Below are positions 1-64,000 of a DNA stretch of 64,000 nt, piece after piece. The position numbers and the translations under genes are program-made. The notes under the pieces were generated by a model. It saw nothing but the letters and a program-made list of their open reading frames with translations, searched no databases and had not been told where the DNA came from. The number at the start of each line of letters is the position of its first letter. Position 1 is the stretch's first letter. Source of the stretch: Neisseria perflava (GTDB lineage: Bacteria; Pseudomonadota; Gammaproteobacteria; Burkholderiales; Neisseriaceae); assembly GCF_002863305.2 (NCBI RefSeq), contig NZ_CP136962.1, positions 558,001-622,000 of the forward strand, read 5' to 3'.

Positions 1-461
1 ACGGCAAGGCGGAAGCCGGTAGGGTAGGCGTCGTTGGTGGATTGGCTGGCGTTGACATGGTCCATAGGATTGACGATGTCGTAGTGGCCTTTTTCGTGTC
101 CCAAGACTTCCAATGCGAGGTTGGCAATGACTTCGTTGGTATTCATGTTGACCGAAGTACCGGCGCCGCCTTGATAAACGTCGGACGGGAATTGGTCGAG
201 GCAGCGGCCTTTGACCAATACTTCATCGCAGGCTTTTTCGATGGCGGCCGCGATTTCCGGCTTGATGGCACCTAATGCGCCGTTGGCTTGCGCAGTGGCT
301 TTTTTAACCATGACCATGCTGCGGACAAATTGCGGTACGTCGGAAATTTTTTGTGTGGAAATTTTAAAGTTTTCAATGGCGCGCAAAGTATGGATGCCCC
401 AATATACTTCAGCAGGGATCTCGCGGTCGCCCAGTAAATCGTGTTCGATTCGTACAGTCAT
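1..461 (-). CDS. aspA: aspartate ammonia-lyase, N-terminal part (runs off the window)
   Basis: Catalyses reversible deamination of L-aspartate to fumarate and ammonia in the cytoplasm, feeding the TCA cycle. The visible N-terminal 153 residues begin [16 protein letters not shown] and contain [17 protein letters not shown] and [17 protein letters not shown], both typical of the aspartase/fumarase superfamily (substrate-binding T/S and N residues). The start ATG at 459-461 has an AAGGTAAGAG-like ribosome site just upstream. The family is about 465 residues, so roughly two thirds of the gene lies outside the window to the left. Class II fumarase is the main alternative, but the GDREIP opening favours aspartase. 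Confidence 0.9.
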
Positions 462-550
462 TTCTCTTACCTTCTCGTATAGTTGTGTCGGTGTGCATTA
501 TGCGTTTGGAACATTAGCCCAGTTCGGCAAGATTGTCCAGTCTATAAGGC

Positions 551-751
551 TTAATCGTCAGGATGAAAGCGCGCTGCTTCGCGTTCCTTGGCAACCGTAT
601 CTTTGTCTTTCAACTTCGCGCCCAGGCCCAACATTTTTTCGTATTCGGATTGCGGTGTGCCGTCGTCCTGCATACCGAACGCGCTGGCGTTGACCCAGAG
701 GGCGAGTAGGGAAACAATAATGGCGAAAAAACCGACGATATACCAAAACAT
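551..751 (-). CDS. small single-span membrane protein of unknown function
   Basis: A 66-residue protein. Residues 1-22 form one hydrophobic segment (MFWYIVGFFAIIVSLLALWV), followed by a polar tail rich in Asp, Glu and Lys that ends FHPDD. The N-terminus is probably anchored in the inner membrane; which side the tail faces is not clear. A GGAAG ribosome site precedes the ATG by six bases. It lies between aspA and a second small gene on the same strand, without obvious coupling to either. I do not recognise a family. Reading frame, ribosome site and charge pattern support a real gene; two overlapping ORFs in other frames have no such support. Confidence 0.6.
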   Translation of the reverse strand: MFWYIVGFFAIIVSLLALWVNASAFGMQDDGTPQSEYEKMLGLGAKLKDKDTVAKEREAARFHPDD

Positions 752-887
752 TTTTTTCTTCCTTGTGTGTTTGCGGGTGCAGATTGTTGTGGTTTGTAAA
801 GATGTGAATGTAGCACAAACGCGGTTGGGTTTAAATTCTTCTCCCGCATCCTTTCATTGATTTACCTGTAATTGTTTAGAAAGGAAA

Positions 888-922
888 AGGCCGTCTGAAA
901 AGTAAGACTTTTCAGACGGCCT
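888..922 (-). terminator. inverted DUS pair, terminator
   Basis: AGGCCGTCTGAAAAG and its exact reverse complement are separated by a few bases, forming a strong hairpin. It lies just downstream of the 48-residue gene at 944-1090. Confidence 0.8.
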
Positions 923-943
923 CGGAGGCTTTGTCGGGAAGAT

Positions 944-1090
944 TTAGCCGCCGCATGCGCCGCAACAACCGCCTTCGCTGTGACCGCCGCGTTTTTCTTC
1001 GTTGTTGATAACGGGCAGCTCGGTTTCTTCGGTTTGCTCTTTTTTATCTTCAGGCAAATCGTTTACTTTGATTTTGTTTTCTTCGGCCAT
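944..1090 (-). CDS. 48-residue acidic protein with a Gly/Cys-rich C-terminus
   Basis: This short gene encodes 48 residues. It starts MAEENKIKVNDLPEDKKEQ and ends HSEGGCCGACGG, so three cysteines sit within eight residues in a glycine-rich tail after a highly charged, probably disordered body. Upstream of the ATG, reading on the minus strand, is AAAGGATGTATC, a good ribosome site. A DUS hairpin follows the stop codon. The Cys/Gly tail could bind a metal or be a redox or processing site; this is inference from composition only. I do not recognise the family. A Cys/His/Gly tail of similar style ends the DUF971 protein at 51712-52143. Confidence 0.6.
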   Translation of the reverse strand: MAEENKIKVNDLPEDKKEQTEETELPVINNEEKRGGHSEGGCCGACGG

Positions 1091-1388
1091 GATACATCCT
1101 TTCAATGGATTTAGGAGTGGAAAGATTCATAAAGATAGCATCTTTAAGTCGATAAACCAAGTAGCACAAAACTGCCTTGTGATAATGCCATGACTTGGAA
1201 CAATAAATTTGCTTGTAAAAGCGTTGAGGCCGTCTGAAAAAATCTAGAGAAGAGTGTTGGTTTTTATGGTTTGGAATGGCAGCAGAAAGATTTAAGAATG
1301 CTTGATTTGAAGGGATAAACTGACATTGATTTCAAAAAACAATACAATGTTATCATCATCTGGAAACAGCCAATTTATCGGAGTATAT

Positions 1389-2081
1389 ATGTATTCATAC
1401 CACAGAGAACGCCATTTCAGCGACCGCAACAACTGGCTTCGGGCAAGCGTATTGGGTGCCAATGACGGCCTGATTTCTACTGCCTCGCTGTTGACGGGCG
1501 TAGCCGCTGCCGCGCCAGATTTCCAAACCCTGCTGTTGACGGGCGTTTCGGCGCTTATCGGGGGTGCGGTGTCAATGGCGGCGGGGGAGTACGTTTCCGT
1601 GTCCAGCCAATCGGATACGGAAAAAGCCGATTTGCACAAAGAATGCTACGAATTGGTAAATAATCCTGATGCGGAGTTGGAAGAGCTGACGGAAATTTAC
1701 CGCCGCCGCGGTTTGTCCGACCCGCTCGCCGCAGAGGTGGCCAAAGCATTGATGGAACACGATGCGCTCGCCGCCCACGCGCGCGACGAAATCGGCATTA
1801 CCGAAACCTCTGCCGCCCAACCCATGCAGGCCGCCCTGGCTTCTGCCGCTTCATTTTGTGCCGGCGCGATTTTGCCTTTACTGGTCGCGTTGACAGCTTC
1901 TACCGCCATTGTTCCGGCCTTGGCAGTTTCCACTTTGTGCGGACTGGCCGGACTGGGCTATGTCTCCGCCAAACTCGGCGGCGCGCCTGTCGTTCCTGCC
2001 GTTTTGCGCGTGTGCCTGTGGGGCGTTGCGGCATTGGTGATAACCGGATTTATTGGAAAACTGGCCGGCGTGGCCGTCTGA
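1389..2081 (+). CDS. VIT/CCC1-family membrane transporter (iron/manganese)
   Basis: A 230-residue inner-membrane protein of the vacuolar iron transporter family (VIT1/CCC1, DUF125), whose members move Fe2+ or Mn2+ out of the cytosol. Seen: the family opening HFSDRNNWLRASVLGANDGL, then a GAVSMAAGEYVSVSSQSD helix (the conserved metal-path motif), a charged cytoplasmic domain of about 70 residues with many Glu (roughly 80-150), and three hydrophobic C-terminal helices. The ATG at 1389 is preceded by CGGAG; an in-frame ATG 63 bases earlier lacks a ribosome site and precedes the conserved region. A DUS hairpin terminates it before mfd. A role in metal detoxification or storage is likely; the metal itself cannot be told. 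Confidence 0.85.
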   Translation: MYSYHRERHFSDRNNWLRASVLGANDGLISTASLLTGVAAAAPDFQTLLLTGVSALIGGAVSMAAGEYVSVSSQSDTEKADLHKECYELVNNPDAELEELTEIYRRRGLSDPLAAEVAKALMEHDALAAHARDEIGITETSAAQPMQAALASAASFCAGAILPLLVALTASTAIVPALAVSTLCGLAGLGYVSAKLGGAPVVPAVLRVCLWGVAALVITGFIGKLAGVAV

Positions 2082-2143
2082 ATGTAAGGCCTTATATTCT
2101 TTTAAACCTGTATCCAGTAAAATTGAAAATCTATTTGATCGCT

Positions 2144-2174
2144 AAAGGCCGTCTGAAAATTTTTCAGACGGCCT
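2144..2174 (+). terminator. inverted DUS pair, terminator
   Basis: AAAGGCCGTCTGAAAA pairs with TTTTCAGACGGCCT. It lies after the VIT-family gene and shortly before mfd, so mfd probably has its own promoter in the 37 bases after the hairpin or depends on read-through. Confidence 0.75.
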
Positions 2175-2211
2175 ATGGTGCTTGTATTTACTTATTACAA
2201 ACTGTTTTGTC

Positions 2212-5200
2212 ATGACTTATCCGATTCCCAAACCCCGTGAAAAATCCCGTTGGCTCAATCTGTCTCAAGGCTCGTTGCCCTTGGCTTTGGCGCGTTATTT
2301 GCCGCATAAGCAGCTCAAGGTTGTCTTGACCCAAGATGCGGAACAGGCGCTACGCCTTCAGACGGCCTGGCTGTTTTTCCGTCCGCACGATACGGCTGTG
2401 TTCCTGCCGGACTGGGAAACGCTGCCTTACGAGCGTTTTTCGCCGCATCAGGATTTGGTGTCGGAGCGCTTGTCGGCATTGTGGCAGATTAAAAGCGGCG
2501 CGGCGGACGTGTTGTTCGTACCGGTTGCCACGGCGATGCAGAAGTTGCCGCCTGTGCCGTTCCTGGCAGGGCGCACGTTTTGGCTGAAAACAGGACAGAC
2601 TTTGGATATAGGCCGTCTGAAAAGTGATTTGGTGGATGCAGGTTATAACCATGTGTCTCATGTTGTCGCAGCGGGCGAGTTCGCTGTGCGCGGCGGCATT
2701 GTTGATTTGTTCCCGATGGGCAGCGAAATGCCGTACCGCATTGATTTATTTGACGATGAAATCGACAGCATCAAAACTTTCGATACCGAAACGCAACGCA
2801 CCATCTCCCCTGTTTCCGAAATCCGCCTGCTGCCGGCGCACGAGTTCCCCACCGACAGCGAGGCGCAAAAGATTTTCCGCAGCCGCTTCCGCGAAGAAGT
2901 CGATGGCAATCCGAACGATGCCGCTGTGTACAAAGCCGTCAGCAACGGCCATTTCGGTGCGGGCGTGGAATATTATCTGCCGCTGTTTTTTGAAAACGAG
3001 TTGGAAACGCTGTTTGACTATATCGGTGACGATGCGCTGTTTGTTTCACTGGGCGATGTTCACGCCGAAGCAAACCGTTTTTGGAGCGACGTTAAATCGC
3101 GTTACGCCATGGCGCAGGGCGACGAAACCTATCCGCCTTTGCTTCCACAGTATTTGTATCTCTCTGCTGATGTTTTTGCAGGCCGTCTGAAAAACTACGG
3201 ACAGGTTCTGCCCGATGTTTCCGGCAAGGAACATACTCTGCCCGACCTTGCTGTCAACCGCCAAGCAGATGAACCGTTGCAGGCATTGAAGGATTTTCAG
3301 ACAGCCTTTGACGGACGAATTTTGCTGTGCGCCGAAAGTTTGGGACGGCGCGAAACCATGCTCGGTTTCTTGCAGCAAAACGGTTTGAAAGCCAAAAGTG
3401 TGTCCGACTGGCAGGGCTTCTTGTCAGCGCATGAGCCGCTGATGATTACAGTGGCGCCATTGGCTTACGGGTTTAAATTAGAAGATCAAAACATCGCGGT
3501 CATTACCGAATCCGATCTTTATCAATATGTTGCCCGCTCGCGCAAACACCATCGTAAGAAACACGCCGCCGTTTCAGACGGCCTGTTGCGCGACCTTGCA
3601 GAAATCAACATCGGCGACCCTGTCGTTCACGAAGAACACGGTATCGGCCGATATATGGGCTTGGTCACAATGGACTTGGGCGATGAAACCAACGAAATGA
3701 TGTTGCTCGAATACGCAGGCGAAGCGCAGCTTTATGTGCCTGTTTCGCAACTACATTTAATCAGCCGCTACTCCGGTCAGGCGCATGAAAACGTTACTTT
3801 GCACAAGCTCGGCAGCGGCGCGTGGAACAAGGCGAAGCGCAAAGCCGCCGAAAAAGCGCGCGACACCGCCGCCGAGTTGCTTAACCTCTACGCCCAGCGC
3901 GCCGCCCAATCGGGACACAAGTTTGAAATCAACGAGATGGACTATCAGGCGTTTGCCGACGGCTTCGGCTATGAAGAAACCGAAGACCAAGCCGCTGCCA
4001 TCGCCGCTGTGATTAAAGACTTGACGCAGGCGAAGCCGATGGACCGACTCGTGTGCGGCGATGTCGGTTTCGGCAAAACCGAAGTCGCCCTGCGCGCCGC
4101 GTTTGTGGCGGTGATGGGCGGCAAACAGGTCGCCGTACTCGCCCCGACCACGCTTCTGGTCGAGCAGCACGCGCAAAACTTCGCTGACCGTTTCGCCGAT
4201 TTTCCCGTGAAAGTCGCCAGCCTTTCGCGTTTCAACAACAGCAAAGCCACCAAAGCCGCACTGGAAGGCATGGCGGACGGTACGGTCGATATCGTTATCG
4301 GCACGCACAAATTGGTGCAGGACGACATCAAATTCAAAAACTTAGGTTTAGTGATTATCGACGAAGAACACCGATTCGGCGTGCGTCAAAAAGAGCAGCT
4401 CAAACGCCTGCGTGCCAATGTCGATATCCTCACCATGACCGCCACGCCGATTCCGCGCACCCTCAGCATGGCGCTTGAAGGTCTGCGCGACTTCTCACTG
4501 ATTACTACCGCGCCAAGCCGCCGCCTTGCCGTCAAAACCTTTGTCAAACCCTTCAGCGAAGGCAGCGTGCGCGAAGCCGTGTTGCGCGAACTCAAACGCG
4601 GCGGACAAGTGTTTTTTCTGCACAATGAAGTGGATACCATCGAAAACATGCGCGAGCGGCTGGAAACCCTGTTGCCCGAAGCCCGCATCGGAGTGGCGCA
4701 CGGACAATTGCGCGAGCGCGAGCTGGAACAAGTCATGCGCGACTTTTTGCAGCAACGATTCAACGTGTTGCTCTGTTCCACCATCATCGAAACCGGTATC
4801 GACATCCCTAACGCCAACACCATCATTATCAACCGCGCCGACAAATTCGGGCTGGCTCAGCTTCATCAGTTGCGTGGGCGCGTCGGCCGCAGCCACCACC
4901 AAGCCTACGCCTACCTACTCACGCCCGAATACATCACCAAAGACGCAGAAAAACGCCTCGACGCCATTGCGGCGGCAGACGAACTCGGCGCAGGTTTCAC
5001 CCTCGCCATGCAGGATTTGGAAATCCGCGGCGCAGGCGAAATCCTTGGCGAAGGGCAGTCTGGCGAAATGATACAGGTCGGCTTCACGCTCTACACCGAA
5101 ATGCTCAAACAAGCCGTGCGCGACCTCAAAAAAGGCCGCCAACCCGACCTTGACGCGCCATTGGGCATTACCACCGAAATCAAACTGCACAGCCCGGCAT

Positions 5201-5616
5201 TATTGCCTGAAAACTACTGCCCCGACATCCACGAGCGCCTCGTCCTCTACAAACGCCTCGCAGTCTGTGAAACCGTACAGCAAATCAACGCCATACATGA
5301 AGAACTGGTCGACCGCTTCGGCCTGCCCGAACAACCCGTCAAAACCCTCATTGAAAGCCACCACCTGCGGCTCGCCGCAAAAGAATTGGGCATAAACGCC
5401 ATTGATGCGACCAGCGAAGCGGTAACGGTAACCTTTGGAAAAAACAACAATGTCGATCCAACCGAAATCATCCTGCTGATTCAGAACGATAAAAAATACC
5501 GCCTTGCCGGCGCGGATAAGCTGAGATTTACCGCGGAGATGGAAAATATCGAAGTGCGGATTAATACAGTGAAGAACGTATTGAAGACTTTGAAAGAAAG
5601 GGTGATGGTTAAGTAA
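2212..5616 (+). CDS. mfd: transcription-repair coupling factor Mfd
   Basis: A cytoplasmic ATP-dependent DNA translocase that removes stalled RNA polymerase at lesions and recruits UvrA. It is 1134 residues, the usual length for the family. In order: UvrB-like N-terminal domains, an RNA-polymerase-interacting domain around GDPVVHEEHGIGRYMGL, a RecG-like helicase core with Walker A GDVGFGKTEVALRAAF and the DEEH box IIDEEHRFGVRQKEQ, motifs TMTATPIPRTL and HQLRGRVGRS, and a C-terminal TRCF domain. The ATG at 2212 (MTYPIPKPREK) was chosen over an upstream in-frame ATG ten codons earlier because family proteins begin near here. Several DUS cores occur inside the coding sequence, encoding GRLK/SDG-type residues. 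Confidence 0.97.
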   Translation: MTYPIPKPREKSRWLNLSQGSLPLALARYLPHKQLKVVLTQDAEQALRLQTAWLFFRPHDTAVFLPDWETLPYERFSPHQDLVSERLSALWQIKSGAADVLFVPVATAMQKLPPVPFLAGRTFWLKTGQTLDIGRLKSDLVDAGYNHVSHVVAAGEFAVRGGIVDLFPMGSEMPYRIDLFDDEIDSIKTFDTETQRTISPVSEIRLLPAHEFPTDSEAQKIFRSRFREEVDGNPNDAAVYKAVSNGHFGAGVEYYLPLFFENELETLFDYIGDDALFVSLGDVHAEANRFWSDVKSRYAMAQGDETYPPLLPQYLYLSADVFAGRLKNYGQVLPDVSGKEHTLPDLAVNRQADEPLQALKDFQTAFDGRILLCAESLGRRETMLGFLQQNGLKAKSVSDWQGFLSAHEPLMITVAPLAYGFKLEDQNIAVITESDLYQYVARSRKHHRKKHAAVSDGLLRDLAEINIGDPVVHEEHGIGRYMGLVTMDLGDETNEMMLLEYAGEAQLYVPVSQLHLISRYSGQAHENVTLHKLGSGAWNKAKRKAAEKARDTAAELLNLYAQRAAQSGHKFEINEMDYQAFADGFGYEETEDQAAAIAAVIKDLTQAKPMDRLVCGDVGFGKTEVALRAAFVAVMGGKQVAVLAPTTLLVEQHAQNFADRFADFPVKVASLSRFNNSKATKAALEGMADGTVDIVIGTHKLVQDDIKFKNLGLVIIDEEHRFGVRQKEQLKRLRANVDILTMTATPIPRTLSMALEGLRDFSLITTAPSRRLAVKTFVKPFSEGSVREAVLRELKRGGQVFFLHNEVDTIENMRERLETLLPEARIGVAHGQLRERELEQVMRDFLQQRFNVLLCSTIIETGIDIPNANTIIINRADKFGLAQLHQLRGRVGRSHHQAYAYLLTPEYITKDAEKRLDAIAAADELGAGFTLAMQDLEIRGAGEILGEGQSGEMIQVGFTLYTEMLKQAVRDLKKGRQPDLDAPLGITTEIKLHSPALLPENYCPDIHERLVLYKRLAVCETVQQINAIHEELVDRFGLPEQPVKTLIESHHLRLAAKELGINAIDATSEAVTVTFGKNNNVDPTEIILLIQNDKKYRLAGADKLRFTAEMENIEVRINTVKNVLKTLKERVMVK

Positions 5617-5627
5617 GTATGAAGGAA

Positions 5628-5673
5628 AAAAGGCCGTCCGAAAACCTGTTGTTAAGTTTTCAGACGGCCTTTG
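5628..5673. terminator. bidirectional terminator between convergent genes
   Basis: A DUS-type inverted repeat lies between the ends of mfd (+) and the lipoprotein gene (-). The left arm carries one substitution (GGCCGTCCGAA), the right arm is intact. A-rich and T-rich flanks suit termination from both sides. Confidence 0.7.
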
Positions 5674-5690
5674 GGCAGACTCAGCAATGG

Positions 5691-7703
5691 TTATTGGCGT
5701 TTTGCACCGTAACCGCCAATCATGTGTTCGCTGCCGTCTTCTTTTTTCAAACCGTATGTACCGCCGATTTCTGCGGCAGACGGACCGAAGAATTTACCGC
5801 TCAAATTACCTTTCAAACCGGCTGAAGCAGCTTCGACCTTGCCGAGGAAGAGGTTACCGTTTTCCCATTTTGCCGTACCTTGCATGTCGTATTTCTCATC
5901 GGCTTTGGTTACACGGCGGCCGTTGGCGTCGAGAGAATGGAATTGGGAATTAGCAGTCTCAAAGCGTACGCCTTTCAAGCCAAAATCGACAATAGCTTTA
6001 ACATCGGCAGTCAGTTGACGGCTTTGGTTGTTGTTTTTCACAACGTAGGCTGTGGTCAAGCCATTGTAAGTTGCTGTGCCGTTGGCAGGAAGGGCCGTAA
6101 ACTTAGTTTCGTCGCCCAAGCTTTGATAGCCGTGAATAACGTCAGACTTCGGATCGATATAATGGGCGAAAGTTTGGTACGTCCAGCCGGCCGCAGCAGG
6201 GTCATGCATGACGATTTGTGTGCCGTTGGCAAAGCGGATGATGTAGATGCCGTCGAATCGTTTGTCAAATACAGTCCCATTCTTATCTTTAGCAATGTAT
6301 GCTAGCTGATTGGCATGGTTTTCTGCTAATTCTGTTAAATCTTGGCGTACTTGCCTTGCATCGTCATAAGCTTTCGCAGCTGTATTTTTAGTTTTTTCAG
6401 CGGCATCTCTTGCGTCTTTGCTAGAAGTACGCGTTGCTTTTGCAGATATTACATTTTGGTTTGCAGATTGTAGGTTTTCCTCAGCATTTTCCCAATTATT
6501 TTTAGCCACTTTGAATTTGGCCAAATCCTCTTTATTCAAATTTTTTGTTAAAGCGGAGATTTGTTTATCTAGTTCATCTTGTGCTGTATTTAAGGCTTTA
6601 TTGGCATTTTCTAACTCTTCTACACTGTCTCCTGTCGTCTTTTCTATGGCAGCTTTAAAGTTGGCTTTTGCTTCTTCTAATTCTTTTTTTGCTTTTTCAA
6701 AAGGTGCGGTTTCCATCTTCGAAGCAGCAATTTCTTGCTCTAGGGCATTTTTTGCTTGTTTAACATTTTCTTGTGCCGTGATAAGTTTGTTTGCATCTTT
6801 TCCAGTTATATCTTTTTTTATAGCTTCGAATTCGGCTTCCGCTTGATCAAGTTTAGCTGCTGCATTCTTGATGGCGGTTGAATGAGGATAAAGTGTTCCC
6901 AGCATTGAGTTATATGCCTTGGAGGCTTGTCGTTCTGCTTGGGTTTTGTTTTTCAGTGCCTCGGCAAAAGCATTTGTATCATTTGCCAGTTTTCGTTCGG
7001 CAGAGGCTAAAGCACTTTTTGCGTTTTCAGACTTTGTATATAGCCCAACAATTTTTTTATCCAGCGTGGATTGTCCGACTTTGAATTCATTATTCGGTTC
7101 TTGTCCCGTTTGTTCGCTGACATCGCTCTTGGTTTTACCGCCTGAAAATGCTTTGGCAATGATGGAGTCTGTGGTAGTAAATTGAACCTGTGTTGCGTTG
7201 CCTTCTTCTGTTTTGTTATACAACACGATTGCATCTAATTTAACTTCATCATTAGCTTTAAAATCTAAAGAGCTAACTAAACCGTTTTGATTATTTGTTT
7301 GATTGTCCGTATAAAACAGTTTGTTAGTATCATTGTTGCGGCGCAACTGAACGTTTGGATTACTTTGTTGCGCGCTTGCCGAAGAAATGAAGCTGGTAGA
7401 TAACGGAGTGCCTGCATTCAACGGAGAGATAGGTTTTTCATCCGTCAATTCTTCGAGTTTGTCGGCTTTATTGTTGGTGGTTTCAACGGGAGATTCATTG
7501 TTGTTATGAGTATTACTTGGGGGTATGTTGTTATTGTTGTTTTTACCACCATTTTTTTCGGGACTGCCGCTACCAGCGGTATTGGTTGAGCCGGTAGAAA
7601 GTGCTGCATTACCACCGCCGCCACCTCCACCACAGGCTGAAAGGATTGCGGCGCTGATAGCAGTTAAGATGAAGGTTTTGATTTTAGTGTTGATTGCAGA
7701 CAT
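5691..7703 (-). CDS. large surface lipoprotein, NHBA/TbpB-like barrel with coiled-coil stalk
   Basis: A 670-residue lipoprotein. The signal peptide ends in the lipobox LSAC (Cys24), followed by seven glycines and an Asn/Ser/Gly-rich linker to about residue 75. This layout is shared by neisserial surface lipoproteins such as NHBA and TbpB. Residues of roughly 220-470 form a long Ala/Lys/Glu/Gln-rich coiled coil without prolines. The last 130 or so residues look like the transferrin-binding-protein-like beta barrel: VDFGLKGVRFET, GLKGNLSGKFFGPSAAEIGG and a GGYGAKRQ end resemble the NHBA C-terminus (SGKFYGP, FAGKK). Start: ATG with AAGGGA upstream. Surface export would normally need a Slam translocon; none is seen here. 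The ligand is unknown. Confidence 0.75.
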   Translation of the reverse strand: MSAINTKIKTFILTAISAAILSACGGGGGGGNAALSTGSTNTAGSGSPEKNGGKNNNNNIPPSNTHNNNESPVETTNNKADKLEELTDEKPISPLNAGTPLSTSFISSASAQQSNPNVQLRRNNDTNKLFYTDNQTNNQNGLVSSLDFKANDEVKLDAIVLYNKTEEGNATQVQFTTTDSIIAKAFSGGKTKSDVSEQTGQEPNNEFKVGQSTLDKKIVGLYTKSENAKSALASAERKLANDTNAFAEALKNKTQAERQASKAYNSMLGTLYPHSTAIKNAAAKLDQAEAEFEAIKKDITGKDANKLITAQENVKQAKNALEQEIAASKMETAPFEKAKKELEEAKANFKAAIEKTTGDSVEELENANKALNTAQDELDKQISALTKNLNKEDLAKFKVAKNNWENAEENLQSANQNVISAKATRTSSKDARDAAEKTKNTAAKAYDDARQVRQDLTELAENHANQLAYIAKDKNGTVFDKRFDGIYIIRFANGTQIVMHDPAAAGWTYQTFAHYIDPKSDVIHGYQSLGDETKFTALPANGTATYNGLTTAYVVKNNNQSRQLTADVKAIVDFGLKGVRFETANSQFHSLDANGRRVTKADEKYDMQGTAKWENGNLFLGKVEAASAGLKGNLSGKFFGPSAAEIGGTYGLKKEDGSEHMIGGYGAKRQ

Positions 7704-8121
7704 ATTGTTCCCTTTTCTGTTGATTGGTTATAGTGCGTTTTATTAAACGGCATAAAGCAATTATCATAGATATAATTGTAATAAAAATAAACTGTTTTTT
7801 ATGTTTTTATCGGTATGGTTTGTTTAATGAAGGTTTGTGTTTGATTTATGCGACAAAGGGTTAAAGGGTTGTTTAATGATATTAAGCGATTGGTTGTGCA
7901 ATGAGCCGATGGATAATAGGAAGATTCTGGTGGCTAAAATGGATTATCCTGTTTTTACTTCAAACCACCATAAATAAGGAATGTGTATTGCAGGTAGTGG
8001 GTGTGAAGTACACTCATGGGCTTTTAGCAGAAGCAGTATAAAATAAAGGCCGTCTGAAAATACTGAAACTGTCGGTGTTGAAAATCAAACCTAAGGTTAC
8101 TAAATCGAACAGGGAGTTATT
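7704..8121. other. intergenic region, promoter of the large lipoprotein
   Basis: This 418-base gap is AT-rich between about 7735 and 7800, where the divergent promoter of the minus-strand lipoprotein must lie. It has one AG-type DUS at about 8047. I see no convincing reading frame, RNA or repeat in the rest. Confidence 0.5.
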
Positions 8122-8460
8122 ATGAAAATGAGGGCAATGATACTGGGTGTTACAGGTTTGATATTGTCCGGCTGCTTTTCTACTGATGAAATTAAGTTGG
8201 AAGATATTCGGAATTTTAAAATTACTGTCAATGAAGCTAAGGATAATAGACAGGTTCATTTGACTGGCTTATTAGGCAATAGTGCAATGGGTATTTCAGA
8301 TATCAAAACAACTATCCGCAACGATGAGCTGAATATTACTTTATTTCAAAAATTAGCAGGTTCGGAATACTCAGGAACATTAGATAAAGAAATTGCTCTT
8401 GAAAGCAATATCAAGAAGATTACTTATGGTTCTAAACACGAGATGATATGGCAAGACTAA
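8122..8460 (+). CDS. small lipoprotein of unknown function
   Basis: A 112-residue protein with a type II signal peptide: MKMRAMILGVTGLILSGC, with the lipidated Cys at residue 18 and Phe/Ser after it. The mature part is polar, without further membrane segments, and has repeated Ile/Lys/Asp strands that suggest a small beta-rich fold. An AGGGAG ribosome site precedes the first ATG; a second ATG two codons in is also possible. A DUS hairpin follows the stop. I do not recognise a family. It is probably attached to the periplasmic face of the inner or outer membrane. Confidence 0.6.
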   Translation: MKMRAMILGVTGLILSGCFSTDEIKLEDIRNFKITVNEAKDNRQVHLTGLLGNSAMGISDIKTTIRNDELNITLFQKLAGSEYSGTLDKEIALESNIKKITYGSKHEMIWQD

Positions 8461-8469
8461 AGATACAAT

Positions 8470-8504
8470 AAAGGCCGTCTGAAAAAAGATTCAGACGACC
8501 TTTA
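8470..8504. terminator. bidirectional DUS-type terminator with a mixed-dialect right arm
   Basis: AAAGGCCGTCTGAA pairs with TTCAGACGACCTTT. The right arm read on the other strand is AGGTCGTCTGAA, the dialect described for N. mucosa. It lies between convergent genes. Confidence 0.7.
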
Positions 8505-8551
8505 AAATTATAAATGGATAGATTTTTTGTCTATCCTATTTCGATAACATT

Positions 8552-8854
8552 TCAAGATTTTTCTGCGCAGAAAAAGGAATACAGCAACTGTATCATCTCG
8601 GTTACCCTCGGGTCGGCAATGTAATATTGCCGTTCCCGATGGTTCACCTCAAACGATACCAAACCGGCTTCACGTAGTAGGGCTAATTGGCTGGACATTG
8701 CCGCTTGCGGCAGTCCGGATGATTCAGCCAACTCAGTTACATTGTGCGGCCTTTCATGTAGTTTGCACAATACGGCGAGGCGGTTGGGATTGGCCAGTAG
8801 TTTGAGAAAAGCGCTGGCTTCTTCGTAGGGCGGTTGATTGTCGGCAATGGTCAT
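8552..8854 (-). CDS. ArsR-family repressor, BigR/SqrR-like persulfide sensor
   Basis: A 100-residue winged-helix regulator. ANPNRLAVLCKLHERPHNVTEL leads into the recognition helix (LPQAAMSSQLALLREAGLV) and a wing (VNHRERQYYIA). The usual ArsR metal site ELCVCD is absent. Instead there are exactly two cysteines, Cys30 and Cys96, 66 residues apart. This is the spacing of the sulfur-responsive cysteine pair in BigR (Cys42/Cys108) and SqrR (Cys41/Cys107). With a rhodanese gene just upstream in the same operon, this points to a repressor released when the cysteines form a tetrasulfide or disulfide bridge. It would repress its own operon; a candidate operator is at 9704-9727. Function is inferred from family and cysteine spacing. 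Confidence 0.8.
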   Translation of the reverse strand: MTIADNQPPYEEASAFLKLLANPNRLAVLCKLHERPHNVTELAESSGLPQAAMSSQLALLREAGLVSFEVNHRERQYYIADPRVTEMIQLLYSFFCAEKS

Positions 8855-8933
8855 TTTTCACGCTTTTCGGCAAATGAGGAGGTCGAATTATCAGTCATAA
8901 TGTCCTCGGCAGCAACTTTCAGACGGCCTTTGC

Positions 8934-9455
8934 TTAATGGTTCCATGGCATTTTGGCCAGCAGGCGAGCCATGCCGCAGAATCCGGTTAGTCCGGCCGTT
9001 AATAGGCCTGCGCCGACCATCACGTCTATCAGATAAAACCAAGGCGATACCAGCCAACCTGCCAGCACGCCCAACAGAATCAAACTGCCCGCAATGGTTT
9101 GCACCTGCCGCATGATATCCGGTGTGGCACGGTCGGCAACAATAGGAAGTCCTACTGATTTCCATGCCTGTAAGCCGCCTTCTAGAATATAGCATTCTCG
9201 ACCTTGGCCAAGCGCTGACAATATTGTTTCTGCCCGTGTTGTACGTTTACCGCTCAGGCAATAAAAAATCAGGCATGGGGCTGTATCATCGGGCAGTTTG
9301 TCTCGATGCTGTTCAGGCGGAAGGGATAATGCACCGCCAATATGCCCGCCCCGATATTCGGCTTGGCTTCGGATGTCCACTGCCAACGCGCCCTCACGGA
9401 TTTTTGCCATTGCTTCGGAAGGCGTGATTCGCGGGAGTTGACCGACCGTGCTCAT
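8934..9455 (-). CDS. YgaP-like membrane rhodanese (sulfurtransferase)
   Basis: A 173-residue protein with an N-terminal rhodanese domain (about 8-108) and two hydrophobic segments (about 115-135 and 140-160). The active-site loop is FYCLSGKRT with the catalytic persulfide-forming Cys; the rhodanese landmarks VDIRSQAEYRGGHIGGA and LEGGLQAWKSVGLPI are present. This matches E. coli YgaP, an inner-membrane rhodanese that handles sulfane sulfur. It is the middle gene of a three-gene minus-strand operon (DUF2892 protein, this gene, ArsR regulator) with 12-base and 79-base spacers. Likely role: moving sulfur from persulfides during sulfide stress. Confidence 0.85.
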   Translation of the reverse strand: MSTVGQLPRITPSEAMAKIREGALAVDIRSQAEYRGGHIGGALSLPPEQHRDKLPDDTAPCLIFYCLSGKRTTRAETILSALGQGRECYILEGGLQAWKSVGLPIVADRATPDIMRQVQTIAGSLILLGVLAGWLVSPWFYLIDVMVGAGLLTAGLTGFCGMARLLAKMPWNH

Positions 9456-9467
9456 GTTTTGCCTTCG

Positions 9468-9662
9468 TTATTTTTTGTTGATGCGGCAGGTGTTGATGCC
9501 CAATAAGCTGTACAGCGCGCAGTTGCCAATCAGTGCTGTACCCAGGGGGATGATGCCCAGCCAACCCCACCAGCCAATTTGTCCGGTAGCGGCTGCAGCA
9601 ATCAGCGCTACGCCGATAACAATACGGATTACGCGATCTAAAGTACCCAAGTTTCGTTTCAT
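9468..9662 (-). CDS. DUF2892 small membrane protein
   Basis: A 64-residue protein with the opening MKRNLGTLDRVIRIVIGVAL, typical of DUF2892 (the YgaP transmembrane-tail family), and two hydrophobic helices joined at GWWGWLG, then GNCALYSLLGINTC. The two cysteines GNC...NTC are family features. A strong ribosome site (CAAGGAG) precedes the ATG. It is the first gene of the sulfur operon, 12 bases ahead of the rhodanese gene whose membrane tail it resembles. It may form a membrane complex with the rhodanese; no enzyme activity is suggested. Confidence 0.8.
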   Translation of the reverse strand: MKRNLGTLDRVIRIVIGVALIAAAATGQIGWWGWLGIIPLGTALIGNCALYSLLGINTCRINKK

Positions 9663-9703
9663 TTTATTGCTCCTTGTTTAAGAATGGATTGTCTATAAAT
9701 AAA

Positions 9704-9727
9704 CATATATAACAAAAATCATATATG
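9704..9727. promoter_or_regulatory. AT-rich inverted repeat, candidate operator for the ArsR/BigR-like repressor
   Basis: Perfect 7-base arms, CATATAT (9704-9710) and ATATATG (9721-9727), flank a 10-base spacer about 42 bases before the first gene of the operon. ArsR-family repressors bind such dyads. Assignment to the regulator at 8552-8854 is inference. Confidence 0.45.
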
Positions 9728-10063
9728 AGAAATATTATAGCTTTAAAGATGACTTTGTCAAATGGTTTACAGTAAAAGTGTAATGAATATTTGCATTGTA
9801 TTTTTTAAACGCACAAATAGAATCAATCTCCAACGGCATGGTTAAATGTAAAAATACAGCCTGATATTTTCAGACGGCACTGGAGATGATCTATATAATA
9901 TTTTATTTATATTGGAAGAATGAGTAGTCAGTTTTCAGAAGGAATCAAATCATGACCGATTCGGAAAAGAAGCCCAATGGAGACGATTTGAAGACTGGAT
10001 AATCCGTTGTGTAACTAGCAAGGGAGAGGAAACAATTTAAAATCAAATTGTCTACGAATTATA

Positions 10064-10100
10064 AAAGGCCGTCTGAAAATTGAATCTCAGACGGCCTTTA
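10064..10100 (-). terminator. inverted DUS pair, terminator of the fetA-like gene
   Basis: AAAGGCCGTCTGAA pairs with CAGACGGCCTTT just past the stop codon of the receptor gene at 10127. Confidence 0.75.
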
Positions 10101-10126
10101 GTTTCTTTATAACGTCGTTCGTATCA

Positions 10127-12223
10127 TCAGAAACGATAGTTCACACCCAAGGCAAACTCGCGGCCGCGCTCGTAGAAGGGCACGCGTCCATTGCCGTCGG
10201 GGAAGCGTTGGCTGTGCGAACGGTATTGCTTGTTGCCAATGTTGTTGACAGCGAAGTTGACGTTCAGGTTGTCTTTTTTCAGCGGCTGCCAGTTGGCGTA
10301 GATGTCGTGTACGCCGTAACCGGCTTTCTTGCCGTGTATCGTGCCTTGTCCGCGGGCGACGTCGGTGTATTTCACGCTTTGGGCGTAGCGGCCGCGCCAG
10401 CCGATTTCGAGTTTGGGGTTTTCAAACTGGTAAGACAGGCCGGTCAGCCATTGGCGGCCGGTGTTCCAGAAGGTGAACGAGCTTTCGTGGTCTTCCGCTT
10501 GAATCGGGCTTTCGCCGTAGTACATTTCGCCGTTCAGACGGGGTTTGACGTAGGATACGCCGGCACGAGCGGTCAGACCGCCCCAGCGGTAGGACGCGTC
10601 AAGTTCGTAGCCGTAGGTTTTGAGTGTGCCGCCGTTGTAAATCTTGCCACGCTCGGTGATGGAGGCGGTGTTGTTGTTGATTTTTGCCCAACGATAGACG
10701 ATGAGGTCTTTGATGCGTTGGTGGAACACGCTGCCGCTGACGTTGAAGTTGTCGTTGCGCCATTTGAAGCCGAGTTCGGCGCGGCGGGCGGTTTCGGCTT
10801 TGAGGTTGCCGTCCAAATCGGCGGCGGCGCCTGCGCGTTCGTTAGCTAACAGGGCTTCGTTCAGGCGGGGCGCACGGCTTGCCTGATTGAGGTTTGCCAA
10901 GAGGGAGAAGTTGTCGTTGATGTCCCAAATCGCGCCGATGCTAGGGTTGAGCTGACCGTGCGACGCGCTTTGTTTGCTGGCGGCGTTGTATTTGAAATGG
11001 TCGTAACGCAGGCCGGTGGTCAGGGTAACGGGGTGCAGGTTCCAAATGCCTTCCGCGTACACGCCGTATTCGGCTTTTTTCTCTTTGTCGCGGTCATACA
11101 GGCCGAGAATCTTCAGCCACGCTCCTTTGTCGGACGGCTCGGAGGTTTCGTGGCGGTAGTTGACGCCGTATTTCACCATGTGTCCGTCGCCGAAGGAGCT
11201 GGCGAGGTTCAGATTTGCGCCGGTTGCTTTGATTTTGCTTAACTCAAGCTTGCCGATGGGAACGCCGCCTTGCGCCGTGCCGGAAGCTTGGGCTTTTGGA
11301 GAAGGCGCGCCTTTAGGCGGTTTGGTGTCGTCGGTATTGATTTGGAAGACGTTGGCGTCGATTTTGTCGAGGAAACCGACGTTGCGGCCGCGGTATTCCA
11401 GATTGTAGGTCTGCTCTTTTTGATAAGTGCCGTCCACGCCGACATAGCTGTCAACGTTTTGGAACTCGGCTTTGTCGGTGCGGTTGCCTTTTTGGTATTC
11501 CTGACGGTAGGTCAGGCGGATGCCGTGGTCGTCGTTGAAGTCGTAGCCGAGTTTGGCGAGGTAGCTGTGCTGTTTCAGACGACTGCCGTGGTTGACATTG
11601 CCGTTGCCGTCTTTGTAGTCGCGGTTGTTGAGGAAGTTGCCTGCAAACAGGGCATCGAAGCCGTTTTGATAGCCGTAAACCGCCGCGTTGCCGGTTGAGC
11701 CTTTATTGCTGCTCAAGCCCGCGCCGAGTTTGAAACCGAAAGGTTTGCCGTCGGTCAGCAGGTCTTTCGCGTCAACCGTCGTTACGCGGATGGTACCGCC
11801 GACCGCGCCCAAGCCCGCGCTTGCCGCGCCTGTGCCTTTTTCGACGTTGATGCTTTTCACCAAAGCAGGATCAAGCTGGAAGCGGCTTTGGTGGTGGAAG
11901 ATTTTTGTGGATTGGCTGGTGTTGTCGACTTCTAGGTTAATTTTGTCTTCACCAACGCCGCGGATGCTGTAAAACTGCGCTACGCCGTTGCCGCCGCCGA
12001 CATCCATACCGATTTGATCTTTCATGACTTGTTTCAAATCGGTCGAAGTTTCGCGGTCGAGCTGGTTGCGGGTTACACGAGTCGGTACGGCAGTACCGGT
12101 GACCTTAATTTCATTCAGCTCGGCAGTTTCTGCGGGTTGCAAATTTTCGGCATGAGCGAAGCTTGTTGATAATGCGAGTGTAATGATACTAAGGCGGAAT
12201 ACAGGAGAGTAGACCTTATTCAT
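10127..12223 (-). CDS. fetA: FetA/FrpB-like TonB-dependent siderophore receptor
   Basis: A 698-residue outer-membrane receptor: signal peptide (cut near SFAHAEN), plug domain and 22-strand barrel ending in GREFALGVNYRF with the terminal Phe. Compared with meningococcal FetA (ferric enterobactin receptor) as I recall it, the plug shares GGGNG..QF..IRG.G, the HQ.RF..DPALVK stretch and the KG.G.ASAG.GA motif. Barrel segments RAPRLNEAL, KPRLNG and NPKLEIGWRGRY also match. A Fur box precedes it, so iron repression is likely. In meningococcus fetA is followed by fetB-F transport genes; here it stands alone between DUS hairpins. A FetA paralogue with another ligand is possible. Confidence 0.8.
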   Translation of the reverse strand: MNKVYSPVFRLSIITLALSTSFAHAENLQPAETAELNEIKVTGTAVPTRVTRNQLDRETSTDLKQVMKDQIGMDVGGGNGVAQFYSIRGVGEDKINLEVDNTSQSTKIFHHQSRFQLDPALVKSINVEKGTGAASAGLGAVGGTIRVTTVDAKDLLTDGKPFGFKLGAGLSSNKGSTGNAAVYGYQNGFDALFAGNFLNNRDYKDGNGNVNHGSRLKQHSYLAKLGYDFNDDHGIRLTYRQEYQKGNRTDKAEFQNVDSYVGVDGTYQKEQTYNLEYRGRNVGFLDKIDANVFQINTDDTKPPKGAPSPKAQASGTAQGGVPIGKLELSKIKATGANLNLASSFGDGHMVKYGVNYRHETSEPSDKGAWLKILGLYDRDKEKKAEYGVYAEGIWNLHPVTLTTGLRYDHFKYNAASKQSASHGQLNPSIGAIWDINDNFSLLANLNQASRAPRLNEALLANERAGAAADLDGNLKAETARRAELGFKWRNDNFNVSGSVFHQRIKDLIVYRWAKINNNTASITERGKIYNGGTLKTYGYELDASYRWGGLTARAGVSYVKPRLNGEMYYGESPIQAEDHESSFTFWNTGRQWLTGLSYQFENPKLEIGWRGRYAQSVKYTDVARGQGTIHGKKAGYGVHDIYANWQPLKKDNLNVNFAVNNIGNKQYRSHSQRFPDGNGRVPFYERGREFALGVNYRF

Positions 12224-12257
12224 GATTTTTCCTAAGTAAAAAATTGACTGCTTATTC

Positions 12258-12282
12258 TAATTGTTATAATAATGATTATCAA
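12258..12282 (-). promoter_or_regulatory. Fur box of the fetA-like receptor
   Basis: Read on the minus strand this is TTGATAATCATTATTATAAC, closely matching the Fur consensus GATAATGATAATCATTATC (the GATAAT hexamer and the ATCATTAT core). It lies about 35 bases upstream of the start codon, where Fur would block RNA polymerase under iron-replete conditions. Confidence 0.75.
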
Positions 12283-12492
12283 ATTCTTAATGGATATTAA
12301 TAAATATATTCTGTTTTATTCCAGTCTCAAATTAATAGGATTTTTATAAAAATCAATTAGTTTATATTTTAGTTAAATTTGGTAAAGATTCTTTGGTTGG
12401 GAAATGGGTTGAGTCTTACTTTTTCCGAGAGGGAGAGAAAGGATAGCTTGAATATCCGTCAATAAAGAATTTTATCTATCAGTGTTTTATTT

Positions 12493-12529
12493 AAAAGGCC
12501 GTCTGAAAAATATTTTTCAGACGGCCTAA
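12493..12529 (-). terminator. inverted DUS pair, terminator of the cardiolipin synthase gene
   Basis: AAAAGGCCGTCTGAAAAA pairs with TTTTTCAGACGGCCT, separated by only a few bases, just after the stop codon at 12541. Confidence 0.75.
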
Positions 12530-12540
12530 ATATTTATGTT

Positions 12541-14034
12541 TTACAACAAAGGGCTCATTAGACGGACGGCATTTTCCACAAGGCCGCGGAGTTTGGAGCG
12601 TTGTTGCCATGATTTGATGGCAATGTAGCTGCTGCTTTTAAGGTAGCTGCGCTGTAGGTGGCAGATTTGTTTGGTGGTATCGCGATCGTAGATGGCGAGG
12701 CTGATTTCGAGGTTGAGGAAGAAGCTGCGCATGTCCATGTTGACCGTGCCGAAGAGGGAGTAGTCTTCGTCAATGGTCATGGTTTTGGCATGTAAGAGCC
12801 CACCTTCAAACATGGCAATTTTGACCCCGGCTTCCAGCAACATAGGGTAGTAGGCGCGTGAGGCGTAGCGTACCATCAGTGAATCGACTTTGGCTGGCAG
12901 TATCAGGGTCACTTTGACGCCGCGTTTGGCGGCAACGGTTAATGCCATGAGAAGCGGCTCGTCGGGGACAAAGTAGGGAGTGGTAATCGTGATTTGTTTG
13001 GTGGCGGCATAGATGGCGCTGATGATGGTTTCGTAGATAACGAAGCTGCCTTGCTCGGGAGCGGATGGAATGATTTGGGCAACAATATCGCCTTGCTGCA
13101 TTTTTTCGGGAAGGATTTTAGGTAGCAGGCTTTGGGCTTGATTGAGGTATGTTTGTACGTTTTGGAGGTTTTCATCGGTTTCGACGGCAAGGTCGGCGAA
13201 GAAGACGGCAGACAGTTCCAAAACCATAGGCCCTGTACAGCGCATCATGACATCGACCCATTCTCCGACCCCGGAGTTTTGTTTGAAATAGCGCGGGTCG
13301 ACGAGGTTGAAGCTGCCGGTGTAACCGATTTTGCTGTCGATAACGAGGATTTTGCGGTGGTTGCGCAGGTCGGTGCGCGTGAATAATGTACGCCAAATAC
13401 CGACAGGTAATGAGGTATGTACTTCAACGCCTGCTTGGCGCAGTATCTCTACCCAATCGCTTTCAAAAAAACTCCTGCTGCCGACGGCATCGGCCAGAAT
13501 GGCGCAGTCAACGCCTCGATCTGCGGCGGCAAGAATTTCATTTAAAATTTCTTCGATGCGGCCTTTTGGCTCGATAATGTAAAAAGCCAGCAGGCAGGAG
13601 TGGGTTGCGGCGCGTATGTCCGTAAGCATGCTGTCGATGATGGCATCGGTGGTTGAGAGCAGGTTCATGGCGTTGCCTTTGGTGGCACCCAGCCCCGTTC
13701 CTTTTTCGGCAACTTTACTGATGCCGTGGTAACGTGATTTGACTTGGTCGGCAATGTCGAGATAGATATCGGCTAGATGGGTGGCGGCAAAGTTGCGGTA
13801 GAAGCGGTTCATTTCGCCGGTACGTTTGGCGCGGGCGGTGCCTAGACGAGGCTCGCCGATAAGGATGTAGGCAATGGTTCCGAACACGGGGAAAAGGAAG
13901 AGGATAATCAGCCAGGCAAAGGTTGAGCCGATGTTTTTTTGTTTGTACAACACGCGCAGCATACAGACGAGTGCGGCGCAGGTGTGGGCGAAGATGAAAA
14001 TCTCGGTCCAGGTGATGTCTTTTAAAAAATTCAT
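12541..14034 (-). CDS. cardiolipin synthase (phospholipase D family)
   Basis: A 497-residue inner-membrane enzyme that joins phosphatidylglycerol units to make cardiolipin. Two N-terminal hydrophobic segments (about 5-60) are followed by two HKD catalytic motifs: NHRKILVIDSKIGYTGSFN and LHAKTMTIDEDYSLFGTVNMD. The C-terminus is ...VRLMSPLL, usual for Cls proteins. The start at 14032-14034 (MNFLKDITW) is preferred over an in-frame ATG 31 codons earlier, because the extension is not hydrophobic like a Cls N-terminus; the ribosome site is weak. The gene stands alone, flanked by DUS hairpins. Confidence 0.9.
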   Translation of the reverse strand: MNFLKDITWTEIFIFAHTCAALVCMLRVLYKQKNIGSTFAWLIILFLFPVFGTIAYILIGEPRLGTARAKRTGEMNRFYRNFAATHLADIYLDIADQVKSRYHGISKVAEKGTGLGATKGNAMNLLSTTDAIIDSMLTDIRAATHSCLLAFYIIEPKGRIEEILNEILAAADRGVDCAILADAVGSRSFFESDWVEILRQAGVEVHTSLPVGIWRTLFTRTDLRNHRKILVIDSKIGYTGSFNLVDPRYFKQNSGVGEWVDVMMRCTGPMVLELSAVFFADLAVETDENLQNVQTYLNQAQSLLPKILPEKMQQGDIVAQIIPSAPEQGSFVIYETIISAIYAATKQITITTPYFVPDEPLLMALTVAAKRGVKVTLILPAKVDSLMVRYASRAYYPMLLEAGVKIAMFEGGLLHAKTMTIDEDYSLFGTVNMDMRSFFLNLEISLAIYDRDTTKQICHLQRSYLKSSSYIAIKSWQQRSKLRGLVENAVRLMSPLL

Positions 14035-14179
14035 ATTCGGTAGCGGGAGTGGATGTGTTTTTAAGTTTGAAGGTGTCAGCTGATAAGCTTCAGATATTAA
14101 GTATATAGAAAAACCGTCTAAAAACAAATTTACACGATAATCGTGTTTTTGCTTTCAGACGGCCTTTGAGTTGCTTTAA

Positions 14180-15241
14180 TTAACGGTGATACTGACGGGA
14201 CAATTCGTGTACGGTATCGACCAAGATTTTGGCGTGTTCCGGATCGGCGTGTTGGTTGATGCCGTGTCCGAGGTTGAATACATGGCCGCTGCCGTTGCCG
14301 TAGTCGGCAAGGATGCGCGCGACTTCGGTGCGGATAGATTCCGGTGTGCCAAAGAGGGCAAACGGGTCGAAGTTGCCTTGCAGGGCAACTTGTTCGCCAA
14401 CGCGACGGCGGGCTTCACCAATGTTGCAGGTCCAGTCCAAGCCCAATGCGTCTGCGCCGATTTCCGCCATGCTTTCCAGCCATAAGCCGCCACCTTTGGC
14501 AAATATGATAACAGGCACGCGGCGGCCTTCGCTTTCGCGTTTGAGTCCGGCAACGATTTGTCGGATGTACTTCAGGCTGAATTCTTTAAATGCGGCATCG
14601 CTCAACACGCCGCCCCAAGTGTCGAAAATTTGTACGGCTTGTGCGCCGGCATCGATTTGGGCGTTGAGATAAGCGGTAACGGCTTGAGCATTGGTGTCGA
14701 GGATTTTATGCAGCAAATCAGGGCGCGAATACATCATGGTTTTGATGGTGCGGAATTCTTTGCTGCTGCCGCCTTCAACCATGTAGCAGGCGAGTGTGAA
14801 CGGGCTGCCGGAGAAGCCGATCAGTGGTACGCGGCCGTCCAGTGCTTTACGGATGGAAGTCACTGCATCAAAGACGTATTGCAGTTTTTCCATGTCGGGA
14901 ACTTGCAGTTTTGCAATGTCGGCTTCGTGTTGCAAGGCACGTTCAAATTTCGGGCCTTCGCCTTCGGCAAAATACAGGCCCAAACCCATGGCATCGGGAA
15001 CGGTCAGAATATCGGAAAACAGAATTGCCGCGTCTAGATCAAAACGTTCTAAAGGCTGGATGGTGACTTCGGTCGCCAGCTCGGTGTTTTTGCACAAATC
15101 GAGAAAGCTGCCTGCGCGCGCGCGCGTAGCTTTATATTCAGGCAGATAGCGTCCGGCTTGGCGCATCATCCAGATGGGCGTGTATTCGATAGGCTGTTTG
15201 AGCAGGGCGCGGAGGAAAGTGTCGTTTTTCAGAGCAGTCAT
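14180..15241 (-). CDS. hemE: uroporphyrinogen decarboxylase HemE
   Basis: A cytoplasmic enzyme that removes four carboxyl groups from uroporphyrinogen III to give coproporphyrinogen III. It is 353 residues, the family length. Signatures: [19 protein letters not shown] (substrate-binding Arg residues), [36 protein letters not shown] and [16 protein letters not shown]. It lies next to hemY and hemD-hemX, 135 bases apart, on the same strand, so it could be partly co-transcribed. A DUS and an AT-rich dyad follow its stop codon. Confidence 0.97.
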
Positions 15242-15376
15242 GATAAATAGGCTTTCTGATTTGGTGTGTTGGACAAAGTTCAGACGGCCTTAGATATGTG
15301 TTGAGGCCGTCTGAAATGATTAAATGGTTGGTTTTGTTGTAGATTTCATATGGTCGCTTAATGCGAAATCAGCACA

Positions 15377-16600
15377 TTAATTGGATTGAGGAAGGGCTGC
15401 CGGATGTTCTTCTTCGGCCACGCTTTCCAAAACCAGATTGCGTTGTTCTTGCGCTTTTTGTGGTTGGTCTGTTTCATCAAACACGCGGGCCAAGACCAAA
15501 TGTGCGGATACGCTGGGTTGCAGGGCGATACTGGCTTCGAGGTAGCCTTGGGCTTTGCCCCAAAGTTTTCGTCCGTAAGCCAGTTGGCCAAGATACATCA
15601 ACAGCGGTGCATTGTCGGGTTGTTCCTGCAGCCAAGAATCTGCCAAGTCGATGGCTTTTTGTTGCTCGCGCTCGCTTAGGAAACGAACGGATTCGACAAA
15701 TGCTTCCAAAAGCTCGGGCTGGTGGGTTTGCGGATAATGGGTTTTAACCCATTTGACTGCATCGGCATACAAGCCCAAACGCTCGTATTTTTCGGCAATC
15801 GCGACACACAATTCGCCTGATTTCAAGCTTTCTGGAATGTGTTTCAAACAAGCTTTCAGACTGCCTGCATCGGTTACTTCGCTTAAGAGGCGGCGATATG
15901 CCCAATTTTGATACTGTTCGGCTTCGTAATCGTTGATGGCGCCGGCTTTGACCAGTTTTTCTGCTTTTGCCAAGACATCTGCAGCATCACCGTGATCAAA
16001 GGCATAACGCAATTGCAGGCGGACCAGGCGGCTTAAGTTGCTATTGATTTTTGCTGCTGCTTCAAGGTTTTGTGCGGCAGTCGGATAATCGCGACGGCTA
16101 AGTGCAGATTCAGCCAGCAAAAGATGACGGGAAAGCTGTTGTTTTTGTGGCAGGTGTTCGATTTCGTGCAGGTAGCGATCGCGTAATTCGAAGTTTTCCA
16201 TTTGGTCGGCCGCGTGCGCGCCCAACATCAAAGCCAGGGTACGGTTGTCGCCTGCTTCTTTGTTTTTCAAGACTTTGGCGGCTTCTTGTTCAGCTTTTTC
16301 AAAACGGCCTTCAAAATATGCCAGACCTGCGCTGTTCAAAGAGGCAGAAGCCTGACGGCCTTTGCGGGCAATGCCGAAGCGTTGGATACGCGCCGGAATG
16401 TTCAAGAGGCCGAACACGAATTTAATCAGGAAATACAAGACGAATACGCTCAACAGCAGGCCTAAAACAAAGGCATGCAGATTGATACGCAGCATGGTTT
16501 GTTCAACCACGACGTACACGTTGCCGGTATAAATGCCTGAAGCCAACGCTAAACCGACGGCTGCGGCAAACAGAATGACAATCCAAACGACGGTTTTCAT
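15377..16600 (-). CDS. hemY: HemY-like tetratricopeptide membrane protein
   Basis: A 407-residue inner-membrane protein of the proteobacterial HemY family (not protoporphyrinogen oxidase). It has two N-terminal membrane segments (about 4-26 and 40-63) and then TPR-type helices rich in Ala, Leu and Tyr, such as ALMLGAHAADQMENF and LLAESALSRRDYPTAAQNLEAAAKI split over two repeats. Its ATG overlaps the hemD-hemX stop codon (ATGA), showing translational coupling. It probably scaffolds haem-pathway enzymes at the membrane; the mechanism is not settled. Confidence 0.9.
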   Translation of the reverse strand: MKTVVWIVILFAAAVGLALASGIYTGNVYVVVEQTMLRINLHAFVLGLLLSVFVLYFLIKFVFGLLNIPARIQRFGIARKGRQASASLNSAGLAYFEGRFEKAEQEAAKVLKNKEAGDNRTLALMLGAHAADQMENFELRDRYLHEIEHLPQKQQLSRHLLLAESALSRRDYPTAAQNLEAAAKINSNLSRLVRLQLRYAFDHGDAADVLAKAEKLVKAGAINDYEAEQYQNWAYRRLLSEVTDAGSLKACLKHIPESLKSGELCVAIAEKYERLGLYADAVKWVKTHYPQTHQPELLEAFVESVRFLSEREQQKAIDLADSWLQEQPDNAPLLMYLGQLAYGRKLWGKAQGYLEASIALQPSVSAHLVLARVFDETDQPQKAQEQRNLVLESVAEEEHPAALPQSN

Positions 16601-18750
16601 GCTTGCTCTCCTTTAATTTTGGCAGCAGGCTTGGTTTGGTTTTGTGGTTTGGCAGCAGGCTTGGTTTGGTTTTGTGGTTTGGCAGCTTCGGCGGCCGGTT
16701 CTTTTTTGTTTTCAGACGGCAAAGCAGGTGCTTCTAAAGACTGCGGTGCGGAAGCGGCAGCCGGTGCGGCAGTTGTGGCTTGCTCGGTAGTTGTAGCCGG
16801 AGCGGAAGCGGTTTTCTCGGCAGCTTGGGTTTGCGTAGCTTCTTCGGTCGTCATTTGTGTACGCGAACCTTCTTGATAAGCGCGAACGGCGCTCAAGCTG
16901 GCTTTCAGGCTGTCGTCTGAAATCATGCGGACATCAAGGGCTTTGAGTTCGGCCAACTCTTTCAACCATGACTGGGTAGCAGGGGATTTGCTGTCGAAGT
17001 ATTGTTTTACAGTTGCTTCAACGTTGTTCAAATCGCTTTGATACACTTCGCCGTTGTGTTGCAACAGGGCAATGCGCGCATCCAAAAGGCGCAGGCGCAG
17101 GTTTTCACGGATGAAGTAGGTTTGATCGGGCGAAATCAACATGGCGTCGTTGCTGTCCAGATGACGGACTTCAACCAAGCCTTTGAGGGCATTGAGGGAT
17201 TTCTCCCATGTGTTTTCCCACCAAGTTCCTGAATTAGTGGCTTCGACAGGCGCGGCACCCGGTTTCAATACGCCGTCCAAAACTAAAGGCAGTCCGGAAA
17301 TACCTGTTTCCAAACGGTCGATACGCAAGGCAGTAGCGGAAATATCGACATAAGGACGGTTTTTCAGTGCGGCCAAATCATTGCTGATGGCTTGCTTGAT
17401 GGGGATAAGCTCAGGCTGTTCAAAACGGCTTAAGCGGCTGTCAATGTGTTCCAATACGCTGACCGCGCCTTGAAGATTGCCTGACAGCATCAATTGTTGT
17501 GAAGCAGTGTTCAACATGGATTCGGCTTCGTCGACCAGCCAGTTGATACGGCCTTTGAGCAGCTCTTGATAAGCTTTCTGCATTTGCAGGATTTGATCGC
17601 TATTGTTTTTTTGACCGTTGTTCAGGCGGTCTAACTCGGCTTGAATAGCGGTTTGGCGGTTGAGGTTGTCTTTTAGAAGGCTGGCGTTTTCAGACTCGCC
17701 CAATGCAGCTTTGTCGATTTTTTGGTTGAATTCGAGCTCTTGGTTTTTTAAAACATTTTGACCCTGTACAAACAGGAATCCGCTCGCGCCTAGGCCAAGC
17801 AGTGCCAAGACGGTTGCACCTGCGGCCAAGGCTTTGCCGCCGGATTGTTTGATGATAACAGGGGCGTTGTTTTGTGGGAGATTGTTGGACTCGGGCATGC
17901 TCGCCTCCACTCGCTGAGGTTGGGTAGGTTTGATTTGTTCAGACGGCCTGGTGTTTTCAGAACGTTCAGGCGCCGGAGCTGCCGTATTGGCAACTTGTTG
18001 GGTATCTTTATTGTCTTCGACTGGGCTCACTGCTTGGCTCCTTTGTGGCATGGATGAAAGTGCTGCGGATAAAGAAGTGACGGTTTCTACATGTTTGGCG
18101 CCGACGATGCGAAGCGCATCGGCAATGCGTGGATGGTGGGTAAAGTATAGCAAGGATTCGAAGAATCGGGAAAATTGCGGCGGAATCTGATGGAAAAATT
18201 CGCGCGCGATCTCGCCGGATGTAACGTAGGCGGCGGCGATGTCTTCGGTTTTAAAGCTCTGCCAATCGATGGCGTGTGGCCGTCTGAAATAGATTTCGGC
18301 GATGTCGATTTGGAAACCCAGTTCGGTCAGTTTTTCTGCCAGAAAATCACGGCCGCCATGACCTCGAATGATTAGAACTCGGGCATTGGGTGGCAGGTTT
18401 TTCCAAATAGGCATTCTCAAGACGGCTTCGCTGTCGTTGCCATCTTCGGGGGAGAATACGGGATAGGGGGAGAATTGCGCCAAAGTATGTTGGCTGGTTT
18501 GGCCGACAGTAATGTGTGCTTTGGGGCCTTCTGAAAAGTTCAGGTGCGGCGCTGCGGTTTCAATAGCGGTGGGGCTGACCCAAAACACGACATCGGCTTG
18601 CTTAAATTGTTCGGGAAGTTTGTTTAGTGCCGAACGGTCTGCCTCTATTTCAATCGGACTCAATACTTGAGCCTGCCAACCGGCTGCATGGCAGGTTTGG
18701 ATATCTTGTTTCGGACGGTTGGACGGACGGATGATGAGTAGAGTAGGCAT
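16597..18750 (-). CDS. hemD: fused uroporphyrinogen-III synthase and HemX
   Basis: A 717-residue two-part protein. Residues 1 to about 240 are HemD, which cyclises hydroxymethylbilane to uroporphyrinogen III (LIIRPSNRPKQDI, VFWVSPTAIE, LIIRGHGGRDFLAEKL, AYVTSGEIAREFF). A Pro/Gln/Ser linker follows, then one membrane span (about 300-325, ALAAGATVLALLGLGASGF), a coiled coil and a HemX domain (LVDEAESMLNTASQQLMLSG). The C-terminal 80 residues are Ala/Pro/Thr/Lys-rich with a tandem repeat. HemX was once called a uroporphyrin methyltransferase, but no SAM motif is visible. The gene is coupled to hemY by a 4-base overlap. hemC is not in the window. Confidence 0.92.
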   Translation of the reverse strand: MPTLLIIRPSNRPKQDIQTCHAAGWQAQVLSPIEIEADRSALNKLPEQFKQADVVFWVSPTAIETAAPHLNFSEGPKAHITVGQTSQHTLAQFSPYPVFSPEDGNDSEAVLRMPIWKNLPPNARVLIIRGHGGRDFLAEKLTELGFQIDIAEIYFRRPHAIDWQSFKTEDIAAAYVTSGEIAREFFHQIPPQFSRFFESLLYFTHHPRIADALRIVGAKHVETVTSLSAALSSMPQRSQAVSPVEDNKDTQQVANTAAPAPERSENTRPSEQIKPTQPQRVEASMPESNNLPQNNAPVIIKQSGGKALAAGATVLALLGLGASGFLFVQGQNVLKNQELEFNQKIDKAALGESENASLLKDNLNRQTAIQAELDRLNNGQKNNSDQILQMQKAYQELLKGRINWLVDEAESMLNTASQQLMLSGNLQGAVSVLEHIDSRLSRFEQPELIPIKQAISNDLAALKNRPYVDISATALRIDRLETGISGLPLVLDGVLKPGAAPVEATNSGTWWENTWEKSLNALKGLVEVRHLDSNDAMLISPDQTYFIRENLRLRLLDARIALLQHNGEVYQSDLNNVEATVKQYFDSKSPATQSWLKELAELKALDVRMISDDSLKASLSAVRAYQEGSRTQMTTEEATQTQAAEKTASAPATTTEQATTAAPAAASAPQSLEAPALPSENKKEPAAEAAKPQNQTKPAAKPQNQTKPAAKIKGEQA
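16621..16680. repeat. exact 30-bp tandem duplication in the hemD-hemX tail
   Basis: Two identical, adjacent 30-base units encode two copies of a Lys-Pro-Ala-Ala-Lys-Pro-Gln-Asn-Gln-Thr decapeptide at the protein C-terminus. The length is a multiple of three, so gain or loss keeps the frame. It is likely a recent slippage product. Confidence 0.9.
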
Positions 18751-18775
18751 AATGTGGGATAAATTATTAAGGTTT

Positions 18776-18807
18776 AGGCCGTCTGAAAGAAGGGTTTCAG
18801 ACGGCCT
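18776..18807 (-). terminator. inverted DUS pair between hemD-hemX promoter and fpr end
   Basis: AGGCCGTCTGAAA pairs with TTTCAGACGGCCT. It serves as the terminator for the fpr gene on the minus strand. Confidence 0.7.
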
Positions 18808-18822
18808 GCTGCCGGGGATACA

Positions 18823-19599
18823 TTATTGATCGACGAATGCGCGCTCAATCAGGTAGTCGCCGCGGACACCGGTTTTCGGAGAAACGGTCAGGCCGAATTC
18901 GTCCAAGACGTTGCAGGTGTCTTTCAACATGGCAGGGCTGCCGCACAACATGGCGCGGTCGTCTTGCGGATTGATTTTGGGAAGGCCAATGTCTTCGAAG
19001 AGTTTGCCGCTGCGCATTAAATCGGTCAGACGGCCTTGGTGTACATATTCTTCGCGTGAAACGATCGGGTAGTAAATCAATTTTTCTTTAACCAAGTCGC
19101 CCAAGTATTCGTGTTCGGGCAATTCTTTGGTGAAGCGGTCGTAGTATGCCAAGTCTTTTTTGTAGCGTACGCCGTGAACCAAGATGATTTTTTCGAATTG
19201 CTCGTAAATTTCAGGATCTTTGGTAATGCTCAAGAAAGGGGCGATACCGGTACCGGTGCTCAAGAGGTAGAGGTGTTTGCCCGGATTCAGGTCGCCGGCA
19301 ACCAGTGTACCGGTCGGTTTTTTACTGATGAGGACATCATCACCGACTTTAAGGTGTTGCAGGCGGCTGGTCAATGGGCCGTCTTGTACTTTAATGCTGA
19401 AAAATTCCAGATGCTCTTCCCAGTTGGCAGAAGCCACGCTGTATGCGCGCATCAGCGGTTTGCCGTCAACCATCAGGCCGACCATGACGAACTGGCCGTT
19501 TTCAAAGCGCAAAGATTCGTCACGAGTACAGGTGAAAGTGAAGTAAGCGTCGGTCCAGTGGTGTACGGACAAGACTTTCTGGGTGTTGAATGCTGCCAT
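18823..19599 (-). CDS. fpr: ferredoxin/flavodoxin--NADP+ reductase
   Basis: A 258-residue FAD enzyme exchanging electrons between NADPH and ferredoxin or flavodoxin in the cytoplasm. FAD-binding signature MRAYSVASANWEEHLEF, NADP-binding LLSTGTGIAPFLSITKD and the C-terminal MLCGSPAMLKDTCNVLDEFG, with the end GDYLIERAFVDQ, are typical of the subclass I/II bacterial Fpr group. The gene is monocistronic: DUS signals lie on both sides. Likely roles are supply of reductant for Fe-S cluster, biotin or haem pathways and redox defence. Confidence 0.95.
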   Translation of the reverse strand: MAAFNTQKVLSVHHWTDAYFTFTCTRDESLRFENGQFVMVGLMVDGKPLMRAYSVASANWEEHLEFFSIKVQDGPLTSRLQHLKVGDDVLISKKPTGTLVAGDLNPGKHLYLLSTGTGIAPFLSITKDPEIYEQFEKIILVHGVRYKKDLAYYDRFTKELPEHEYLGDLVKEKLIYYPIVSREEYVHQGRLTDLMRSGKLFEDIGLPKINPQDDRAMLCGSPAMLKDTCNVLDEFGLTVSPKTGVRGDYLIERAFVDQ

Positions 19600-19684
19600 T
19601 GATATTTCCTGTCGGATAAGGCCGTCTGAAAAGGGTAGGTCGGGGCGGCCAAGGTTAATAAAAAGAATGTAATATGGTGTTCAG

Positions 19685-21451
19685 CTACTTGCTTGCCGGT
19701 TTGGCTGATTTTTCGCTGAGGCTGTGCAGGTCGGCATAGCGTCCGCCTGCGCGGATCAATTCATGGTGAGTGCCTTGTTCGACGACATTGCCTTCGTGCA
19801 TGACAACGATATTGTCGGCTTTTTCGATGGTTGAAAGTCGGTGGGCAATCACCAATGTGGTACGGTTTTGCATCAGGTTTTCCAATGCAGTTTGTACCAA
19901 ACGTTCGGATTCATTATCCAATGCACTGGTGGCTTCGTCCAAAATCAAAATCGGCGCATTTTTCAAAAGCGCACGCGCAATGGCGAGGCGTTGACGTTGG
20001 CCGCCGGACAGTTTTAAACCGTTTTCGCCAACTTCAGTGTGCAGGCCTTGCGGCATTTTTTGGATAAATTCCCAGGCATTGGCTGCTTTTGCGGCATTAA
20101 TAATTTCTTCTTCGCTGAATTTGTCAGCTTGTGCATAGGCAATGTTTTCAGCAATCGTACCATTAAACAGGACAACGTTTTGGCTGACGAATGCCATGCG
20201 GCTGCGCAGGCTTTCAAGCGTATATTCATTGACGTTGATGCCGCCAATCAAGACCTTGCCTTCATCCGGATTGAGGAAGCGTGGCAACATATTGGCCAAG
20301 GTGGTTTTGCCGCAACCCGATGCGCCAACCAAGGCAGTCACTTTGCCTTGCGGTACAAGCAGGTTAATGTGGTTCAAGCTGTTACGTTCGGCTTCAGGAT
20401 AGCGGTGTACAACATCGCAAAATTCGATATCGTCAGGGTTTGGGCTGAGGATTTGTTTGCCTTCGTTGCTTTCTTCGGGCTGATCCAAAAATGTGAAGAC
20501 ACTTTCAGCCGCCGCCAAACCGCGCTGCAGGGATTGCATCACGCCGGTCATGCGTTTGATGGGGTCAAACATCATGATCATACTGGACAAAAACGACATA
20601 AAATCGCCTGCACTGAAGCCGGAAAGCCCTGCTTGGCGTGCGGCTGCATAAATAATCGCAGCCAGTGCAACCGAAGCCATTAATTGGGTAATGCCGGTAC
20701 CCGCAGAGCTGGCGGAAACCTGTTTGAGCAGGTTGCGGCGCACATCGTCGGCAATACGGTTGAAGCGGCGATTTTCATAATCTTGACCGCCGTAGATTTT
20801 TACAACGCGTTCACCATTAATGCTTTCGCCCAAGACCTGCATCAGCTGGCCAAGATAAATTTGGTTGTTGGCAGACAGTTTGCGCAGGCGTTTGCTGACT
20901 GTTTGGATACATACAGCAACAACCGGCAAGATGATAAAAGTAATCAGGGTCAAACGCCAGTTCAGATAAGTCAGCAAGCCCAACAGGCCGACTACGCTCA
21001 CGCCGTCTTTAGCAATCACGGTAATGACGTTAAACCCTGCATCGGTAATTTGATTGACGTCGTTCAAGATACGAGACATCAAACGGCCGCCGGTATTGCT
21101 GCTGAAATACGAAGTCGGCAGGTGCATCATTTTGTTGAACATTTCACCGCGCAAGCGCTGCACCAAGTGGCTGGACAGATAAGTCGTGCAATATTCGTTA
21201 ATGAAGTTGAACAGGCCGCGAACGAAAAACAGCGCCACAATTGCCAGTGGCAACCATGACATGCTTTTCATGTTTTTATCGACAAAACCTTCATTGATCA
21301 AAGGTTTGAGCAAGTAACCGAAAGCCGGCATCGTACCGGCGACAATCAGCATGGCCACTACGGAGACGATAAACATCTTCCAATAGCTTTTCAAATATCC
21401 AAGCAAGCGCTTGTATAGCTCCCAGTTGGATGTGGCTTGTGTTGTCTGCAT
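19685..21451 (-). CDS. msbA: lipid A export ABC transporter MsbA
   Basis: A 588-residue half-transporter (homodimer) that flips lipid A-core across the inner membrane. Residues 1 to about 320 hold six membrane helices; the nucleotide-binding domain has Walker A GASGCGKTTLANMLPRF, signature LSGGQRQRLAIARALL, Walker B ILILDEATSALDNES and switch His in VIAHRLSTIEKAD. Length and the motif TSYFSSNTGGRLMSRILNDVNQ support MsbA. lpxK is not adjacent, unlike in E. coli. The start ATG is followed by MQTTQATSNWELYKRL. Confidence 0.93.
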   Translation of the reverse strand: MQTTQATSNWELYKRLLGYLKSYWKMFIVSVVAMLIVAGTMPAFGYLLKPLINEGFVDKNMKSMSWLPLAIVALFFVRGLFNFINEYCTTYLSSHLVQRLRGEMFNKMMHLPTSYFSSNTGGRLMSRILNDVNQITDAGFNVITVIAKDGVSVVGLLGLLTYLNWRLTLITFIILPVVAVCIQTVSKRLRKLSANNQIYLGQLMQVLGESINGERVVKIYGGQDYENRRFNRIADDVRRNLLKQVSASSAGTGITQLMASVALAAIIYAAARQAGLSGFSAGDFMSFLSSMIMMFDPIKRMTGVMQSLQRGLAAAESVFTFLDQPEESNEGKQILSPNPDDIEFCDVVHRYPEAERNSLNHINLLVPQGKVTALVGASGCGKTTLANMLPRFLNPDEGKVLIGGINVNEYTLESLRSRMAFVSQNVVLFNGTIAENIAYAQADKFSEEEIINAAKAANAWEFIQKMPQGLHTEVGENGLKLSGGQRQRLAIARALLKNAPILILDEATSALDNESERLVQTALENLMQNRTTLVIAHRLSTIEKADNIVVMHEGNVVEQGTHHELIRAGGRYADLHSLSEKSAKPASK

Positions 21452-21627
21452 ATCAATCCAAATTTAGAGCAAACATGCAATTCTAAACGAAAATATCTGT
21501 CATTACAATGTTTGCAATTGAAAGTCAAAAGGAGTTGGTATTGTTTTAACACCTTGATTTTATATTAGGAACGACTGCGGCGTGGTGGGTTTGGCAATAA
21601 TGTTACCCACTTCTCAAATATCGGTTG

Positions 21628-21656
21628 CGGCCGTCTGAAACTTTTTCAGACGGCCT
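21628..21656 (-). terminator. inverted DUS pair, terminator of thrC
   Basis: GGCCGTCTGAAA and TTTCAGACGGCC are separated by a few bases, just beyond the thrC stop codon. Confidence 0.75.
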
Positions 21657-21679
21657 GTGCAGTCGTCAAGGACGGCCGG

Positions 21680-23089
21680 TTAAGCCAGGGCTTCCTTAAT
21701 GATGTCTTTCACTGCTGTTGCATTATTAGGGACAACACGGACACGTTGCGGCAGGTTTTCCAAGCCTTCCAATGCGGCCGGACGAGGGATGGAAACTTCG
21801 CCGACAGCCTCATGGATGGTGGCTTCAAATTTGGCGGCCAGTGCGGTTTCGAGGCAGACGATGGTTTCGCCGGCTTCGCGGACTTCACGCGCTACTTTGA
21901 CACCATCAGCTGTATGCGGATCAATCAGTTCATGATCTTGCTCGTAAACCTGTTTGATGGTGGCAAGGCGGTTGGCATGGGTCGATTTGCCGGAAACAAA
22001 GCCATATTGTTGATGTACTTTGTTTAAGACAAATTCCAAATTGAAACCTTTGCCGGAACCTACTTCCGCCCATAAGGTTTTGATTTCGTCTGCATCGCGG
22101 TCCATCAGGTCAAACACAAAACGCTCGAAGTTGGAGGCTTTGGAAATATCCATAGACGGGCTGGAAGTAACGTGGGTGTGTTCGCTGTTGCGCGGGCGGT
22201 ATGCACCGGTTTTGAAAAATTCGTCCAATACGTCGTTTTCGTTAGTGGCGACAATCAAGCGGTGGATGGGTAGGCCCATTTGACGGGCGATATGACCGGC
22301 GCAGACATTGCCAAAGTTGCCGCTTGGTACGCAGAAGCTGACTTTTTCGTCATTGCTCGAAGTGGCATTGAAATAACCGGCAAAGTAATACACGACTTGG
22401 GCGACGATACGGCCCCAGTTAATAGAGTTGACTGTGCCGATGTGGTATTTGGCTTTGAATTCGGCATCGTTTTGTACGGCTTTGACGATGTCTTGGCAGT
22501 CGTCAAACATGCCTTCAACAGCGATGTTGTGGATGTTGGCATCTTGCAGGCTGAACATTTGTGCACGTTGGAATGCACTCATTTTGCCTTCCGGAGACAG
22601 CATGAAGACATTGACGCCTTTTTTTCCGCGCAGGGCATATTCGGCGGCAGAGCCGGTGTCGCCGCTGGTGGCGCCTAAAATATTGAGTTCTTTGCCTTCT
22701 TTGTTCAATACATATTCAAACGCATTGCCCAAGAATTGCATGGCCATGTCTTTGAATGCCAAAGTCGGGCCGTTGGACAGAGCTTGGATTTTGATGCCGT
22801 CTGAAAGTGTGCGCACCGGAGTAATGGCTTTGGTACCGAATACTTCTTCGGTGTAGGTACGGTTGATGATATCGCGTAAATCATCAGCAGGGATGTCGGT
22901 GGCAAACAGGCTCATGACTTCAAACGCCAGCTCTGGATAGCTGAGTGTGCGCCATTGGTCTAAAGTAGCACGGTCGATTTGAGGGTATTGCTCAGGCAGC
23001 ATCAAACCGCCGTCAGGAGCCAAACCCATCAATAAAACTTCGCTGAATTGCTTGCGTGCGGTTGCACCGCGGGTGCTGATGTATTTCAT
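21680..23089 (-). CDS. thrC: threonine synthase
   Basis: A 469-residue PLP enzyme converting O-phosphohomoserine to threonine. The start MKYISTRGATARKQFSEVLLMGLAPDGGL is classic for the long ThrC form. The PLP lysine lies in GPTLAFKDMAMQFLG, and the phosphate-binding loop is LGATSGDTGSAAEYALRG. SINWGRIVAQVVYYFAG and VPSGNFGNVCAGHIARQMGLP are further family stretches. The gene is monocistronic, with DUS elements at both ends. Confidence 0.97.
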   Translation of the reverse strand: MKYISTRGATARKQFSEVLLMGLAPDGGLMLPEQYPQIDRATLDQWRTLSYPELAFEVMSLFATDIPADDLRDIINRTYTEEVFGTKAITPVRTLSDGIKIQALSNGPTLAFKDMAMQFLGNAFEYVLNKEGKELNILGATSGDTGSAAEYALRGKKGVNVFMLSPEGKMSAFQRAQMFSLQDANIHNIAVEGMFDDCQDIVKAVQNDAEFKAKYHIGTVNSINWGRIVAQVVYYFAGYFNATSSNDEKVSFCVPSGNFGNVCAGHIARQMGLPIHRLIVATNENDVLDEFFKTGAYRPRNSEHTHVTSSPSMDISKASNFERFVFDLMDRDADEIKTLWAEVGSGKGFNLEFVLNKVHQQYGFVSGKSTHANRLATIKQVYEQDHELIDPHTADGVKVAREVREAGETIVCLETALAAKFEATIHEAVGEVSIPRPAALEGLENLPQRVRVVPNNATAVKDIIKEALA

Positions 23090-23137
23090 GGTTTCTTCTC
23101 TATATATTTAAAATTCAAATAGAAAGTCAAAACGAAT

Positions 23138-23173
23138 TCAGACGGCCTCGATATTAAAAAAGGCCGTCTGAAC
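23138..23173 (-). terminator. DUS pair in outward arrangement after the lipoprotein gene
   Basis: TTCAGACGGCCT precedes AGGCCGTCTGAA, so the two uptake sites can still form a hairpin; it lies immediately downstream of the gene at 23176. Confidence 0.55.
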
Positions 23174-23175
23174 GA

Positions 23176-23550
23176 TTATTTGTAGAGTCGTTTGAAGCAG
23201 GCGGTAACCGTTTTCGCGGTAACGGAAGCAATGGCCTGATCGCGGGTTGCCGGGCTCAAAACCTGCATCATTTCGGTTGCAGTTAATTGATTTGGCGCTT
23301 CTTCGCTGGCGCAGCCACAGATTTTATTTTCCCATTCGGCTTGTTTTTCCGCGCTCATGGCTAAAGCAATGACGCGCCATTCGTTACGTTTGTTTAATTC
23401 GGTACGGCATTGGCTGTCTACCGCCATTTTCACTACGCTGCTGCCGATACCTGTACCGCTGCCCAAGCCGCCGAAAGATTCGCCGCCGGTAGCGCATGCA
23501 CCCAATAAGAAAGCTGATGTAACAGCTGCCAAAAGAGTTTTTGAAGTCAT
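23176..23550 (-). CDS. small cysteine-containing lipoprotein
   Basis: A 124-residue lipoprotein. The signal peptide MTSKTLLAAVTSAFLLGAC ends in a lipobox, followed by a Gly/Ser-rich stretch (ATGGESFGGLGSGTGIGSS). The mature domain has four cysteines (QCRTEL, ICGCASEE, TACFKRL) that could form two disulfides in the periplasm. The ATG at 23548-23550 was chosen because it gives a proper signal peptide; the frame stays open 16 codons further upstream. I recognise no function. It stands alone between thrC and rarA. Confidence 0.7.
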   Translation of the reverse strand: MTSKTLLAAVTSAFLLGACATGGESFGGLGSGTGIGSSVVKMAVDSQCRTELNKRNEWRVIALAMSAEKQAEWENKICGCASEEAPNQLTATEMMQVLSPATRDQAIASVTAKTVTACFKRLYK

Positions 23551-23701
23551 GATGTTTCCTGTTAGCAAGGCCGTCTGAAACGCCCGAAGAGTTCTCAAAA
23601 TAGCATGTATTATACCGTAATGCGGCCCGATATGTGAGTTTGCGAAACTGCCGTATAATGCTAGCGAGTTTTCTTTTTAATCAATCAGCACGAAAGCCGC
23701 T

Positions 23702-25009
23702 ATGTCCGACCTTTTCGCCCGCCAACCCGAAGCCCCTTTAGCCGAACGCTTGCGCCCGCATTCTTTAGATGATGTCATTGGGCAGCAGCACTTAATCGGC
23801 GAAGGTAAACCTTTGCGCGTGGCGGTGGAAGGCGGGAAGCCGCATTCTATGTTGCTGTGGGGACCGCCGGGCGTAGGTAAAACCACGCTGGCACGGATTT
23901 TGGCGCAGAGTTTCAATGCCCAGTTTCTGCCGGTTTCCGCCGTATTTTCCGGCGTAAAAGACATACGTGAGGCAATTGAGAAAGCTGAAATTGCCTTGCA
24001 GCAAGGGCGTGCGACGATTTTGTTTGTTGACGAGGTACACCGCTTCAACAAAGCGCAGCAGGACGCATTTTTGCCTTATGTCGAAAGTGGTTTATTAACC
24101 TTTATCGGTGCTACCACGGAAAACCCGTCATTTGAAGTCAATCCGGCTTTACTTAGCAGGGCGCAGGTGTATGTCTTGCAATCCTTGTCTTCAGACGACC
24201 TGAAGAAGCTGATTACCAAAGTATTGGCTTTGCCCGAATACCAAGATTTTACGATTGAAGCGGATGCGCAAGAATTGCTCGTGAATACCGCCGATGGCGA
24301 TGCACGCAGATTGTTGAACTTGATCGAGCAGCTTTTACGTGCTGCCGATACACGCCGTCTGAAAACCCTAACCGCTGAATTTCTTGCCGATAGTTTGGGG
24401 GCGCAAATCCGTCGTTTTGATAAGGGTGGCGAGAGTTTCTACAACCAAATTTCTGCGCTACACAAATCCGTGCGCGGTTCGCATCCCAATGCGGCATTGT
24501 ATTGGTTCTGCCGTATGCTTGACGGTGGCACCGACCCGCGCTATCTCGCCCGTCGCATTGTCCGCATGGCATGGGAAGACATCGGTTTAGCCGATCCGCG
24601 TGCCTTAACGATTGCCAATGATGCCGCAGCGACTTATGAGCGCTTAGGCTCGCCAGAAGGGGAACTCGCACTGGCGCAAGCCGTGTTATACCTTGCTGCC
24701 GCCGCGAAATCCAACGCGGGCTACAAGGCATACAACCAAATGCGCCGCTTCGTTAAAGAAAACGCCAGCGACGAAGTACCCGTCCACCTGCGCAACGCCC
24801 CGACCAAGTTGATGAAAGAATTGGGCTACGGACGCGAATACCGTTACGCCCACGACGAACCAAATGCCTACGCCGCTGGCGAAAGCTATATGCCCGACGG
24901 CTTGGATGAACCCGATTTCTATCAACCTGTCCCGCGCGGGCTGGAAATCAAAATTGGCGAAAAGCTGAAATGGTTGAAATCCTTGGATGAAGAGGCGCTG
25001 GATGATTAA
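23702..25009 (+). CDS. rarA: replication-associated recombination protein RarA (MgsA)
   Basis: A 435-residue AAA+ ATPase acting at stalled replication forks, related to clamp loaders and RuvB. Seen: the opening MSDLFARQPEAPLAERLRP with RPHSLDDVIGQQHL, Walker A LWGPPGVGKTTLARILA, Walker B TILFVDEVHRFNKAQQDAF, sensor 1 LTFIGATTENPSFEVNPALL and a C-terminal tetramerisation domain (SDEVPVHLRNAPTKLMKELGYG). The gene is divergent from the lipoprotein gene with about 150 bases between. Length and motifs are normal. Confidence 0.96.
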   Translation: MSDLFARQPEAPLAERLRPHSLDDVIGQQHLIGEGKPLRVAVEGGKPHSMLLWGPPGVGKTTLARILAQSFNAQFLPVSAVFSGVKDIREAIEKAEIALQQGRATILFVDEVHRFNKAQQDAFLPYVESGLLTFIGATTENPSFEVNPALLSRAQVYVLQSLSSDDLKKLITKVLALPEYQDFTIEADAQELLVNTADGDARRLLNLIEQLLRAADTRRLKTLTAEFLADSLGAQIRRFDKGGESFYNQISALHKSVRGSHPNAALYWFCRMLDGGTDPRYLARRIVRMAWEDIGLADPRALTIANDAAATYERLGSPEGELALAQAVLYLAAAAKSNAGYKAYNQMRRFVKENASDEVPVHLRNAPTKLMKELGYGREYRYAHDEPNAYAAGESYMPDGLDEPDFYQPVPRGLEIKIGEKLKWLKSLDEEALDD

Positions 25010-25195
25010 AACAATAAATGTGTCTCAAGTTTCAGACGGCCTTTGGCTATTTTGAGCGTAATAAATTGTTTAATATTGGCATTATATCTTTAATTTCGCT
25101 ATAATTTTGTCATCCTATTTTTTGCCGAATAATCGAATACATAAAAAATCGCGGCTGCTGAACCCGATTTCCGAAACAAAATTAGAAAGCAGATA

Positions 25196-25411
25196 ATGGA
25201 CAATTTAGATCAAAGTCGTAGCCGTGCATGGCGACGACATCAAGAGCAACGCCCCAGTCATCGTATACATGGCAAAAATCCTTTGAAATATAAACCTGAA
25301 AAAAAGTGGGATTTGATATATCTCCGCAGCAATAAAATCAAACGTGCACAAAAACTGGGTTTTATTTATCCGTTCAGACAGCATGAATTTGATGCTGAAT
25401 GGTTTGATTAA
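25196..25411 (+). CDS. small basic protein of unknown function
   Basis: A 71-residue hydrophilic protein very rich in Arg, Lys, His and Gln in its first two thirds (SRSRAWRRHQEQRPSHRIHG), with a more ordered aromatic end (KKWDLIYLRSNKIKRAQKLG, then FDAEWFD). It has no signal or membrane segment. Basic composition suggests nucleic-acid or ribosome contact, by inference only. It starts at an ATG after AGAAAGCAGATA; a rho-independent hairpin begins 42 bases after its stop. I do not recognise a family. Confidence 0.55.
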   Translation: MDNLDQSRSRAWRRHQEQRPSHRIHGKNPLKYKPEKKWDLIYLRSNKIKRAQKLGFIYPFRQHEFDAEWFD

Positions 25412-25452
25412 CTCAAAAGATACATTTTCGATTCAATCGAGATGGTTTTCAC

Positions 25453-25477
25453 AAGGCGGATATTTTCCGCCTTTTTT
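25453..25477 (+). terminator. rho-independent terminator abutting the next start codon
   Basis: AAGGCGGA pairs with TCCGCCTT across a 5-base loop and is followed by a run of T. It ends only eight bases before the ATG of the phosphatase-like gene at 25485. Confidence 0.75.
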
Positions 25478-25484
25478 AATTTTT

Positions 25485-25808
25485 ATGAATGCACTTTTTA
25501 TTTGTAGTCGTAACCAATGGCGCAGTCCTACCGCTGAAACCGTATTTCGACGTTATCCAAATGTACAGGCACGTTCTGCGGGGACTAGCCCCAATGCGCG
25601 GCATACTGTTTCCATAGACGACATCGCATGGGCGGATAAGATTTTCGTAATGGAACAAAAACATAAGAGCCGTCTGCTGGCACAGTTTCCCCGTGCTTTG
25701 CAATATAAGGAAATGATTGTTTTAGATATTCCTGATAATTACAGATACATGGATGAAGAGTTAATAGAAATATTGAAGGAAAGTGTCGTGCCTTATCTGT
25801 CTAGATAA
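25485..25808 (+). CDS. small protein-tyrosine-phosphatase-like protein
   Basis: A 107-residue cytoplasmic protein. The N-terminal MNALFICSRNQWRSPTAE holds a CX5R phosphatase loop (Cys-Ser-Arg-Asn-Gln-Trp-Arg-Ser), as in low-molecular-weight tyrosine phosphatases. It also has ARSAGTSPNARHTVS and ADKIFVMEQKHKSRL, typical of the short COG4551-type branch. The usual LMW-PTP DP(Y) acid loop appears as LDIPDNYRYMDEEL. The ATG at 25485 puts the phosphatase loop at the N-terminus as in the family; the in-frame upstream extension is Phe-rich and spans a terminator. The substrate is unknown. Confidence 0.8.
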   Translation: MNALFICSRNQWRSPTAETVFRRYPNVQARSAGTSPNARHTVSIDDIAWADKIFVMEQKHKSRLLAQFPRALQYKEMIVLDIPDNYRYMDEELIEILKESVVPYLSR

Positions 25809-25990
25809 TGAGGTTTTCCTCAAGATTATCTGAAAAAAATATGACTTACTTCTAAGTAAAATTTATTCCAAAACATCATTTACTTCACGCATTACTGACA
25901 AATAACACGCAAATCTAAGATCAAATTGAATTTTTCAGACGGCCTTTGCTGTTTGAATATTTTTAACCTATACCATACACACACTTTTTC

Positions 25991-27292
25991 ATGAATATTT
26001 TTGAAGCCTTACTATTATTGTGCCTGCTGATTGTCATTAGCGCGTTTGTATCCTGTTCCGAACTCGCGCTTGCTTCGGCACGCAAAATCAAATTACAGGT
26101 CATGGCGAAAGACGGCGGCGATACGCGTGCGCTTGATGTAATCAATATGCAGCAGCAGCCGGGCAGTTTTATTACCGTTGTCCAAATCGGATTGAACGCC
26201 GTCGCCATTCTTGCCGGTATCGTTGGCGAGGCGGCAATACGTCCTTATTTTGGCAAACTATTGGAGAATGCAGGCAGTTGGGGCAGCACAGTTGCCTCTT
26301 TGCTGACTTTCTCGCTGGTTACAGGCAGCTTTATTTTAATTGCCGACCTGATGCCCAAGCGTATGGCAATGACCCATCCCGAAGCGGTGGCGGTACGCAT
26401 TGTGCGTCCGATGATGTTTCTGATTTTTATCTTAAAACCCCTTGTCTGGGTTTTTGACGGGTTGGCAAACGCAATATTCAAACTCTTCAAAATCTCAACC
26501 GTTCGTCAGGAGCAGCTGACCTCGGAAGATATTTATGCCGTCGTTGATGCTGGTGCGCAAGCTGGTGTGTTGAAAGAGCAGGAACACTATCTGATTGAAA
26601 ACATTTTTGATATGCAGGAGCGCACGGTGACTTCCACCATGAGCACGCGCGAATACATCGCCTATTTCGATAAACACGACGACAGCGATACCGTGTTGGA
26701 AATGATGTCGGACAAACCGCACAACAAATTCCTCGTATGCGACGGCGACTTGGAACGCGTCATCGGCTATATCGAATCGCATACGCTGCTGACCTTATTT
26801 TTAAAAGAAAAAGATGTCCGACTGACCGACAAGCGTGTGTTGCGTAAAGCCTTGTTCATCCCCGACACGCTGTCGCTTTACGATGTCTTAGAAACCTTCA
26901 AAACTTCCGGCGAAGACTTTGCCGTAGTGGTGAACGAATACGCGCTGGTGGTCGGCGTGGTAACGCTGAAAGATGTGATGAGCATTGTGATGGGCGAGCT
27001 GGTCAATACCGAAGAAGAGCCGCAAATTATCCGCCGTACCGAAGACACATGGTTGGTGGATGGCGCCACGCCGCTTACCGATGTCATGCGTGCGCTGGAT
27101 ATTGAAGAGTTTCCCAATTCGGAAAACTACGAAACCATCGCCGGCTTTATGATGTATTCCCTGCGCAAAATCCCGAAGCGTACGGATTTTCTGGTTTATG
27201 CCGGTTATAAGTTTGAAATCATTGATACCGAAAACTTGAAAATTGACCAACTTTTGGTTTCTAAACAAGGAAATATGGTGGGGAAAATATAA
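25991..27292 (+). CDS. CNNM/CorC (HlyC)-family membrane protein
   Basis: A 433-residue inner-membrane protein. A DUF21 (CNNM) domain of three to four helices covers about 1-190 (SCSELALASARKIKLQVMAKDGGDTRALDV, here split by the membrane border). Two CBS domains follow (TSTMSTREYIAYFDKHDDS; ALVVGVVTLKDVMSIVMGEL), then a CorC_HlyC C-terminal domain (IIRRTEDTWLVDGATPL). Such proteins are linked to Mg2+/Co2+ efflux or homeostasis; the old name haemolysin is misleading. The start lies close after a DUS-rich gap, and the gene is followed 59 bases later by the ligase cassette. Confidence 0.9.
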   Translation: MNIFEALLLLCLLIVISAFVSCSELALASARKIKLQVMAKDGGDTRALDVINMQQQPGSFITVVQIGLNAVAILAGIVGEAAIRPYFGKLLENAGSWGSTVASLLTFSLVTGSFILIADLMPKRMAMTHPEAVAVRIVRPMMFLIFILKPLVWVFDGLANAIFKLFKISTVRQEQLTSEDIYAVVDAGAQAGVLKEQEHYLIENIFDMQERTVTSTMSTREYIAYFDKHDDSDTVLEMMSDKPHNKFLVCDGDLERVIGYIESHTLLTLFLKEKDVRLTDKRVLRKALFIPDTLSLYDVLETFKTSGEDFAVVVNEYALVVGVVTLKDVMSIVMGELVNTEEEPQIIRRTEDTWLVDGATPLTDVMRALDIEEFPNSENYETIAGFMMYSLRKIPKRTDFLVYAGYKFEIIDTENLKIDQLLVSKQGNMVGKI

Positions 27293-27351
27293 CAAGTCGC
27301 TGGGAATACTTGAAAAGAAAATTAAAAAATGAATAAAAAGGAAAAAATATT

Positions 27352-28155
27352 ATGACGACTGACGAACCTCAAAAATACGCCCGCAGCCTGCACGCGCCCA
27401 TCAGCCTCGGCACGACTTCAGACGACCGCTTTATGCCGCGCGGCTTTCTTTCATATTTTGCCTCACTGCCGAAATTGGTTTTAACCGAAAAATTAGATGG
27501 GCAAAACAACTGCTTTGCCGCACACGGCCTCTATGCCCGTAGCCATGCTGCACCTACTCAGCATCCGTGGGATAAACCTTTGCTGCAACGATGGCAGCAA
27601 ATTAAAGATGATTTAGGCGATCTCGAACTTTTTGGCGAGAATATGTATGGTATTCATTCGATTGCCTATTCGCAATTGGAAAGCTATTTTTACCTGTTTG
27701 CAGTCCGCCGTGGCGGACATTGGCTTTCATGGGAAGAGGTTAAATTTTATGCGCAGCTGTTTGATTTTCCGACTGTGCCAGAAATCCCCATTGTCCAGTC
27801 GCTTGCGGATTTCACTCAAAAATACGCCAATGAAGATATTGCTTTAGCGCAATGGCTTGCTGCTAATTTGGGAGAGCCGTGGACGGACAGCGTACAAACT
27901 GCCGGCAAGCTTGGCGGCTACGATCCGAACACAGGAGAGGCATGCAGTGAAGGTTTTGTTATCCGGAACGCCGCTGATTTTGCCACCAACAACGGCAAAC
28001 TGCCTGTTCAATCCAATGAATTCGACAATCTTTTCAAATTGGTGCGAGCCAAACATGTTAAAACCGACGTTCATTGGACGAAAACTTGGAAGCCTGCCCG
28101 TCTTATCGATTACGACAAATACCATTGGCAAAGCTGGCAGTTTCAGACGGCCTGA
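27352..28155 (+). CDS. RNA ligase family nucleotidyltransferase
   Basis: A 267-residue protein of the covalent nucleotidyltransferase superfamily. Motif I is TEKLDGQNN with the candidate AMP-accepting Lys47 (K-x-D-G), motif III FGENMYGIHS (94-103), motif IV EGFVIRN (200-206) and motif V FKLVRAKH (228-235). It resembles stand-alone RNA ligases such as T4 Rnl2-like and Deinococcus DRB0094/DRB0100-type proteins. It ends soon after motif V, so it lacks a large C-terminal domain. The next gene, 32 bases on, encodes an HD-phosphohydrolase/kinase, the end-healing partner expected for a sealing enzyme. The last codons (FQTA, stop) are written by a DUS. Sealing of cleaved RNA, perhaps tRNA, is inference. 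Confidence 0.85.
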   Translation: MTTDEPQKYARSLHAPISLGTTSDDRFMPRGFLSYFASLPKLVLTEKLDGQNNCFAAHGLYARSHAAPTQHPWDKPLLQRWQQIKDDLGDLELFGENMYGIHSIAYSQLESYFYLFAVRRGGHWLSWEEVKFYAQLFDFPTVPEIPIVQSLADFTQKYANEDIALAQWLAANLGEPWTDSVQTAGKLGGYDPNTGEACSEGFVIRNAADFATNNGKLPVQSNEFDNLFKLVRAKHVKTDVHWTKTWKPARLIDYDKYHWQSWQFQTA

Positions 28156-28187
28156 AGTCCAATTATCCAATAATAAGAAAGACAATT

Positions 28188-29321
28188 ATGTGGACATTCC
28201 CATATTACATACCCGGTCAACTTCCTGATTGGCAAGCCTTAGAACGTCGTTTCAGCTGGTTTGCCGATATGAAGGACGTTCCGCAAGACCCTGAGTGGCA
28301 TGCCGAAGGCGATGTATTTACGCATACCAAAATGGTGTGCGAAGCCCTTTTACAACTGCCCGAGTTTCAAGCGCTTGATGAGCAGGAGCAACATATTCTG
28401 TTTGCTGCCGCCATACTGCATGATGTGGAAAAACGCAGTACGACCAAGCGTGAAATAGAAAACGGTAAAGAGCGTATCGTTTCGCCGCATCACGCAAAAA
28501 AAGGCGAGCATACTGCCCGTACTTTACTGTATACCGAACTTGCCGCTCCATTTGCCGTAAGAGAAGCAATCGCCAAACTTGTGCGCTTGCACGGATTGCC
28601 TTTATGGGCAATTAACAAGCCTAATCCTGATCGAGCTGTCATAGCGGCCAGTTTGCAGGTTAACACTGCACATCTTGCCATGCTGGCTAAAGCCGATGTC
28701 CTGGGTCGTATATGTTGCGACCAACAGGATATTTTGCTGCGCGTTGATTTGTTTCGTGAACTCTGTGAAGAAAATGCTTGTTGGGGTAAGGCACGTACGT
28801 TCGCCAGCGATTACGGACGCTATCTCTATCTTAACGGCCGTAGCGAAATGCCGGATTATCAGCCATTTGATGATCAGACCTTTGAGGTGTACGCCATGTG
28901 CGCCATAGCAGGTAGCGGCAAAGACAGCTACATCAGGCAACATCTTGCCCATTTACCTATGCTGTCGCTCGATGAGATTCGCCGTGAGCGTAAACTCAAT
29001 CCCGCAGATTCCAAACATACCGCCGAAGCAGTGCGTTTGGGTAAAGAGCAGGCAAAAGAATACCTGCGAGCCCGTACGTCATTTGTCTTCAATGCGACCA
29101 ATCTCAACCGCGACTTGCGCAGTAAATGGCTGCCGATGTTTGCCGATTACGGCGCACGTGTGCATCTCATTTATTTGGAAGTGCCTTACACGCAATTACT
29201 ATCGCAAAACCGTAACCGCGAACATTCTGTTCCGAATGATGTGTTGCACCGCATGATAGAAAAGCTGGAAATCCCTGATTACAGTGAAGCGCATACGGTA
29301 GATTTTGTGGTCTCTTCTTAA
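28188..29321 (+). CDS. HD-domain phosphohydrolase fused to polynucleotide-kinase-like P-loop domain
   Basis: A 377-residue fusion. Residues about 30-200 form an HD domain: His46, the His78-Asp79 pair in AAAILHDVEKR, and Asp170 in LAKADVLGR are candidate metal ligands. From about 233 comes a kinase of the T4 Pnkp type: P-loop AIAGSGKDSYIRQH (Lys245), DEIRRERKL, and FVFNATNLNRDLRSKW with a lid Arg region (QNRNREHSVP). This is the architecture of Deinococcus DRB0098, a kinase/phosphatase for nucleic-acid ends. The start at 28188 (MWTFPYYIPG) is preferred because the longer frame overlaps the ligase gene. It would remove 3'-phosphates and add 5'-phosphates before ligation. A DUS hairpin ends the operon. 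Confidence 0.85.
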   Translation: MWTFPYYIPGQLPDWQALERRFSWFADMKDVPQDPEWHAEGDVFTHTKMVCEALLQLPEFQALDEQEQHILFAAAILHDVEKRSTTKREIENGKERIVSPHHAKKGEHTARTLLYTELAAPFAVREAIAKLVRLHGLPLWAINKPNPDRAVIAASLQVNTAHLAMLAKADVLGRICCDQQDILLRVDLFRELCEENACWGKARTFASDYGRYLYLNGRSEMPDYQPFDDQTFEVYAMCAIAGSGKDSYIRQHLAHLPMLSLDEIRRERKLNPADSKHTAEAVRLGKEQAKEYLRARTSFVFNATNLNRDLRSKWLPMFADYGARVHLIYLEVPYTQLLSQNRNREHSVPNDVLHRMIEKLEIPDYSEAHTVDFVVSS

Positions 29322-29343
29322 AAAGTAAAGGGTTTTTGTAAGT

Positions 29344-29383
29344 AGGCCGTCTGAAACAATCTAATGTTTCAGACGGCCTTTTT
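29344..29383 (+). terminator. inverted DUS pair, terminator of the ligase/kinase operon
   Basis: AGGCCGTCTGAAAC pairs with GTTTCAGACGGCCT and is followed by a T-run (TTTTTAT). Confidence 0.85.
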
Positions 29384-29419
29384 ATGAAATTAAAATTACT
29401 AGAGCTAAGGGGAAGGTCT

Positions 29420-29725
29420 TTATTCGCAATTTAAGCCTTTTGTTTTTTCAGCGAATGTATCCATGGCAATTTGGCACATGCGTTCACGTTGGCCTACGTC
29501 GGCAGCAGGCAGGATTTGGCGCAGGTATTTTGTGTTGTCACGTTGGAACGATGCTTTATCGCCTGCTTTTTGGTAACACGCATCCGCACGGGTAAAGTAT
29601 TGCTGGCAGATTTTCGGCAATTCTTCAAAGGACAAGGGTTTGCTTTTGTGCATGCCGTGTGCGGAGACGGAGAGGGAGGAAAGGGCGCACAGCGCGATGA
29701 TTAAGGTTTGGGAAATGGTTTTCAT
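29420..29725 (-). CDS. small secreted periplasmic protein with four cysteines
   Basis: A 101-residue protein. The signal peptide MKTISQTLIIALCALSSLSVSAHG is probably cut after SAH or nearby, with no lipobox at the cut. The mature part has four cysteines (KICQQYF, DACYQKAG, RMCQIAMD, LNCE end) suited to two disulfides and is mostly helical. It resembles small neisserial periplasmic proteins grouped as DUF5339, which I name with reserve. The ATG at 29723-29725 was chosen for the signal peptide; the frame is open 16 codons further up, into nadK. No function is known. Confidence 0.7.
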   Translation of the reverse strand: MKTISQTLIIALCALSSLSVSAHGMHKSKPLSFEELPKICQQYFTRADACYQKAGDKASFQRDNTKYLRQILPAADVGQRERMCQIAMDTFAEKTKGLNCE

Positions 29726-29751
29726 GGTAAGCCTATTTATTGAAGTGGTGT

Positions 29752-30642
29752 TTAAATCAATTGTTCGCCCCAATGCAGCTTTTGGCGCAGGGTTTTGAAG
29801 TATTGGTAATCGGTGGGATGGAGGACGCGCAAGGGGTTGTGATAGCGGCGGATGATGATGCGGTCGAAGTTTTGCACGTCGATATGGGATTGTCCATCAA
29901 AATGTGCGCGTGCGTCGCCACTTTTGGTAATGAGGATTTCGATTACGCTGGTGTCAGGGATGGCAATCGGACGATTGGTCATGGATTGCGGACAGATAGG
30001 TACAAGTGTGAAGGCGTGCAGACCGGCCTGCATGATGGGGCCTCCGGCGGCAAGCGCGTAGGCGGTCGAACCTGTCGGCGTGGAAATAATCAGGCCGTCC
30101 GAACGTTGGGTATAGACAAATTCTTGATTAATAAAGACTTCAAATTCAATCATTTGGCCTGCACCGCCACGAGACAGTACGGTGTCGTTGAGGGCGAGGG
30201 CGCGTTCGATGGTTTCGCCGTCACGAATGATGCTGGCTTCAATGAGGATGCGTTCTTCAGGCAGATATTTGCCTTCCAGTACAGGGCGGATGCCCTCAAC
30301 CATGGTGTCGCGTGAGATTTGGGTAAGAAAGCCTAAGTGGCCTTGATTGATACCAATGATGGGGACGGCGCGCGGGGCAACTTCGCGGGCGGCGGAGAGG
30401 AAGGTACCGTCGCCGCCGAGCACAATGACGAGGTCGCAGTATTTGCCCAGCTGGGCTTTGTTTACGGTTTCGCAGTAGGCGGAGTCTTGGATATAGACGC
30501 AGTGTTCTTCTACGCTCAATTCATCCAGATAGATGGTAAAGCCGTTTTTGCGCAGAAAAGAAACCAATGTGTGGACGGTATCTTGAATCTCGGGCGTATT
30601 GGGACGTGTAACGATACCGATGTTTTTAAATGGGCTTTTCAT
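29752..30642 (-). CDS. nadK: NAD kinase
   Basis: A 296-residue enzyme that phosphorylates NAD+ to NADP+ in the cytoplasm. The hallmark LVIVLGGDGTFLSAAREVA (the GGDGT loop) and the NE/D-type QRSDGLIISTPTGSTAYALAAGGPIM motif are intact, followed by CPQSMTNRPIAIPD. Length is usual for the family. The gene is read in the same direction as ubiJ, starting 27 bases after the ubiJ stop codon, so the two may be co-transcribed. Confidence 0.96.
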   Translation of the reverse strand: MKSPFKNIGIVTRPNTPEIQDTVHTLVSFLRKNGFTIYLDELSVEEHCVYIQDSAYCETVNKAQLGKYCDLVIVLGGDGTFLSAAREVAPRAVPIIGINQGHLGFLTQISRDTMVEGIRPVLEGKYLPEERILIEASIIRDGETIERALALNDTVLSRGGAGQMIEFEVFINQEFVYTQRSDGLIISTPTGSTAYALAAGGPIMQAGLHAFTLVPICPQSMTNRPIAIPDTSVIEILITKSGDARAHFDGQSHIDVQNFDRIIIRRYHNPLRVLHPTDYQYFKTLRQKLHWGEQLI

Positions 30643-30669
30643 GGTAGTAGGCCGTCTGAAATTAAGTGT

Positions 30670-31242
30670 CTAATCTATCCAGATATCGCGCTCGAGCCGA
30701 TCGAGGCGTTCGTTTAGGCGGGCAACGTCGTCACGCAGTTTGTCCACTTCTTCCAACCATGCGGCAAGCGTGGCTTGGTCGATAACAGGGGATTCGGGTT
30801 CGCGTGAAAAGTCACTGATTTGCTCGGCAATGCTTTTGCCGATTTTTTTCATGGTGCGGCCGATGTCGCCGGCGCGCGAACTGATGCTTTCTGCGGCCAC
30901 ATGACCGAATACACGCGCCAAATCTTCGCTCGGATAATAGCGCAGTCCGCCTAAAATAGGAAGGACGGACATGCCCAAGACCAAGTCGCCTTCGAGGCTG
31001 ATGTCGCCCACGCCGGGCTGGCCGCCTTGGAGGATTTTTTGGATGGCGCTGTTGTGGAATGTGATGTTGGTGTCGGCGGTTTCGTGTGCGGTTTCAAGAA
31101 AACCTTGTTCGCTGATGCGTCCGGTCAGTCTGAAACCGGTCAGGCTGATGCAGATGATGCTGCCTGCAAATTCAGACAGCTCGCGCTGTTGCTCTGGATT
31201 TTGCTGTATCAGGTGGTTGATAAGGGGAAATAGGGCAGACAT
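30670..31242 (-). CDS. ubiJ: ubiquinone biosynthesis accessory factor UbiJ (SCP2 domain)
   Basis: A 190-residue protein. An N-terminal SCP2-like lipid-binding domain (about 15-115; ITFHNSAIQKILQGG, GDISLEGDLVLGMSVLPIL) is followed by a helical C-terminal part with a heptad coiled coil (LAAWLEEVDKLRDDVARLNE). This is the layout of UbiJ, which with UbiK carries ubiquinone intermediates in a soluble Ubi complex. ubiE, another enzyme of this pathway, is in the window at 50560 but not linked. The nadK gene follows it closely. Confidence 0.85.
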   Translation of the reverse strand: MSALFPLINHLIQQNPEQQRELSEFAGSIICISLTGFRLTGRISEQGFLETAHETADTNITFHNSAIQKILQGGQPGVGDISLEGDLVLGMSVLPILGGLRYYPSEDLARVFGHVAAESISSRAGDIGRTMKKIGKSIAEQISDFSREPESPVIDQATLAAWLEEVDKLRDDVARLNERLDRLERDIWID

Positions 31243-31292
31243 GGTTTACTCTAAATGCCGTCTGAAACGGATTAATGGGTTGAGTCGCAATT

Positions 31293-32066
31293 TTACAGGC
31301 TTAGCCCGTCTGCGCAAACGGTATTTACAATTTTGCCGTTGCTTTTGTCATCAACGATGAAATCAGGAGCCGGTAGGCCGAGTTTGGCCGCTTCGGCAGT
31401 ATAAAATTCGGCCCGGCTTGGGTGGCGGGGTTCGACAATATTGCGGATACGCTTGCCGTCAGCTTGGCAGGCCGTCTGAAAAAGGACTTGGACGGCCAAG
31501 TCTTTATGAAGAATATTGACGGGTTGATTGCCGCCTTGAATGCGCATTTTTTGAACCAGCTTGGTAACGGGATGACGGTCGGCAGAATAAAGTCCGCCCA
31601 GTCGCAGTATGTCGATATGGGGTACGGTACTTTCAAGCAAGGTTTGCTCGACTGCGAGGATTTGACGGGCGGATTCGGTTTGCGGATCGGGCGGCGTGGT
31701 TTCATCGCATATGCGTGCTTGGTCGCTATACACGCTGGTGCTGCTGGTAAAGATGATGTGTTGTACCTTAGATTGCTCGGCAAGTTGAATCCATTTTTTC
31801 AGGGTATCGGCGTAATGGTTTAATGACGAAGGCGGGAGCAGGCAAAACCATGTCGGCTTGCTGATATGGTTTTGCCACAAGGTCGAACTGTAAAAAATAT
31901 CGTCTTGATTCAAATCGATGATGTCGAGTTCAATCGGCAGATTGATGTCGTCAGAGGTCAGGTTGCGTTTGACTGCGGCTACCTGACTGCCTTGCTCATA
32001 ACATTTTTGCGCCAGCGGCAGGCCGAGATAGCCTAAGCCGAGAATGGAAATATCGGGAAGGTGCAT
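31293..32066 (-). CDS. NAD(P)-dependent epimerase/reductase-like protein (YeeZ type)
   Basis: A 257-residue extended short-chain dehydrogenase. The N-terminal Rossmann motif is ISILGLGYLGLPLAQKCYEQG (GxGxxG). A TSSTSVYSDQ stretch resembles the SDR active-site region, with Ser and Tyr present but the usual YxxxK not clear. LRLGGLYSADRHPV is typical of the YeeZ-like group. The substrate is unknown. A DUS occurs within the coding region. It stands alone between ubiJ and the TetR gene, with a DUS hairpin upstream. Confidence 0.7.
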   Translation of the reverse strand: MHLPDISILGLGYLGLPLAQKCYEQGSQVAAVKRNLTSDDINLPIELDIIDLNQDDIFYSSTLWQNHISKPTWFCLLPPSSLNHYADTLKKWIQLAEQSKVQHIIFTSSTSVYSDQARICDETTPPDPQTESARQILAVEQTLLESTVPHIDILRLGGLYSADRHPVTKLVQKMRIQGGNQPVNILHKDLAVQVLFQTACQADGKRIRNIVEPRHPSRAEFYTAEAAKLGLPAPDFIVDDKSNGKIVNTVCADGLSL

Positions 32067-32089
32067 AAATAAAGCATCCGAAAATTAAC

Positions 32090-32143
32090 AGGCCGCCTGA
32101 AAATAGCTTTAACTTGGTTAAAGCCACGTTTTCAGACGGCCTT
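32090..32143. terminator. imperfect inverted DUS pair, terminator of the TetR-family gene
   Basis: The left arm has one change (AGGCCGCCTGAAAA), the right arm is TTTTCAGACGGCCTTT; the loop contains a second short dyad (GCTTTAAC / GTTAAAGC). Confidence 0.65.
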
Positions 32144-32155
32144 TGTATGGAAAAA

Positions 32156-32797
32156 TTAATGGTTGCTGCCGATTTTTTGGTCGAATTCGGCACGGTGTTC
32201 CGGCAGGAGGTACGGGCGCAACAGGCTGAGTGTGCGGCTGATGCCCCGTACTTTGGAATCCTCGGTCAACTTGGCGCGACCGCGCAGGGAGCTGTCGAAG
32301 TCGAACCAGTATTTTGTTACCATCCACATATTGACGGCAAGGTCGTTCATGGCGGTTTGGTCTGCGCTGATGATGTTCAAGCCGTTGAGCTGGGTCAGCA
32401 GGTTGACCAACAGCGGGGACACTTTGGCTTGGGTAAAGGTATTGTGTTCGCCCAATAATTCGGCACTGCGGGCAAGCAGGGTGTTCACATCGCTGAAAAG
32501 GAAACGGTATTCCCACATCACATCATAAATACCGGCCATGTAGTTGATGGAGTCTTCAACATTAGACGGCAACACAGCTTCGTTAAGGTAGACAAGCAGG
32601 GCCTCGCTGTAACGTTTGAACAATTGGACGATGATTTCGTCTTTGTTGCGGAAATGGTAGTAGAGGTTGCCCGGGCTGATGCCTAAGTGGGCGGCAATAT
32701 GGTTGGTGCTAATATTGCGCTCGCCTTCTTCGTTGAACAAGGCGAGGCTGGCATTGATGATTCGTGTGTAAGTGTTGACTTTAGCAATGCGCGGCAT
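32156..32797 (-). CDS. TetR/AcrR-family transcriptional regulator
   Basis: A 213-residue regulator. The N-terminal helix-turn-helix is RIINASLALFNEEGERNIST then NHIAAHLGISPGNLYYHFRNKDEI, a clear TetR signature. The C-terminal ligand domain is helical with a Trp/Tyr-rich segment (MWMVTKYWFDFDSSLRG). The ATG at 32795-32797 is nine bases from AGGAG; a GTG three codons earlier overlaps that ribosome site and is less likely. It starts 18 bases beyond the murB stop codon, so it may be co-transcribed with murB. Target and ligand are unknown. Confidence 0.85.
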   Translation of the reverse strand: MPRIAKVNTYTRIINASLALFNEEGERNISTNHIAAHLGISPGNLYYHFRNKDEIIVQLFKRYSEALLVYLNEAVLPSNVEDSINYMAGIYDVMWEYRFLFSDVNTLLARSAELLGEHNTFTQAKVSPLLVNLLTQLNGLNIISADQTAMNDLAVNMWMVTKYWFDFDSSLRGRAKLTEDSKVRGISRTLSLLRPYLLPEHRAEFDQKIGSNH

Positions 32798-32815
32798 GGA
32801 ATACACTCCTTTGTT

Positions 32816-33856
32816 TTATAGGCTGTATGAAGTAGGCAGCCAGTTGGGTTCTGCGTGTAATTCTACCTGAAATTGAGTAAATACTGTATTACAAACATAT
32901 TGTGCCAGCTGGTGGACATCTTGCGCGGATGCATTGTTTTTATTTACCAAAACCAAAGCCTGTCTGTCATGCACAGCCGCACCGCCGATCTGATGGCCTT
33001 TCAGACGGCATTGGTCAATCAGCCAGCCGGCAGCGAGTTTGACCGAACCGTCAGGCTGCGGATAGCGTGGCATATCGGGGTATTGCTGCAATAAATCGGC
33101 CGCTTTTTCAGCGCTGACAACAGGGTTTTTAAAGAAACTTCCGACATTACCAAGTACGTTAGGATTAGGCAGTTTACTGTTGCGGATTGCACACACTGCA
33201 TCGGAAACATCTTTGGCCGTCGCTTCTCGGCCTTGGCTCAGTTCGGCAACCGCGGCTGCCAAATCGCCATAGCCCAAGTTCGGCACAAAATGCTCTTTCA
33301 ACGCAAATACAACCGAAACAATCACATAACGGCCTTTGCCTTCCTGTTTGAATAGGCTTTCACGATAGGCAAAGTCACAGTCGGCATTGGAAAGCTCGAC
33401 AAAGGTTTCCGTATTCAAATCAAAGCAGCGTACGCTATGGATAACATCTTTGACTTCAACGCCGTATGCGCCGATGTTTTGTACCGGAGACGCACCGACC
33501 GTGCCTGGAATCAGGCTGAGGTTTTCCAGCCCGCTTAAACCCAGTCCAACCGTATGCAAAACAAATTCATGCCAAATTTCTCCGGCCTGCGCTTCGATAT
33601 AAACCAGGCCGTCTGAACGCTCAATTTCGCGTATTCCCTTGTTTTCCATATGCACAACCAGACCGGCATAGTCCTCCATCAAAAGGATATTGCTGCCGCC
33701 ACCAAGCCATAAAACAGTATCTCGGTCGAACTCGGGCAGCCGGACGATGTCGCGCAACTCATCGGCATGTTTGAGCGCGATAAAGGCTTGGGCTTGGGCT
33801 TTCAGGCCGAAAGTGTTGTAAGGGGTAAGGTCGGTTTGGTATTGGATGGGTTGCAT
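32816..33856 (-). CDS. murB: UDP-N-acetylmuramate dehydrogenase MurB
   Basis: A 346-residue FAD enzyme that reduces UDP-GlcNAc-enolpyruvate to UDP-MurNAc in peptidoglycan synthesis. Family marks: NTFGLKAQAQAFIAL, VLWLGGGSNILLMEDYAGLV, SLIPGTVGASPVQNIGAYGVE, YRESLFKQEGKGRYVIVSV and the catalytic Ser/Glu region LGNVGSFFKNPVVS. This is the type I MurB form. It is in the same direction as the TetR gene with an 18-base gap. Confidence 0.96.
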   Translation of the reverse strand: MQPIQYQTDLTPYNTFGLKAQAQAFIALKHADELRDIVRLPEFDRDTVLWLGGGSNILLMEDYAGLVVHMENKGIREIERSDGLVYIEAQAGEIWHEFVLHTVGLGLSGLENLSLIPGTVGASPVQNIGAYGVEVKDVIHSVRCFDLNTETFVELSNADCDFAYRESLFKQEGKGRYVIVSVVFALKEHFVPNLGYGDLAAAVAELSQGREATAKDVSDAVCAIRNSKLPNPNVLGNVGSFFKNPVVSAEKAADLLQQYPDMPRYPQPDGSVKLAAGWLIDQCRLKGHQIGGAAVHDRQALVLVNKNNASAQDVHQLAQYVCNTVFTQFQVELHAEPNWLPTSYSL

Positions 33857-33927
33857 GGGTTTAACTTTAAAATAGGAATTCGTTGATTAAATAGCGTAAT
33901 CATCGGAGAAAGACTGCTTGTATTTTT

Positions 33928-35307
33928 TCAGATGGCCTTATGCGATTTGACCATCTCTTTACTGCAAAGCTCCAGGCACCATACCAATGCGATGGCAGCA
34001 ATCGTCAGTGAAACGGTCAGCGCGGTCCAGAAGCCGTAAATGCCCATATCAGCATGATAGGCAAGCAGGTAGCCGGGCAACAGGCCGCAACCCCAAAAAG
34101 CCACGGCATGGATGAACATCGGCATTTTGGTCACTTTATAGCCGCGCAGCGCATATGAAGCGATACATTGGGTGGCGTCTGCCAGTTGGAATAGGGAGGC
34201 GAAAAATAAAACGGTTGCGGCAATGCCTAATACGGCCGCATCGTTGGTGTACATACCGGCCAACTGAAAGCGAAAGATGACCAAGAGCAGCGCGGTACAG
34301 GTGGCAAGTACCCAGCCCAACACCAGCGACACGCCTGAAATATAACGCGCCCGCAAAAAATCGCGCCGCCCGAGCGAAAAGCCAACGCGTACCGTGCTTG
34401 CCGAGCCGACGCTTTGCGGAACCATATACAAGATGCCCGACAGGCTGATGACGACTTGTTGCGCGGCGACATAATCCTCGCCGAATGGCGCCACCAAAAA
34501 GACGATAAACGAAAACGCGCTGGCTTCTAGAAAATAAGACAAGCCGATGGGTGCGCCGATTTTCCAAATCTGTTTGAAAGCCGTCAAATCGGGTTTGCCG
34601 ATTTTTGCCGTCAAACCAAACGGATGGAAGAATTTTTCTTTGGCGATATAAAGCCACAAAGCCAATGCGCTGAACCAAAATACTGCCGCCGTTGCCACGC
34701 CGCAACCTGCGCCACCCAAAGCAGGCATGCCAAATTTTCCGTAAACAAACACATAGTTTAGCGGCACATTCAATACAAACGCTGCAAAGCTGACCAACAT
34801 AATCACGCGCGGACGGTTCAAGCTGGAGGCATAGGCGTGCAGGGCGCGGTGTATCATGGCGGCCGGCATTGCCAAGCTGGTAAAGAACATATATTGCGCC
34901 ATCGTGTCTTCGACATAATCGTTCAATGTCAGCCAATGACGGAACGGCGTAATCATCGCCCACATCAACAACATGCCGAATACGCCTAAACACAAGCCAA
35001 ACCAAATGCCCTGCATTCCTGTTTTGCCGACTTCTTCGGTTTTACCTGCACCGTACAGCTGTGCAATCATCGGGTTCAACGCCGCCATTACGCCCATAAA
35101 GGTAATGTAAATAGTGGAAAACGCGCTGCTGCCCAAAGCCACCGCGGCCAAATCTTCCTTACCTGCGCCACCGGCCATCACTGTATCGACAAAACCAATG
35201 CCCACTTGCGCCACTTGCGCCAACAGCATAGGCAGGGCGAGGGCGGTAAGCAGGCGGGTTTCTTTTAAGAAAACAGGAAAGGCAAAGCGGTTGAGGTTCA
35301 GTAGCAT
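33928..35307 (-). CDS. norM: MATE-family multidrug efflux pump NorM
   Basis: A 459-residue inner-membrane antiporter with about 12 helices. It closely follows neisserial NorM, as I recall that protein: LLTALALPMLLAQVAQVGIG, FVDTVMAGGAGKEDLAAVAL, SFAAFVLNVPLNYVFVYGKF and IWKIGAPIGLSYFLEASAF. NorM exports cationic drugs and fluoroquinolones using Na+ or H+ gradients. The gene is alone, 72 bases beyond the murB start, with a degenerate DUS (TTTTCAGATGGCCTT) close to its stop codon. No regulator is next to it. Confidence 0.93.
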   Translation of the reverse strand: MLLNLNRFAFPVFLKETRLLTALALPMLLAQVAQVGIGFVDTVMAGGAGKEDLAAVALGSSAFSTIYITFMGVMAALNPMIAQLYGAGKTEEVGKTGMQGIWFGLCLGVFGMLLMWAMITPFRHWLTLNDYVEDTMAQYMFFTSLAMPAAMIHRALHAYASSLNRPRVIMLVSFAAFVLNVPLNYVFVYGKFGMPALGGAGCGVATAAVFWFSALALWLYIAKEKFFHPFGLTAKIGKPDLTAFKQIWKIGAPIGLSYFLEASAFSFIVFLVAPFGEDYVAAQQVVISLSGILYMVPQSVGSASTVRVGFSLGRRDFLRARYISGVSLVLGWVLATCTALLLVIFRFQLAGMYTNDAAVLGIAATVLFFASLFQLADATQCIASYALRGYKVTKMPMFIHAVAFWGCGLLPGYLLAYHADMGIYGFWTALTVSLTIAAIALVWCLELCSKEMVKSHKAI

Positions 35308-35410
35308 AATGTGTGCGATTTGAGGATAAAGGCCGTCTGAAAACGGAAATTTAAAATTATAAAGGGTAATACTGATAAGCAGGCAATATGTTGTTTAATC
35401 GCTAAATTTT

Positions 35411-35848
35411 TCAGACGGCCTTAAAAGTCGGATGTCTTTTGACGGCTTCCAACCAGCTGTCCGGCGTTTGAAACTGCATTAGGCCGTCTGAAAGCGATAC
35501 TGCGGCTTGGGTAGTCGAAGCGCGGGTCAGCTTTTCATTGGTTTCGGCATCGTAAATGGTGTAATCGATACGCAGGCAGCTTTCGATCTCGACGATGTCC
35601 ATATCAACGCGGATTTTTTGGCCGAAATGGGCAGGGCGGATGTATTTGAGGTTCATCTGCACAATCGGCCAGCTGTACCCCTGCCGTCCCATTTCGTTGT
35701 AGTCATAACCGATGGAAGACAGAAAAGCGCAACGTGCGGTTTCAAGGTATTTGACATAGTTTCCGTGCCACACGATGTGCATGGCATCTACGTCAAAAAA
35801 AGGAACTTCGGTTTCAAAGCTGTGTCGGCAATAGATGTGTTTTTTCAT
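35411..35848 (-). CDS. hotdog-fold acyl-CoA thioesterase (4HBT/YbgC type)
   Basis: A 145-residue thioesterase. The catalytic motif region VPFFDVDAMHIVWHGNYVKYLE contains the Asp and HGNY typical of 4-hydroxybenzoyl-CoA thioesterase-like enzymes. NLKYIRPAHFGQKIRVD and AETNEKLTRASTTQAAVSL complete the hotdog fold. It is the last gene of a compact operon (glycosyltransferase, acyltransferase, thioesterase) with a 26-base gap. In aryl-polyene clusters a thioesterase of this type occurs beside an acyltransferase and a glycosyltransferase, so a pigment or envelope-lipid role is inferred. Confidence 0.8.
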   Translation of the reverse strand: MKKHIYCRHSFETEVPFFDVDAMHIVWHGNYVKYLETARCAFLSSIGYDYNEMGRQGYSWPIVQMNLKYIRPAHFGQKIRVDMDIVEIESCLRIDYTIYDAETNEKLTRASTTQAAVSLSDGLMQFQTPDSWLEAVKRHPTFKAV

Positions 35849-35874
35849 GGTTTAAAAGAGAGAGTGTGATGGTT

Positions 35875-36804
35875 TCAGACGGCGTCTTCGCCCCAAAAAT
35901 CATAAAAATTGAACCATTGTAGCGGATTTTGCGCACATTCTTGCGCCAAAATATCGGCAAAGCCCTGCATCGCGTCTTTGACGGCTGCCTCGCGGTTGCC
36001 GCGTTTCCAGCTGGAAGTATCGGTAAAGCGACGCAGTTTCAAATGATGGCGGCCGTTTTGTTTGACGCAAAACAGCGTGTTTACTTGCGTTTTTAAAAGC
36101 GAAGCCAATAGCCATGCGCCTTGCGGCATAGGGGCGGTGTGGCCTAAGAAATTAATATCGGCGGTTTTCTCGCCGCGTACAGGTACGCGGTCGGCCGCGA
36201 TGGCAATCCATTCGCCGTCTTCGATACGGCGGTTCAATTCCATCATCAGGGTGGTGTCCAAATCGGTTACCTGAATCAGGCGGATATGTTCTGCGCCGGC
36301 TTTTTGCAATGCCTCGTTAAATGCCTGCGCGTGCTTGCTGTGCACCAATACGTTGAGTCTGAAATTTTTATGGTGCGACACCAGCGCACGGCAAACTTCG
36401 GTATTGCCCAAGTGTGAGCAGGCAAAAATCTGGCCGCGTTCGTTGCGCTTGATTTGCGAATAGATGTCGTCAGGATCTTCAATCACCAAATCTTCATAAC
36501 GGATTTTGCGTTGCCACACGGCAAAACGGTCGCAAACTGCTTCGCCAAATGCAACGAATTGTTTGAATACGCTGTGTTTCGGCAGGACGGTATGGGGAAA
36601 GGCCGTCTGAAGACGGGTTTGATAGCGTAAGACATGACGACGCGGTTTGGGCGCGGTTGCATAAAAATACAGCACCACAAACCAAATGCACTGCCTCATG
36701 AAAAAAGCCGGCAGATAGCGCACCATCAATGTGGTCAGAGCGAGAAACAGGCGGCTGCCGCGTTCGGGCTGCGCCGCCCAATGGGTTTGTTTATTATCGG
36801 TCAT
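35875..36804 (-). CDS. LpxL/HtrB-like lysophospholipid acyltransferase
   Basis: A 309-residue membrane-bound acyltransferase. A hydrophobic anchor lies near 25-50; the catalytic box is IFACSHLGNTEVCRAL (HX4E in the LpxL family: His, then Glu five residues later). IAIAADRVPVRGEKTADINFLG matches the second conserved block (AxDRxPVxG) and LQWFNFYDFWGED the end. It lies between a glycosyltransferase (4-base gap) and a thioesterase. Aryl-polyene clusters encode such an enzyme to attach a lipid anchor. It is shorter and less conserved than true lipid A LpxL, and could still act on lipid A. Confidence 0.8.
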   Translation of the reverse strand: MTDNKQTHWAAQPERGSRLFLALTTLMVRYLPAFFMRQCIWFVVLYFYATAPKPRRHVLRYQTRLQTAFPHTVLPKHSVFKQFVAFGEAVCDRFAVWQRKIRYEDLVIEDPDDIYSQIKRNERGQIFACSHLGNTEVCRALVSHHKNFRLNVLVHSKHAQAFNEALQKAGAEHIRLIQVTDLDTTLMMELNRRIEDGEWIAIAADRVPVRGEKTADINFLGHTAPMPQGAWLLASLLKTQVNTLFCVKQNGRHHLKLRRFTDTSSWKRGNREAAVKDAMQGFADILAQECAQNPLQWFNFYDFWGEDAV

Positions 36805-36808
36805 GGTT

Positions 36809-37534
36809 TCAGACGGCCTTTCCGAAAACTTTACCCAATCGGTGTTTCAGCATGCCGAAAAACAGCCGTGTGTGCATTTTGCTGATGCGGACATTGTCGG
36901 CAAAGGCATCGAAGTGTGACACGCCGTCGGCGGCGTATTGGACAGGCGTTTTAATCCAAACCGGTTTGACGTCGCGCCAGTACAGGCGGATAAGGATTTC
37001 CGTATCGAAGTCCATGCGGTCGCCTACGGTTTCTTCGCGGGCGACGGATAGCGCGGGTGCAAGCGGATAGAGGCGGAAGCCGCACATGCCGTCTTTGATG
37101 TCGCATGACCAAGTGTGCAGCATATTCCAGAAGTTGGTAATTTTGCGTCCGTAAAGCCGTGCTTTGGGCGCGTCATCGCCGTATTGCGGCCAGCCGCAAA
37201 CAACGGCTTCGGGGTTTTGTTCTGCTGCAGCGAGGAGTTTGGGCGTATCGTTCAAGCAGTGTTGACCGTCTGCATCAACCTGCAAGACGTGGGTATAGCC
37301 ATGTTCTTCGGCGTATTCCAAGCCGGTTTTGACCGCTGCACCTTTGCCGCCGTTGATGGGACGGTAAAGGACATCAATGCCGTCTGAAACCAAAGCCTGC
37401 AATACAGGTTTGCATTCTTCGCGTGAACCGTCGTCCACAATTAAAACGTTTAAACCAAAGCCGCGCATGGTTTGGGCAACGTGGCTGATGGTGGTCGGAT
37501 GGTTGTAATGTGGAATAAGGGCCAGGGTTTTCAT
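36809..37534 (-). CDS. family 2 glycosyltransferase
   Basis: A 241-residue GT-A fold enzyme, opening MKTLALIPHYNHPTTISHVAQ. The nucleotide-sugar motifs LIVDDGSREECKP, GKGAAVKTGLEYAEEHGYTH and VLQVDADGQHC (the metal-binding DxD) are clear. KDGMCGFRLYPL and DFDTEILIRLYW are typical of dolichyl-phosphate-mannose-synthase-like bacterial enzymes. It lacks membrane segments, so it acts on the cytoplasmic side. It is the first gene of the three-gene operon; the next start follows its stop by only four bases. A role in decorating an aryl-polyene or envelope lipid is inferred from neighbours. Confidence 0.83.
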   Translation of the reverse strand: MKTLALIPHYNHPTTISHVAQTMRGFGLNVLIVDDGSREECKPVLQALVSDGIDVLYRPINGGKGAAVKTGLEYAEEHGYTHVLQVDADGQHCLNDTPKLLAAAEQNPEAVVCGWPQYGDDAPKARLYGRKITNFWNMLHTWSCDIKDGMCGFRLYPLAPALSVAREETVGDRMDFDTEILIRLYWRDVKPVWIKTPVQYAADGVSHFDAFADNVRISKMHTRLFFGMLKHRLGKVFGKAV

Positions 37535-37600
37535 AAATATTTTTTAGACGACGTTAACACAATGCAGAGTATAGCAAATAAACATGCCATAGCGTTTGAA

Positions 37601-37666
37601 AAGGCCGTCTGAAACGGCGAGGACAAAATCGTTAGATTTCGTTTTTCACTGTTTCAGACGGCCTTT
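37601..37666. terminator. DUS inverted pair between two minus-strand operons
   Basis: AAGGCCGTCTGAAAC and GTTTCAGACGGCCTT are about 40 bases apart, past the stop of the ABC transporter gene. Confidence 0.6.
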
Positions 37667-37680
37667 GATATGCCATTAAT

Positions 37681-39447
37681 TCAGCATTGTACATGACCGA
37701 CATCGAGGCATAAATCATGGAACTCATTGAGCGTGCTGCGGTGGCCGATACTGATGATGATGCTGTCGGGCAGTTTTTGCTTTAAGGCGCGGTAGAGCAT
37801 GGCTTCGGTCGGTTCGTCCAAGGCGGCGGTGGCTTCATCAAGCAGGATGACTTTGGGCTGCGAGAGCAGGGCGCGGACGAAGGCGACACGTTGCAGTTCG
37901 CCCGGGGAGAGTTTGTGCTGCCAGTCATCGGGTTTATCCAATTTATCAACCAGATAACCTAAGCGGCAGGTGTTCATAGCTTCGATTAGTTCCGGATGTT
38001 GTTTGTCGATGTCAGGGTAACAAATCGCATCGCGTAGGCTGCCTTGTGCCGTGTACGGGCGTTGCGGCAGGAAGAGGATGTCTTGAAGCGGCGGATGGCT
38101 GACTTTACCGCTGCTGCCGAAAGGCCAAAGCCCTGCCAGCGCGCGCAGCAACGAAGTTTTGCCGCAACCGCTCGGGCCGCGTATCAGCAGGGAATTGCCG
38201 TTTTTGAGGTTGATGTTGATGCCGTCTAATAAAACTTCGCCGTTGTGACGGTATAGGGCAACGTTTTCTAAGATTAGGCCGTCTGAAACTTCGGTAAGGT
38301 CGGGTTGTCGTGCGGTGTGTTTTTCTTCCGTACTCAGCAAAAAGCCGTACAGACGCTCTAGTCGGGCGCGGTATGCGGTGAATTTGTTGTAGAACATCCG
38401 GAAGAAAGACAGCGCGTTTTGCAGTCGTGCGAAGGCTTGGACAGTCTGCTGGATATCGCCGATTTTGATTTGTCCGGCAAACAGGCGCGGAGCTTGCAAA
38501 ATGATGGGAAAAAGCTTGATTCCGTTGGTAAACATATCGTTAAAGCCGCTTAGGCAAACGCTTTGTCGCGCAATGCGCCAACGGTTGCGGATAATGGCTT
38601 TAAAACGGTCGGAAAGCTGGTCGTGTTCGTGTTTTTCGCCGCTGTAAAACGCCACGCTTTCGGCGTGGTCGCGCACGCGGATAAGGGAATAACGGTAGTC
38701 GCCGTTGAGTTTTTCATTTTCATAGTTGTAACGAATCAACGGGTTGCCTATCCACATGGCGATAAAGGTTGCCAAAATCACAAAGATAAAGACGAACCAA
38801 ACAATGCCGCGCGGAATGTCGAAGCCGAACACGGTCAGGATGCCTGCCAAGCCCCACAAAACAACGGCAAATTCCAGCGAGGTAACGACCGAATTGACCA
38901 TGCCGCGCACAAATTCTATGGTCGAGGCGATGAAATCCTGCGCATCTTGTTGGATACGCTGGTCGATGTTGTCCGGCGCATGGCGGCGCATTTGCAGGCG
39001 GTAGTAGTTTTTGTCGGCAAGCCAGCGCGAAGTCAAAACTTCATTGAGCCGCTCCGACCATTTAATCGCCAAGCCTTGATCGAGAAAGTCGTTGACGACG
39101 TTGTTAAACGCCCGTATCAACACCACGCCTGCGTTCATCGCTGCAAACATCCAAAACGCGGAGGCGTTCAAATCCTGCATCGAATCGTAAAGCCCTTTGG
39201 ACATAAAGGTGCTCAACACATTCAGCCGTACTTCGGTTAACAGCAGCGTAATCATCGCCGTAATCAGCAGCAAAACTTTGACCGTACTTTTTGGTGTCAG
39301 GCACAGGCGAAGGATATAGCTAAACTCGCGCCCGAAGCGTGTGTTGCGTGCAAAAAACAGAATGACCGTCGAGGCTGCAGCGACCATCAATAAGGTCTGC
39401 AATAGCCAAGACGGCGTGGAATAAAGCTCGATTTGCCATTTTTGCAT
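37681..39447 (-). CDS. YddA/SbmA-type ABC transporter (permease fused to ATPase)
   Basis: A 588-residue half-transporter. Residues 1 to about 330 hold six membrane helices of the ABC_membrane_2 type shared by SbmA/BacA and ABCD proteins (LNEVLTSRWLADKNYYRLQ, NIDQRIQQDAQDFIAST). The ATPase has Walker A IRGPSGCGKTSLLRALAG, signature LSPGELQRVAFVRALL and Walker B VILLDEATAALDEPT, ending GHRSTLNEFHD. E. coli yddA lies in an iron-regulated unit with a TonB receptor; here the gene is divergent from a TonB siderophore receptor 232 bases away. Import or export of peptides, B12 or a siderophore are all possible. Confidence 0.88.
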   Translation of the reverse strand: MQKWQIELYSTPSWLLQTLLMVAAASTVILFFARNTRFGREFSYILRLCLTPKSTVKVLLLITAMITLLLTEVRLNVLSTFMSKGLYDSMQDLNASAFWMFAAMNAGVVLIRAFNNVVNDFLDQGLAIKWSERLNEVLTSRWLADKNYYRLQMRRHAPDNIDQRIQQDAQDFIASTIEFVRGMVNSVVTSLEFAVVLWGLAGILTVFGFDIPRGIVWFVFIFVILATFIAMWIGNPLIRYNYENEKLNGDYRYSLIRVRDHAESVAFYSGEKHEHDQLSDRFKAIIRNRWRIARQSVCLSGFNDMFTNGIKLFPIILQAPRLFAGQIKIGDIQQTVQAFARLQNALSFFRMFYNKFTAYRARLERLYGFLLSTEEKHTARQPDLTEVSDGLILENVALYRHNGEVLLDGININLKNGNSLLIRGPSGCGKTSLLRALAGLWPFGSSGKVSHPPLQDILFLPQRPYTAQGSLRDAICYPDIDKQHPELIEAMNTCRLGYLVDKLDKPDDWQHKLSPGELQRVAFVRALLSQPKVILLDEATAALDEPTEAMLYRALKQKLPDSIIISIGHRSTLNEFHDLCLDVGHVQC

Positions 39448-39592
39448 GAGGTGTTCTCTGAAAGGAAGTAAAGGCCGTCTGAAAGGACGGCAAATTTATT
39501 TGACTATGGTAACTGCAATAATAGTTTTCTGAACTGTTGTATTTTTTGTATTTACAAACGGTTCTTATTTGTTTTTGTAGAAAGCAGAAATC

Positions 39593-39612
39593 TTATCAAA
39601 TATAATCATAAA
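39593..39612 (+). promoter_or_regulatory. possible Fur-type element before the siderophore receptor
   Basis: TTATCAAATATAATCATAA has partial match to the Fur consensus (two A/T-rich half-sites of the GATAAT kind). It lies 70 bases before the start codon in a very AT-rich divergent promoter region. Weaker than the box at 12258. Confidence 0.35.
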
Positions 39613-39679
39613 ACTAAATTACTTTGTAATTTTTTACTCGATATAAGAATTATTAATATTTCAAACCAGAAGGTATTTT

Positions 39680-41902
39680 ATGAACAGCAAATTAGCCCTG
39701 ATGCCGCTTTTGATTATGAGCGCATTTTCTTATGCCGCCGATGAAGCGACACCCGAAACCCCTGTGCAACAGCAGTTGCAGGAAGTCAAAGTCCATGCCG
39801 ACGCTAAACGCGTGAAGGCCGCACGCTCTTATTCTATTGCCAGCGACGGCGACTTACGTGACCGTGTGAACTTGGGCGTATTGGGTAAAGCCAACGCTTT
39901 TACCGCGCCGATTACCGTCGTCAATTACGACGAACAAGCCCTCAACAACACCGAAGCGCGTACTTTGGTGGATGCCGTAGCGAAAAAAGACGCTTCCGTT
40001 TGGCAGTTCGGCGGCGAAAGCAACACATTGACCGGCCTGTATTTCCGCGGTTACCAACTTGATGCGCGCCAATTCAGCGTCAACGGTTTGGCAGGTATGT
40101 ACGGCACACAAGGCACGGCCAGCGTGCAAGTCGGCTCCGCGCAACTGATTAAAGGCGCATCCACTGCCGTAAACGGCATGGACCCTGAAGGCGCGGTATC
40201 CGGTTCCGTCAATATCGAGACCAAAAAAGCCGCCGATGAAGGCAACCGCAAAATCGGTTTGGGCTGGTTCAGCAACAACCGCGCCCAAGGCACATTCGAT
40301 TTAGGCCAACGCTTCGGCGAAAACAAAGAATTCGGCGTGCGCGCCAATGGCAAACTGCGCCACGGCGACACCCCACGCGACGGTTACAGCGAAGACAACA
40401 AAGAATTTGCCTTGAATGCTGATTATCGCGGCGAAAAAGTGCGCGTGGCGTTTGATTCTATCTACGCGAAACGCAAAACCAACGGCGGTCGCGCGCGTAT
40501 GCAGGACATTCAAAACGCCAACGGACGCTTGTTTGCCGCACCTGAAGGCAAAGTGAATTTGGCGCCGAGCTGGCAGGCTCAAAACACGCGCGGTCAAACG
40601 AATATGCTGACCTTCGAATGGGATGCATTTGAAAATGCCCAAATTACAGGCGGTATCGGCTACAACAATGCGCGTTATTACGGTAATTTCGCCTCTCCTA
40701 CCGTCACAAGCAGCGGTTTGACCTACAATTCCGGTCGCGCGCGCCTGACCGACCAGCGTTTCAAAACGCTCAGTATGAATCTGACTGCACGCGGCGAATT
40801 TGAAACCGGTCCGGTAAGCCACAACTGGAGTGCCGCATTTGACCGAATCGACCGTAAACGCACTACTTATCAAGGCGCACGTCAAACTCAAAGCCGCGTT
40901 ATCGATCCGAGCCTTGATATTCCAACCCAATTGGCAAAATTGGATTCCAACTTAGGAACGGCATGGAGTGCAACGCCTTCAGTGGACACCGTGATCAAAG
41001 TAAACAGTTTGGCGGTATCTGACACGCTTGGTTTTGCCGACAACAAATACCGCCTCACTTTAGGCGGGCGTTTCCAAGCCGTCGAGCAGAAAAACAAATT
41101 AAACGGCCGCAAAGCAGATGCGAGCCGTTTCAGCCCGATGTTGATGGCGGCATGGGTTCCGCAGCCTGATTTGGTGGTTTACGGCAACTATATGGAAGAT
41201 TTGGAGCCGTCCAACATCCGTACTGATGACGACGGTCATGTAACGATGGCAGATCCGCGCGTCAGCCGTCAATTTGAAGTCGGCGTACGCAAAAACTGGG
41301 GCGACTTTGTCACCACTTTAAACGCGTTCCAAATCAAACGCCCGGGCTACTGGCGCGGCAACACGACTTCAGGAACTGATTTCGCAGCGCGCAAAAATGC
41401 AGGCTTGGCTTATAGCGGTTCGGAGCAAGGCATAGAACGCAGCCGCGGTATCGAATTCAATACCTATGCCAACTTGTTGAATAAAACCCTGCGTCCGAGT
41501 TTAGGTTTGATGTATCTGCAATCAACAGTAAAAGATTATCCGAATTTTGCCGACAATTTGGTTAACGGCGTACAAGTCGCCAACCCGCGCGTGATTGCCA
41601 AAGCAGGCGTTGAATGGGACACTCCGTTTGCCAAAGGCTTGACCCTGAACGGCAACGTTTCGTATTTCGGCAAGTCTTACCAAGACACGCAAAAACAATA
41701 CGCCTTCCCATCCTATACTTTGGTTGATGTAGGCGCGCGCTACAAAACCAAGCTCGGCAAAAATACTTTAACCGTCAGCAGCTCGGTAGAAAACCTGTTC
41801 AACAAAAACTACTGGCAGGTGCAACGCGGCCAATACGACCGCAGCTTCGCCGTTGTCGGCATGCCGCGTACTTATTGGCTAAAAGCGGAATTGGATTTCT
41901 AA
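39680..41902 (+). CDS. TonB-dependent siderophore receptor
   Basis: A 740-residue outer-membrane receptor. Signal peptide of about 20 residues (cut near SYAAD), a TonB-box region (QLQEVKVHAD), plug domain (FTAPITVVNYDEQAL; YFRGYQLDARQFSVNGLAGM; QLIKGASTAVNGMDPEGAVSG), then a barrel ending in RTYWLKAELDF with terminal Phe. The plug style is that of ferric-siderophore receptors (FhuE/FpvA-like group). It differs clearly from the FetA-like receptor at 10127. An AAGG ribosome site precedes the ATG. It is divergent from an ABC transporter; the ligand is unknown, possibly a hydroxamate produced by other species. Confidence 0.88.
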   Translation: MNSKLALMPLLIMSAFSYAADEATPETPVQQQLQEVKVHADAKRVKAARSYSIASDGDLRDRVNLGVLGKANAFTAPITVVNYDEQALNNTEARTLVDAVAKKDASVWQFGGESNTLTGLYFRGYQLDARQFSVNGLAGMYGTQGTASVQVGSAQLIKGASTAVNGMDPEGAVSGSVNIETKKAADEGNRKIGLGWFSNNRAQGTFDLGQRFGENKEFGVRANGKLRHGDTPRDGYSEDNKEFALNADYRGEKVRVAFDSIYAKRKTNGGRARMQDIQNANGRLFAAPEGKVNLAPSWQAQNTRGQTNMLTFEWDAFENAQITGGIGYNNARYYGNFASPTVTSSGLTYNSGRARLTDQRFKTLSMNLTARGEFETGPVSHNWSAAFDRIDRKRTTYQGARQTQSRVIDPSLDIPTQLAKLDSNLGTAWSATPSVDTVIKVNSLAVSDTLGFADNKYRLTLGGRFQAVEQKNKLNGRKADASRFSPMLMAAWVPQPDLVVYGNYMEDLEPSNIRTDDDGHVTMADPRVSRQFEVGVRKNWGDFVTTLNAFQIKRPGYWRGNTTSGTDFAARKNAGLAYSGSEQGIERSRGIEFNTYANLLNKTLRPSLGLMYLQSTVKDYPNFADNLVNGVQVANPRVIAKAGVEWDTPFAKGLTLNGNVSYFGKSYQDTQKQYAFPSYTLVDVGARYKTKLGKNTLTVSSSVENLFNKNYWQVQRGQYDRSFAVVGMPRTYWLKAELDF

Positions 41903-41928
41903 TCTGATTTCGGTTTGACCGTAATAGC

Positions 41929-41991
41929 AGGCCGTCTGAAAGGGAATGATAAAGAGCAAGAATTTGGTTTTTATCCCTTTTCAGACGGCCT
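41929..41991 (+). terminator. extended DUS hairpin, terminator of the siderophore receptor gene
   Basis: AGGCCGTCTGAAAGGGA pairs with TCCCTTTTCAGACGGCCT with additional pairing of GATAAA / TTTATC inside, giving a long stem. Confidence 0.8.
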
Positions 41992-42101
41992 GATTTGATT
42001 GCCTTATGTTTTTTGCTTGAAAAATCTTACATGTTTTTTATGGATTTCACGCGAAACAAGGTTAATATTCCATTTTCACAATACATCATTCGAGAAGACA
42101 T

Positions 42102-42665
42102 ATGAAAAAATCCATCAAACTGACCCTGTGCGCCCTTGCACTCTCACTTTCCGTACAAGCACAAGCAGTTACCCATGCAGTGATTGAAACCAATATGGGC
42201 AACATCCAACTGGAGCTGGATGAAGTCAAAGCGCCGAAAACCGTGGCAAACTTTGTCAATTACGCCAAAAAAGGTTTTTACGACAACACGATTTTCCACC
42301 GCGTTATCGACAATTTTATGATTCAAGGCGGTGGATTTACCGAGAATATGGTTCAAAAATCCACCGATAAAGCCATCACCAATGAAGCATACAACGGCTT
42401 GAAAAATAACGTCGGCACCATCGCCATGGCACGCACCGGCGATCCAAATTCAGCAACCAGCCAGTTCTTTATCAATACAGCCGACAACGACTTTTTGAAT
42501 TTCAAAAGCAAAACCCCTCAAGGCTACGGCTATGCCGTTTTCGGTAAAGTCACTTCCGGCATGGACGTCGTCCGTAAAATCAGTAAAGTGAAAACAGCGA
42601 CACGCGGCTTCCACCAAGACGTTCCAACCGAAGCCGTGATTATCCGCAAAGTCAGCATCAAATAA
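42102..42665 (+). CDS. ppiA: periplasmic peptidyl-prolyl cis-trans isomerase (cyclophilin)
   Basis: A 187-residue cyclophilin with a cleavable signal peptide ([20 protein letters not shown], cut near AQA). Active-site region: [15 protein letters not shown] with the catalytic Arg, and SATSQFFIN. The bacterial loop [14 protein letters not shown] is present. It catalyses proline isomerisation during folding of exported proteins. A DUS hairpin lies after the stop and another before the gene. The meaning of the symbol ppiA here is periplasmic cyclophilin by similarity to E. coli. Confidence 0.93.
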
Positions 42666-42690
42666 TTTTGATTGTTTGAACACAAACAAC

Positions 42691-42717
42691 AGGCCGTCTG
42701 AAACATTCAGACGGCCT
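42691..42717 (+). terminator. compact inverted DUS pair
   Basis: AGGCCGTCTGAA and TTCAGACGGCCT are separated by three bases, between the cyclophilin gene and ygfZ. Confidence 0.8.
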
Positions 42718-42787
42718 GAATTTATTTATTTGATAATAAGCAGCAATTTGGGCGATAATTCAGCATCTACAATTTAAGGAGTCGATT

Positions 42788-43645
42788 ATGCAAACCCGCC
42801 TGCCTTTTTTCGGCGTTATCCGTGTCAGCGGAGAAGACAGAGCTTCATTTCTTCATGGTCAATTATCCAACGATATTAATAATTTAGCTTCCGGTCAGGC
42901 ATGTTACGCCACATACAATACGCCTAAAGGCCGTGTATTGGCGAATATGTTGGTCGTCAATCGCGGAGAAGATTTACTGTTGGTCATGGCTCAAGATTTG
43001 ACCGAAGCCATCGTCAAACGCCTGAGAATGTTTGTCTTGCGTGCAAAGGTCGTCTTCGAGCTGATGCCCGATTTGGCAGTAAGCGGCGAGTTGGCAGACA
43101 ATGCAGAACCACATCCTGCTACCGAACCGCAACTGTCTTTTTCAGCCCAAATTCAAGCAAACGCCGTAGAAATTGCCTTGCCGCACACAGGCCGTCTGAA
43201 AATTTCAGCAGCCGAAAACGCAGCCGAATATCAAGCAGGAGCCGAAAACGCGTGGAACTTGCACGAAATCCGCAGCGGCTATCCGTGGATTTGCGCTGCA
43301 ACCAAAGAAGCGGCTGTTGCCCAAATGCTCAATCAACACATTATCGGCGCCGTCCATTTCCGTAAAGGCTGCTACCCCGGCCAAGAAATCATCGCCCGCG
43401 CCCAATACCGAGGCCAAGTCAAACGCGGTCTGGCCGTATTAAGCGGCGATTCTTTAGAAGCCGCCGGTATTACCATCAAAGCCGGCGAGGAAGAAGCAGG
43501 CGTCATCCTCAATACGGCACTGACTGAGCAAGGCAGCCTCAGCCTCGCCGTTATTAAGTTTTCCGCAGCAGAAGCAGCATTGACCGATGCAGACGGTAAT
43601 GCTTTGAAACGGGAAGAACTGTTTTTTACGGTTGAGAAAGATTGA
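42788..43645 (+). CDS. ygfZ: YgfZ/GcvT-domain tetrahydrofolate-dependent Fe-S protein
   Basis: A 285-residue folate-binding protein of the YgfZ (IBA57) family, needed for maturation or repair of certain [4Fe-4S] enzymes. The diagnostic motif KGCYPGQEIIAR is present with its conserved Cys; the N-terminal DRASFLHGQLSNDI and YNTPKGRVLANM are also typical. It is shorter than E. coli YgfZ (326) but within the family range. Ribosome site TTAAGGAG is strong. A DUS hairpin ends the gene and the AT-rich island begins soon after. Confidence 0.9.
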   Translation: MQTRLPFFGVIRVSGEDRASFLHGQLSNDINNLASGQACYATYNTPKGRVLANMLVVNRGEDLLLVMAQDLTEAIVKRLRMFVLRAKVVFELMPDLAVSGELADNAEPHPATEPQLSFSAQIQANAVEIALPHTGRLKISAAENAAEYQAGAENAWNLHEIRSGYPWICAATKEAAVAQMLNQHIIGAVHFRKGCYPGQEIIARAQYRGQVKRGLAVLSGDSLEAAGITIKAGEEEAGVILNTALTEQGSLSLAVIKFSAAEAALTDADGNALKREELFFTVEKD

Positions 43646-43696
43646 TTGTCAGATGATTGAATAAAAAGCTTAAATATCAGCTTGAAATGAAAACAG

Positions 43697-43725
43697 AAAG
43701 GCCGTCTGAAATTCAGACGGCCTTT
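43697..43725. terminator. compact inverted DUS pair after ygfZ
   Basis: AAAGGCCGTCTGAA and TTCAGACGGCCTTT with almost no loop; likely the terminator of ygfZ. Confidence 0.75.
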
Positions 43726-43814
43726 GATATTGAGTTTTGTTGGTACATGACCCAAGCTGCGTTTGCTGCTGACTGGATTACGGCATGGTTTGGAATCATT
43801 CGGTAGCAACAAAA

Positions 43815-43907
43815 ACCGCGTGCGTGCGTACCGCACACACCCTACACCTTAATCTTAAGGTTTGCGTCGCCCGCAGGTAGGGTGTGTGGCGTAGCCACGC
43901 ACGCGGT
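43815..43907. repeat. large inverted repeat with 31-base arms, MITE- or REP-like
   Basis: The left arm (43815-43845, starting ACCGCGTGCGTGCG and ending CACACACCCTAC) and the right arm (43877-43907, starting GTAGGGTGTGTGG and ending CACGCACGCGGT) are near-perfect reverse complements, differing in a few central bases, with a 31-base loop. Dispersed repeats of this GTAGGGTGTG kind are known in neisserial intergenic regions. It is not a coding gene. Confidence 0.75.
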
Positions 43908-43964
43908 TGACAGGGGTGCGGGCTACGGCTTGCTGACGATTAGTTGGAAAACTTGGATTTGTAG

Positions 43965-43984
43965 GTCGGGCATTCATGCCCGAC
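43965..43984. repeat. short dyad repeat next to the OLD gene
   Basis: GTCGGGCATTCATGCCCGAC is an inverted repeat with 8-base arms (GTCGGGCA/TGCCCGAC) around a 4-base loop. This kind of element recurs in neisserial intergenic DNA. It may also terminate the gene at 44014. Confidence 0.65.
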
Positions 43985-44013
43985 AAATCCCTTGCAAAAG
44001 TTTAGGTTGCTGC

Positions 44014-45897
44014 TTATTGAGAGATGGATTTAAGTTTTTCCTGTAATGAATTAAATACTAATTCAAAATTATTCAAAGTTTCTTCATCAAATTGAAAGAA
44101 TTGTTTTGCCGCTAGTTTATCTTGAAAGAAACGAGTGATCTGCTTTTTATTTGGCTTACTTTCTTCAATAGCGTTAGAGATTAGATTTATCCCATCTTTA
44201 GAAATTAAATGCTCTAGTTTTTTATTTTGGAATTTTTCAGACAAATCTCCTAAAGTATTACATATTGATTCATGTAAAAACCATTCATTTAAATATTTAT
44301 CTCTTGCTTTACGACCTGCTGAATCATCATCAAGCAATACTAGAAAATCATATCCCCAACCAAGATATAATGAAATTAAAGGCCCTAATTCATTAGCTCC
44401 TGATGATGGCAGAAGAATAATTTTTTTAAATTTTCCAAAAATAATGTCTTTAAAGTAAGTAAAGATATAAAAATCCCCCTTACCCTCTAGCATCACAGTA
44501 TTTTTTTTATGAGAAAAAACACTTGGTTTATAATTAATAGCGTCTAAAATCGGTTGATAATAAGTTGCCTTGTCGGGATTTTGACCCACAAATTTTTTAT
44601 AACTAGATACAATAACATTTGGTTCATCCAACGAAAGATCATTCATACTGCTTAATGCATTTTCATAATGAATAGAACTGTTTTGGATAATGTAACAGTT
44701 CTCTAACCATTGGGGATTTACCATATAATGAGAGTGAGTGGAATAAATCAAACTATTACCACCATCTGCAATAGATTCAAAACTTTTGAGTAGTTGGCTT
44801 TGAGCAGTGGCATGTAAATTTGAAGCTGGTTCATCAAGCAGAAAAAGCGTTCCTGAACTACTTCTTGTATTTCTAAATTGGGTAAATAATAAGAAACAGA
44901 AGAACCATCTAAACCCTAATGATCGCTCTGTTAGGCTATATGTAGAAACGCCATCTTTAATATGAAAACTTATATAAATAGGAGGGTTGTTAGACTCATT
45001 ATCAACATTGCATTTAATTTGAATGTCTTTGGCGGAGTCCTCTCCAAATATTTCGTTCCATCGAGTAAAAACTACTTTAGAAATTTGCCTTCCCAATTGT
45101 TCCATCACGGCATTTACTTGTTCACTTCTATCACTTCTTTGATAACTAAAAAAACTCCAACTTTCACCTTCTTCAACATGGTTAATTCGATCAACAATAT
45201 GTTCTTGGATATATAAGCTACGATCCGTCGAGTCCAATATGTCTTGGATAATTTGACGGTAATATGAATTTTTTAAATTTAAATGATCAGGAGGGTTTGC
45301 TAAATAAACCTTTTCAGGAAATTCAAATAAAAAGGTAGGGAAATAGCAAATTCTTGGAATTTTATTCCGTATAAAATTTACTACATCCAACCATATTGTC
45401 ATATTTGAATCATGTAAACGAGAATATTTTTTTGATCTTTTAGACTTTACATTTAGGATAATATCCCATGTACTTCCTGTTTTTGTAAATTCGGATTGTT
45501 CAAAAGAAAAATATTTAGTAATGCAAAATTCTTTTTTAAAAGAAACTTCATCTAAAATTAACCCATGTTCATTATTAAGATAATCTTTTAATTCGTTTAA
45601 ATCATTATCATCAAATGCAAGTAATGCTTTTATAGTAACATTGCCGTTGAAATTGTCTTTCAAATGTTTGGGTACCAAGTCTTTAGGCTCTACTTTTTTA
45701 AAGACATCATCATTTGAAAATAAACTCTCAGTATCCTTATCAGGAGAAAAACTATTAATTGCTTCCAGAATGGTTGTTTTTCCACTTTCATTTAAACCGA
45801 CAAGCGTAAAAATTTTACTTTCTCCTTGAGGATTTAGCTTTAATTCAGCCTTTTTAATTCCTTTGTAATTTTCAATGTCAAATTGCAAAAATTTCAT
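44014..45897 (-). CDS. OLD-family ATPase with TOPRIM nuclease domain
   Basis: A 627-residue protein. The N-terminal ABC/SMC-like ATPase has Walker A GLNESGKTTILEAINSF (34-50), a signature-like SLTERSLGFRWFF (321-333), Walker B FLLDEPASNLHATA (352-365) and a His switch in IYSTHSHYM. The C-terminal TOPRIM domain has Glu471 in MLEGKGD, SSGANELG, and the metal-binding DxD at 523-525 (LLDDDSAGRKA). This is the layout of overcoming-lysogenization-defect (OLD) nucleases; the size fits class 1, and no UvrD-type helicase partner (Gabija GajB) adjoins. Codon use is strikingly AT-rich compared with neighbours, suggesting transfer. Phage or plasmid defence is inferred from the family. Confidence 0.85.
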   Translation of the reverse strand: MKFLQFDIENYKGIKKAELKLNPQGESKIFTLVGLNESGKTTILEAINSFSPDKDTESLFSNDDVFKKVEPKDLVPKHLKDNFNGNVTIKALLAFDDNDLNELKDYLNNEHGLILDEVSFKKEFCITKYFSFEQSEFTKTGSTWDIILNVKSKRSKKYSRLHDSNMTIWLDVVNFIRNKIPRICYFPTFLFEFPEKVYLANPPDHLNLKNSYYRQIIQDILDSTDRSLYIQEHIVDRINHVEEGESWSFFSYQRSDRSEQVNAVMEQLGRQISKVVFTRWNEIFGEDSAKDIQIKCNVDNESNNPPIYISFHIKDGVSTYSLTERSLGFRWFFCFLLFTQFRNTRSSSGTLFLLDEPASNLHATAQSQLLKSFESIADGGNSLIYSTHSHYMVNPQWLENCYIIQNSSIHYENALSSMNDLSLDEPNVIVSSYKKFVGQNPDKATYYQPILDAINYKPSVFSHKKNTVMLEGKGDFYIFTYFKDIIFGKFKKIILLPSSGANELGPLISLYLGWGYDFLVLLDDDSAGRKARDKYLNEWFLHESICNTLGDLSEKFQNKKLEHLISKDGINLISNAIEESKPNKKQITRFFQDKLAAKQFFQFDEETLNNFELVFNSLQEKLKSISQ

Positions 45898-46078
45898 TCT
45901 GTTTTCCTTTTATTTTAAGATATTTGGCTCTTACGAATTTTTATTGTGTGGTATTTTGTTGATACATAATCCAGTAAAACAGTCGTTTCATAACCCAACA
46001 TCTCCATACTTCACAAAATCTGTTGGGGCGCTCCCCAACCTACGGCAAGCGAGGCTTTTCAGACTGCCTCTTTGCACA

Positions 46079-46111
46079 AAAGGCAGCCTGAATCCCTTTC
46101 AGGCTGCCTTT
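46079..46111 (-). terminator. terminator of alaS built from a foreign-dialect DUS pair
   Basis: AAAGGCAGCCTGAA and its exact complement TTCAGGCTGCCTTT form a perfect hairpin just after the alaS stop codon. The 12-mer AGGCAGCCTGAA differs from the AGGCCGTCTGAA used elsewhere here; it resembles the uptake dialect described for Kingella. Confidence 0.85.
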
Positions 46112-46117
46112 CTTACA

Positions 46118-49012
<2,895 letters not shown>

Positions 49013-49262
49013 AATGTCTCGATAAATTTTTTACAAGGATTTCAGACGGCCTGGACGGCACGTTGCGATTAAAAACGAATGGGCGTTATCTTACCGCAAA
49101 ACCATATTTCAAGCTATCGGCAGAAAGGTTTTAAGTTGGCTGCAATCCGTCTTTCAGACGGCCTCAAGCGGGACGATATCTTTTAACAATGAAGCCTATC
49201 CGCTCGGGCTTGCCTGCTTTATAATGCCTCTCTATTTTCAACCGGATACGCAAGGAATGATA

Positions 49263-50393
49263 ATGACCAAACATCTGCCCCTCATCGTACTGACTGCGCT
49301 GGCACTGGCCGGCTGCGGCGGCTCGGACAAAACTTCTGCCGACAAGGCGGCTCAAACCGATAATCAAAAGGTATTGAGCATTTACAACTGGTCGGAATAT
49401 GTCGATCCCGAGACGGTTGCCGCGTTTGAGAAGAAACACGGTATCACAGTAACTTACGATGTATATGACAGCGATGAAACGCTGGAGAGCAAGGTATTGA
49501 CCGGCAAGTCGGGTTATGACATCGTGGGTCCTTCCAATGCGTTTGTCGGTAGGCAGATTAAGGCAGGTGCGTATCAGAAAATCGACAAATCCCTGATTCC
49601 CAACTATAAAAACTTGAATCCTCAGTTGATGAAACTGATGGAAGGTGTCGATCCGGGGCATGAATATGCGGTGCCGTTTTATTGGGGTACCAATACTTTC
49701 GCCATTAATACCGAGCGTGTGAAAAAGGCTTTGGGTACGGATCAGCTGCCGGACAATCAATGGGATTTGGTGTTTAACCCCGAATACACGTCCAAACTCA
49801 AGCAATGCGGCATCAGCTATTTGGACAGCGCGGCGGAAATTTATCCTATGGTGTTGAACTATATGGGTAAGAATCCAAACAGCAGCGAAACGGCGGATAT
49901 CAAGGCGGCTACGGAAGTCTTGAAGAAAAACCGTCCGTACATCAAGCGTTTTACTTCGTCCGGTTTTATCGATGATTTGGCGCGCGGCGATACTTGCGTA
50001 ACGATTGGTTTTGGCGGCGATTTGAACATTGCCAAACGTCGTGCCGAAGAAGCGGGCGGCAAGGAAAAAATCCGTGTGATGATGCCGAAAGAAGGCGTGG
50101 GGATTTGGGTGGATTCGTTTGTGATTCCGAAAGATGCCAAACATGTGGCCAATGCCCATGCGTATATCAATGATTTCTTAGATCCTGAAGTTGCGGCGAA
50201 GAACGGCAATTTTGTTACTTATGCGCCGTCCAGCAAACCGGCTCAAGAGCTGATGGATGAAGAGTTTAGAAACGATAATACGATTTTCCCGACTGACGAG
50301 GATTTGAAAAACAGCTTTATCATGGTGCCTATCCAACCGGCGGCGTTGAAATTTATGGTCCGTCAATGGCAAAGCGTGAAAGCAGGGACATAA
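49263..50393 (+). CDS. potF: polyamine ABC transporter substrate-binding lipoprotein
   Basis: A 376-residue periplasmic binding lipoprotein for putrescine/spermidine. Signal peptide with lipobox (LALAGC, then GGSDKTS linker). LSIYNWSEYVDPETVAAFEK, the YDVYDSDETLESK stretch, FYWGTNTFAINTERV and LDPEVAAKNGNFVTYA match PotF/PotD family proteins. The ATG at 49263 has AAGGA six bases before it; two in-frame ATGs just upstream are less well placed. Permease and ATPase genes are not adjacent, so it is an orphan here and works with a transporter elsewhere. A DUS hairpin follows. Confidence 0.9.
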   Translation: MTKHLPLIVLTALALAGCGGSDKTSADKAAQTDNQKVLSIYNWSEYVDPETVAAFEKKHGITVTYDVYDSDETLESKVLTGKSGYDIVGPSNAFVGRQIKAGAYQKIDKSLIPNYKNLNPQLMKLMEGVDPGHEYAVPFYWGTNTFAINTERVKKALGTDQLPDNQWDLVFNPEYTSKLKQCGISYLDSAAEIYPMVLNYMGKNPNSSETADIKAATEVLKKNRPYIKRFTSSGFIDDLARGDTCVTIGFGGDLNIAKRRAEEAGGKEKIRVMMPKEGVGIWVDSFVIPKDAKHVANAHAYINDFLDPEVAAKNGNFVTYAPSSKPAQELMDEEFRNDNTIFPTDEDLKNSFIMVPIQPAALKFMVRQWQSVKAGT

Positions 50394-50411
50394 GCTGATT
50401 TAAACGTATTC

Positions 50412-50474
50412 AGGCCGTCTGAATGGTGTAACCGAAATCCTTGATTTCGTTTTACGGCTGTTCAGACGGCCTTT
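50412..50474 (+). terminator. DUS inverted pair, terminator of potF
   Basis: AGGCCGTCTGAA and TTCAGACGGCCT lie about 38 bases apart, with a further internal dyad (GAAATC / GATTTC). Confidence 0.7.
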
Positions 50475-50512
50475 GTTTTATGTCAGATTGGCTTGGATAA
50501 GGTTTAAAAATA

Positions 50513-50540
50513 AAGGGCGTGTCTATCAATCACGCCCTTT
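50513..50540 (-). terminator. rho-independent terminator of ubiE
   Basis: AAAGGGCGTG and CACGCCCTTT are separated by eight bases; on the minus strand the stem is followed by TATTTTTAAA. It is one of the few terminators here that does not use a DUS. Confidence 0.8.
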
Positions 50541-50559
50541 GTGTTTGCTTCAGACGGCC

Positions 50560-51297
50560 TTAGAATTTCACGCCTTTATGCAGGGCGACGATGCCTGCGC
50601 TCATATTGTGGTAATCCACGCTGTCGAAGCCTGCATCCAGCATCATTTGTTTCAAGGTCTCTTGGTCGGGGTGCATACGGATGGACTCGGCGAGGTATTG
50701 GTAGCTGTCGGCATCTTTGGCAATCAGTTTGCCCATAATCGGCAACAGTTTGAAAGAGTAGAGGTCGTACACGCCTTCCAAAGGTTTGTACACTTTGGAA
50801 AATTCCAATACCAGCAGGGTGCCGCCCGGTTTCAATACGCGGTACATTTCTTTCAGCGCGGCATCTTTGTGCGTCATATTACGCAGGCCGAATGCGACGG
50901 AAACCAGATTGAAATAGTTGTCGGGGAACGGCAATTTTTCAGCGTCTGCCAACGATACGGGCAGAATCATGCCTTCGTTGAGCAGGCGGTCGCGGCCGAC
51001 GGTCAGCATGGAGGAGTTGATGTCTGTCAGCCAAACTTCGCCTTCTTTGCCCACACGTTTCGCCCAGCCTCGGGACAAATCGCCAGTGCCACCGGCGATG
51101 TCCAATACTTTGTCGCCTTTTTTCAGGCGCGCGGTATTGATGGTGAAATGTTTCCAAACACGGTGCAGACCGCCGGACATTACGTCATTCATAATGTCGT
51201 AGTTTTTTGCCACGGAGTGGAAGACTTCGGCAACTTTGCCTGCTTTTTCGTCTTCGTCAACAGTTGTGAAGCCGAAATGGGTTTTGTGGTCGCTCAT
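50560..51297 (-). CDS. ubiE: ubiquinone/menaquinone C-methyltransferase UbiE
   Basis: A 245-residue SAM-dependent enzyme that C-methylates 2-octaprenyl-6-methoxy-benzoquinol (and demethylmenaquinol). Motif [21 protein letters not shown], then FDLV-like [19 protein letters not shown] and [17 protein letters not shown] are diagnostic. The N-terminus [19 protein letters not shown] is standard for UbiE. It has a rho-independent terminator. The RNase Z remnant lies just upstream, on the same strand. Confidence 0.97.
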
Positions 51298-51326
51298 AGT
51301 GTCTGCCTTCTTAAAATAATACGGAT

Positions 51327-51767
51327 TCAGATATCGAATACGTCGAAATCGCCAACCACTTTCGACGCGGGAAATATAGTTTGTGCCTGCTGCTCCAGTA
51401 TCAGGCGTTGCTCTTCTTCGGTATAACGTGCGCTGATGTGGGTCAGGTAAAGTTGTTTCACATTGGCTTGCAAGGCCGGCTTGGCGGCATCGGATACGAT
51501 CGAATGGAACACTTGTTCCGCTGTCTCTTCATCGCCTGCGGCAAAGCTTGCTTCATGCACCAAAACGTCTGCGTTTTGTGCGGCGCGCACTGCCTGAAGG
51601 CAGGCTTTGGTATCGCCGAAGATGGCCGCTACCCGTCCTTTTTTGGGTGGGGAGAGGAACGCTTTGCCGTCAATGATCCTGCCGTCGTCCAATGTTACGG
51701 TCTCGCCTTTTTCAGACGGCCTTTCCGCCGCAACCGCCGCTACCGCAGGAATGCGTGTGTTTGGGTT
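51327..51767 (-). pseudogene. rnz: 3' fragment of ribonuclease Z (tRNA 3'-endonuclease)
   Basis: The frame encodes the C-terminal third of RNase Z: VTLDDGRIIDGKAFLSPPKK, GRVAAIFGDTKACLQAV, the metal-ligand region [18 protein letters not shown] and [14 protein letters not shown]. The N-terminal part with the HxHxDH zinc motif is missing. Going upstream, the homology stops just after GETV, at a DUS (51705-51719), and the frame then overlaps the DUF971 gene in a different register until a TAA at 51768-51770. Candidate start TTG at 51690-51692. It cannot be an active nuclease alone. A complete rnz may be elsewhere in the genome. Confidence 0.8.
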
Positions 51768-52143
51768 TTAAATCTTCGGCACTTGGCGTTCTGGACGCGC
51801 CGGCCTTTTCGAGGCGGTCGAGATAGTCTTGCCAAAGCGCGTCTTGATTGTGCGCCAGTCGGTAGAGATAGTCCCAATCGTAAAGGCCGCTGTCGTGGCC
51901 GTCTGAAAAAGTAATTTTCAATGCGTATTGGCCGACGGGGTCTAAATCGGTAATGCTGACTTCGGCTTTGCCTGTTTGCAAAACATCTTGGCCTGGACCG
52001 TGTCCGCGCACTTCCGCGCTGGGCGAGTACACGCGCAGGTATTCGGCAGGAAGGCTTTTGGCACCGTCAACATAGACCAAAGTCAGTACGCGCCGCTCTT
52101 GCTGAAGGCGGATTTCTTGTGGAATTTTATCGGCTTGGGTCAT
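51712..52143 (-). CDS. DUF971-domain protein with Cys/His/Gly tail
   Basis: A 143-residue cytoplasmic protein. The DUF971 domain (about 8-105; IRLQQERRVLTLVYVDGAKS, LPAEYLRVYSPSAEVRGHG, ALKITFSDGHDSGLYDWDYL) matches the N-terminal domain of gamma-butyrobetaine hydroxylase, found alone in many bacteria and sometimes linked to Fe-S work. The tail THSCGSGGCGGKAV is a possible metal-binding end. The ATG at 52141-52143 follows the preceding small membrane gene by one base; an upstream in-frame extension is hydrophobic and unlike the family. The stop codon TGA is supplied by a DUS, exactly where the RNase Z fragment begins. Confidence 0.85.
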   Translation of the reverse strand: MTQADKIPQEIRLQQERRVLTLVYVDGAKSLPAEYLRVYSPSAEVRGHGPGQDVLQTGKAEVSITDLDPVGQYALKITFSDGHDSGLYDWDYLYRLAHNQDALWQDYLDRLEKAGASRTPSAEDLKPKHTHSCGSGGCGGKAV

Positions 52144-52144
52144 G

Positions 52145-52378
52145 TCATGCTCCGTTCTTTTTACGCAAATAGGCAACGCGTACAGAAAAAATACCGCCAA
52201 GTACGGCAAACAGCACGATTGCGTAGAGTGAAAGCCGTATCAGGCTTACTTGTGTGCCCGCCGTCAACCCCAAAGGCAGCAACATCACGGCAACGAACAG
52301 TAAAAACGCGGCCAACATGGCGGCAATGCTGGCAAAGGCATAGCGGGTATTGGCTGCTGTTTGCGGATGTTTGGTCAT
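52145..52378 (-). CDS. small two-span membrane protein
   Basis: A 77-residue protein with two hydrophobic helices (about 13-37 and 46-67), a polar start MTKHPQTAANTR and a positively charged end YLRKKNGA, suggesting both ends lie in the cytoplasm. The stop codon is one base from the DUF971 start, so the two are very likely translated together. It is separated from the CAP-domain gene upstream by 76 bases. I do not recognise the family. Confidence 0.7.
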   Translation of the reverse strand: MTKHPQTAANTRYAFASIAAMLAAFLLFVAVMLLPLGLTAGTQVSLIRLSLYAIVLFAVLGGIFSVRVAYLRKKNGA

Positions 52379-52454
52379 ATTGGATAGCTTGCCGTAGGGT
52401 GGTGAGGCGGTATTTTATCAGCTTTTTGGTGCTTCATGCCGTCTGAAAACGGCT

Positions 52455-53744
52455 TTATTTCCATAAATAAAGTGTAATGGCACGCCTGTCTTCGCCTTCG
52501 GGCATTAAGCGGATGCTGCTGCCTTTGCTTCCGTTGACACGGATAATAATACCGCCGGCCTGCCGCTCGATAATGTCGATTTGGGTGTCGCGGTTCGTTC
52601 GGTAGTTGTAGCGTTCGCATTGTTTCAAGCACCAAAAATCCTGCCAATGGATAAAATATTTTTGTCCGGATTCGATGGCCAGCGTTTCGCCGCCTTTGAC
52701 GATGAAGTAAGGGTAATCAGGTTTTTGCGTGCTGAATGTCCATTCGGCCGTTCTGTCTTTTCCGTTTTGACGGTATTCGAACACAGCACGGTAGTTGGTG
52801 TCGTATTCCAATGGCTGTAAAGGAAACAGCGCAAATTGGCGTTCGGTCAGGAGGCGGTTTGGGTCATTATCTTTATCTAAGATTTTGACGTCTCTGATTT
52901 CTTTTGTGTCCTGATACAGTTTGAACGAACGCATTTTGACCGGAGGCGATTGTTCTGAGAACGCGATGCTGACCGGATTGCCGGTCATTTCATAATGCGG
53001 CATAGGGTCGGGACGTTCGCCGTGGAAAACCGGCGAAGCGAAGTTGCCTTGCGGATAGGTGATGTAAGGTCGGGTTTTGCGGTTGGAGATTTCATCCGCA
53101 TAAACAATGGCATGACCATGACAGGCATCTTGATAAAACGAGCGGCTGAGGTCGGATAGGGGGCGGTTTTTTTGGCAGAGGCTGTTGAATCTGCTGTCCC
53201 CCTGATTGATGCTGAGCGCGATTTGTTTGCCTTGTGATTCAAACGCCGCACCGGCCTCGTCGATATTTTGATCGAGCAAGGAGAGGCGGTGGTAAATCGC
53301 CGTCATCAGATTATCCAGCTGATGTTGGGCTGGTAGATGGTCGTTGATTTTTTCGTTTGGCGGATGCTGGCCGGTACTGACGTTTTCATGCACGCCTTTA
53401 TAAGCATAACCGGCTTTGCGTGTGCGGTCTGATGGGCGTGGGCCTGTATAAAAGGGATTGCGCGTATTGTGTTCGTCATGTCCGTCGTCAGGGTTTTGCA
53501 GCAGATAGCGGGCATGATTGCGCGCGGCGCGTTCGAGTGTGTCTGAGTGCGCCAGTGCGGGCAGATTGGCTGAGGAGCGGAGGAAGTTTAAATACGCCAA
53601 GGCGTCAAAATCGGCAACGGCAGAACGATTTTGCGGCGGTTGGGCATAGATGAGCTGGTCTTCGGAATAGCGATGGGTTTCGTAGTATTGGAATATGCCG
53701 AGGGCGACGGCAAAACCACCCAGCCAGTAAAGAATGTGTTTCAT
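52455..53744 (-). CDS. CAP (SCP/PR-1)-domain exported protein
   Basis: A 429-residue protein. One N-terminal membrane anchor or uncleaved signal (MKHILYWLGGFAVALGIF) is followed by a CAP domain at about 45-200: FDALAYLNFLRSSANLPALAH and LERAARNHARYLLQNP are its opening helices, with HDEHN and HENVS-type histidines. The second half (about 230-429) is beta-rich and ends RRAITLYLWK; it contains FWCLKQCERYNYR, with a possible disulfide. CAP proteins occur in the envelope with varied, mostly unknown roles. It lies in the same direction as the small membrane and DUF971 genes. Confidence 0.8.
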   Translation of the reverse strand: MKHILYWLGGFAVALGIFQYYETHRYSEDQLIYAQPPQNRSAVADFDALAYLNFLRSSANLPALAHSDTLERAARNHARYLLQNPDDGHDEHNTRNPFYTGPRPSDRTRKAGYAYKGVHENVSTGQHPPNEKINDHLPAQHQLDNLMTAIYHRLSLLDQNIDEAGAAFESQGKQIALSINQGDSRFNSLCQKNRPLSDLSRSFYQDACHGHAIVYADEISNRKTRPYITYPQGNFASPVFHGERPDPMPHYEMTGNPVSIAFSEQSPPVKMRSFKLYQDTKEIRDVKILDKDNDPNRLLTERQFALFPLQPLEYDTNYRAVFEYRQNGKDRTAEWTFSTQKPDYPYFIVKGGETLAIESGQKYFIHWQDFWCLKQCERYNYRTNRDTQIDIIERQAGGIIIRVNGSKGSSIRLMPEGEDRRAITLYLWK

Positions 53745-53812
53745 TATATGTACTGCGTTCAGACGGCCTTGAGCTGCGGCTCTTTCCCCTTGAAACTCAT
53801 GCCGTTAAATGA

Positions 53813-53944
53813 TTATTTTGATAGCGGCTTGACTTGGAATGCTTCAGGATGGGATTTGAAATATTCGACAGCGATAAATCCGCCGCCAATAATAATCAAC
53901 AGGGCAATGGCCATGCCGATCATCGCTAAAATGAATTTGTCCAT
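53813..53944 (-). CDS. 43-residue single-span membrane peptide
   Basis: A short gene encoding MDKFILAMIGMAIALLIIIG plus a tail GGFIAVEYFKSHPEAFQ and VKPLSK. One strongly hydrophobic helix covers about 4-28; the tail is polar. The frame sits exactly between the CAP gene and ilvD with a DUS hairpin upstream. No clear Shine-Dalgarno sequence precedes the ATG. Composition is that of a small inner-membrane protein; no family is recognised, so the call is moderate. Confidence 0.5.
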   Translation of the reverse strand: MDKFILAMIGMAIALLIIIGGGFIAVEYFKSHPEAFQVKPLSK

Positions 53945-53961
53945 ATTTGTCCGTTTGAATG

Positions 53962-54001
53962 AAGGCCGTCTGAAACACTTGAAAGCGTTCAGACGGCCTT
54001 A
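53962..54001 (-). terminator. inverted DUS pair, terminator of ilvD
   Basis: AAGGCCGTCTGAA and TTCAGACGGCCTT lie just beyond the ilvD stop codon at 54014. Confidence 0.8.
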
Positions 54002-54013
54002 AAGTCAGGTTAA

Positions 54014-55873
54014 TTAACGTTCGATTTGCGATACGTCGCGTACTGCGCCTTTGTCGGCGGAAGTCGCCATCGCGCCGTAGGCACGCAGGGCTGCGGAGAC
54101 GTAGCGGTCGCGGTTTTCCGGTTTCCACGCTTTGCTGCCGCGTGCTTCCATCTCGGCGCGGCGTGCGGCAAGCTCTTCATCGGAAATGACAAGGTGGATG
54201 CTGCGGTTTGGAATGTCGATTTCGATGGTGTCGCCTTCGTGTACCAAACCGATGGCGCCGCCTTCTGCCGCTTCAGGCGAAGCATGGCCGATGGACAGGC
54301 CGGAAGTACCGCCGGAGAAGCGGCCGTCGGTCAGAAGGGCGCATTCTTTGCCCAAGCCTTTGGATTTCAGGTAAGAAGTTGGGTACAACATTTCTTGCAT
54401 GCCCGGGCCGCCTTTAGGGCCTTCGTATCGGATGATGACGATATCGCCGGCGACGATTTGGTTGCCCAAAATGCCTTCGACTGCGTCTTCTTGGCTTTCA
54501 AATACACGGGCGCGGCCGGTAAATTTAAGGATGCTCTCGTCCACACCTGCGGTTTTTACCACGCAACCGCGCTCGGCGATATTACCGAACAATACTGCCA
54601 AGCCGCCGTCTTGCGAGTAGGCATGTTCGACATCGCGGATACAGCCTTTTTCGCGGTCGAGGTCTAGGGTTTTCCACATACGGTTTTGTGAGAACGCCTG
54701 AGTAGTGCGCACGCCGCCGGGAGCCGCTTTGAAACGCTCGATGGCGTGGGTGTTTTCGGGATTAGTCACGTCCCATTTTTCAATCGCGTCTTTCAGTGTC
54801 GGCGCGTGGATGGTGTACACGTCGGTGTGCAGTTTGCCTGCTTTGTCCAATTCTTTCAGGATGGCAAAGATACCGCCGGCGCGATGCACGTCTTCCATAT
54901 AGTAGTCGTGATTGTTTGGCGCGGTTTTGCAGATGCAAGGCACAACGCGGCTCAGGCGGTCGATGTCGGCCATTTTGAAATCGACACCGGCTTCGTTGGC
55001 AACGGCCAACAGGTGCAAAATGGTATTGGTAGAGCCGCCCATAGCGATGTCCATGGTCATGGCATTTTCAAACGCTTTTTTAGTGGCAATACTGCGTGGC
55101 AATACGGTTTCATCGTCTTGCTCGTAATAGCGTTTGGTGATTTCGACAATCATGCGGCCTGCTTCGAGGAACAATTCTTTGCGGCCTGCGTGAGTCGCCA
55201 AGTATGAACCGTTGCCGGGCAGGGACAGGCCGAGTGCTTCGGTCAGACAGTTCATGGAGTTGGCGGTAAACATGCCGGAGCAGGAGCCGCAAGTCGGGCA
55301 GGCGTTTTGTTCGACTTCTTCGACTTGTTTGTCGCTGATATTGTCGTCAGCCGATTCGATCATGGCATCAATCAAGTCCAAACGGCGTTCGGGTTGAATA
55401 TTGGCTACGCCGATAACTTTACCGGCTTCCATCGGGCCGCCGGAAACGAAGATGGTCGGGATGTTCAGGCGCATGGCGGCAATCAGCATGCCCGGAGTGA
55501 TTTTGTCGCAGTTGGAAATGCACACCAGCGCGTCGGCGCAGTGGGCATTGACCATGTATTCGATGGAGTCGGCAATCAGGTCGCGGCTGGGCAGGGAGTA
55601 GAGCATACCGCTGTGGCCCATGGCGATGCCGTCGTCAATGGCGATGGTGTTGAATTCTTTGGCAATGCCGCCGGCTTTTTCGATTTCACGGGCAACCAGT
55701 TGACCCATATTGTGCAGGTGCACATGGCCTGGGACGAATTGGGTGAAAGAGTTGGCAATGGCGATAATCGGTTTGCCGAAGTCGGTTTCCATTACGCCGG
55801 TCGCACGCCACAATGCGCGCGCGCCTGCCATATTGCGGCCGTGGGTAGAGGTTTTGGAGCGGTATTCAGGCAT
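54014..55873 (-). CDS. ilvD: dihydroxy-acid dehydratase
   Basis: A 619-residue Fe-S enzyme making 2-keto acids for valine, leucine and isoleucine. It has the usual N-terminus [26 protein letters not shown] (the family's first block, split in the annotation by an intervening AT change). Fe-S and metal ligands: [38 protein letters not shown] and [19 protein letters not shown]. Length and ends are normal. It is monocistronic, bounded by DUS signals, and lies next to YceI and other unrelated genes. Confidence 0.97.
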
Positions 55874-56151
55874 TTTTGTTCCTTTGTTTTATGCTGAGGC
55901 CGTCTGAAATAGGCTGGTTGGTTGGCGGCCCGTTGTAGAAATAACTCGGTATTTTATACCAATTACGAGCGATGAAGCACGCTATTTTGTAATAAAACTA
56001 AACTGTATTTGCTTCACCTGAGTTTACTGCTCATTCTTTCAGACGGCCTGAAGTTTTCTTAAGATGAAACGCTGTCTTTCTCAGTAGCAAAAGATGTTGG
56101 CATCAAAAAGTGATATGATAGGGAACTTCTCACATTTCTAAGGATAAGACG

Positions 56152-56715
56152 ATGAAAAAAATCATGTTTGCATTGTGTTCGGCCATGTTGGCTTCTGCTG
56201 CGTCTGCCGCTGTTTATAAAGTGGACGAATTTCATGCCAATACCCGCTTTGCCATCGACCATTTCAACACCAGCACCAACGTCGGCGGTATTTATGGTTT
56301 GACCGGTAATTTGGAATTTGACCGTGCCAAACGCCAAGGCTCTATCGATATCGTATTGCCTTTGTCCAAACTGCAAACCGGTTCTGATCACTTTACCCAA
56401 CACTTGAAATCTGCCGATATTTTCAATGCAGACAAATACCCTGAAATCCGTTTTGTCTCCACCAAATTCAATTTCAACGGCAAAAAACTGCTTTCCGTTG
56501 ACGGCAATCTGACCATGAACGGCAAAACTGCGCCGGTAAAACTCAAAGCCGATAAATTCAACTGCTACCAAAGCCCGATGGCAAAAGCAGAAGCGTGCGG
56601 CGGCGACTTCAGCACCACCATCGACCGTACCAAATGGGGCTTGGATTATTTGGTAAGTGCCGGCATGAGCAAAAAAGTGAACATCAATATCCAAATCGAA
56701 GCAGTGAAACAATAA
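56152..56715 (+). CDS. YceI-family periplasmic lipocalin-like protein
   Basis: A 187-residue exported protein with a signal peptide (MKKIMFALCSAMLASAASAA). The YceI fold shows in YKVDEFHANTRFAIDHFN, SIDIVLPLSKLQTGSDHF, HLKSADIFNADKYPEIRF and WGLDYLVSAGMSKKVNINIQ. YceI proteins bind isoprenoids such as polyprenols in the periplasm and are often induced by stress. Cysteines (FNCYQS, EACGGD) may form a disulfide. A DUS hairpin ends the gene. Confidence 0.9.
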   Translation: MKKIMFALCSAMLASAASAAVYKVDEFHANTRFAIDHFNTSTNVGGIYGLTGNLEFDRAKRQGSIDIVLPLSKLQTGSDHFTQHLKSADIFNADKYPEIRFVSTKFNFNGKKLLSVDGNLTMNGKTAPVKLKADKFNCYQSPMAKAEACGGDFSTTIDRTKWGLDYLVSAGMSKKVNINIQIEAVKQ

Positions 56716-56734
56716 TCCTGCTTGATTTCAAAAT

Positions 56735-56771
56735 AAAGGCCGTCTGAACGGAATCTGTTCAGACGGCCTTA
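56735..56771. terminator. DUS inverted pair between convergent genes
   Basis: AAAGGCCGTCTGAAC and GTTCAGACGGCCTT form a hairpin serving yceI (+) and the transporter gene (-). Confidence 0.8.
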
Positions 56772-56784
56772 TGATTAAAGATGT

Positions 56785-57765
<981 letters not shown>

Positions 57766-57815
57766 CTAAGGATACACGCCTTAACCTTAATTTGCAAAAT
57801 GACTTAAAATAAATA

Positions 57816-57853
57816 AGGCCGTCTGAAAATAAGGATTGATTTTCAGACGGCCT
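57816..57853 (-). terminator. inverted DUS pair, terminator of nnrD
   Basis: AAGGCCGTCTGAAAAT and ATTTTCAGACGGCCT with a loop of about eight bases, downstream of the nnrD stop codon. Confidence 0.75.
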
Positions 57854-57881
57854 GTGATTTGTATTTGCTATATAGACGGCA

Positions 57882-58763
57882 TTATTCTTTTGATAAAATA
57901 TTGCGCAGCCATCGGGCGGCAGGTGCGATTTCTCCGGCGAGCATACCGGTTTCGATTTGGCTGCTGTGTTTGATGACATCGGCCGCCGCACCATGCAGCC
58001 ATACGCCGGCGCAGGCGGCTTGGAATGTCGGAATGCCTTGCGCCAATAGGCTACCGATGATGCCGCTCAAGACATCACCGCTGCCTGCGGTGGCCAAACC
58101 GGCATTGCCGCTGGTGTTGGTATAGACTATGCCGTCTGCCGTGGCCACTAATGTGTGATGGCCTTTCAACACGACGGTCGCGCCATATTTACGGCTGATT
58201 TCGGTTACGGCGTTTTGCCTGTCGGTTTGAACTGATTGGGTATCGGTGCCGAGTAGGCGGGCGGCTTCGGCCGGATGAGGTGTCAGGACGATATGTTTGT
58301 ACGATTTGAGGCGTTCGGCTAATTTGGAAGAACGGGCAAGCAGTGTCAAAGCATCTGCATCGAGTAATAAAGGCTGGTCATGGTGTGTAGACAGGATATG
58401 GTGCAGCAGCTGCTCTGATAATCCGTCTAAACCAAAGCCGCAGCCGATTACGCGTGCGCTGACATCGTTGCGTTCCATCAGTTGGGTTGCAGTGGCGAGC
58501 ATAATTTCAGGGCGTTCGGGAATGATGGCAAAAGGCAGCGTGGCTTGGTTGAAGCCCGCCCAAACTTTGCCGCACCCTTGATACATCGCGGCTGTGGCTG
58601 CCAAAACTACCGCACCGCTCATTCCTGTTGCGCCGCCGATAATGGCAAGCGTGCCGTATGTGCCTTTGTGTGATTCTTGGGCGCGGGGGCGGAATACGTC
58701 GGGAAATGCTAAGGCCGTCTGAAAAGCTTGAAGCGATTCGGGAAGCGTGTAGATGGACTGCAT
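57882..58763 (-). CDS. nnrD: ADP-dependent (S)-NAD(P)H-hydrate dehydratase
   Basis: A 293-residue ribokinase-like repair enzyme that dehydrates damaged NADHX/NADPHX. Motifs: [55 protein letters not shown] and the catalytic-site [20 protein letters not shown]. The epimerase half (NnrE), fused in E. coli YjeF-like proteins, is absent. The start at 58761-58763 (MQSIYTLPE) has GGAAGG seven bases before it; the further-upstream TTG is unlikely. A DUS occurs within the coding region near the start. It is divergent from the cytochrome b561 gene. Confidence 0.92.
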
Positions 58764-58816
58764 GGCGTAACCTTCCAAGATAAGAAATTTAATTTTAAAT
58801 CAGAAAGTAAAAGGTA

Positions 58817-59473
58817 ATGAAGCAAAAAATAAAAGTTTGGGACGCACCTACACGCCTGTTCCATTGGCTCTTGGTGTTATTGATGGGATTCATGTGGTAC
58901 AGCGCAACCCAAGGCGGCGATATGCTGGTATGGCACTTGCGCGGCGGCTTGTTGATGCTGGCCTTGGTGGTTTTCCGCTTGTGTTGGGGGATTTGGGGCA
59001 GCGATACGGCAAAATTCAGCCGATTTGTGCGTCCGTTTTCCGAAATCCGTCGCTATACGCAAGGCCAAATGTCTGAAGACGAATTGGTCGGCCACAATCC
59101 TTTGGGCGCGCTGATGGTCATCGCCTTATTGGTCGCCTTGGTTTTTCAGACGGCCACAGGCTTATTTGCCGCCGATGAAAATACGTTTACCAATTCCGGC
59201 TTTTTAAATCATTTGGTCAGCGAACACGCCGGTACGCTGGCGCGAAAAATCCATGTCAATTTCTTTAATATTTTGGCCGTGTTGGCGGCTGTACATATCG
59301 CAGCCGTTTTGCTGTATCGCTTTGTGAAAAAACAGGATTTGATTACGCCGATGATTAACGGCTTTAAAACCATCGATGCCAAGCAGCCTAAAGTGGCCGG
59401 ACTGGGGCAACTGTTTGCCGCTTTGTTGGTAGCGATTGCGTTAGTGTGCGCAGTATGGATGTTGCGCGGCTGA
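58817..59473 (+). CDS. cytochrome b561-family membrane protein
   Basis: A 218-residue di-haem b-type cytochrome of the Ni/Fe-hydrogenase cytochrome b subunit family. Four to five membrane helices; likely haem ligands are His in RLFHWLLVLLMGF, in LVWHLRGGLLML, in SEHAGTLARKIHVNFFN and in AVHIAAVLLYRF. The opening IKVWDAPTRLFHWLL is the family signature. It carries electrons between the quinone pool and a periplasmic partner, often a cytochrome c. No partner gene adjoins. A non-DUS terminator follows. Confidence 0.87.
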   Translation: MKQKIKVWDAPTRLFHWLLVLLMGFMWYSATQGGDMLVWHLRGGLLMLALVVFRLCWGIWGSDTAKFSRFVRPFSEIRRYTQGQMSEDELVGHNPLGALMVIALLVALVFQTATGLFAADENTFTNSGFLNHLVSEHAGTLARKIHVNFFNILAVLAAVHIAAVLLYRFVKKQDLITPMINGFKTIDAKQPKVAGLGQLFAALLVAIALVCAVWMLRG

Positions 59474-59498
59474 TGCATTAAGGCTGATACCTAAAAAC

Positions 59499-59545
59499 AA
59501 ACCGACCCTGATAGCCGAAATGGCTGTTGGGGTCGGTTGCTTTTT
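59499..59545 (+). terminator. rho-independent terminator of the cytochrome gene
   Basis: AAACCGACCC pairs with GGGTCGGTT, followed by GCTTTTTAG. The inner loop has a smaller dyad (AGCC/GGCT). Confidence 0.8.
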
Positions 59546-59564
59546 AGGGTTTAAAAGATGATGT

Positions 59565-60653
59565 TCAGACGGCCTTAACGCAGCGCAAGATGCTGTGGCC
59601 GCGGCCGATGCCGTCTGAAATTTCTGCTACTTTCAATCCGGCTTTTTCAACGCAACGGATCAGGTCTTCAGAATGGAAGATTTTGCTGTTGCCGTTGGCC
59701 ATGGCAGTGAAATACAGGCTGGTCATGGTCAGGCAGTAGGCGGCGGTCTCGTAGCGTTGTCTGTCCCAGAAAGGCTCCATGATGTAGAGGCTGGTGTTTT
59801 CGTTCATAGACGCAGCGGCACGTTGAAGAATGCTGGTGGCTTGTTCTTCGGTGAAACAGTCTAGGAATTGGCTCATCCAAATCGCGTCAAAACCGGTTGG
59901 GAACGGAATTTCAGGATCAAGCAGGTTGGCTGGATGGGCGTGGATACGGTCTGCGCCGTTTTTGCCTTTGGTCGCTTCGCGCATCAAGCCGATTTGTTGC
60001 GGCAGATCCATGATGGTTACTTCGACTTCGGCATTGTGGTTGACGCATTGCTCCGCCCAGCGGCCGGTATTGCCGCCGACATCGAGCAGTTTTTTAACTG
60101 GTTTGGCAAACACGGTGTTCAGTGCTTCGGCGAAGGAATTGTCGGAATAATAATGGTCGAACGCAAACCATTTTTCCTGCGCGATGCTTGGCAAGGAAGA
60201 CAAGCCTTCGTAAATGGTCGGCCAGTCGCCGAATACTTTCAGGCCTTCGGGCTTGCCGGTTTGCAGGGTTTTTTCCAAATCAAACATGCCTTGGTAGCAG
60301 ATTTCTTGTGTGAAATCCATGTTGACGCGGGCCATTTTGTCTTTGAGGACAAACCAACCGGCCTTGCTGATGAAATAGCGGTTGTCGCGAGTTAAGACAG
60401 TGCCGATAGACAGCGAAGCTTCCAGCAGGACTTGTGCCGCGTAGTTGCTGATTTTCGCTTTTTCAGCGATTTCGGCTTGAGTGAGGCCGTCTGGATGGTC
60501 GTTCAGCAAGTCCAGAATGCCAAATTTCACCATCAGGCGGGAAACTTGGAACACAATCGGTGCAAAAGCGATTTCTTGAGCCAGACGTTGAGCCTCGCCT
60601 GCGGACTGGTGTTCGTGGGAATAGCGTTGTTCTAGGGCAGGGAAGAGTTGCAT
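59565..60653 (-). CDS. SAM-dependent methyltransferase, aryl-polyene type
   Basis: A 362-residue enzyme with an N-terminal winged-helix dimerisation domain (LMVKFGILDLLNDHPDGLTQ, AEIAEKAKISNYAAQVLLEA) and a C-terminal methyltransferase. SAM motif KKLLDVGGNTGRWAEQCVN is followed by EVEVTIMDLPQQIGLM and DAIWMSQFLDCFTEEQA. It resembles plant-type O-methyltransferases and enzymes placed in aryl-polyene clusters, where one methylates the aryl head. It is the last gene of a minus-strand operon, 36 bases after the AMP-ligase. The substrate is inferred from context only. Confidence 0.82.
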   Translation of the reverse strand: MQLFPALEQRYSHEHQSAGEAQRLAQEIAFAPIVFQVSRLMVKFGILDLLNDHPDGLTQAEIAEKAKISNYAAQVLLEASLSIGTVLTRDNRYFISKAGWFVLKDKMARVNMDFTQEICYQGMFDLEKTLQTGKPEGLKVFGDWPTIYEGLSSLPSIAQEKWFAFDHYYSDNSFAEALNTVFAKPVKKLLDVGGNTGRWAEQCVNHNAEVEVTIMDLPQQIGLMREATKGKNGADRIHAHPANLLDPEIPFPTGFDAIWMSQFLDCFTEEQATSILQRAAASMNENTSLYIMEPFWDRQRYETAAYCLTMTSLYFTAMANGNSKIFHSEDLIRCVEKAGLKVAEISDGIGRGHSILRCVKAV

Positions 60654-60689
60654 ATTGTTGGTTTTCCACTAAAAAGTTAATAAGTATAT

Positions 60690-62393
60690 TCAGACGGCCT
60701 CAAACACAATCCGTCCTGATGCACACGGATGCTCTCCGTTGTTGATTTTAAAGCTCAGTTTATTTTTACCTTCATCGTATTTCAGCTCCACCGACACTTC
60801 ATCGTGAGGACGGATAAACTGCTGATATTTTAGATTTTCGATGCGGATGATACGCTGTTTACTCCATGGCTTGGGCGCGATCAGATTGCGCACCCATTGC
60901 AGCTCGACCACGCCGGGAACAAGCGGGAAGGTGGCAAAATGGCCGCCGAAATAAACCAAATCCAAAGGCACGCGCCCGATAAAAGTTTCGATATTGGTTT
61001 CATCGTCAGATGATGTTTTCGACCAAACGGGCGATGTCTGGGCGACGGTAAAGGCCGTCTGAAAATCCGCCGCAGCGATTTTGGCTTGGGCGTTGCGCGG
61101 CAGGCTGTCGGTCAAACGCCAGTAACGCGGCAGGGCGATGGTGTCTTGTGTGGCGGCGAGATGGCGTTTGAGCGTATCGGCAACCGCAGCGCGGCCTTTC
61201 TCGCGCAAGGCGGCGATACCGTCCGCGTTCAACGCCGCCCATATGGCGATGCGCTGATGTTGCGGATGGCGGCCGCAATGGGCGTCGGCAATCCAAGGGT
61301 GTTGTAAAAGTTCGTGTTCGATTTGGGTCAGCGACACGCGTTTGTCCTCAAATTTAATAATACGGTCTTGGCGACCGAGTAACAGAAAACCGTCATCTTG
61401 CGGTTCGATCAAATCGGCGGTTTGGCGGCGTTCGGGCGACCAAGGCGAAGAAGCCCACAGTGCGCCTTCTTCGTTTTGCCCGATTTCCACGCCTTCGAAA
61501 GGCTGCCATTCTTGGCGTTCGCAACGTGAGGCAATCACGCCGGTTTCGGTACTGCCATAAACTTCAAACGGGCGGACGGCAGCCTGTTGCAGCAAATCCG
61601 CCGTGGCTGCGGGCAATGCGCCACCGGCCGAGACAATGCCTGCAATTTTATGGCCGATACTTTGCCAGTTGCGGTTTTCACCCAAGCGGTTGAGTACGGC
61701 CGGACTGGCAATCCAAACCACTTTATCGTGTGCGGCCGTGCTGGAAAGCAGGTTTTCCGGATAAACCGCCTGCTGTCGTTCCATAGTCCAACCCATTGTC
61801 AACGCGAGTGCGAAGCGGAATGTGAAGCCGTAAAGATGCTGCGGAATCACGCTGCCGATCACGGTTTCACCGTGTTGTCCAAATGGCAGCGTATTTGCCA
61901 AAGTCAGGGCTTCTGCCTGCATTTGCGCGGCGGTTTTCACAATAATTTGCGCTTCACCGCTGGAACCTGATGTTTTCAGCCATGCTTCGGCATGGTTGGG
62001 AATCAGATGGTTTTCAGGATAAGTGTTCAGCCCTTCCGATTCTGTTTGAGTCAATACATCAGGTAAATGCCAGATGTTCAGGCCGTCTGAAGACAGCTTT
62101 TTATCTGTTGAATCCGTTAAAAACGCTTCTGCCGTTTTCCCCCAATCCAAATTGTCTTGCGCCAAATTGGGCAATAATAAAACCTTTCCGCCAGAATGCC
62201 ACACTGCCAACACAGCACAGGCAAACAGCGTAGCATCGTCAAACCACAACGCGGCCGTTTGCACGCCTGCCTGTTTCAGACGGCCTGACAGATGGAAAAC
62301 CGCACGGTTGAAGTCAGCACGCGTCCAATTCGGATGGGCGGCGATAAGGTCGTGTTGGGGCAGGTCGGGGGATAGAATTTGGGTTAGGTGCAT
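60690..62393 (-). CDS. AMP-dependent acyl ligase fused to hotdog dehydratase, aryl-polyene type
   Basis: A 567-residue two-domain protein. The adenylating domain (to about 450) has SGSSGEAQIIVKTAAQ (P-loop-like SGSSG), FEVYGSTETGVIASR and LLLGRQDRIIKFEDKRVSLTQ, with a C-terminal lid and catalytic-Lys region RNAQAKIAAAD. The last 100 residues are a hotdog domain of the FabA/FabZ kind (FIGRVPLDLVYFGGHFATF, then PLVPGVVELQWVRN), as in ApeI. In most aryl-polyene clusters these are described as separate proteins. It would activate an aryl acid and dehydrate 3-hydroxyacyl intermediates. Confidence 0.83.
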   Translation of the reverse strand: MHLTQILSPDLPQHDLIAAHPNWTRADFNRAVFHLSGRLKQAGVQTAALWFDDATLFACAVLAVWHSGGKVLLLPNLAQDNLDWGKTAEAFLTDSTDKKLSSDGLNIWHLPDVLTQTESEGLNTYPENHLIPNHAEAWLKTSGSSGEAQIIVKTAAQMQAEALTLANTLPFGQHGETVIGSVIPQHLYGFTFRFALALTMGWTMERQQAVYPENLLSSTAAHDKVVWIASPAVLNRLGENRNWQSIGHKIAGIVSAGGALPAATADLLQQAAVRPFEVYGSTETGVIASRCERQEWQPFEGVEIGQNEEGALWASSPWSPERRQTADLIEPQDDGFLLLGRQDRIIKFEDKRVSLTQIEHELLQHPWIADAHCGRHPQHQRIAIWAALNADGIAALREKGRAAVADTLKRHLAATQDTIALPRYWRLTDSLPRNAQAKIAAADFQTAFTVAQTSPVWSKTSSDDETNIETFIGRVPLDLVYFGGHFATFPLVPGVVELQWVRNLIAPKPWSKQRIIRIENLKYQQFIRPHDEVSVELKYDEGKNKLSFKINNGEHPCASGRIVFEAV

Positions 62394-62408
62394 GATGGTT
62401 CTAAGGTT

Positions 62409-62627
62409 TTATAATTTTGATGTATCTGCCTTGGTATCTTCTTTGAATTGAGCCAAGCATTCATCGTATTGTTTGTTTGTCGTTTGGTGTACCAATTCGT
62501 AATCATTCGCCTGCCACTCTTCCAATGAATGGCTTTCACTTCTTTTGAAGCAATGGAGTAGCCGATCGGTTTTGCCGTTTTGTCCGTCTACAAAAAGGCT
62601 GATAATTGATGAAATATTTTTAATGGA
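62409..62627 (-). pseudogene. open frame without a start codon, gene remnant
   Basis: The minus-strand frame is open for 72 codons and ends KEDTKADTSKL, stop. It lies directly after the stop codon of the COG4648 gene, in the same frame, and has no ATG or well-placed GTG/TTG. The sequence VDGQNGKTDRLLHCFKRSES looks like a real protein end, not random translation. It is probably the 3' piece of a lost gene; I do not recognise the family. Confidence 0.4.
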
Positions 62628-63167
62628 TTAAACCTTCAAAACCAATTTCCGATAAATCCACTCTCCGGCAAATAAGATTCCCATTAACACATACGACACA
62701 ATGCCGGTATAAGCCGCCCACCAGTCGTAATATTGCAAGCCTGCCAAAATGGCGGCGGTTGCGCCGTTGAAGATAAAGAAGGCGCACCAGATTTTCGTAA
62801 CGCGTCGAGTGTGGCGCACACCTTCGGGCGGCAGGTCGGGGTGTTGCAGTCGGGCGAGGCGTTCGATAACGGTTTGTTTGGCAAACAGGCTGCCGCCGAA
62901 AATGGCAAGCATCAGTGCATTGACGGCGACGGGATACCAATACATCGAGTCAGGCCGTCTGAAAACCAGTACCGCCGCAAAAAAGGCGGCAAGGATAATC
63001 GCCGTAATGCGTTGGGCTGTGGTTTGCGGCATGGCGGCGCGTATCAGCCATAACACACACATGGCCGCAGCAAGCCAGAAAAATGCGCCGTTTTCCCTGC
63101 CGTAATACCATAGAAGCGGATAGGCGAGGCTGGCAAGGGTCAGTAGGAATTTTCCCAGTGTTTTCAT
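62628..63167 (-). CDS. COG4648-family inner-membrane protein
   Basis: A 179-residue membrane protein with about five to six hydrophobic segments (LTLASLAYPLLWYYG; FFWLAAAMCVLWLIRA; ITAIILAAFFAAVLVF; a segment near FFIFNGATAAILAGLQYY). The charged loop IERLARLQHPDLPPEGVRHTRRVTKIWC is a family feature. COG4648 proteins of unknown activity accompany acyl-ligase and ketosynthase genes in aryl-polyene and related lipid clusters. It is the first visible gene of the operon, with a poly-C tract 35 bases before the start codon on the coding strand. Confidence 0.75.
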   Translation of the reverse strand: MKTLGKFLLTLASLAYPLLWYYGRENGAFFWLAAAMCVLWLIRAAMPQTTAQRITAIILAAFFAAVLVFRRPDSMYWYPVAVNALMLAIFGGSLFAKQTVIERLARLQHPDLPPEGVRHTRRVTKIWCAFFIFNGATAAILAGLQYYDWWAAYTGIVSYVLMGILFAGEWIYRKLVLKV

Positions 63168-63202
63168 AATGGTGTTCGGTTTCAGATGACTTTTGGGTTT
63201 TA

Positions 63203-63211
63203 GGGGGGGGG
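63203..63211. repeat. homopolymer of nine G (poly-C on the coding strand)
   Basis: A nine-base G run lies in the promoter region of the COG4648 operon, with no reading frame across it. Poly-C/poly-G tracts of this length in neisserial promoters often change in length and vary transcription. Confidence 0.85.
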
Positions 63212-63246
63212 AGGTCGTCTGAAAGTTGTTTGGAAAAATAGTAGGA

Positions 63247-64000
63247 TCAGTTCAGCATGGCAATGGCGGCGGACAGAAAAAACGGTGCGACAAGGGTCAG
63301 GATAAAGCCGCTGACGACGGCGTATTTGATGTATTCGGCGCGGCAGTTTTCTTTTACAAAGGGCAGGGCGGAGTCCATTGCCGCTGCGCCGGAAATGCCG
63401 ATTGCCGCCATAGGCTGCTTTCGTCCGTAGAAATACAGGAAGACGATGCTGATCATTTCGCGGAAAAAATCGGTCATAAACGCTGCCGCACCCATTTCGG
63501 GCGATACCGCTTTTCCAACCATAGGACCCGAAAGGGAGAACCAGCCGAAACCGCCCGACAATACCAGGCTTTGGGCAAACGAATAGGGCGAACATAGCGA
63601 AAAAACGAAACACGCGGCGGCGGTTGCAGCAACGGTCAGAAGCGGCAGCAGGAAAATCCTACGTCCGAATCCGCCAAGCTGGAAATGAACCAAGTCCATG
63701 CCAACCATGAAAATCAGCAGATAGAGGATATGGGTGCTGTCGATGGGCAGATTGCCGACCTGTCGCCCGAAAAAGGCAAATGCCGCGACACCCAAACCGA
63801 AAAAAGCAAAGGCTTTGAAACAGCCGTAAAAGGGTTTGATAAAGCTGCCCGATGGAGTGGGAGCAGTCGAGGCTTCGGGTTTGCGATAAAGCGCAATCAA
63901 GGTAAACGCGCTGATAATCAGTGCGAGCAGCAGGGCATATTTGACGATGTCCGCGCCCAGATTCGGGTCGGTAAAGACGCCGCCGAACTCATAGCCCATG
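63247..64000 (-). CDS. lysO: LysO-family lysine exporter, N-terminus cut by the window edge
   Basis: At least 251 residues of a hydrophobic protein with about eight helices. FMVGMDLVHFQLGGFGRRIF, SGGFGWFSLSGPMVGKAVSP, MGAAAFMTDFFREMISIVFL and GISGAAAMDSALPFVKEN match E. coli LysO (YbjE, DUF340) block by block; that protein exports lysine and confers thialysine resistance. By this comparison about 40 N-terminal residues are beyond the window, so the visible ATG at the edge (63997-63999) is probably internal. An AGGTCGTCTGAA-type DUS and the poly-G tract lie downstream. Confidence 0.87.
   Translation of the reverse strand, partial: MGYEFGGVFTDPNLGADIVKYALLLALIISAFTLIALYRKPEASTAPTPSGSFIKPFYGCFKAFAFFGLGVAAFAFFGRQVGNLPIDSTHILYLLIFMVGMDLVHFQLGGFGRRIFLLPLLTVAATAAACFVFSLCSPYSFAQSLVLSGGFGWFSLSGPMVGKAVSPEMGAAAFMTDFFREMISIVFLYFYGRKQPMAAIGISGAAAMDSALPFVKENCRAEYIKYAVVSGFILTLVAPFFLSAAIAMLN

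Follow-up and report, generated by a model that had tools for sequence, protein, structure and literature searches.

In the window (the whole 64-kb stretch of DNA that we analyzed), we found two neighboring genes on the same strand that together form a putative end-healing and sealing cassette: a gene for a predicted ATP-dependent RNA ligase-type nucleotidyltransferase and, 32 bases after its end, a gene for HD-Pnk, in which an HD phosphohydrolase is predicted to be fused to a P-loop polynucleotide 5'-kinase (Table 1). The initial annotation had described the same two genes, as a 267-residue ligase-type protein with a KxDG motif at residues 47–50 followed by an HD–kinase fusion, and the Pfam matches, conserved residues and models given below agree with it on both. 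The mechanical listing of open reading frames (ORFs) starts HD-Pnk at a TTG at 28074; homology starts at the ATG at 28188. The cassette is flanked in the window by genes for a CNNM-family protein and an NAD kinase and by a weak DUF5339-like ORF, and scans with Rfam, for tRNA genes and with PADLOC gave nothing relevant. A DNA uptake sequence (DUS) forms the last codons of the ligase gene and an inverted DUS pair lies behind the cassette, all of the AG type, so the cassette is equipped for neisserial transformation.

Table 1. The ligase/HD-Pnk cassette, its motifs and its insertion site, in window positions.
Feature	Position	Strand	Basis
Predicted ATP-dependent RNA ligase-type nucleotidyltransferase (267 aa, ATG start)	27352..28155	+	PF09414, phrog_24030, Foldseek
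Motif I K47-L-D-G50 (K47, predicted adenylated lysine)	27490..27501	+	Sequence; alignments
AG-type DNA uptake sequence, 12-mer, forming the last ligase codons	28142..28153	-	Sequence
HD-Pnk (377 aa): predicted HD phosphohydrolase (~1-215) and P-loop polynucleotide 5'-kinase (~230-377)	28188..29321	+	Pfam, PHROGs, AF2/Foldseek
H78-D79, HD doublet	28419..28424	+	24/24 relatives
Kinase P-loop G242-S-G-K245-D246	28911..28925	+	K245-D246 in 24/24 relatives
Inverted AG-DUS pair behind the cassette, probable transcription terminator	29344..29379; 29344 (+), 29368 (-)		Sequence
Stretch absent from cassette-free relative G035	27293..29339		L150 matches 25910-27292 and 29340-31300 at ~95%

The ligase matches PF09414 (RNA_ligase) with E 8e-23 and 81.8 bits against a cut-off of 27 (Pfam), which places it in that family, and it matches phrog_24030 (RNA ligase) with E 5e-24 (PHROGs); 1814 relatives reach E ≤0.001 among the candidates scored. 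Four conserved elements, K47-L-D-G, F94-G-E96, E200-G and K229, which presumably correspond to motifs I, III/IIIa, IV and V in the usual numbering, are invariant in all 23 aligned relatives. The same positions are kept throughout a wider alignment of 12 rows, and the homologues from Deinococcus, Pseudomonas, Variovorax, Proteus, G537 and cyanobacteria keep them too, except for the F preceding GE and the L in KLDG. Because just a short tail of ~35 conserved residues follows motif V, the ligase is without a C-terminal domain of the size seen in Rnl1 or Rnl2, as had been annotated, and the C-terminal domain specific to T4 gp24.1-like Rnl2 was not found in it. A PDB sequence search with the ligase gave no match, and hemocyanin matches from a PDB search with the ligase alignment were rejected as chance; since these sequence searches gave nothing useful, we compared folds. 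Starting from a model that is fair at best (mean pLDDT 70.6), the best Foldseek matches in the PDB are to T4 Rnl2 (2hvr and 1s68, E 7e-7), with modest TM-scores of 0.4–0.5 and with the difference that the window ligase does not have the Rnl2 C-terminal domain. Ranks 1–19 are all RNA or tRNA ligases (T4 Rnl2, then Naegleria and archaeal RNA ligases and tRNA ligase), and the first entry named as a DNA ligase is at rank 20.

HD-Pnk has the architecture of its class, an N-terminal HD domain fused to a C-terminal P-loop kinase, with the HD match under the Pfam cut-off. The kinase half matches PF13671 (AAA_33) with E 1e-19 and 71.4 bits (Pfam), and the HD half matches PF01966 with E 1e-3 and 19.9 bits (cut-off 22) and the NCBIfam model TIGR00277 HDIG with 26.5 bits (cut-off 27.6). 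The Deinococcus homologue matches PF01966 at 50 bits, which backs the assignment of the HD half. In PHROGs, phrog_6931, a family annotated as of unknown function, spans residues 33–375, and 2537 relatives reach E ≤0.001 among the candidates scored. Residues H38, H46, H78, D79, H102, H135, D170, K245, D246, D262, R311 and R344 are invariant in all 24 aligned relatives, and they include the HD doublet and the P-loop lysine at the positions named by the initial annotation. The residue that follows this lysine is D in the window, S in T4 Pnk and in D. radiodurans, and N in a P. aeruginosa plasmid homologue. The AF2 model of HD-Pnk is confident (mean pLDDT 89.9), and Foldseek pairs its kinase half with Pnk from C. 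thermocellum, T4 and mammals.

The pairing of the two genes, on which the initial annotation had staked its reading, is kept across phyla: HD-Pnk lies downstream of the ligase on the same strand in 45 of 56 loci from named genomes, counted as an HD-Pnk match of ≥250 bits within 1.5 kb of the ligase. One of these 45, in Cardiobacterium, has HD-Pnk split over two frames. The other 11 loci include L029 and L063, where HD-Pnk is weak or broken, and L022, L035, L058 and L061, where the stretch examined holds no HD-Pnk (in L058, from a Neisseria MAG, it lies ~9 kb off). At L056, L057 and L064 the sequence stops less than 300 bases past the ligase end, with an HD-Pnk ~4 kb upstream on the opposite strand in L056, and at L065 and L066 no ligase ORF was found. 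L035 looks phage-like. When we measured the gap between ligase and HD-Pnk (39 loci, window included), we found 19 overlaps, 14 of them of 4 bases, 12 gaps of 2–36 bases and 8 longer ones. The two genes are also near each other or adjoining on Pseudomonas and Variovorax plasmids, in Deinococcus and Sphaerospermopsis, in a Proteus record and in a huge phage.

The ligase and HD-Pnk have diverged together, with a Mantel r of 0.87 between their distance matrices over 46 loci, a value that none of 2000 permutations reached. Strong purifying selection acts on both genes: NG86 dN/dS between the window and L011–L013 is ~0.03 to 0.04 for each, values that are rough because dS is above 1. In the ligase tree, rooted on an outgroup of our choosing, Neisseriaceae, Cardiobacterium and Lonepinella are nested within mostly Bacteroidota branches, and the window ligase is 58–70% identical to the closer clade of named Bacteroidota loci and 45–47% identical to the remoter clade. 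A search around L011–L071 for a third constant partner gene found no neighbor cluster, besides the ligase and HD-Pnk, in more than 7 of 61 loci. The widest cluster (7 of 61) resembles an ABC transporter, judged by eye.

To describe the distribution of the cassette, we used 36 genomes of the window's genus (G001–G036), which we take as Neisseria and which do not include the window's own assembly. The ligase is present in 8 of the 36, HD-Pnk in 7 and an intact neighboring pair in 6; in G010 there is a rearranged remnant that lacks HD-Pnk, and in G012 the ligase is split and HD-Pnk lies far away from it. Neither gene was found in 24 other genomes of the order. The cassettes of G001, G027, G028, G030 and G032, as well as the G010 remnant, are at the window's site behind the CNNM gene, and the G008 copy is at another site. 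At this site in the close relative G035, the flanks that meet at 27292 and 29340 are separated by 450 bases in which blastn finds no match to the cassette. A further copy is present in Rothia aeria AP017895 (Actinomycetota), where DNA identity to L011–L013 reaches 97.2% in the ligase region and is 89–93% in HD-Pnk; this copy carries pieces of neisserial flank and one uptake sequence and has a leucine-rich-repeat gene between ligase and HD-Pnk. The cassette is mobile, as the clean empty site in G035 and the near-identical neisserial copy in Rothia aeria indicate, and the latter suggests that such cassettes move between phyla, with the reservation that the AP017895 copy may be a mis-assembly or contamination of the record.

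The ligase and HD-Pnk pair belongs to a type of bacterial repair cassette that is already known. As the initial annotation had pointed out, Deinococcus radiodurans has relatives in DRB0100-DRB0099-DRB0098, where a small PF09414 ligase with K-x-D-G and an HD–P-loop kinase fusion are likewise encoded by neighboring genes on one strand; HD-Pnk aligns with DRB0098, and the motifs of both proteins align with those of the window pair. The resemblance is distant, however (29.8% identity for the ligase and 28.9% for HD-Pnk), and the Deinococcus operon has a PARG-type gene between ligase and HD-Pnk that is absent from the window. Munir and Shuman, working on Runella slithyformis HD-Pnk, reportedly described homologues in 11 phyla, often beside a putative ATP-dependent ligase. 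The Runella protein reportedly has the same domain order, HD then Pnk. The phosphatase is of the HD type in the window, whereas in T4 and bacterial Pnkp it is of the HAD or calcineurin-like type. Like T4 Pnkp with Rnl1/Rnl2 and bacterial Pnkp1-Rnl-Hen1 (PMC4411300), the cassette would heal both ends before ATP-dependent sealing. Bacterial PARGs, DRB0099 among them, are described in the available sections of PMC11833690 as taking ADP-ribose off 5'-phosphate RNA or DNA ends, and in jumbo phages ATP-grasp ligases accompany kinases and phosphatases, which in a few cases are HD-like (PMC7824862, as far as its accessible text goes). We found no work on the pair in Neisseria, biochemistry included, in the literature searched, and no description of the pair in the accessible portions of PMC9503650, PMC1586002 and PMC11090510.

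The most interesting feature of the cassette is the partner it keeps, the ribosome repair and rescue module RtcB2-PrfH. We first noticed prfH beside four ligase relatives (L025, L060, L061 and L063) and tested the association afterwards. In the genus set, 13 of 36 genomes have a PrfH that exceeds its curated cut-off, and PrfH is present in 8/8 genomes with the ligase, two of which have broken cassettes, compared to 5/28 without it (Fisher p 4e-5). PrfH was over the cut-off in none of the 24 other genomes of the order. In all 13 genomes rtcB adjoins prfH (full length in 12, truncated in G011), with one gene between them in G008 and G012. The initial annotation had proposed looking for Rtc in the same genomes, and with PrfH added to that search all eight ligase carriers have rtcB by prfH, two of them with the one intervening gene. 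A separate RtcB search in 23 of the 36 genomes found it in 7, the same 7 as PrfH. In this set the module is unlinked to the cassette and lies elsewhere on the chromosome, and within the 64-kb window there is no credible rtcB or prfH (one chance match, E 0.96). On a tree of 35 genus genomes we found only three supported independent contrasts, and the sign test is not significant (p 0.25); averaged over 200 pairings, PrfH changes the same way as the ligase in 2.5 contrasts and the opposite way in 0. G035, which belongs to the clade of G001, G010 and G027, has neither the ligase cassette nor PrfH.

Outside the genus, we found a similar association in Bacteroidales, where 4 of 247 genomes have a clear ligase and 8 have PrfH (E 1e-50 or better). 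PrfH is present in 4/4 ligase genomes compared to 4/243 others (p 5e-7, or 1e-5 without the centre genome G065). G065 came from the discovery set, and PrfH was already known in G382 and G387, which leaves G537 as the only wholly new genome in this comparison; G620, a marginal fifth ligase match (29.6 bits), has no PrfH. Among 49 carriers outside the genus (the 56 loci minus L011–L014, L058, L065 and L066), PrfH is over the cut-off in 19, compared to 21 of 296 genomes drawn evenly from Bacteroidota, with a p of 4e-8 that is not corrected for phylogeny and that compares sets unmatched in composition and completeness, with G061 in both. The L025 PrfH, cut at a contig edge (165 bits), comes in addition to these 19. 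The remaining 30 carriers have no PrfH over the cut-off, and in Saprospiraceae it is missing from 14 of 15, the exception being the MAG of L019 (183 bits). In the Bacteroidota-wide draw, the ligase is found in 4 of 296 genomes, one marginal and one the draw's centre (G061), and PrfH in none of the three non-marginal ones, centre included; because this draw had too few carriers, co-occurrence was assessed in the genus, the Bacteroidales and the carriers. Taken together, the cassette usually co-occurs with RtcB2-PrfH in Bacteroidales and in the window's genus, and in the genus this is not significant after accounting for relatedness. The association was not found in the literature searched, which had the HD-Pnk papers and a 2016 RNA-repair survey outside it.

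The cassette and RtcB2-PrfH often occupy the same genomes, and in some Bacteroidota they occupy the same gene cluster; in some Bacteroidales the cassette follows rtcB-prfH or rtcB-prfH-kptA. In G537 (L238), rtcB, an RNase_T exonuclease gene, prfH, kptA, the ligase and HD-Pnk run in one direction, and after HD-Pnk come a NUDIX/NrtR gene, one gene, NADAR, an ADP-ribosylglycohydrolase, one ORF and a macro gene. At L060 the order is rtcB, prfH, an ATPase with Peptidase_M41 and ClpB-D2 matches, kptA, TatD, ligase and HD-Pnk; at L063 it is rtcB, prfH and kptA, with two other ORFs between, and then a broken ligase and HD-Pnk. L061 has rtcB, prfH and a ligase, whose whole-genome match runs across a TAG, with no HD-Pnk. 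L025 has the PrfH fragment near the cassette, and at L062 the ligase and HD-Pnk are accompanied by a TROVE match just under its cut-off, an ArfB-like gene and a bacterial Pnkp at 1343 bits. The ligases of L060–L063 are 45–47% identical to that of the window, and the L025 ligase is 66% identical.

From these data we think it likely that the pair is a classical RNA end-healing and sealing cassette, with toxin-cut tRNA or rRNA as its likeliest substrate, and that it is a horizontally moved accessory kept conditionally. The HD domain would convert an end with a 2',3'-cyclic phosphate or a 3'-phosphate into a 3'-OH, the kinase domain would use an NTP to phosphorylate the 5'-OH, and the ligase, adenylated on K47, would join the 3'-OH to the 5'-phosphate. 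The RNAs concerned may be those cut by ribonuclease toxins, including competitor toxins, anticodon nucleases and colicin-E3-like enzymes. The initial annotation had allowed RNA and DNA alike; RNA is probably the likelier substrate, because of the fold ranking of the ligase and the RNA-repair neighbors of its relatives, and the DNA half of that proposal has become less likely. The RtcB2-PrfH module, for which the same kind of enemy (RNA-cleaving toxins) has been proposed, protects E. coli against colicin E3 but not against tRNA-targeting toxins, according to the accessible part of PMC9223846. RtcB seals 3'-phosphate or cyclic phosphate to 5'-OH directly, unlike the heal-then-seal route proposed for the cassette. 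The frequent presence of the cassette in genomes with RtcB2-PrfH hints that toxin-damaged translation machinery may be its target.

Repair of DNA is an alternative that we consider unlikely, in which HD-Pnk would heal the 3'-phosphate/5'-OH breaks left by oxidation or radiation and the ligase or LigA would seal them. The D. radiodurans HD-Pnk reportedly aids resistance to radiation and mitomycin C, and on a Pseudomonas megaplasmid the pair, in reversed order, is near umuD, a Y-family polymerase and recX. DRB0098 phosphorylates DNA 5'-OH ends, and irradiation or DNA damage is described as inducing the D. radiodurans ligase gene and its operon (accessible parts of PMC1997131 and PMC11833690). 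The same part of PMC1997131 reports that it was not possible to establish 3'-phosphatase activity as intrinsic to DRB0098, the H81A and D82E changes not having lowered this activity, and that DRB0100, whether by itself or combined with its operon partners, did not ligate DNA, RNA substrates not being excluded there. This missing ligation argues against DNA as the substrate, as do the family (PF09414) and fold of the window ligase, which groups with RNA ligases, and the genes flanking the cassette in the window, none of which is a DNA repair gene. The PrfH, RtcB and KptA neighbors in several Bacteroidota point the same way, although L060 also has the TatD DNase-family gene.

We regard as very unlikely a phage-related conflict set that would act in infection only, repairing tRNAs cut by anticodon nucleases or reversing the cell's abortive response. 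PADLOC identified no known anti-phage system in the pair, with no match for the ligase and just Cas10_Id at E 0.012 for HD-Pnk, and most genus copies are between the same chromosomal flanks, even though ligase relatives are found in 23 phage records (all above 200 kb, with several duplicates among them) and the two genes adjoin each other in one 462-kb phage. At least 5 IMG/VR contigs also match the ligase, one across just 46 residues and one with a divergent HD-Pnk, and genes for a cytosine methylase and an AAA ATPase lie near the Rothia aeria cassette, which would fit a role in such conflict.

Extending the RNA-repair reading, it is possible, though we hold the idea tentatively, that RtcB2-PrfH and the cassette are the two arms of a single system for repairing ribosomes and tRNA, and that oral bacteria pass the cassette arm between phyla. 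PrfH would free the ribosome with a cleaved decoding centre, RtcB2 would reseal fresh 3'-phosphate/5'-OH breaks, and HD-Pnk and the ligase, with KptA in the fullest Bacteroidales version, would rescue breaks whose ends had been trimmed or dephosphorylated. The PrfH association offers a concrete and cheap handle on what healing and sealing cassettes repair, and G001 and G035, of which the first has the cassette at the shared site and the second lacks it, are natural comparison strains. In two genus genomes, the gene between rtcB2 and prfH starts with MKIISK and has no Pfam match, and a weak relative of it (E 5e-5) lies between prfH and the ligase in one Bacteroidetes.

In the ligase gene of the window, an AG-type DNA uptake sequence on the reverse strand spans the final codons and the first base of the stop codon. 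We found a near-identical neisserial cassette on the actinobacterial chromosome of Rothia aeria (AP017895.1), where it is accompanied by pieces of neisserial flank and one uptake sequence, and where an LRR gene separates the ligase gene from the HD-Pnk gene.

Within the window's genus, genome G010 holds a cassette remnant in which the ligase piece is inverted and HD-Pnk is lost; rtcB2-prfH is retained at another place. Genome G011, which is without the ligase cassette, keeps prfH and has a truncated rtcB2. An unnamed gene family whose proteins start MKIISK is sited in the rtcB2/prfH interval or the prfH/ligase interval, and a Pfam scan of two members (L110 and L025) gave no match.

Coordinates of the features, each in its own locus
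Feature	Locus	Position
DNA uptake sequence	window	28142-28153
Cassette, Rothia aeria	L014	5780-9320
Cassette remnant, G010	L153	2542-4352
Truncated rtcB2, G011	L114	7703-8005
MKIISK-family gene	L110	7423-8115
MKIISK-family gene	L108	5996-6682
MKIISK-family gene	L025	571-1158
Gene island, G537	L238	2263-11782
Ligase, 'Deltaproteobacteria' MAG	L035	5543-6349

In G537 (Bacteroidales), RtcB, exonuclease, PrfH, KptA, ligase and HD-Pnk genes lie in that order, and behind them come genes for NADAR, ADP-ribosylglycohydrolase and macro proteins; this is an island of RNA-repair and ADP-ribose genes.

The ligase is also present on viral contigs (L067-L070 and L149); HD-Pnk was not found within the stretch examined of L068-L070, and the two genes are adjacent in huge phage LR756500. 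Because the ligase of the 'Deltaproteobacteria' MAG clusters with that of viral contig L068 and their ligase neighbours are alike when compared by eye, the MAG contig may be phage.
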